Below are positions 1 through 23,731 of a stretch of 23,731 bases of DNA, piece by piece. Each line of letters begins with the position of its first letter. The first letter of the stretch is position 1. The notes under the pieces were generated by a model that saw only the letters and a list, made by a program, of their open reading frames with translations, was not told the DNA's origin and searched no databases. A program made the translations under genes and the position numbers. Origin of the DNA: a virus; the IMG/VR virus record IMGVR_UViG_3300036766_000486, positions 1-23,731 of that record; one strand, given 5' to 3'.

Positions 1-12
1 GGCATCGATTAC

Positions 13-465
13 ATGGAGCGGGAGGACGGCGTTTTGATCCCGGCATCCTTCGTTCGGGAAAAGGCGCCGATCCACAAGCCGGAGCAGGCCGCCAAATTAT
101 TGATCGAGGAGGGCATGGCCGACCAGGAGCACTTCGTCGTTTTGACATTGGACGGTTCCTATAACGTGATCAAAAAACACACGATCACGATTGGCCTCGC
201 CGACCGATCCCAGGTCCACCCGCGGGAGACATTCCGCCAAGCGATCAAGGACAACGCCGTCACAATTATGGTGGCGCACAACCACCCGAGCGGGAGCTTG
301 GAGGCATCGGTCAACGACCTGCTGACGACGCGGAGATTGGCGGAGGCCGGCGCCCTGCTCCGAATCCCGGTCCTCGACCATTTGATCGTAAGCCGGAACG
401 GTTTTATTTCATTGCGGGAAAAGCACCCGGATTATTTCACCACCAGGAGGGAGACCGATGCGTAA
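13..465 (+). CDS. RadC-like JAB/MPN domain protein
   Basis: This is a 150-residue protein matching the JAB (MPN+) domain of RadC. The metal-site motif H-x-H-x7-S-x2-D is complete, with His89, His91 (in HNHPSG), Ser99 and Asp102, and a conserved Glu39 upstream. Such proteins are predicted zinc metalloenzymes. Their biochemical role in RadC is unsettled, and short stand-alone forms are common on phages and plasmids. The frame is open to the first base of the window, so the start could lie upstream. ATG 13 gives a normal short-form length, but only 12 bases precede it and no ribosome site is visible there. The last eight bases overlap the next gene, whose AGGAGG site lies inside this one. Confidence 0.85.
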   Translation: MEREDGVLIPASFVREKAPIHKPEQAAKLLIEEGMADQEHFVVLTLDGSYNVIKKHTITIGLADRSQVHPRETFRQAIKDNAVTIMVAHNHPSGSLEASVNDLLTTRRLAEAGALLRIPVLDHLIVSRNGFISLREKHPDYFTTRRETDA

Positions 466-913
466 CCACCACCACCAATTCCAACACCGGATCAACGGCA
501 TCCGGAGATTCCACCGCGGAGAGCAATCGGTCCTCGTCGTCATTACCGGAATTTATGCCGGCGCCAATTTCAAGGGATACCATTTCCGGGCCCTGCAGGC
601 CGGCGCCGGAATGCGCCAAGGGGAAAAGGGAACCGCGGCCGAGCGCTTCATCACGGCCATGGAGAGGACGGCCATGGACAAGCCAAGGACCAAGCCGCGG
701 CCGTCCGCCACCCAGACACCGGCCAAGGATGTCACTAAGGAGGCGCCCAGGAGCCCGGCGCCGGCCGAGGCCCAGGGAACCACCCAGGACCAGGACCGGG
801 CGGGAAAGGCCGTTTCCGGTCCAACGGCGCCGGGAAACGAGGCCGCCACAGGACCCGAGGCCGCGGAACCGGAGCAGGCACCGATGCCGGCCGAGACAAT
901 AGGCCAAATTTGA
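458..913 (+). CDS. Hypothetical protein with Ala/Pro-rich tail
   Basis: I do not recognise this 151-residue protein. The N-terminal half is basic and histidine-rich at its start, with a short hydrophobic strand (VLVVITGIYAGANF) followed by a region that looks folded. From about residue 80 the chain is low-complexity, rich in Ala, Pro, Glu, Thr and Gln, and probably disordered. Translation is supported by an AGGAGGGA site six to seven bases before ATG 458 and by the overlap with the RadC-like gene. Two other frames are open across much of this stretch because of its composition, but neither has such a site. It is the last gene before the promoter at 971. Confidence 0.6.
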   Translation: MRNHHHQFQHRINGIRRFHRGEQSVLVVITGIYAGANFKGYHFRALQAGAGMRQGEKGTAAERFITAMERTAMDKPRTKPRPSATQTPAKDVTKEAPRSPAPAEAQGTTQDQDRAGKAVSGPTAPGNEAATGPEAAEPEQAPMPAETIGQI

Positions 914-960
914 GAAAAAATGCAAGGTGGGAAAAAGATCGGAAAATTGAATCTTTTATT

Positions 961-1008
961 GAAAAAGGCCTTGCAAATCTTTTCAGGTGGGGTTATCATT
1001 TAAACATG
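961..1008 (+). repeat. Promoter repeat, copy A (with 3474-3521)
   Basis: This is a 48-base dispersed repeat; the other copy is at 3474-3521. Conserved blocks are GAAAAAGGCCTTGCAAA, TTTTCA, TATCAT and the terminal ATG. Variable bases fall mainly in the spacer and in the six bases before ATG. Conservation outside the two hexamers suggests a shared regulator in addition to RNA polymerase. Confidence 0.8.
971..999 (+). promoter_or_regulatory. Sigma70-type promoter A, possible leaderless start
   Basis: TTGCAA (971-976), a 17-base spacer and TATCAT (994-999) form a good sigma70-type promoter in an AT-rich gap. The expected start, seven bases after the -10 box, falls on the A of ATG 1006. The surrounding 48 bases (961-1008) match 3474-3521 at 38 positions by my hand alignment, including the palindrome AAGGCCTT that overlaps the -35 box. 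A bound regulator could sit there. Confidence 0.75.
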
Positions 1009-1041
1009 AACAACAGCAAGCCCACCACCCAGGAGAACCGC

Positions 1042-1266
1042 ATGAGCACCAAGACCCCCCATTGCGAAAATTGCGGACAACAGAACCCGGAGACCAAGGA
1101 CGGATATACCACCTGTTGCAACGAGCCGGTCTGCGACGGAGGGGAATCGAAATGGGAATCTTGCGAGGGAAACAAAAATTTTATTGCAATCGAGGCCTGC
1201 TGTGGCCATCACGCCGGCCTGAAATTTTCGGCCATGAACATCCGCCGGTTTTCAAAAGCGATTTAA
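1042..1266 (+). CDS. Small cysteine-rich protein
   Basis: This 74-residue protein has nine cysteines and two histidines, including C8-x2-C11, C25-C26, C31, C41, C53-C54 and H56-H57. The pattern suggests zinc binding, but I recognise no family. I chose ATG 1042 because a CAGGAGA site ends seven bases upstream. An in-frame ATG at 1006 coincides with the predicted transcript start of promoter A and would add 12 residues by leaderless initiation. Both forms may be made. It is the first gene after promoter A. Confidence 0.65.
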   Translation: MSTKTPHCENCGQQNPETKDGYTTCCNEPVCDGGESKWESCEGNKNFIAIEACCGHHAGLKFSAMNIRRFSKAI

Positions 1267-1274
1267 ACCACCAC

Positions 1275-1302
1275 CCACCACCAGGAGACAACACCATGAG
1301 CA
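1275..1302 (+). repeat. 28-base translational leader repeat, copy 1
   Basis: These 28 bases are identical to 1589-1616. The repeat runs from a CCA-rich leader through the site CAGGAGACAACACC into ATGAGCA of the next gene. It duplicates the translation start region of two otherwise unrelated genes. Confidence 0.85.
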
Positions 1303-1574
1303 CCAAGACCACCACCCAGGAGCGCCCGATGAGCAACGCCACCATCACCCGCAACAACAACACCGAGAACCGCATGATCGCCGCCGACCTTCGGGCCGCC
1401 GGATTCAAGGCCGAGGTCCAAGCCGAATACGGGGTTGTCAAGGCCATCCTGAACCGCCGGGAGCTTGCCGGATACGAGATTATCCAGGCCCTCGAACAAG
1501 CCGGATACGACGAATGCCAATACAAGATCAACGGCGCCTGCGGAGCGGTTTTTATCCGGGCCATCGTCGCCTAA
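1296..1574 (+). CDS. Hypothetical protein, two possible starts
   Basis: This is an unrecognised 92-residue protein. After a Thr/Asn-rich N-terminus, residues from about 27 on look like a compact alpha/beta domain (IAADLRAAGF, VVKAILNRREL, YEIIQALEQAGY). ATG 1296 follows a strong CAGGAGA site in a C/A-rich leader. A second in-frame ATG at 1329 follows its own CAGGAG site at 1317-1322, which encodes the Gln-Glu of a TTQE tetrapeptide. The previous gene has the same arrangement (ATG 1006 then ATG 1042, again with TTQE). The product may therefore start at residue 1 or residue 12. Confidence 0.65.
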   Translation: MSTKTTTQERPMSNATITRNNNTENRMIAADLRAAGFKAEVQAEYGVVKAILNRRELAGYEIIQALEQAGYDECQYKINGACGAVFIRAIVA

Positions 1575-1588
1575 ACCAACCACCCCAA

Positions 1589-1616
1589 CCACCACCAGGA
1601 GACAACACCATGAGCA
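1589..1616 (+). repeat. 28-base translational leader repeat, copy 2
   Basis: This is the second perfect copy of the sequence at 1275-1302. It covers the C/A-rich leader, the AGGAGA site and the first codons of the gene starting at 1610. Confidence 0.85.
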
Positions 1617-1927
1617 AGCACACACCCGGACCTTGGAAGGCAGAATGGGGAACCTTCCGATTGGCCGGCCAGCCCGACCGCCTGAATCAGTGCGTGATCG
1701 GAACGCCGAAGAATTCCAACGGAGGCCAAATCGTCACCACGACAATTCGCGGGCCGCTTCATGACATCGAGGAAGCCAAAGCCAATGCGCACCTCATCGC
1801 CGCGGCACCGGACCTCCTGCAGGCCGCGAAAGGAATGATCGAGCAATTGCGGGCGGAATTCGGTCCGCATTTCGAGGCCACCATCCTCGAGGCCGCCATC
1901 GAAAAAGCGGAGGGCCGGGCCAAATGA
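1610..1927 (+). CDS. Phage protein of the TPGPW...NAHLIAAAPDLL type
   Basis: This is a 105-residue protein. It starts with TPGPWKAEW and later carries ANAHLIAAAPDLLQAAKGMI. These are hallmarks of a small protein family that is very common in phages and has no established function. The C-terminal third is predicted helical and acidic. ATG 1610 is set by the site AGGAGA within the repeated leader. The longer open frame upstream overlaps the previous gene and lacks a ribosome site. The TGA overlaps the ATG of the next gene (ATGA), so the two are likely translationally coupled. Confidence 0.8.
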   Translation: MSKHTPGPWKAEWGTFRLAGQPDRLNQCVIGTPKNSNGGQIVTTTIRGPLHDIEEAKANAHLIAAAPDLLQAAKGMIEQLRAEFGPHFEATILEAAIEKAEGRAK

Positions 1928-2301
1928 TCTGCGGGAAATGCGGATCGCAAATGACCGGCGGAGCGCCGCATTCGGAATTTTATGCCGAGCAATGGGAATG
2001 CCGATGCGGGAATATCGTCGGCATCCCGAGCACCAACCGCATGCTGGGCCTGACGCCGGAGCAGGCCGGAGATTACACCGATCCCATGGCCCGCATGATG
2101 GCCGCACCGCTCCTCGCGCACGCCAGGAGAACCGGCGCCCGATTGACGCCCGCCCAGGAATCGGTGGCCAACGAGGACAAAACCGAGATGCGGGAATTCA
2201 GGGCCAGCCAAATCCCGAGGAGAGAGACCCGGACCAATTGCCCAACCTGCGGAGCGATCGTGCCGTCGATTTTCGAGCACGTCGATGGATGCCCGGAGTA
2301 A
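1924..2301 (+). CDS. Putative zinc-ribbon protein
   Basis: This 125-residue protein has two cysteine clusters. Near the N-terminus are C3-x2-C6 and C26-x-C28, which form a plausible zinc ribbon. Near the C-terminus are C106-x2-C109 with H119 and C123, a plausible second zinc site. The middle part is helical and contains TPEQAGDYTDPMARMMAAPL. No catalytic motif is visible and I do not know the family. The start overlaps the previous stop by four bases. It may bind nucleic acid or protein, but that rests only on the metal-site pattern. Confidence 0.65.
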   Translation: MICGKCGSQMTGGAPHSEFYAEQWECRCGNIVGIPSTNRMLGLTPEQAGDYTDPMARMMAAPLLAHARRTGARLTPAQESVANEDKTEMREFRASQIPRRETRTNCPTCGAIVPSIFEHVDGCPE

Positions 2302-2333
2302 AAAGGATTCACACCACAGCCGGAGGGAATATA

Positions 2334-2621
2334 ATGGGACAGAACACAAAGCAAGCCTGCAAATCCTGTGGAGCCGAAATCATATGGGTAAAAACCGAGG
2401 CCGGAAAAGCGATCCCGCTGGACGCCGAGCCAACGGAGGGCGGGAACATAATCGTCCAGGTGCTCGGGCCAGACCGCGAAATCGCGCACGTCGAAACAGC
2501 CGTGGAAAAAGTGGAGCGCCATAATTGCCCGATCCCAGCCGGCCGCGTGGCTTTCGTTTCCCATTTCGCCACCTGCCCGCAGGCCAATGCATGGCGGAAA
2601 AGAAAGGAGAACCGGGCATGA
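2334..2621 (+). CDS. Small putative zinc-binding phage protein
   Basis: This is a 95-residue protein. The N-terminal part, ACKSCGAEIIWVKTEAGKAIPLDAEP, resembles a short phage family with a CxxC knuckle followed by a conserved IIW...GK.IP.DAEP segment. More potential ligands occur later (H64, C66, H77 and C81). The function is unknown. ATG 2334 follows the site GGAGGGA at 2322-2328. The gap of 32 bases to the preceding gene holds nothing else I can identify. The gene ends by overlapping the start of the nuclease-like gene by four bases. Confidence 0.65.
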   Translation: MGQNTKQACKSCGAEIIWVKTEAGKAIPLDAEPTEGGNIIVQVLGPDREIAHVETAVEKVERHNCPIPAGRVAFVSHFATCPQANAWRKRKENRA

Positions 2622-3133
2622 ATTCACGGCACCTTCGGGCCGCGGTCGCGGCATGGCTCCGATACAAAAAACAGGCTCCGGTCGTGGCCTTCGAGCGGGG
2701 AATTGGCCCAGGCATTCCCGACATCATGGCCATCACCAAGGATCGATTTTTGTTGGAGGTGGAGATCAAAGTTTCCATGGCCGATTTCAGGAGAGATGCA
2801 AAAAAGGATAAGTGGCTATGGCGGTCATTCAACAACGACACCTCCCGCGTTCCGGCATATTTTTATTACGCGGTTCCGCTGGACATGGTCGAAAAAATCA
2901 GGAACGACATCCCAGCGGGAATGGGCCTGATCACCATGCCCACCCCGGACCGAATAAACACCCTAACCGGACTTGCCGGAGTGGAAACGGTCGTGGCCGC
3001 ACGCCGGCGCCAGGGAGCAAAGCGCCTGCGCCTTTACGATATCGTGGACATGGTCCGGCACCAGACCGGAACCCTGGTTTCTTTGGAATGCGAAATCGCC
3101 GCCAGGGAAATCGCCGCGGAGCACAGGGCATGA
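2618..3133 (+). CDS. MmcB-like PD-(D/E)XK nuclease
   Basis: This is a 171-residue protein with a restriction-endonuclease-like core: P34-D35 in GIPDIMAI, then E49-x-K51 in LLEVEIKVSMADFRRDAKK, followed by the strand AYFYYAVPLDMV. The segment EIK.S.ADF...DAK...YYAVP closely resembles MmcB, a DNA repair protein of alphaproteobacteria with a proposed nuclease fold. It may cut or process branched or damaged DNA, but its substrate cannot be read from sequence. ATG 2618 is chosen from the site AAAGGAG at 2603-2609. The gene overlaps both neighbours by four bases, so it belongs to the same translational unit. Confidence 0.75.
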   Translation: MNSRHLRAAVAAWLRYKKQAPVVAFERGIGPGIPDIMAITKDRFLLEVEIKVSMADFRRDAKKDKWLWRSFNNDTSRVPAYFYYAVPLDMVEKIRNDIPAGMGLITMPTPDRINTLTGLAGVETVVAARRRQGAKRLRLYDIVDMVRHQTGTLVSLECEIAAREIAAEHRA

Positions 3134-3258
3134 ACAACAGCGGCATCCGGCGCCACGTCGCCGCCCAAATCGAAAAACAGCATCAGGAAAAAAAGGCGGT
3201 CCTGATGTTGCCACCAGAACCGCCAAGCGAACCACCCCAATCACCACAAAAGGAGTAG
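3130..3258 (+). CDS. Small hypothetical protein, 42 residues
   Basis: This is a 42-residue basic, then proline-rich peptide: a helix (RRHVAAQIEKQHQEKK), then LMLPPEPPSEPPQSPQ. I recognise no family. Support comes from the ATGA overlap with the nuclease gene and a gap of only two bases to the next start. There is no strong ribosome site of its own, so it would rely on coupling. Confidence 0.45.
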   Translation: MNNSGIRRHVAAQIEKQHQEKKAVLMLPPEPPSEPPQSPQKE

Positions 3259-3260
3259 CC

Positions 3261-3455
3261 ATGCCGAATAATAATCAATCCACCCACAGCACACCAAGAA
3301 AACCCGGACGCCGGAGGAGCCTGCGGTCGGAATATTTGGATGCCAGGCAGGCCGTCCTGCGCCGGCGCCAGGATTACAACAGCGCCCAGCGGGCATTTAG
3401 GAGCGCCACCCGGGAGGCCAACGCCCTGGAGGCCCGGCTTTTCAGGCTGGAATAA
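3261..3455 (+). CDS. Small basic helical protein
   Basis: This 64-residue protein is strongly basic. The N-terminal 20 residues are Asn/Ser/Thr/Arg-rich and the rest is one long predicted helix with heptad-like spacing (YLDARQAVLRRRQDYNSAQRAFRSATREANALEARLFRL). It may form a coiled coil or bind DNA through charge. The family is unknown. The start is supported by AAAAGGAG at 3248-3255. It is the last gene before promoter B. Confidence 0.6.
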   Translation: MPNNNQSTHSTPRKPGRRRSLRSEYLDARQAVLRRRQDYNSAQRAFRSATREANALEARLFRLE

Positions 3456-3473
3456 GGCCCGGAAAAGATACCG

Positions 3474-3521
3474 GAAAAAGGCCTTGCAAACGTTTTCAAC
3501 AGGAGTTATCATAGCACCATG
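3474..3521 (+). repeat. Promoter repeat, copy B (with 961-1008)
   Basis: This is the second copy of the 48-base promoter repeat. It retains the AAGGCCTT palindrome (3478-3485), both hexamers, the 17-base spacer and the ATG position. In this copy the bases after the -35 box form the additional palindrome AAACGTTT (3488-3495). Confidence 0.8.
3484..3512 (+). promoter_or_regulatory. Sigma70-type promoter B, likely leaderless
   Basis: TTGCAA (3484-3489), 17 bases and TATCAT (3507-3512) form the promoter. The expected transcript start, seven bases on, is the A of ATG 3519, which begins the LexA-like gene. AGGAG (3501-3505) lies inside the spacer and would serve only transcripts arriving from upstream. 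The placement suggests a self-regulated repressor gene. Confidence 0.75.
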
Positions 3522-3833
3522 CCAACCAAACCGATGACCGACAAACAACAGGAGACCTGGACCTGGATCAAGGAGTACCGGGCGGAGCGGGGATATTCCC
3601 CCACCATCCATGAAATCCGCGTGCGGTTTGAATTGGCATCCACCAACGCCGTCGCCGCACGCCTGGACGCCATGGAGCGGGCCGGATGGATGCGCACCGA
3701 TCCCGAATTGAAACAACGGAACATGATCCCGATTGAAGCGAACCCACAAACCACCACCACACCCACAGGAGCAGTCAATGGAAACAGGAAACGAGACCCA
3801 GGAAATCGCACGCGAAACCGGCGCCCTGGTTGA
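3519..3833 (+). CDS. LexA-type DNA-binding domain protein without peptidase
   Basis: This is a 104-residue protein. Residues 5-60 match the LexA N-terminal winged-helix domain: MTDKQQETWTWIKEY, then GYSPTIHEIRVRF, then the recognition helix STNAVAARLDAMERAGW. Full LexA is about 200 residues and carries an S24 Ser/Lys peptidase that self-cleaves on DNA damage. No such domain is present, so cleavage control is not expected. The tail after residue 75 is low-complexity, and its final 56 bases overlap the next gene. ATG 3519 sits at the predicted start point of promoter B. It probably binds DNA as a repressor, and targets at the two repeat promoters are my inference. Confidence 0.82.
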   Translation: MPTKPMTDKQQETWTWIKEYRAERGYSPTIHEIRVRFELASTNAVAARLDAMERAGWMRTDPELKQRNMIPIEANPQTTTTPTGAVNGNRKRDPGNRTRNRRPG

Positions 3834-4539
3834 ACAAGCCCAGGCCGTAACGGTCAAGACCGCGGCCGAATTCGAGACCGCGGGAAAGATTGTGATCGCC
3901 ATCCGCCGCGTGCGGAAAACCATCACCGACACCTTCGAGCCGATCCAGAAAAAAGCGCACGCCGCATGGCAGGAGGTTATCGCCCAGCGGAAAAAGCATG
4001 ACGAGCCATTAGAGGCCGCGGAAAAAAACCTCACCCGAATCATGGGCACCTACCAAGCCGAGGTCGAGGCCGAGCGCCAGCGCCTGGCCAGGGAGGAGCA
4101 AAAGCGCCTCGACGAGGAAAAGCGCATCGCCCAGAAAAAGGCGGACGAGGAGAGGCTCGAGCAATTGCGGATCGACAACGAGGCCCGCCTTGCGCACGCC
4201 ATCGCCCTCGAGGCCGAGGGGAAAGCCGCCGAGGCAAACCGCGTCCTGAACGCGCCGCCGCCTCCGCCACCGCCGCCGATCCAAACACCGGCACCGGCGC
4301 CAAGGATGACCATGCCGGAGGCGCCCAAGGCCGCGGGCGTTTCATTCCGGGAGAATTGGAAAGCAAGGGTGGTCGATTTCCAGCTATTGCTGGAGGCGGT
4401 CGCCGCCGGCCGGCAACCCCTGACCATGGTCGAGGCCAACCAGAAAGCGCTGGACGGAATCGCCAAGGCGCTCAAGGGAGAGGCCCGGATCCCCGGCGTC
4501 GAATTTTACAGCGAACAAGTATCAGCGGTGAGGGCCTGA
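3778..4539 (+). CDS. Coiled-coil phage protein next to annealing protein
   Basis: This is a 253-residue protein. Residues 20-90 are helical with a segment typical of a phage family found beside recombination genes (IRRVRKTITDTFEPIQKKAHAAWQEVI). Residues 90-155 form a highly charged coiled coil. Residues 160-167 are eight prolines in a row. Residues 185-245 form a conserved small domain (VSFRENWKARVVDF... IPGVEFY). The role is not established; position suggests an accessory to the annealing and exonuclease pair. ATG 3778 follows ACAGGAG. A longer frame from 3733 lacks a site. Its start overlaps the end of the LexA-like gene. Confidence 0.7.
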   Translation: METGNETQEIARETGALVEQAQAVTVKTAAEFETAGKIVIAIRRVRKTITDTFEPIQKKAHAAWQEVIAQRKKHDEPLEAAEKNLTRIMGTYQAEVEAERQRLAREEQKRLDEEKRIAQKKADEERLEQLRIDNEARLAHAIALEAEGKAAEANRVLNAPPPPPPPPIQTPAPAPRMTMPEAPKAAGVSFRENWKARVVDFQLLLEAVAAGRQPLTMVEANQKALDGIAKALKGEARIPGVEFYSEQVSAVRA

Positions 4540-4542
4540 GCC

Positions 4543-5790
4543 ATGGAAACACAAAACCAGACCGCACCCAACGTCACCGGAACCGCCCTGGCAACCATCA
4601 CCAGGGAGGAGATCGATGTCGCCATATCCACGGCGAAAAAATATCCCAGGAGCCTGACCAAGTTTAGGCAGGACGCGATGGACATGGCCACGGTGGACAT
4701 CGAGACCGCGGGATCGTGCTTCTACAAGCTCCGCCGCAAAAACGACCGCGGGGAGGACGTATCCATCGAGGGCCCAACCATTCGGCTTGCGGAAATCGTG
4801 GCCTCGGCTTGGGGAAATATGAAATTTGGTGCCAGAATAATCGGGCAGGAGGACGGATTCGTTATTGCCCAGGGCGTGGCGCATGACTTGGAAACCAACG
4901 TCTCCAGCACCATGGAGGTTCGGCGACGCATCACCAAAAAGAAAGGGGAAAAATACGGATCGGACATGATCGGCGTGACCAGCAACGCCGCCTGCGCCAT
5001 CGCCGTTCGGAACGCCATATTCAAAACCGTCCCTTTTACCTACGTCAAACAGGTTTATCTCGCGGCCAAGAAAACGGCCGTGGGCGATGCCAAGACGCTG
5101 GTGGAGCGACGCCAACAGATGATTTCCGAATTCAGCAAGATGTCCGTGACCTTGGAACAAATCCTCGAATATACCGGAAAGAGCGGACGCGACGACATCG
5201 GCCTGGCCGAGATCGAGGATTTGATCGGAGCCTTCAACGCCATCAAGGACGGAGACACCTCCGTGGACGAGGTTTTCAAAAAGAAGGCCGCGGCCGAGGG
5301 ACCGAAGCGGGCATCGGAAGCCGCCCCACAGGCGGGAACGCCGCCGCTCACGGTCGATGGCATAGCCGACCGGGCCGCGGTCGAGACGCCGGGACCAGCA
5401 ACGCCGCCGACCCCAGCGGAGCCAGTACCGGAGCCGACGCCACCACCGGCCGCACCGGAACCGCCACCGACACCCGGGCCATCCCTGCCCAATTCCGGAG
5501 CCGCCCAGGCACCGACGCCACCGCCCAGGACCAATGCGCCGACCGGGCCCATCCTGGAATTCGACGACACCATCACCCGCACCAACAGCAAGGACATCGG
5601 AAAAGGCCGGACCAAGTACGGGATTTGCACCGGGAGCGGGAGGTGGATTAACACCATCAACGACGACGCCGGGAGACGAGCTAACCGCTTGAAAGGAACA
5701 AACATACAAGCTAAATTCAAAATCGTGAAAAACGACTACGGGTTTGAATTGGTCGAGATGCAGGAAATCCCACCGGGCGGTTTGAAATGA
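4543..5790 (+). CDS. Probable RecT-like single-strand annealing protein
   Basis: This is a 415-residue protein. Residues 20-250 contain a pattern I associate with phage recombinases placed next to exonucleases: SIEGPTIRLAEIVASAWGN, then GVAHDLETN, RRRITKKKG, and NAACAIAVRNAIFKTVP. Such proteins pair complementary single strands in phage recombination. I infer this from motif and from the neighbouring exonuclease; there is no simple catalytic motif to check. Residues 262-335 are a Pro/Ala-rich linker. A separate C-terminal domain (336-415) begins ILEFDDTITRTNSKD and could be a small beta domain. The gene starts three bases after the preceding stop and overlaps the exonuclease gene by four. Confidence 0.6.
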   Translation: METQNQTAPNVTGTALATITREEIDVAISTAKKYPRSLTKFRQDAMDMATVDIETAGSCFYKLRRKNDRGEDVSIEGPTIRLAEIVASAWGNMKFGARIIGQEDGFVIAQGVAHDLETNVSSTMEVRRRITKKKGEKYGSDMIGVTSNAACAIAVRNAIFKTVPFTYVKQVYLAAKKTAVGDAKTLVERRQQMISEFSKMSVTLEQILEYTGKSGRDDIGLAEIEDLIGAFNAIKDGDTSVDEVFKKKAAAEGPKRASEAAPQAGTPPLTVDGIADRAAVETPGPATPPTPAEPVPEPTPPPAAPEPPPTPGPSLPNSGAAQAPTPPPRTNAPTGPILEFDDTITRTNSKDIGKGRTKYGICTGSGRWINTINDDAGRRANRLKGTNIQAKFKIVKNDYGFELVEMQEIPPGGLK

Positions 5791-6386
5791 TCGCGGTCGC
5801 GGGTTTGGATTTCGAGGAGGCCAACCACGAATACACATGGGAAGGCCGAAAGATTCCCAGCGTCACCACCATCCTGAAAAGCGCCGGCATCATCGAAACC
5901 CAATGGTACACGGAGGAGGCCCGCACCCGCGGAACCCACGTGCACCAGGCCGCCCATTTTTTCGACGAGGACGACCTGGCCATGGAAAGCCTGCGGCCGG
6001 AGATCCGACCGTTCATCGATGCCTACGCCAAGTTCCGGAACGATACCGGATTTTTCCCGGTCCTCGTTGAACAGCGAATCGTTCACACCGCCGGATACGC
6101 GGGCACCCTCGACCGCGTGGGATGGCTGAACGACCGCATGATCCAATTGGACATCAAGACCGGGAGCGTGCCGGATTGGGCGGGCCTGCAGACCGCGGCA
6201 TATGAGATGGGCATCGAGCAAATGATCGCTCTGGGCTTGATCGAATTGGAGGCGATGCCGGAGGCCCGGTTCGCATTGCAATTAACGGCCGAGGGGAAAT
6301 ACAAACTATGGCCGATGACCGGACACCGGGACCGGGAATTTTTCCTCGCGGCATTGACCGTTCATCAATTCAAGGCCGGCCAATGA
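5787..6386 (+). CDS. RecB/Cas4-type PD-(D/E)XK exonuclease
   Basis: This 199-residue protein carries the expected motif series: SVTTIL (25-30), RGTHVH with His51 and His53, Glu95, GTLDRVG with Asp109, the core LDIKTG with Asp122 and Lys124, and Q135-x3-Y139 in LQTAAYE. It is the length usual for phage members. It likely degrades one strand of double-stranded DNA ends, giving the annealing protein its substrate. There is no Cas4-type iron-sulfur cysteine set. The ATGA overlap with the annealing protein gene supports ATG 5787. The same overlap form recurs at its own end. Confidence 0.85.
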   Translation: MIAVAGLDFEEANHEYTWEGRKIPSVTTILKSAGIIETQWYTEEARTRGTHVHQAAHFFDEDDLAMESLRPEIRPFIDAYAKFRNDTGFFPVLVEQRIVHTAGYAGTLDRVGWLNDRMIQLDIKTGSVPDWAGLQTAAYEMGIEQMIALGLIELEAMPEARFALQLTAEGKYKLWPMTGHRDREFFLAALTVHQFKAGQ

Positions 6387-6556
6387 TCGCCATCCTCGCA
6401 ATTCCACGGTGGATAATTTCCCATCCGGTTTATATCGGGACGGCGCTGATCGTTTTCGATTTGCTCCTCGCCATTTCATGGGGCACCGTGGGCGACATCC
6501 GCCGCGTGATTTATTGGACGGCCGCCGCGGCATTGACAGCCAGCGTCACATATTAA
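6383..6556 (+). CDS. Small membrane protein
   Basis: This is a 57-residue protein with two hydrophobic stretches, about residues 3-31 and 41-56, separated by the short charged turn GDIRRV. It is likely an inner-membrane hairpin. I recognise no family. It starts by ATGA overlap with the exonuclease gene. A role in superinfection control or lysis is possible but not shown. Confidence 0.55.
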   Translation: MIAILAIPRWIISHPVYIGTALIVFDLLLAISWGTVGDIRRVIYWTAAAALTASVTY

Positions 6557-6581
6557 CCAGGAAATTAAAGGTCTGCTCGGC

Positions 6582-6713
6582 ATGAAAAACGCACATCCCT
6601 CCGCAAGGACGAAACCGAGGACGAGGCCACCCGCGAAAGCGGCCGCCGGGTGTGGACCAGACCTTCCAAATTTTTATCACCACCACCAACCAAGGAGAGA
6701 ACCATGTACCTGA
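6582..6713 (+). CDS. Possible 43-residue basic peptide (doubtful)
   Basis: The gap 6557-6703 holds one ATG-started frame of 43 codons, strongly basic and Pro/Ala-rich (TKPRTRPPAKAAAGCGPDLP). Its end overlaps the next gene by ten bases. The upstream AAAGG at 6567-6571 is a weak ribosome site. Another frame through the gap, in phase with 6704, reads as acidic and protein-like but has no acceptable start. I see no promoter or terminator in this gap. Confidence 0.25.
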   Translation: MKNAHPSARTKPRTRPPAKAAAGCGPDLPNFYHHHQPRREPCT

Positions 6714-6916
6714 AAAAAATCGAGATGGACCGCTGGAACAAAAGCAAGAAGCCGGAAATCGAATGCCAATATGATCACAACGGAGGCACCATTTCCATTG
6801 ATTTAAACGAGCAGGAGGTGGCGGAGATCGCTACGATTTGCGCCAAGGCCATGGTCCGGGAATTGAGCGAAGCAATCAAAGTGCCTGAACCCGCACCCGC
6901 ATCAACCGAGGATTAA
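6704..6916 (+). CDS. Small hypothetical protein
   Basis: This is a 70-residue protein. The first half looks like beta strands (MYLKKIEMDRW, IECQYDHNGGTISIDL), then a helix (EQEVAEIATICAKAMVRELSEAI) and a Pro/Ala tail. The family is unknown. The start is well supported by AAGGAGAG at 6692-6699 in a C/A-rich leader like those at 1275 and 1589. Confidence 0.6.
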   Translation: MYLKKIEMDRWNKSKKPEIECQYDHNGGTISIDLNEQEVAEIATICAKAMVRELSEAIKVPEPAPASTED

Positions 6917-6926
6917 GGAGAGCACC

Positions 6927-7130
6927 ATGGAAAACCAACCCACACCGAAACCACCTAAAGCATTTGCATCCATCGCGCAAATGGAGCGATGCAAAACGCT
7001 GGTCGCCGACGGCGTGATGAGCCAGGAGCGGTTCGACGCCTGCGCGGCCGTGACCGACATCCCCAACCTGCCGGAGCGATTGCACCCGAAGAAGGAAACC
7101 AAGACGGAGCCGGAGGCAACGGCGCCGTGA
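6927..7130 (+). CDS. Small hypothetical protein
   Basis: This is a 67-residue protein with a short helical core (FASIAQMERCKTLVADGVMSQERFDACAAVTDI) between Pro-rich ends. It has two cysteines but no paired motif. I recognise no family. AAGGAG at 6915-6920 supports the start. Its stop overlaps the GTG start of the next gene (GTGA), which suggests coupled translation. Confidence 0.6.
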   Translation: MENQPTPKPPKAFASIAQMERCKTLVADGVMSQERFDACAAVTDIPNLPERLHPKKETKTEPEATAP

Positions 7131-7531
7131 CCGATCAAGCCCAGCCCGCGGCACCAGCCCGGACCAAGCCCTGCGACGGATGCGGGAACCGCGTGGCCCT
7201 GCAGGAGCGGAGAGCCGATACCGGCCTATGCCACCCATGCAACAAGGCCGCGGTCGATTTTTTCGACGTCCTGCCGGAGCAGGCGGGCATTGCCGTCTTG
7301 AGCAAAAAGATCGGTGGGAATTTCAGCACCGGCGACGAGCAATGGGAAAACCACCCGATGCGATATCGCGTGCGATGCCTGGTCCTTGCATCCTCGGGAT
7401 CGATTCCCAACGCCACCGCGGCCGAGCAGGCGGACGCATCCGTCCTGCGGGAGAGATTCACATTCATGTTCCGAAGCCAATCACAAAATAAACCCGAATC
7501 ACAAACCGATTTCCTGGAGGGAATGCCATGA
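7127..7531 (+). CDS. Zinc-finger-containing hypothetical protein
   Basis: This is a 134-residue protein read from GTG 7127, which overlaps the preceding stop and has CGGAGG upstream. C16-x2-C19 and C35-x2-C38 form a treble-clef-like zinc site. The remaining 95 residues include a strand-rich segment (HPMRYRVRCLVLASS) and a helix (AAEQADASVLRERFTFMF). The function is unknown. It overlaps the next gene by four bases. Confidence 0.6.
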   Translation: MTDQAQPAAPARTKPCDGCGNRVALQERRADTGLCHPCNKAAVDFFDVLPEQAGIAVLSKKIGGNFSTGDEQWENHPMRYRVRCLVLASSGSIPNATAAEQADASVLRERFTFMFRSQSQNKPESQTDFLEGMP

Positions 7532-7983
7532 GCGTAACCAAAGAATTAAAAGAGAGAGCGGCCATGGCCCTGCAGGCATTACGCCGCGGAGACCAAGCCG
7601 AGGCCGAGCGCCTGCTGGAGGCGGACGCCAAGGGATTCATGCCGGGACCGACGCCGGACCTCACCAGCGACTACGAGGTCACAAAATTGCAGGCGGATTT
7701 CCAGACCATGCGCCGCCGTGCCGGAGGCATCGCCGCGGCCATGTGCATCGTAGCACCACAGCGGGACAAGCCCGGCGCTTTCCGGTTCCATTTTTCCGGG
7801 CATGACGCCGTGGTGGCATTGCTCCAAGGGAAAGCCGGGCTCAAGGTTTCACCGACGCCGCCGCCGGCATTGGATGCGGACGGAAATCCGATCCCGCCAG
7901 CCGAGGAGCCGGTCGATGAGCTCGCCGCCTATCGGGCCAAGAGGGCCGAGATTGAAACCCAACAACCACACACAACACCATGA
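7528..7983 (+). CDS. Hypothetical protein, 151 residues
   Basis: The N-terminal 35 residues are helical with a repeat-like start (LKERAAMALQALRRGDQAEAERLLEADAKGF). The middle (60-110) contains AGGIAAAMCIVAPQRDKPGAFRF, which looks folded. The tail after residue 115 is Pro/Glu-rich. I do not recognise it. The start is supported by CTGGAGGGA and the ATGA overlap. Confidence 0.55.
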   Translation: MSVTKELKERAAMALQALRRGDQAEAERLLEADAKGFMPGPTPDLTSDYEVTKLQADFQTMRRRAGGIAAAMCIVAPQRDKPGAFRFHFSGHDAVVALLQGKAGLKVSPTPPPALDADGNPIPPAEEPVDELAAYRAKRAEIETQQPHTTP

Positions 7984-7994
7984 AAGGAACAACC

Positions 7995-8432
7995 ATGCCC
8001 ATCCTGAGACGATACAGCGAAACCCTGCCGGTCGATTTGACGCCGGAACAATTCAAGGAAAAAAGCGAGGCCCTCGCCAACGTATGCGAGGAGATCGCCA
8101 CGGTCGAGGACGAAAAGGCCGCCAGCGCAAAGCAATTCAATGGCAAGATCGGAGAGCTTGAGACCAAGCGGGCCGACCTCGCCCGCATGGTGCGGAGCGG
8201 CCAGGAATACCGACAGGTGGAATGCCAGGAGGAAATCATCCGGGACGACAAGGCCGTCGTCACCGTTCGCCTTGACACCGGAGAGCAAATCCGAAAAAGG
8301 GATGCGCACCCGAACGAGCTCACCAAGGGAAAGGGATTATTCGACAAGCCGGAGGACGAGGACAAGCCCATCGGCCGCGACGCCGATCCCGAGACGACGA
8401 CGGGACCAGTCGGACCCGAGAACGAGCAATGA
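7995..8432 (+). CDS. Coiled-coil hypothetical protein
   Basis: This is a 145-residue protein. Residues 15-70 form a long charged helix suited to a coiled coil (LTPEQFKEKSEALANVCEEIATVEDEK... IGELETKRADLARMV), followed by a strand-rich part (YRQVECQEEIIRDDKAVVTVRLDTGEQIRKR) and an acidic Pro-rich tail. I chose ATG 7995 because AAAGGA at 7983-7988 lies seven bases before it. The in-frame ATG 7980 overlaps the previous stop and would add MKGTT. The family is unknown. Confidence 0.6.
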   Translation: MPILRRYSETLPVDLTPEQFKEKSEALANVCEEIATVEDEKAASAKQFNGKIGELETKRADLARMVRSGQEYRQVECQEEIIRDDKAVVTVRLDTGEQIRKRDAHPNELTKGKGLFDKPEDEDKPIGRDADPETTTGPVGPENEQ

Positions 8433-9055
8433 TCAACCGCGGCCTTCCCCAACCACCGATCCAGGTCCGGGCCTTGCACTTGGTCCAGGAGATGCCCAGC
8501 ACCATGGAGCGGGCTTTTATCCTTCGGTGGCTGGAGCCGCGGGCGAAAAAGGCGGAGGCGCGGGCCCAGGAAAAGGCCCGCGTCCGCATTTCCCCATGGG
8601 AGCAGGCCAAGGCCCAGCGGAAAAAAACGGAGGCCAGCGCCGAATTCAAAGCGCTCACCGCCCTATCGAAATACGTGCGGACATTGGGAACCCACCCGGG
8701 ACCGGACGGAGAGCGATGGGGACAATGCGTCACCTGCCCGAACAGCGCACCGTTTAAAAAATACGCGGACCTGCAGGCCGGGCATTGGATCAAGCGAAAG
8801 CACCAAGGCACCCGTTACAACGCCTACAACGTCCACCCCCAATGCCGGCATTGCAACGACCCAGCCCGAGGAGGCGGAAAATACAACGAGCATGAGGCCT
8901 TCATTGCCAGGCGCCATGGAGCGGAGATGCCGGACCGATTGCGTGTTCAGGCGGAGACCCAAAAGAGGAAAAAAACCGACGCCGAGCTTTTACAGATTGC
9001 CGACAATTACAACAGCTACACCGAGGACATCCTCGCCAAGGAGAGATCGAAATGA
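8429..9055 (+). CDS. NinG/Rap-type Holliday junction nuclease
   Basis: This is a 208-residue protein matching the lambda NinG (Rap) family. Residues 40-75 are a charged helix. The zinc/HNH-like core follows: C100-x2-C103, LQAGHWI with His119, NAYNVHPQCRHCN with His136, C139 and C142, then the tail KKTDAELLQIADNY typical of the family. Rap cuts branched recombination intermediates in lambda, which fits the recombination block about 2 kb upstream. It overlaps both neighbours by four bases. The family normally has the phrase S.aLRfd in place of QGTRYNAYN here, so it is a divergent member. Confidence 0.85.
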   Translation: MINRGLPQPPIQVRALHLVQEMPSTMERAFILRWLEPRAKKAEARAQEKARVRISPWEQAKAQRKKTEASAEFKALTALSKYVRTLGTHPGPDGERWGQCVTCPNSAPFKKYADLQAGHWIKRKHQGTRYNAYNVHPQCRHCNDPARGGGKYNEHEAFIARRHGAEMPDRLRVQAETQKRKKTDAELLQIADNYNSYTEDILAKERSK

Positions 9056-9138
9056 GCGTAATGTTCGGGACCGAATCAACGGAGCGGGGAAGCAAGACAA
9101 CGGCATGGATTAAAAAACCGCGGCCGAGGAAAAAATGA
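9052..9138 (+). CDS. 28-residue basic peptide, coupled on both sides
   Basis: This short frame starts in the ATGA that ends the NinG-type gene and ends in the ATGA that starts the methyltransferase gene. It encodes a lysine/arginine-rich peptide ending KKPRPRKK. The double overlap is the main support. Its coding span also carries CGAGGA at 9125-9130, the likely ribosome site of the next gene, so it may simply be a coupling device. No family is recognised. Confidence 0.4.
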   Translation: MSVMFGTESTERGSKTTAWIKKPRPRKK

Positions 9139-9674
9139 GCCACCCATCCCAGGGCCAGGATTTGATGGAGGGCGTCTACCAGACGCCGCTCGAAATCCTG
9201 CGGCCGGTTCACCACCGCTGGCCGCTGGGCTTCGACCTCGCCGCCCATGCCCAGAACAACGCCGTGAAAAGATTGGGAAGGGGAGACGGGTATTTTTATG
9301 GGGAGGACGACAACGCCCTGGCCCAGCCATGGATGGGACCCAAGATCGATCCCGAGGAATGGTGCTGGCTGAACCCGCCATTTGGAGACATCGATCCATG
9401 GACAACCAAGGCGGAGACCGAGGCCAAGGACGGTGCCAAAATAGTCATGCTCCTGCCCAGCGCAACGGGAGCGGGATGGCTGGAGCCCTGCCGGCGGAGC
9501 GCCCAAATCATTTTTTTAATCGGCCGCCCGATTTTTGAATTCATCAACCCCATGACGCATAAAAACCCGGCCAAGAGGGGGAAACCAAACACCGACCCAT
9601 ACGGGAAGGACATGCTCCTGGCCATTTTTGGACAAGGCACCGGCCTCGGCTGGTGGAATTGGAGGGAAAAATGA
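9135..9674 (+). CDS. Phage Dam-type DNA N6-adenine methyltransferase
   Basis: This is a 179-residue protein of the small phage adenine methyltransferase family. It has YQTPLEIL at 15-22, the cofactor-side motif FDLAAHAQNNAV at 33-44, the catalytic NPPF at 80-83 (in CWLNPPFGDIDPW), and VMLLPSATGAGW after it. It would transfer a methyl group from S-adenosylmethionine to adenine N6, most often in GATC for this family, although specificity cannot be read here. Phages use such marks against host restriction. The start is set by the four-base overlap with the 28-residue frame and by GAGGA just upstream. Confidence 0.85.
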   Translation: MSHPSQGQDLMEGVYQTPLEILRPVHHRWPLGFDLAAHAQNNAVKRLGRGDGYFYGEDDNALAQPWMGPKIDPEEWCWLNPPFGDIDPWTTKAETEAKDGAKIVMLLPSATGAGWLEPCRRSAQIIFLIGRPIFEFINPMTHKNPAKRGKPNTDPYGKDMLLAIFGQGTGLGWWNWREK

Positions 9675-10099
9675 CATTCCGAAATTGGAGATACGACGAG
9701 GAAACCCTGAACCACATCATCGAAAAATCGCCGGCGGCATTGGAGGCCTTCAATAAGACGCTGAAAAGCATCCCGCAAATGGCCGGCCTCCGGGAACCCA
9801 TCGAGAACGCGGTCGAAAACATGGCGAAATTATCCCGGGACCTTCTCGCCGCCAGGGAATACCTCAAGGACGCCGACACCGAGAACGAGCGCCTGCAGGC
9901 CCGGGTGGAAAAATTGGAGGGCATGATCGGCGCCGGAACCGTGATCAACAACCAGGTGCCGGCACAACAACCCGATCCCACCCGAGGATTCCCTGCCCGG
10001 TTCAGTGAGGGCGGACCCATCCCGCCGTCCGGAACGGGAGCACCACCCATTGATGCCGGCGCCGTTCACGGAAACAGCGCCGCGGGAAATTTGAGCTAG
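9671..10099 (+). CDS. Coiled-coil hypothetical protein
   Basis: This is a 142-residue protein starting at ATG 9671 after GGAGGGAAA. Residues 40-90 form a clear heptad-type helix (AVENMAKLSRDLLAAREYLKDADTENERLQARVEKLEGMI). The final 50 residues are Pro/Gly-rich and probably disordered. It overlaps the methyltransferase gene by four bases. The function is unknown. Confidence 0.6.
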   Translation: MTFRNWRYDEETLNHIIEKSPAALEAFNKTLKSIPQMAGLREPIENAVENMAKLSRDLLAAREYLKDADTENERLQARVEKLEGMIGAGTVINNQVPAQQPDPTRGFPARFSEGGPIPPSGTGAPPIDAGAVHGNSAAGNLS

Positions 10100-10107
10100 G
10101 AGGAGCC

Positions 10108-10287
10108 ATGGGAACACGCCGCCAGAACGGAGCCAAGCGCAAAGAGGAGCAACACCGCATAATCGCGGCCGCACCACCGCCGCAAAAATGCACAAGCTGT
10201 GGATGCACCGAGGATTTCCCATGCCTAACATTCGGGAAACCATGCTCCTGGATCGGGCCAAATCTTTGTAGCGAGTGCGGACCATGA
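10108..10287 (+). CDS. Small cysteine-rich protein (CxxCGCT type)
   Basis: This is a 59-residue protein that is easy to miss because it is short. The second half holds seven cysteines: C28-x2-C31-x-C33, C39, C46, and C54-x2-C57, in the pattern KCTSCGCTEDFPC... PCSWIGPNLCSECG. That pattern is shared by a small zinc-binding family often seen in phages with no known function. TAGGAGGAG at 10098-10106 is a strong ribosome site, and the stop overlaps the next start (ATGA). Confidence 0.75.
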   Translation: MGTRRQNGAKRKEEQHRIIAAAPPPQKCTSCGCTEDFPCLTFGKPCSWIGPNLCSECGP

Positions 10288-10619
10288 GACAGATGAGCTT
10301 TTTTTATACGACAGAGCAAATCCGAAACCGGACCAAGACGGTCACGCGCCGCGTGGGATGGAAGGACCTAGCGCCAGGAGATCGCATCAAGGCCGTGGTG
10401 AAATGCCAGGGATTAAAACGCGGGGAGAAAACGGAACCGCTGGCCGAGATCGAAATCATCAGCATCCGTTCGGAACCGCTGTACGCCATCACGGCGGAGG
10501 ATTGCGCGGCCGAGGGATTCCCGGAGATGGGCCCGGACGATTTCGTGGCCATGTTCTGCGATCACATGATGCACCGCCCGGATTGGCCGGTCAACAGGAT
10601 CGAATTCAGGTACGTATGA
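10284..10619 (+). CDS. ASCH/PUA-like domain protein
   Basis: This is a 111-residue protein. MSFFYTTEQIRNRTKTVTRRVGW, then LAPGDRIKAVVKCQGLKRGE, IEIISIRSEPL, EGFPEM and FVAMFCDHM follow the layout of phage ASCH-domain proteins. ASCH domains have a PUA-like beta barrel and are thought to bind RNA or modified nucleotides. The role in phages is not established. ATG 10284 is chosen for its overlap with the preceding stop. ATG 10293 and GTG 10275 are in-frame alternatives. Confidence 0.78.
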   Translation: MRQMSFFYTTEQIRNRTKTVTRRVGWKDLAPGDRIKAVVKCQGLKRGEKTEPLAEIEIISIRSEPLYAITAEDCAAEGFPEMGPDDFVAMFCDHMMHRPDWPVNRIEFRYV

Positions 10620-10906
10620 AATGCCCCGCCACCCATCCCAATGGAAATCCATGCGCCCTGGAAAATGGGCACGCGGGAAACCACGTCCAGGCGGGCCACC
10701 ATTGCCATGCCCGAGGATGCGCCACAGCCACCAAGCCGGAGATGCTCATGTGCGCCCGGCATTGGTACATGGTTCCGCTTCCGATTCGGAAAATGGTTTG
10801 GGCGGAATATCGCAACGGCCAATGCGACGACAAACAACCGAGCGAGGAATGGCACAAGGCCGCCGACCTTGCGATCAAAGCCGTATGGGAAAAGGAGATG
10901 AAATGA
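10616..10906 (+). CDS. Small zinc-binding phage protein
   Basis: This is a 96-residue protein. The N-terminus has C3-x9-C13-x5-H19-x3-H23, a compact CCHH site, followed by further ligands C30, C35, C46 and H49 (LMCARHWYMVP). The C-terminal half resembles a common phage family with the signature HW..VP..IRK.VW..YR.GQ and a conserved PS..W..AA..AI. No enzyme motif is visible. It overlaps both neighbours by four bases. The gene at 11133 shares the first zinc motif. Confidence 0.7.
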   Translation: MKCPATHPNGNPCALENGHAGNHVQAGHHCHARGCATATKPEMLMCARHWYMVPLPIRKMVWAEYRNGQCDDKQPSEEWHKAADLAIKAVWEKEMK

Positions 10907-11136
10907 AGATCACATTATTCAGCACAACAAAATTGATCACCATGGTGGTGGACGGGAAGGAAATCCCCGCCCGAATTTGGCAAGGCAGAACCGCCAGCGG
11001 AGTAAAATGCCATGCGTACATCACCCGCATTGCGGTCGCCGAGGGAGAGGACGCCTCCGAATTCAACGCGGAGATGCAGATATGCGAGATGCCATCCACG
11101 GAGATCCAAGAGATCCCGCTCCGGCTTATTTTATGA
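10903..11136 (+). CDS. Small hypothetical protein
   Basis: This is a 77-residue, mostly beta-strand protein (MKITLFSTTKLITMVVDGKEIPARIWQG, VKCHAYITRIAVAE). It is unrecognised. The start follows AAAGGAGATGAA and overlaps the preceding stop, and its own stop overlaps the next start. It lies between two genes that share an N-terminal zinc motif but does not carry that motif. Confidence 0.55.
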   Translation: MKITLFSTTKLITMVVDGKEIPARIWQGRTASGVKCHAYITRIAVAEGEDASEFNAEMQICEMPSTEIQEIPLRLIL

Positions 11137-11414
11137 AATGCCGATCCACATTCGCCGGGCTTCATTGCGATTTAAAATCAGGGCACAAGGGGAACCACAG
11201 CAACGCCGGAACCGCATATAAGCCGACGCTGAACCCACCGACAACACCCACCATCCAAGCCGAGACATTGGCCCGGGACATTTCCGCCCTTTTGATCGCC
11301 CTTCTGCAGGGCCGGAATGCGGCCGAGGGAAATATCCATTTCCGAATCGAGCCGCGACGGATGCCGGTTTTTACGATTGCCATCGGCGACGCCAAGGACC
11401 CGATCCATGCCTGA
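11133..11414 (+). CDS. Small protein with N-terminal CCHH motif
   Basis: This is a 93-residue protein. Its first 25 residues carry C3-x8-C12-x5-H18-x3-H22 (MKC...GLHCDLKSGHKGNH), nearly the same spacing as in the gene at 10616. The rest includes a helix (IQAETLARDISALLIALLQG) and a strand pair ending FTIAIGDA. The function is unknown. It overlaps the membrane protein gene at 11407 by eight bases. Confidence 0.6.
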   Translation: MKCRSTFAGLHCDLKSGHKGNHSNAGTAYKPTLNPPTTPTIQAETLARDISALLIALLQGRNAAEGNIHFRIEPRRMPVFTIAIGDAKDPIHA

Positions 11415-11721
11415 GCAGGAGCCGACACCGATCCACATCCACACCCCATGGCGGATAATTTTTTTGATCACCCTCGGCCTGATTTGCACCACCGCCCTGC
11501 TGGGAGGATGGGAATTCGTTTACCAGGACATCGAGACCAAGCGGGATGCCACCAAGATTGACAGCCTGCGGACGGAAAGACAACAAAGCACCGAGGGCGT
11601 GAAACGGGATAGGGACGAGACGGAACGCGCCGCCTATATTTGGAAGGCCGAGAGCCTCAAGGTTTATGTCGCGGAAAAAAACCGGAACCGACCAAGGAAA
11701 AAAAATGCCCGCACCCGTTAG
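11407..11721 (+). CDS. Membrane-anchored coiled-coil protein, possible i-spanin
   Basis: This is a 104-residue protein with one N-terminal membrane span (about residues 15-39, IIFLITLGLICTTALLGGW), then a charged helix of about 50 residues (DATKIDSLRTERQQSTEGVKRDRDETERAAYIW) and a very basic tail. The topology resembles inner-membrane spanins of the Rz type, which link membranes during lysis of Gram-negative cells. It lies about 1 kb before the endolysin gene. I find no convincing outer-membrane lipoprotein partner nested nearby, so the role is tentative. It starts by overlap with the preceding gene. Confidence 0.5.
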   Translation: MPEQEPTPIHIHTPWRIIFLITLGLICTTALLGGWEFVYQDIETKRDATKIDSLRTERQQSTEGVKRDRDETERAAYIWKAESLKVYVAEKNRNRPRKKNARTR

Positions 11722-11977
11722 CGAAAGATTGAGAACGCCGTGGTTTTTCAAATTGGGCGTGCGCCTTCGCGCCACCTTCGCCTGTTTAACGGCCGGGCAC
11801 GTGGTCGTGGCATGGAGCCCGCGGTTCCGCCGCGGAGACCGGGTGGCATTCATGGGCCTGGACCAGAAATTAATCCACCAAGCCGAGAGCGCCGCAAATT
11901 TCCTCGCCCAGCGCCTGAGCCTTGAGGCCAGCGTCCAGGGCTTATGTGCCGAGGTCGAGGAGGGGGAATGCGATTAA
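11705..11977 (+). CDS. Hypothetical protein in lysis region
   Basis: This is a 90-residue protein. An N-terminal basic stretch (SERLRTPWFFKLGVRLR) precedes a moderately hydrophobic segment (ATFACLTAGHVVVAW), then a strand (GDRVAFMGL) and a helix (KLIHQAESAANFLAQRLSLEASVQGL). The cysteine in ATFAC does not fit a proper lipobox. The site AAGGAAAAAAA precedes the start, which lies within the end of the previous gene. The role is unknown. Confidence 0.5.
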   Translation: MPAPVSERLRTPWFFKLGVRLRATFACLTAGHVVVAWSPRFRRGDRVAFMGLDQKLIHQAESAANFLAQRLSLEASVQGLCAEVEEGECD

Positions 11978-12159
11978 ACATTTTCGATTTCGCCGCCGCC
12001 GGCGCCTTCATCGGAACCGTGATCAACCTTGTGAAATTTATTTACACCAGGGACCAAACCCACGGCGCCGGCGTTTGTATCGGATTTGTAATCGTCCTTT
12101 TTTTGGTCCGGCTGGCTGGTGCCATGGAGAAAATGCGAAGTGCGAACCGCAAAGATTGA
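11968..12159 (+). CDS. Two-span membrane protein, holin candidate
   Basis: This is a 63-residue protein with two predicted membrane spans, about residues 7-24 (FAAAGAFIGTVINLVKFI) and 35-51 (AGVCIGFVIVLFLVRLA), joined by the short polar loop YTRDQTHG. It ends in a basic tail. The size and topology fit class II holins, and it lies about 500 bases before the endolysin gene. No family motif is recognised. GAGGAGGGGG is a strong ribosome site. The 3' end overlaps the HU-like gene by 20 bases in another frame. Confidence 0.5.
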   Translation: MRLNIFDFAAAGAFIGTVINLVKFIYTRDQTHGAGVCIGFVIVLFLVRLAGAMEKMRSANRKD

Positions 12160-12523
12160 TCTGATTCGGGAGACGGCCGCGGCCAGCGGGAGAACACAGA
12201 CGGAATGCCGGCGCGGAATCGAGGATTTTTTAACCGCAATTTTCCAATGCGCGAACGACAACACCCCGGTCGAGATCCGTGGCTTCGGAACCTTTTACAC
12301 CAAGGAACGGAAACCGCGGCCGGCACGCAACCCGAGAACGGGAGAGATCGTACCTTTGCCCAGGCGCCGGGTTTTCCTATTCCGATATTCACCGGAATTA
12401 AAAGAGACCATCGGCCTGTGCCTGGGCCTCCCATACGCCAGCCCCGCCCGCTTCGAGAGCGCCCAGGAGCGCAGGAACATCGCATCACACGCCCGAGCAT
12501 TCATCAAGGAGAAAACAAAATGA
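12140..12523 (+). CDS. HU/IHF-family DNA-binding protein with C-terminal extension
   Basis: This is a 127-residue protein whose first 90 residues match the HU/IHF fold. VEIRGFGTFYTKERKPRPARNPRTGE carries the DNA-intercalating RNP arm, and the fold ends in VFLFRYSPELKETI. Usual length is about 90-100 residues, so residues 91-127 are an added basic tail. It would bend DNA, possibly in packaging or recombination. I chose GTG 12140 because GGAGA at 12126-12130 is correctly spaced. An upstream GTG at 12119 lacks a site. It lies unexpectedly inside the lysis gene cluster. Confidence 0.8.
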   Translation: MRTAKIDLIRETAAASGRTQTECRRGIEDFLTAIFQCANDNTPVEIRGFGTFYTKERKPRPARNPRTGEIVPLPRRRVFLFRYSPELKETIGLCLGLPYASPARFESAQERRNIASHARAFIKEKTK

Positions 12524-12618
12524 ACGATTGGACAAAGGGATTCTGGTTCGGAATTATCGTCGCGATTGCAGGCCAATTGGCCGTGAATTTAATTTTCAAA
12601 GCAACGGGAATAAAATGA
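12520..12618 (+). CDS. 32-residue single-span membrane peptide
   Basis: This short gene starts after AAGGAGAA and overlaps the HU-like stop (ATGA). It also overlaps the endolysin start. It encodes one membrane span (FWFGIIVAIAGQLAVNLIF) with short polar ends. Its place directly before the endolysin suggests a holin, antiholin or pinholin role. That is inferred only from position and topology. Confidence 0.55.
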   Translation: MNDWTKGFWFGIIVAIAGQLAVNLIFKATGIK

Positions 12619-13211
12619 CGACACCCATCAACCGCAACCCCGCCGACCTATACCCGCCATTTGCGAAAATCGTATCGGCGCACCATTGGGCATGGAACGC
12701 CACCAACCCAAAGGAATCGATCCAAGTTTTCGAGGGCCTCCGGTCATTCGACAGACAGGCCGAGCTATATGCCCAGGGCCGGACGACACCAGGCAACCCA
12801 TGCGTGCACAAGACCCCATCCTTTCCCAACGGCGTGCTTTTTCCCATCGGAACATGCAAGGACCACCCGCTAGGGAAAAAGGTCACCAATGCACCGGCCG
12901 GATTTTCATGGCACCAATACGGCGTGGCCGTGGATTCGGTATTCGACGCCGACCCAATCAAGCCGGACCTGCAGGCGTCATGGGATGGCAAATTTCCGTG
13001 GTTCGCCATGGGCCGAAAGGGAATCGAGATCGGGCTGGAATGGGCAGGGACATGGGACACCTTCCCGGAGTTTCCCCATTTCCAGAAAACCTGGGGAATG
13101 CAAATCCAGGAGGCGCACGAATTATTCGAGATCGGAGGATTGCCGGCGGTTTGGAACGCGCTGGATTTAACCCGCCAGGTCCTCGCCCGGACACCGAGGG
13201 CAACCCAATGA
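12615..13211 (+). CDS. M15-family peptidase endolysin
   Basis: This 198-residue protein matches M15 L-alanyl-D-glutamate peptidases used as phage endolysins. Motifs are EGLRSFDRQAELYAQGR (40-56), zinc ligands His100 and Asp107 in SWHQYGVAVD, and EFPHFQ with Glu152 as probable general base and His155 as third ligand. It would cut peptidoglycan stem peptides. No signal peptide is seen, so export would need a holin. Residues 61-90 are longer than I expect between the RTxPG and VTNAPAG motifs and include Cys63 and Cys81. The start overlaps the small membrane peptide gene by four bases. Confidence 0.87.
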   Translation: MTTPINRNPADLYPPFAKIVSAHHWAWNATNPKESIQVFEGLRSFDRQAELYAQGRTTPGNPCVHKTPSFPNGVLFPIGTCKDHPLGKKVTNAPAGFSWHQYGVAVDSVFDADPIKPDLQASWDGKFPWFAMGRKGIEIGLEWAGTWDTFPEFPHFQKTWGMQIQEAHELFEIGGLPAVWNALDLTRQVLARTPRATQ

Positions 13212-13435
13212 TGATCAACGCCGCATGGGCGGATTTCGAGGCCTTGGTGGTGCCGGCCAACGCCGCGGAATTCCAGCGCCAGGAGATGCGCCGGGCATTT
13301 TACGCCGGAGCCGCCGCGGTTTATGGGATATCGCTTCGAGCAACGATCAAGCCCGATGGCGACGCCCTGGCCGACATCAGGGAATTAAGGACGGACCTGG
13401 AGAATTTCCAACGGAAAATAAGCGACGGCTTCTAA
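13208..13435 (+). CDS. Small hypothetical protein
   Basis: This is a 75-residue protein starting at ATG 13208, which overlaps the endolysin stop; ATG 13211 is an alternative. Residues 17-40 (ANAAEFQRQEMRRAFYAGAAAVYG) match a short helical pattern often seen in small phage proteins near lysis genes. The C-terminus is a charged helix. The function is unknown. Confidence 0.6.
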   Translation: MMINAAWADFEALVVPANAAEFQRQEMRRAFYAGAAAVYGISLRATIKPDGDALADIRELRTDLENFQRKISDGF

Positions 13436-13471
13436 CGGCGCCGGCCGGTTCCGGCAACAAAGGAGAACACC

Positions 13472-13699
13472 ATGCAATCGAACCCAGTAGCCGCCTCGGA
13501 TTTTATGGACAAGGCCATGGCCGGCATCGACATATCGGCGCCAAAGGAAAACAACCCGCACCAAGGCAGGGGGAAATTCCGACGCGGGCCGACCGGAGAC
13601 CAGCCGGGAAAGATTATCAAGGCAGAGCGCCAAGCCCGGGAGCGCCGCCGAGCCAACGCCAAGGCCGCCATGCGGAACCGGCGCCTCGCCAACGCATGA
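13472..13699 (+). CDS. Small basic hypothetical protein
   Basis: This is a 75-residue protein, strongly basic in its second half (IKAERQARERRRANAKAAMRNRRLANA), which is likely a long helix. It may bind nucleic acid by charge. No family is recognised. AAAGGAGAA supports ATG 13472. The stop overlaps the next start by four bases. Confidence 0.6.
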   Translation: MQSNPVAASDFMDKAMAGIDISAPKENNPHQGRGKFRRGPTGDQPGKIIKAERQARERRRANAKAAMRNRRLANA

Positions 13700-13908
13700 G
13701 ATGCCCGAACCGGGTGGAGGACCGGATATGCAACCGGCGCCTCCGCACCCGGAATATTCTGAGCACGCCAGACGCGCCGGTCCTCCTTTGCCAGCGATGC
13801 GGGACATTCAAAAGCAAGGACTGCCCAGGCCGACATGGAGGCCAGCACCGGATCGCACCACCACCCAGATGGAAGGCCAGGCGGAGAAAACAGATGCGCC
13901 CGGATTGA
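13696..13908 (+). CDS. Small Com-like zinc-ribbon protein
   Basis: This is a 70-residue protein. C3, C12 and C32-x2-C35 (MRCPNRVEDRICNRRL... VLLCQRCGTF) form a zinc ribbon that recalls Mu Com, a translational activator of a phage methyltransferase gene. C43, H47 and H51 follow. A DNA methyltransferase gene starts 186 bases downstream, which makes the comparison attractive, but the sequence match is only to the cysteine pattern. The tail is very basic. It overlaps the preceding gene by four bases. Confidence 0.55.
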   Translation: MRCPNRVEDRICNRRLRTRNILSTPDAPVLLCQRCGTFKSKDCPGRHGGQHRIAPPPRWKARRRKQMRPD

Positions 13909-13921
13909 AAAGGCGCCTGAT

Positions 13922-13937
13922 CGTTCCACGTGAAACA
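13922..13937. promoter_or_regulatory. parS-like palindrome (ParB-binding site candidate)
   Basis: CGTTCCACGTGAAACA matches the chromosomal parS consensus TGTTNCACGTGAAACA at 15 of 16 positions, with only the first base differing. The site lies in the 186-base non-coding gap 13909-14094, the longest in the window. I found no second copy in the window by scanning for CACGTG in context. Host ParB is the expected ligand if the site functions. Confidence 0.6.
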
Positions 13938-14030
13938 TTGCCACCCAATCCGCAAATTGTGATATTGCCGGGAACGAGGTAGCCACCAAGGCCACCCCGA
14001 ACCGCTGGTGACCAGCGACGCCGCCTCCCG

Positions 14031-14081
14031 GGCTCGGGTGGAGCGGCCGACCGTCGCCGCGGGAGAACCACATCCCGAGCC
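14031..14081 (+). promoter_or_regulatory. Leader inverted repeat before methyltransferase gene
   Basis: GGCTCGGG (14031-14038) and CCCGAGCC (14074-14081) are perfect 8-base complements separated by 35 bases. The hairpin would end immediately before ATG 14082 and 13 bases before the likely start ATG 14095. No T-run follows, so it is not an intrinsic terminator. It could control translation of the methyltransferase. Confidence 0.45.
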
Positions 14082-14094
14082 ATGAAGGAATACC

Positions 14095-15570
14095 ATGGCC
14101 AAGGATCCCGCACCGAAACCGAGCCGAACCAAAACACCACCCCTGGTATTGAAAACCCTGGACGACCTACAAGCGGATCCGGACAACCCGCGATCCATTT
14201 CCAAGGCCGCCATCGAGGGCCTGGGATATTCGCTGGGGGAATTCGGCGACCTTTCCGGAATCACCTACAACACCAAGACCGGCCAAATCGTATGCGGGCA
14301 CCAGCGCCTGGACGGATTGCGGCAAAAGTTCGGACCCATGGCGATCCAGCGGAACGCCGACGGCGCCGCCTTCGTGCAGGCGCCCAACGGAGAGACGTAC
14401 CGGATCCGGGAGGTGGCATGGCCCAGGGCAAAGCAACGCGCCGCGAATATCGCCGCGAACAACCCAGCCCTGCAGGGCCGGTTCACCGACGCCATCCACC
14501 CCCAATTACAGGAAATCCTGGCCGAGAACGCCGAGCGGTTCCGGGCCCTGCGCTTCGGAGAATTGCAGGACCGGGAGGAGCCAAAGCCAGGCAAAACACC
14601 GGCGGACGCCCTGCCGGAATTACCCACCAAGCCCAGGACCAAGCCCGGAGACCTTTACATCCTCGGCCGGCACCGAATCCTATGCGGGGATTCAACCCAG
14701 GACAAGGACGTCGAGCGATTGATGGCCGGACAACGAGCGCACATGGTTTTTACCGACCCCCCCTACGGCGTCGGCTATAAAACCATATCCGACAAAATCT
14801 ACAAGCCGATCCGCGGAGACGAGAAAAAGGCGGACGACCTGGTCGCCAAATTGCTCCGGCCGGCATTCCGCCTCGCGGCAAAGCACAGCCTGCCCACCGC
14901 CGCGTTTTACATTTGGCACGCCTCCAGCACCCGGGAAGATTTCACATTCGCCCTCAAGGCCGAGGGAATCGTCGAGACCCAATACCTGATCTGGGTAAAA
15001 AACAATTTCATTATGGGACACGCAGATTACCATTGGGCCCATGAACCATGCTTTTATTGCCACAAGGACGGAGAGAGCGCACCGTTCCACGGCGACAGGA
15101 AACAGCAAACCGTCTGGACCGCCAGCCTGCAGGACGGGAAAAGCGATGTCGCCGCGGCATTGGCATCCGGCCTCCTGCTTTTGGACGGACAAGGCGCCCA
15201 GCTATACCTCCAAAGCAAAGCGCCGAAAGGGAAAAAGCTGAGGACCATCCGGATCACGCCCGGCCAGAAAATCGAGCTCCTGCAGGACAGCGCCGCCACC
15301 GACACCTGGACCGTCGCCAGGGATACAGCCGCCGACCACACCATCCAAAAGCCGGTCGAGCTCGCCACCCGGGCCCTGATCAATTCCAGCCTGCCCGATC
15401 AAATCGTCCTCGACCTTTTCGGAGGGACGGGATGCACGCTGATCGCCGCCGAGCAATTGAACCGCCAAGCCCGAATCATGGAACGGGACCCGGGATATTG
15501 CGATTTAATCGTGGACCGATGGCAGGCCTTCACCGGAGAGACCGCGGAAAAGGCGCCAAAGAATGGCTAA
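14095..15570 (+). CDS. ParB-domain DNA methyltransferase
   Basis: This is a 491-residue protein. Residues 18-130 are a ParB/Srx-like domain with ADPDNPR (27-33) and the signature IVCGHQRLDGL (65-75). Residues 185-480 are a beta-class amino-methyltransferase with catalytic DPPY (221-224) and the cofactor motif VLDLFGGTG (438-446), ending DRWQAFTGE. The fusion is common in phages, where it marks DNA and often sits by the terminase genes, as here. Residues about 345-412 between the two catalytic motifs look like an extra domain in the target-recognition region. AAGGAA at 14085-14090 supports ATG 14095. It overlaps the small terminase gene by eight bases. Confidence 0.88.
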   Translation: MAKDPAPKPSRTKTPPLVLKTLDDLQADPDNPRSISKAAIEGLGYSLGEFGDLSGITYNTKTGQIVCGHQRLDGLRQKFGPMAIQRNADGAAFVQAPNGETYRIREVAWPRAKQRAANIAANNPALQGRFTDAIHPQLQEILAENAERFRALRFGELQDREEPKPGKTPADALPELPTKPRTKPGDLYILGRHRILCGDSTQDKDVERLMAGQRAHMVFTDPPYGVGYKTISDKIYKPIRGDEKKADDLVAKLLRPAFRLAAKHSLPTAAFYIWHASSTREDFTFALKAEGIVETQYLIWVKNNFIMGHADYHWAHEPCFYCHKDGESAPFHGDRKQQTVWTASLQDGKSDVAAALASGLLLLDGQGAQLYLQSKAPKGKKLRTIRITPGQKIELLQDSAATDTWTVARDTAADHTIQKPVELATRALINSSLPDQIVLDLFGGTGCTLIAAEQLNRQARIMERDPGYCDLIVDRWQAFTGETAEKAPKNG

Positions 15571-16039
15571 GGCCAGCGGGAAAAGGGGACCGGACAAGGG
15601 AACCGGAGGAGGACGCCCAACCCTCCTCACGCCCGCCGTTCACCAGATAATCGTGGACGCGATCACCATCGGCATGTACGAGGCCGAGGCCGCACGCCTC
15701 GCCGGCATCGACAAGAGCACCCTAAGCACATGGAAAATAAGGGCTTCCAAGGGCGGAGGTAACAATCCATATTCAAACTTGATCAACGCAATGCGCGACG
15801 CCGAGATCAAGGGCGAATTCAACCTGGCCACCACCGTCGCCGGCCAGGCCCGAACCGACGGCCGCCTCGCCCTTGAGGTCCTGAGCCGCAAATTCCCGAG
15901 CCGATGGGGGAGACGGGACACCATGCGATTTGATCCGAAACACCCCCTGCCAATTACCGGAGCCAAGGGAATGGTCCTGATTTTGCCGGACAACCGCCGC
16001 GGGGATGGGCCCAAGGCCAAGGCGACGCCGGCACGGTGA
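15563..16039 (+). CDS. terS: Small terminase subunit (probable)
   Basis: This is a 158-residue protein. GRPTLLTPAVHQIIVDAITIGMYEAEAARLAGIDKSTLSTWKIRA (17-61) is a helix-turn-helix of the type found in phage small terminases. It is followed by NLINAMRDAEIKGEFNLATTVAGQA and LEVLSRKFPSRWGRRD, also typical. It would recognise the packaging site and load the large subunit. Its GTGA overlap with the large terminase gene confirms the pairing. The tail beyond residue 130 is variable and basic. Confidence 0.8.
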   Translation: MAKASGKRGPDKGTGGGRPTLLTPAVHQIIVDAITIGMYEAEAARLAGIDKSTLSTWKIRASKGGGNNPYSNLINAMRDAEIKGEFNLATTVAGQARTDGRLALEVLSRKFPSRWGRRDTMRFDPKHPLPITGAKGMVLILPDNRRGDGPKAKATPAR

Positions 16040-17436
16040 AAGCCACCATCGAGGTCGACGCCCCAACGATAAGGCCACAAGCCGGACCCCAAACCGAATT
16101 CCTCGCCAGCGAGGCCGACATCGTTATTTATGGAGGCGCCGCATACGGAGGGAAAACCTACGCCCTGCTGATGGAGGGAGGCCGGCATAAGGACAACCCG
16201 GGATTCACGTTTTCATGTTTCCGCCGGTCGATGCCCCAAATAAAAAAACAAGGCGCACTATGGGATACGAGCTTCGAAATTTACCCAGCCCTGGGAGCGA
16301 CGCCGGCAACGGGAGATTGCTCGTGGACATTTGAATCTGGGGCTGAAATAAGATTAGCCCATTTGGAGGACGAGAACACCCTGCTCGATTACGACGGCGC
16401 CCAGATTGCCCTGATCGGATTCGACCAGCTGGAGCAATTCACCGAGCGCCAATTCTTTTACATGCTTTCCCGCAATCGATCCGGATGCGGAGTGCGGCCA
16501 TATTGCCGGGCGACGGCAAACCCACCGCGGAGGAAAAAGGGAGCATCCCGGCATTGGCTCCGGAACCTTCTCGATTGGTGGATCAAGGGAGAGAGCTACC
16601 CGAAGGAGGAAAGGGGATACCCAATCACGGAGCGGACCGGCGTCGTCCGCTATTTCCACCGAGAGGACAACAAAATAATCTGGGTGGAAAAGGGATGGAG
16701 GGACGCGGAGGGAACGGCGCCGAAATCGATCACCTTCATCCCGGCAAAATACAGCGACAACAAAATCGGCATGGCCAGGGACCCGGGCTACGTTTCCAAT
16801 TTGAACGCCCAGGAGCGGGGAGATCGCCTCCGGCTGAAAGAGGGGAATTGGGATGTGATGGAGGAGGCCGGGATGTTCGATCCCGCCTGGTTCAAGATCG
16901 AGGATCGAGCGCCCGCGGGCATGCGCGCCGTGCGATATTGGGATCGAGCGGCAACGGAGGCGACACCGAAAAACCCCGATCCCGATTGGACGGCCGGCGC
17001 CATCGGAGGCCTCGACGACCAGGACGAGCTATGGATCACAGGCATGGAACATTTCCAGGATGGCCCAGGAGGAAACGAGCGCCGGATAAAGCGAACCGCG
17101 GAAATTGACGGGAAGGAAATCGAGATCGCATTGGAGCAGGAGCCCGGGAGCGCCGGCAAGGACGTCGTCGATTATTACCAGAGCAAGGTGCTAAAGGGAT
17201 ACACCGTCCACGGCGACAGGCCAACCGGAGACAAGACCATCCGGGCCAAACCATGGTGCGCAAAAGCGGAACGCGGAAAGGTTCACCTCGTGCGCGGGGA
17301 TTGGAATCACGCCTTCCTGGCCGAGGTTTCTACTTTCCCCGACGGCAAAAAGGACCAGGTCGACGCCGTGAGCGGGCTCCATAAATTCCTGACGGAGCCG
17401 GACAAATTCACATACGGCGCCCTGGCCGAGCGATAG
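16036..17436 (+). CDS. terL: Large terminase subunit
   Basis: This is a 466-residue protein starting at GTG 16036. The ATPase part has the Walker A-like loop GGAAYGGKTY (33-42) and Walker B-like strand IALIGFDQLEQF (124-135). The nuclease part carries RYWDRAATE with Asp303, ALEQEPGSAGKDVV with Glu369, and DGKKDQVDAVSG with Asp440 and Asp443, as in the RNase H-like nuclease of terminases. It packages DNA into proheads and cuts it. Residues 155-200 (CRATANPPRRKKG, WLRNLLDWWI) are typical of the family. No defects are seen. Confidence 0.93.
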   Translation: MKATIEVDAPTIRPQAGPQTEFLASEADIVIYGGAAYGGKTYALLMEGGRHKDNPGFTFSCFRRSMPQIKKQGALWDTSFEIYPALGATPATGDCSWTFESGAEIRLAHLEDENTLLDYDGAQIALIGFDQLEQFTERQFFYMLSRNRSGCGVRPYCRATANPPRRKKGASRHWLRNLLDWWIKGESYPKEERGYPITERTGVVRYFHREDNKIIWVEKGWRDAEGTAPKSITFIPAKYSDNKIGMARDPGYVSNLNAQERGDRLRLKEGNWDVMEEAGMFDPAWFKIEDRAPAGMRAVRYWDRAATEATPKNPDPDWTAGAIGGLDDQDELWITGMEHFQDGPGGNERRIKRTAEIDGKEIEIALEQEPGSAGKDVVDYYQSKVLKGYTVHGDRPTGDKTIRAKPWCAKAERGKVHLVRGDWNHAFLAEVSTFPDGKKDQVDAVSGLHKFLTEPDKFTYGALAER

Positions 17437-17445
17437 GAGAGACCC

Positions 17446-18801
17446 ATGAGCAAGCTAAAACCCATCACCGCCAAACAGCAACAGCGCCTGAACGTCGCGG
17501 ATACGAAAACCCGCACCGACGCCTGGGCCAACCTCCTCACCGGCGTCGGCGTCAAGGGAATAGATCGACGCGCCGACACCACCTACAGGCCAACCGGGCG
17601 ATTGAGCGATGGCGTGCTCCGGGACATGTACCGAGGCGACGGGTTCGCCCGGAAAATTATCGACGTGCCGGCAAAGGAAATGATGAGGAAAGGATTTACC
17701 CTGGTGGGCGATCCCGATGGATTTGTGAACGCCCGATTTCAGGAGACGGGAATAAATAAATCCGTTTTGAAAATGCTGAAATGGTCGCGCCTTTTCGGTG
17801 GCGGATTCGGCGTGCTGGGATTGAAGGACGGCCGGGAGATGAGCCAGCCCCTGAACGAACCGACATTGCAATCGGTGGAATTCATGCACGTATTCGACCG
17901 CTACCGCGTGCAATGGACGAGCGCCGATTTATACAACGATCCCAAGGACGCCAAATTTGGCAAGCCAAAATTTTATACGGTGAGCCCCATCGGCGTCGGG
18001 CAAAGTTTCAAGGTCCATGAAAGCCGCACCGTGATGATCGACGGATTGGAAGTGCCGGACCAAGACCGACAAAGCAATCAGGGATGGGGAGACACCAGCC
18101 TCCAGCCGGCATTCGAACATTTGCGACAATTCGCGGCCGCTTATGGCGGAGCGGAAATAATCATCGAGGATTTTATCCAGGCGGTTCTTTCCATTAAAAA
18201 CCTGCAGGACATGCTGGCAACGCCCGAGGGAACGGAGCTAGTGAAAAGGCGCCTGGACTTGATGGACATTTCCCGCCACGTCCTGCATATAAAATTATTG
18301 GATGCCGACGCCGAGCAATACAAAAAAGAGGCCTCGAGCGTCGCCGGCCTTTCCGATTTGATGGACCGCTTCGGAACCGCCCTCGCCGGCGTGACGGGAA
18401 TCCCGGCCACCAAGTTACTCGGGATGGCGCCCGCGGGATTGAACGCCACCGGAGAAAGCGATATCCGGAATTGGTACGACGACCTGAGCGCCGACCAGGA
18501 GGCCATCCTTTCACCGGTTTACGAACGCTTGTGCTATTTGGTTTTCATTTCCAAGGCCGGAGGATTCAAGGGCAAGGAGCCCGAGGGCTGGACCATCAAA
18601 TGGAATCCGCTTTATGAATTGACCGCCAAGGAACAGGCCGAGCTATACAAGGCCACGGCCGATGGCGACGCCGCGTACATCGGCGCCGGCGTGCTCGATC
18701 CCGGCACCGTCCATGACCAGCGTTTTATGGGCGACGGATTCGGAGGCATCGTGGACCAGGACGAGGCGCCCGAACAAACCGAAACCGGAGCCGCGGAATA
18801 A
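17446..18801 (+). CDS. Portal protein (DUF1073 type)
   Basis: This 451-residue protein matches the DUF1073 phage portal family: LSDGVLRDMYRGDGFARKIIDVPAKEMMRKGFTL, then LKMLKWSRLFGGGFGVLGL, IPATKLLGMAPAGLNATGESDIRNWYDDL, and ERLCYLVF. It forms the ring at the unique capsid vertex through which DNA passes. Some members of this family are fused to an anti-CBASS Acb1 phosphodiesterase domain. This one ends shortly after the portal core and has no such domain. AGGAGAG precedes ATG 17446. Confidence 0.9.
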   Translation: MSKLKPITAKQQQRLNVADTKTRTDAWANLLTGVGVKGIDRRADTTYRPTGRLSDGVLRDMYRGDGFARKIIDVPAKEMMRKGFTLVGDPDGFVNARFQETGINKSVLKMLKWSRLFGGGFGVLGLKDGREMSQPLNEPTLQSVEFMHVFDRYRVQWTSADLYNDPKDAKFGKPKFYTVSPIGVGQSFKVHESRTVMIDGLEVPDQDRQSNQGWGDTSLQPAFEHLRQFAAAYGGAEIIIEDFIQAVLSIKNLQDMLATPEGTELVKRRLDLMDISRHVLHIKLLDADAEQYKKEASSVAGLSDLMDRFGTALAGVTGIPATKLLGMAPAGLNATGESDIRNWYDDLSADQEAILSPVYERLCYLVFISKAGGFKGKEPEGWTIKWNPLYELTAKEQAELYKATADGDAAYIGAGVLDPGTVHDQRFMGDGFGGIVDQDEAPEQTETGAAE

Positions 18802-18804
18802 GCC

Positions 18805-19704
18805 GTGCCGATTTCCCAGGAATTGCGCCTCCGCATTAAGGCCGCACGCCAGCGGGGAAAGATTCCAAAGCGCCTGCGCCGGCCGCCGAAAATGATTAGG
18901 CCCGCGGCCATCGAGCGCCAATACCGACGGGCCATTATTGAAATCATAAACCGGATCGAAAAGGCATGGCGGGAAATATTCCTGCCCCATTTGCCGGCGC
19001 TGGTGGAGGAGGCCGCGGCCGGCCGCCCGAGCGCCGACAGCATACGGAAAGATCAATGGCCCGCCGAGGCCGCCCGATTAATCGCGGCCATGAAATTAAA
19101 CCTGGGCCGCGGCCGGATCCCGGTCGAGGACATCACCCAGGAATTCGGAAACAACCTCGGCAAATGGAACGACAAGGAATGGCGAAAGGTTCTGCAGGCC
19201 ACCCTGGGCGTCGACCTTTTCCAAGCGGAGCCATGGCTGAGGCCGGAATTAAATGCATGGGCCCAGGTGAATGCGAATTTAATCACCAGCCTGGAGGAGA
19301 CCGGCATCAGGGATGTCGAGCGCTGGACATTGCAAGGCCTGCGCACCGGCCAACGCCATGAGCAAATCACCGAGAAAATATTGGAGCGCTTCGAAGTTTC
19401 CCGCGGCCGGGCCAAATTAATCGCCAGGGACCAGACCGCGAAATTAAACGGAGACCTCACCGAGCGCCGCCAAGTCGCCGCCGGCGTCACCGGATACATA
19501 TGGCGCACCAGCCTCGACGAGCGGGTGAGAGGAAATCCCGCCGGCAAATATCCCAACGCCCGCCCGAGCCATTGGATCAAAGAAGGGAAATCGTTTAAGT
19601 GGAACAGCCCGCCGGCCGACACCGGACACCCGGGCCAGGATTATCAATGCCGATGCACAGCGGAACCGGACATGGCCGGCCTTTTGGCCGCGGCCGAGGA
19701 GTAA
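18805..19704 (+). CDS. Mu F-like head morphogenesis protein
   Basis: This is a 299-residue protein. The C-terminal domain has the hallmarks of the Mu gpF/SPP1 gp7 family: ERFEVSRGRAKLIARDQTAKLNG, then TSLDERVRGNP and the terminal GHPGQDYQCRC (274-284). These minor head proteins associate with the portal and help prohead assembly. The N-terminal 50 residues are very basic. The start is GTG 18805, three bases after the portal stop; the nearest GGAG is about 14 bases upstream, so initiation probably relies on coupling. Confidence 0.87.
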   Translation: MPISQELRLRIKAARQRGKIPKRLRRPPKMIRPAAIERQYRRAIIEIINRIEKAWREIFLPHLPALVEEAAAGRPSADSIRKDQWPAEAARLIAAMKLNLGRGRIPVEDITQEFGNNLGKWNDKEWRKVLQATLGVDLFQAEPWLRPELNAWAQVNANLITSLEETGIRDVERWTLQGLRTGQRHEQITEKILERFEVSRGRAKLIARDQTAKLNGDLTERRQVAAGVTGYIWRTSLDERVRGNPAGKYPNARPSHWIKEGKSFKWNSPPADTGHPGQDYQCRCTAEPDMAGLLAAAEE

Positions 19705-19708
19705 ACGC

Positions 19709-19909
19709 ATGAACCTAAAAGAGACGACCGAGGCCCTGGCCCAGGTGGTGGCGCCGGAATTGGCCGCGGGATTCACCGGCCGTATTTCATTTGACATCGA
19801 GATGCGCCAGGGCGGGATCGCCAAGATTTCCGTGCGCAAAGAGCATGATATCAGGGCCCGCACCGCGGGAGCGCCACCGGTTCCGGTTCCAAGTTATCGG
19901 GAGGATTGA
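19709..19909 (+). CDS. Small hypothetical protein
   Basis: This is a 66-residue protein with a helix (LKETTEALAQVVAPELA) followed by beta strands (GRISFDIEMRQGGIAKISVRKEHDI). The second part resembles small phage proteins of the form G.I.F.....GGI..I.V...H, with no known role. GAGGAG at 19697-19702, inside the end of the preceding gene, supports ATG 19709. It is the last gene before the internal promoter and terminator. Confidence 0.6.
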   Translation: MNLKETTEALAQVVAPELAAGFTGRISFDIEMRQGGIAKISVRKEHDIRARTAGAPPVPVPSYRED

Positions 19910-19929
19910 CAGCGCCAGGAAAATGGCCC

Positions 19930-19958
19930 TTGCCAAATTCCAAGATACCGAGTACAAT
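19930..19958 (+). promoter_or_regulatory. Sigma70-type promoter within the head gene cluster
   Basis: TTGCCA (19930-19935), a 17-base spacer and TACAAT (19953-19958) form a strong candidate promoter in the 137-base gap before the prohead protease gene. The predicted start is near 19965. It differs from promoters A and B outside the hexamers, so it is probably not under the same regulator. Confidence 0.72.
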
Positions 19959-19964
19959 AGATCG

Positions 19965-20046
19965 CAACGAGTAGCCGAATCACCTGGACGGAAAAAACCA
20001 GAAGTGAGGAAAGCCCCGAGCCCACAAGGCATCGGGGATTTTTTTT
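19965..20046 (+). ncRNA. Candidate small RNA or attenuated leader, about 80 bases
   Basis: A transcript from the promoter at 19930 would run about 80 bases before the intrinsic terminator at 20011-20046. It holds no reading frame I can support. A short stem (CTGG at 19984-19987 with CCAG at 19998-20001) precedes the terminator hairpin. It could be a free small RNA or a leader that needs antitermination to continue into the capsid genes. Confidence 0.45.
20011..20046 (+). terminator. Intrinsic terminator abutting a start codon
   Basis: CCCCGA (20014-20019) pairs with TCGGGG (20032-20037). Inside it, GCC (20020-20022) pairs with GGC (20028-20030), leaving one bulged A. Eight T residues follow (20039-20046). 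The ATG of the prohead protease gene starts at the next base. This is a textbook intrinsic terminator in an unusual place. Confidence 0.8.
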
Positions 20047-21201
20047 ATGGCAAAAAGAGAAATACGAATCGACCGCGGAGAGCTTCGGCTTAATGCGGTC
20101 AAGACACCGGAAGGTTACCTCACGGCAACAGCCAAGGTAGCGCGGACCGGAGTATTTCCATATCGAAACGCCGACGGATCCGTGCGCTATGAATTGCGCC
20201 ACCCGGATGACGTTTTCAAAAAGCCGGCCATGGATTCCATGAAACAGATACCGATCACGCTCGAGCACCCGCGGCAAATGTTGACCGCGGCCAACGCCAA
20301 GGAGCTATCGGTCGGACACGTCGGCGACAGGGTGGAGGCGGACGCCCCATTCGTAATAGCGGATTTAATCATCACCGACGCCGAGGCCATCCGGGCAATC
20401 GAGGCCGGTAAGCAGGAATTATCCTGCGGATATTTTCTCGACCTGGTCGAGGATTCCGGAATTTACGAGGGCCATGCTTACACCCATCGCCAGACCAATA
20501 TCCGAGAGAACCACCTGGCGATCACGGACATGGCCCGCCTCGGGCCCGAGCTTCGCATCGATTCGGATGTACCTTATTCCGTGCGCACCGATGCCCGGAA
20601 AGATTCCAACCCCAACGAGGAGAGAACAATGATCAAGGTCACCATCAACGGAATTTCATACGATTGCGCTCCCGAGGTCGCCAACGAGCTCGCCCGCGTG
20701 AACGCCGCCATGACCGCCGCCACCGAAACCGCCAAGACGGAAAAGGCCGCGATCCAGGCAAAGCTGGACACCGCCACCGGCGAACGGGACGGATTGAAAA
20801 CCAAGTATGACGCCCTCGAGAAGGATGGACCGGCGAAAATCATCGCCGCTTCCAAGGCACGCGCAACCCTGGTCGCCGCCGCCACCAAGGCGCTGGACGC
20901 CGAGGCCGTGAAAAATCTGGACGGCATGACCGACAGCGAAATCAAAAAGGCGGTCGTGTTGGCCAAGGCGCCGAAGGGAACCAGCCTCGACGGAAAATCC
21001 GATGAGTACATCCAGGCCCGCTTCGAGCTTGCCACCGAGAACGCGGACGCGGAAAACGCGGACGACAAGCTGGCCGCCGGCCGACGCAATAGCGCACCCC
21101 GTAATGACGGGAGCCCGGAAAAGGGTGGCCAGGACGACGCCCGCACCCGCATGAACGCCCGCCTGAAAAACGGAAACAAGGATCCGGAAAAGGCCAAATA
21201 G
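20047..21201 (+). CDS. DUF2213 prohead protease/scaffold fusion
   Basis: This is a 384-residue protein. Residues 10-180 match DUF2213: TPEGYLTATAKVARTGVFPYRNADGS, then RHPDDVFKKPAMDSMKQIPITLEHP, GHVGDRVE and KQELSCGYFLDL. This domain is proposed to be the prohead maturation protease. Residues 195-384 are an Ala/Lys/Asp/Glu-rich helical region typical of scaffolding proteins. The start has no ordinary ribosome site, because the terminator T-run directly precedes ATG. GAGGA at 20006-20010 would come within 12 unpaired bases if the hairpin folds. A strong internal site lies before Met195. It is the first gene after the internal promoter. Confidence 0.8.
   Translation: MAKREIRIDRGELRLNAVKTPEGYLTATAKVARTGVFPYRNADGSVRYELRHPDDVFKKPAMDSMKQIPITLEHPRQMLTAANAKELSVGHVGDRVEADAPFVIADLIITDAEAIRAIEAGKQELSCGYFLDLVEDSGIYEGHAYTHRQTNIRENHLAITDMARLGPELRIDSDVPYSVRTDARKDSNPNEERTMIKVTINGISYDCAPEVANELARVNAAMTAATETAKTEKAAIQAKLDTATGERDGLKTKYDALEKDGPAKIIAASKARATLVAAATKALDAEAVKNLDGMTDSEIKKAVVLAKAPKGTSLDGKSDEYIQARFELATENADAENADDKLAAGRRNSAPRNDGSPEKGGQDDARTRMNARLKNGNKDPEKAK
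20617..20631 (+). promoter_or_regulatory. Internal ribosome site and in-frame start for scaffold
   Basis: GAGGAGAG (20617-20624) lies four bases before an in-frame ATG (20629). Initiation here would give a 190-residue protein, 20629-21201, covering only the coiled, charged C-terminal part of the DUF2213 gene. This matches the lambda C/Nu3 arrangement, where a scaffold is made from within the protease gene. Confidence 0.65.
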
Positions 21202-21271
21202 CCGAATCGGAAACAAGCCAAGGACGTAAACGCAACCGGGCCGGCGAAAGCCACCCAACAAGGATAAGACC

Positions 21272-22006
21272 ATGAGCCAGACCGCATATTCTCTCACCAC
21301 CGCGGTGGCAGTCGCCGGCATGAAAGCCGACAGCGGTGCGGACTACGTGGAAAGCCATGCGGCGCAGGCGCAGATCAATTTCGGCCTGGGCCTAGTGAAA
21401 GCGCAAGGCGGAGACGGCCAAGTTCGGCCCCCCCTCTTAAATCAATTAATGCTGGTGCTGGATGCCAATCTTGTCACCGGCAACACCTTCGCCTTCACCT
21501 TGAACGGCGAGGCCGTTTCCGTTTTGTTCGCCACCTCTCACCTGGCCACCATGAACGCGGTCGCCGCGGCCGTGGAAGCCTTGACCGGCGCAAGTTATGA
21601 CGCCACCGTCGGAGGCGCGGGAAACCGCACCCTCACCGTGGTCGCCTCCAATGTGGCCGTGGATGCTGCGAGCATTTCGATCACCGGAGGCGCGAGCCAG
21701 GCCGGAGTCGTGGAAACCCGATCCACCATTGACACGATCGTTCGTGGCATCGCCCTGCATGAGCAGCGCGAAAGCCTGATCGGCTATCCGCAATTTTCCA
21801 CCGTCAACGTCCTGCGCCGCGGCAAGGCATGGGTGGTGGTATGCGATACCGTTGCCGACGGCGACGACGTTTACATCAGTTACGCCGACGCCAACGCCGG
21901 GCAATTCCGAAACGACAACGCCAGCGGCCTGCTGGTTTCGGGCGCCAAATTCCGCAGCGCCGCCACCACCGGCCAGATCGCGATCGTGGAAATCAACGAG
22001 CCGTGA
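21272..22006 (+). CDS. Capsid cement-type protein with inserted domain
   Basis: This is a 244-residue protein. Residues 1-55 (MSQTAYSLTTAVAVAGMKAD... FGLGLVK) and 152-244 (GIALHEQRESLIGY... IAIVEINEP) align with the protein at 22047. They resemble DUF2190/structural cement proteins that decorate or stabilise the capsid. Residues about 58-150 are an insertion absent from the paralog, with beta-rich repeats (VTGNTFAFTLNGEAVSVLFATSH... SISITGGASQAGVVETRST) like small domains seen in other phage structural proteins. AAGGA at 21260-21264 supports ATG 21272. The preceding 70-base gap shows no clear signal. Confidence 0.75.
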   Translation: MSQTAYSLTTAVAVAGMKADSGADYVESHAAQAQINFGLGLVKAQGGDGQVRPPLLNQLMLVLDANLVTGNTFAFTLNGEAVSVLFATSHLATMNAVAAAVEALTGASYDATVGGAGNRTLTVVASNVAVDAASISITGGASQAGVVETRSTIDTIVRGIALHEQRESLIGYPQFSTVNVLRRGKAWVVVCDTVADGDDVYISYADANAGQFRNDNASGLLVSGAKFRSAATTGQIAIVEINEP

Positions 22007-22046
22007 CGGAAACGGAAAAACAAACGCGAAAAAACAGGAGAAACCC

Positions 22047-22499
22047 ATGAGCCAGACCGCATATTCCCTTACCACCGCCGCCGCCATGGCCGGCATGAAG
22101 GCCGACGCCCAATTCGACTACGTCGAAAGCCACCCGGCACAGGCCGCGGTCGGTTTCGGTCTCGGCGTCGTTCGACACGCCGCCGGCGACGACCGCGTGC
22201 GATTGCCCGCAGGCGCCGACGCATCCGCCGCTTTCATGGGCATTGCCCTGCATGAACAAAAGGAATCCCTGATCGGATATCTGGCCAACGATTCCGTTAA
22301 CGTTTTGCGCCGAGGAAAGGCCTGGGTTTTGGTGAACGACACCGTCGCCGATGGAGAACCCGCCTTCGTGGTGAACGCGGTCGGCGATTTCGGAAAGTTC
22401 CGGAATGACAACACCAACGCCATCGTGGTGCCGACCGGAGTCTTCCGATCCGCCGCGGTTAGCGGAGGCATCGCCATCGTCGAAATCAACATTCCGTAA
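22047..22499 (+). CDS. Capsid cement-type protein, short paralog
   Basis: This is a 150-residue protein, the compact version of the preceding gene product. Shared blocks are MSQTAYSLTTA.A.AGMKAD, DYVESH.AQA, GIALHEQ.ESLIGY, VNVLRRGKAWV, DTVADG, FRNDN and IAIVEIN. The first 20 bases of the two genes are identical, indicating a tandem duplication. The likely role is a head decoration or stabilising protein (DUF2190-like). ACAGGAGAAA precedes the start. Its place just before the major capsid gene fits. Confidence 0.78.
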   Translation: MSQTAYSLTTAAAMAGMKADAQFDYVESHPAQAAVGFGLGVVRHAAGDDRVRLPAGADASAAFMGIALHEQKESLIGYLANDSVNVLRRGKAWVLVNDTVADGEPAFVVNAVGDFGKFRNDNTNAIVVPTGVFRSAAVSGGIAIVEINIP

Positions 22500-22563
22500 T
22501 CCAAAGCCGGAGACGCAAGGAAAAAACTGAACAACGCCCGAATGGGCACAAGGAGAACAAGCC

Positions 22564-23502
22564 ATGAAGGAACGCATTATCACCCAGAACCTCGACGCCA
22601 ACGAGACCGCCTTCTTCGAGCGGGAATTGGAACACATCAAGGCGCGGAGCTATGATGTGATTTATCCGGAATTCATGGCATACGAATTGATCCCCATCGA
22701 AACCGATGCGGGACCCGGAGCCGAGACCATCACCTACCGCCAGTACGATCACGTCGGCATGGCGAAAATCATCGCCAGCTACGCGGACGACCTGCCCCGG
22801 TCGGACATCAAGGGCCTGGAATTCACCGCCCGCGTCAAGGGAATCGGTGGCGCCTATGGATATTCCATTCAGGAAATCCGCCGGGCGAACATGACCGGCC
22901 TCCCGCTGGAACAACGCAAGGCCAACGCCTCGCGGCATTCCAACGATCAGCTGACCAATCAGATCGCCTGGTTCGGGAACAGCGCCCACGGCATCGAGGG
23001 CCTGCTTTACAACACCAACGTCACCAAGACCGCGGCCGTGAACGGCGCCTGGTTGACGGCCACCCCCGATGACATCATCGAGGACGTGAACACCGCCATC
23101 GGCGCCATGCTTTCCACCACCAAGGGCGTGGAACGGCCGGACACGGTGGCCATCGCCACAAAGCAACACGCGCACATCGCCAGCACCCCGCGGTCGGCGA
23201 CGAGCGACACCACCATCCTGGAATTCCTGCGCCGGGTTTGGCCCGGGATCACGTTTTACAGCGTGCCGGAATTCGAAGCGCTGGCCATCATCCCCAGCAC
23301 CGGCGGAGCGGGACCCACCGACATCATGCTGATCTTCCGCCGGAGCGCCGACAAGCTGGGCCTGCAAATTCCGCAGACCTACGAGCAATTCCCCGCCCAG
23401 GAACGCAACCTGGAATTCGTGGTGCCGACCCATTCGCGCACCGCGGGCGTGATCGTTTATTATCCCCTTTCCGTCACGGTCGTGGACGGATTGGAAGTCT
23501 AA
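22564..23502 (+). CDS. Major capsid protein (DUF2184 type)
   Basis: This is a 312-residue protein matching the DUF2184 encapsulin-like major capsid family. It has FFERELEHIKARSYDVIYPEF, then GAETITYRQYDHVGMAKII, DLPRSDIKGLEF, GYSIQEIRRANMTGLPLEQRKA, WFGNSAHGIEGLLYN and ending in YEQFPAQERNLEFVVPTHSRTAGVIVYYPLSV. It forms the HK97-fold shell. Length is usual for the family. AAGGAGAA precedes ATG 22564. It follows a 64-base gap with only a small GCCC-GAAT-GGGC hairpin. Confidence 0.9.
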   Translation: MKERIITQNLDANETAFFERELEHIKARSYDVIYPEFMAYELIPIETDAGPGAETITYRQYDHVGMAKIIASYADDLPRSDIKGLEFTARVKGIGGAYGYSIQEIRRANMTGLPLEQRKANASRHSNDQLTNQIAWFGNSAHGIEGLLYNTNVTKTAAVNGAWLTATPDDIIEDVNTAIGAMLSTTKGVERPDTVAIATKQHAHIASTPRSATSDTTILEFLRRVWPGITFYSVPEFEALAIIPSTGGAGPTDIMLIFRRSADKLGLQIPQTYEQFPAQERNLEFVVPTHSRTAGVIVYYPLSVTVVDGLEV

Positions 23503-23569
23503 AACGGAAACGGTTTATTAACTTCCAAATAACCCCGGTCGATTTGGCCGGGCAAACCGGAGAACGAGC

Positions 23570-23731
23570 ATGAAAAAAATTACATGGAACCGCCCGCACC
23601 TGACCTCCTTCGGCCTGCACCAAATCATGCCGGGAGAAAACCTGGTCGAGGATTCGGTCGCCACCGAGATCGGTAAGCATTGGGCATACGACCGGGCCGC
23701 CAAGGCCGGCCTCGTGAAAATCGAGGATGCC
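23570..23731 (+). CDS. Hypothetical protein, truncated by window end
   Basis: The first 54 codons of a gene are present. The protein begins MKKITWNRPHLTSFGLHQIMPGEN and continues LVEDSVATEIGKHWAYDRAAKAGLVKIEDA. The phrase PGEN.V....A.....W is seen in small phage proteins encoded just after capsid genes, of unknown function. CCGGAGAA precedes ATG. The frame is open to the last base. Confidence 0.65.
   Translation, partial: MKKITWNRPHLTSFGLHQIMPGENLVEDSVATEIGKHWAYDRAAKAGLVKIEDA

Follow-up and report, generated by a model that had tools for sequence, protein, structure and literature searches.

The DNA analysed here, a viral fragment from IMG/VR of 23,731 bases (hereafter the window), has all its identified genes on the plus strand. 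Its head cluster runs from the small and large terminase subunits through the portal (PF06381), a Mu F-like head protein and an ORF of 66 amino acids (19709..19909, with homologues in the related contigs L006, L008, L020 and L042) to the head maturation protease (DUF2213, phrog_530; 20047..21201, with its ATG at 20047), a structural cement protein (21272..22006; Phage_cement PF22758, 2e-17) and the major capsid protein (22564..23502; PF09950, 7.7e-58). Self-matches point to a diverged second cement-like copy at 22033-22500, in tandem to the first. The 66-aa ORF and the protease are separated by 137 bases, which contain a promoter, a hairpin-bearing leader and a terminator, all on the plus strand and together occupying 117 bp (19930-20046). 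A promoter-terminator unit before the protease, cement and capsid genes had been proposed in a preliminary description of this DNA, and it is indeed present and conserved in relatives.

The promoter is of sigma70 type (TTGCCA-17-TACAAT, 19930..19958) and matches the consensus at 10/12 positions, with the -35 element at 19930-19935, a spacer of 17 nt and the -10 element at 19953-19958. It scores 13.6 bits as compared to 10.2 for the 95th percentile of shuffled sequences and is the only 10/12 match in the 19.7 kb scanned; consensus matches overall were not enriched (8 versus 6.2 expected). A search for promoters of at least 13 bits followed within 130 nt by a strong T-tailed hairpin returned this one unit only on both strands of the whole window and none in 60 dinucleotide shuffles. 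Transcription would start near 19965, as judged from the position of the -10 element, giving a predicted RNA of ~80 nt (about 82 nt, 19965..20046) that folds better than 198 of 200 shuffled sequences. Between terminator and capsid gene the consensus scan found no 10/12 promoter, the nearest 9/12 match being at 22627 inside the capsid gene. Repetition of the promoter elsewhere in the window was considered and rejected, the count of TTGCCAAATTC being at chance level. A second promoter-like site (TTGCCA-17-GATATT, 13938-13990) lies upstream of the methyltransferase-terminase module and is followed by AACGAGGTAGCC, which is close to the sequence at the RNA start at 19965 (AACGAGTAGCC). Upstream of the methyltransferase gene there is also a GC-rich hairpin block (CCAGCGACGCCGCC...GGAGCGGCC, 14011-14050), preserved in L006/L007 despite differing flanks.

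The intrinsic terminator (20014..20046) begins ~49 nt downstream of the predicted start, with a distance of 55 nt from the -10 element to its stem. It consists of a stem-loop at 20014-20037 (CCCCGAGCC-CACAA-GGC-A-UCGGGG, -15 kcal/mol) and an A-T8 tail (20038-20046), whose T8 tract directly abuts the protease ATG. It had earlier been called a textbook terminator, which is slightly generous, since a single A between stem and T-run gives it a borderline d'Aubenton-Carafa-type score of about -4, as compared to +2.9 in L002, +23.8 in L006 and +34.4 in L017. Overlooked at that time was the leader hairpin at 19980..20007 (UCACCUGG-loop-CCAG-AA-GUGA), supported by its conservation in L002 and L006 and by a covariance model. 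Leader-peptide attenuation was rejected because the GTG frame at 20004 shows no protein-level conservation, its residues changing even in the near-twin L002 and its end coming early in L006. The ~80-nt RNA thus holds no conserved reading frame and does not qualify as a moron, which would encode a protein. Inspection of the leader by eye found no strong mutually exclusive pairing that could form an alternative antiterminator fold, and the RNA has no match in Rfam at or above the gathering score.

How well is this arrangement preserved? The full unit is kept in the near-twin L002, in L006/L007 (portal 76% identical) and in L008 (portal 54%); loss of both elements from relatives, which the preliminary description had named as counting against its proposal, is not what these contigs show. 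L002 is ~99% identical across the head genes, apart from a patch corresponding to 19404-20027 that has diverged by roughly 9%, suggesting recombination. Within the unit, L002 has eight differences; five of them affect the middle of the spacer, the other three the terminator loop, and none lies in the -35 and -10 elements, leader, hairpin, terminator stem or tail. The leader hairpin is among the best-conserved parts, without any change in L002 and with two substitutions and one gap column in 28 nt in L006. In L006/L007 hairpin and terminator stem-loop together differ at 3/52 sites, and the terminator stem-loop at 1/24, as compared to ~35% of sites in the 66-aa ORF and the protease start. L008 has TTGACA-17-TAACCT, the hairpin and the terminator at the same place, the terminator stem being changed in sequence with pairing retained, and a covariance model built without L008 finds its copy (also L132) in the syntenic slot at 15 bits (E 0.66 over 630 kb). 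Weak matches of the leader model elsewhere, apart from this copy, are at chance level, and the exact leader motif pattern occurs only in the L002, L006 and L007 contigs. A covariation analysis had been suggested earlier. A formal count of pairs in three close sequences found no covariation, while comparison by eye of L006 and the window with L008 shows one leader hairpin pair in which A-U has replaced G-C, and in the terminator both bases are exchanged in two pairs. Support for the structure therefore comes from the pattern of change and not from covariation statistics. Promoter, leader hairpin and terminator are thus conserved as a unit in one lineage, and because related phages keep the same arrangement the unit is, as judged from these alignments, a real control element. 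In L002 an extra ORF of ~90 aa (4360-4640), absent from the window, lies between the F-like gene and the 66-aa ORF as an insertion adjoining the unit, and in L008 the F-like head protein gene seems to be split by an intein-like in-frame insert (7416-8220).

The promoter itself shows an uneven pattern of change. Its hexamers are identical in L002, and the -35 element also in L006, and within the spacer (19936..19952) the outer blocks AATTC (19936-19940) and CGAG (19949-19952) are conserved around a variable middle, as the five differences to L002 and the five to L006 (5/17 bases) all fall into the middle eight positions. Conserved ends around a variable middle are expected of a loading site embedded in a spacer, and the spacer is possibly such a site for a regulator. 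The two blocks match no known element, and the AlpA element GGGACG is absent from the spacer (AATTCCAAGATACCGAG). The initial transcribed region is moderately conserved, with 7/21 changes to L006; no convincing -10-like sigma-pause motif was found in the first transcribed bases. AACGAG near +2 resembles the AACGAT of lambda; it is short, lacks the final T and is partly kept in L006.

At its other end the unit overlaps the putative translation signals of the protease. The best Shine-Dalgarno match of the protease, CGGGGA (20033..20038), lies in the 3' arm of the terminator stem, and the stem bases covering it are predicted to be fully paired in the read-through RNA of the window. Protease translation would therefore be low, while cement and capsid genes have their own sites, which would suit the proportions in which these proteins are required. 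The best protease Shine-Dalgarno lies inside the terminator 3' arm in four genomes of two lineages (window, L002, L006 and L017). The arrangement is not universal, since in L013, L109 and L042 the start codons lie some 12-22 nt past the terminator.

A survey of 92 non-redundant upstream regions, whose rows are not independent as some come from one clade, found promoter plus terminator in seven and no full unit in the other 85. In a quick protease tree these seven fall into three groups: the window with L011 (=L006) and L132 (=L008) (support 100), L107 (=L017) with L108 (=L013) and L109 (support 100), and L146 (=L042). In the second group a different leader is conserved (UGGYAC..., as read by eye), without evident sequence shared with the window group, and the spacers of this group are not conserved; units of the second and third group are unrelated in sequence to that of the window and have the same layout in the same slot before the protease. 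Promoters scoring above all shuffles occur in 11/92 regions before the protease versus 3/230 before other head genes (portal 1/41, F 0/67, cement 1/44, capsid 1/78). Terminators are found in 14/68 versus 10/162 (portal 3/32, F 2/46, cement 0/24, capsid 5/60). The slot before the protease is thus a favoured place for a promoter, to which some lineages add a terminated leader. The full unit was absent from the 14 cultured-phage regions examined, and the one protease relative found among prophages is without it. Chance or an inert leftover, which would fit the lack of overall enrichment in simple consensus scans, is hardly credible given the conservation pattern and the recurrence. A further possibility, in our view rather unlikely, is a distinct class of capsid leader that would have arisen independently, or been retained, in several head-cluster lineages. 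It would combine a promoter, a conserved RNA and a terminator joined to the ribosome-binding site of the protease, so that one hairpin would both stop transcription and dose protease versus capsid protein.

The same survey bears on a plainer explanation, in which the terminator would limit read-through from the packaging genes, leakage from the local promoter would supply the capsid mRNA and the leader would have no special role. Its parts also occur singly in this slot: five further regions have a terminator without a clear promoter, several relatives (L020, L021, L037 and L043) are terminator-only, and in L062, L089, L120 and L175 a promoter immediately precedes the start codon and there is no terminator. 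L017 has an additional terminator upstream of its promoter, and the borderline score in the window would likewise suit a leaky boundary. However, with the promoter upstream of the terminator the restarted transcript would be cut off first, and the strongly conserved leader hairpin speaks against a mere boundary, which we consider rather unlikely.

The main rival is a free small RNA, a gene of ~80 nt that would act in trans on host or phage mRNAs, the capsid genes being transcribed from upstream by terminator-resistant polymerase. The locus has several features of a terminated small RNA gene, namely its own promoter, a conserved structured RNA with an A-rich loop and no conserved ORF, and a terminator with a U8 tail, and its leader hairpin is conserved above the flanking coding DNA. 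Against it speak the position, which is fixed immediately upstream of the protease in three lineages although their RNA sequences are unrelated, and the lack of an Rfam match. We regard this alternative, though serious, as unlikely.

How then would the capsid genes be transcribed? We tentatively favour, with somewhat less than even confidence, a promoter for the capsid cluster followed by a terminated leader, past which transcription would require read-through or antitermination, as in lambda pR'-tR' or AlpA/alpB. The dedicated sigma70 promoter of the protease-cement-capsid cluster would initiate an RNA that by default stops after ~80 nt at the terminator abutting the protease start codon, the product being a short RNA. 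Since the promoter precedes the terminator and no other strong promoter lies before the capsid gene, polymerases would have to pass the terminator for capsid mRNA to be made and for the capsid genes to be fully expressed, which argues for passage either from the local promoter or from the upstream operon. The passing polymerases could be ones that a phage antiterminator of Q/AlpA type had altered at this promoter, or could arrive from the upstream late operon, and the conserved leader hairpin may be part of the switch or a stabiliser of the short RNA. In the read-through mRNA the terminator hairpin would cover the protease Shine-Dalgarno, so that protease would be made sparingly, and cement and capsid proteins freely from their own sites. 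Confidence in this antiterminated leader stays tentative because its anatomy and spacer fit, yet no antiterminator is recognised in the fragment: the window proteins scanned, from a record of 23.7 kb, gave no match to Q/AlpA-like families. The borderline terminator score counts against it as well, as simple leakage could suffice. An ORF at 12119-12523, outside the protein scan, has a stretch that looks HU/IHF-like by eye (NPRTGEIVPLP).

From genes that lie side by side, phages have to produce capsid protein in much larger amounts than protease or packaging proteins. If the antiterminated leader is correct, a conserved terminated leader at the border of packaging and capsid genes would be a simple way to set this ratio, and conditional termination, known from the start of late operons, would be used inside the head cluster too. 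In addition, the unit points to a candidate small RNA that Rfam does not contain.

A literature search retrieved analogues, none of them describing this promoter-leader-terminator element. Like the put RNA of HK022, the predicted RNA forms two stem-loops within ~80 nt of the promoter at which this phage transcript would start (PMC9378689), and the leader hairpin might itself make polymerase resistant to terminators in cis. Such a put-type action is very improbable, as the second stem-loop here is a terminator with U8 and the leader model R1 gives only chance-level matches in HK022. At pR'-tR' of lambda and phage 21, the loading of Q involves both an element located between -35 and -10 and a -10-like pause (PMC6606751). 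The order of elements is the same, a strong sigma70 promoter, a short RNA, an intrinsic terminator and then late genes, as is characteristic of Q-dependent late promoters. The lambda 6S RNA has ~194 nt, whereas the predicted RNA of the window has ~80 nt and a conserved leader hairpin; moreover, the unit lies inside the head cluster and not before lysis genes as in lambda, and the window shows neither a Q gene nor a clear -10-like pause motif. The terminator ~49 nt after the predicted start and the conserved spacer blocks would nevertheless be compatible with a lambda-type mechanism. At alpB of Pseudomonas aeruginosa, on which AlpA acts, 54 nt separate the start site from the beginning of the terminator (PMC7969949). 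The window resembles this system in that its terminator begins ~50 nt downstream of the predicted start and immediately precedes the first gene, and in the conserved blocks of the promoter spacer, and differs in that AATTC...CGAG does not resemble GGGACG, that capsid and not lysis genes follow downstream and that no AlpA-like gene was identified. Finally, IsrK of prophage Gifsy-1, which differs from the window unit in sequence and genes, is alike in that a single promoter yields either a short RNA ending at a terminator or, when polymerase reads through, an mRNA that by itself is translationally inactive. As the IsrK locus works both as sRNA and as read-through mRNA (PMC4825925), the readings weighed here need not exclude each other.
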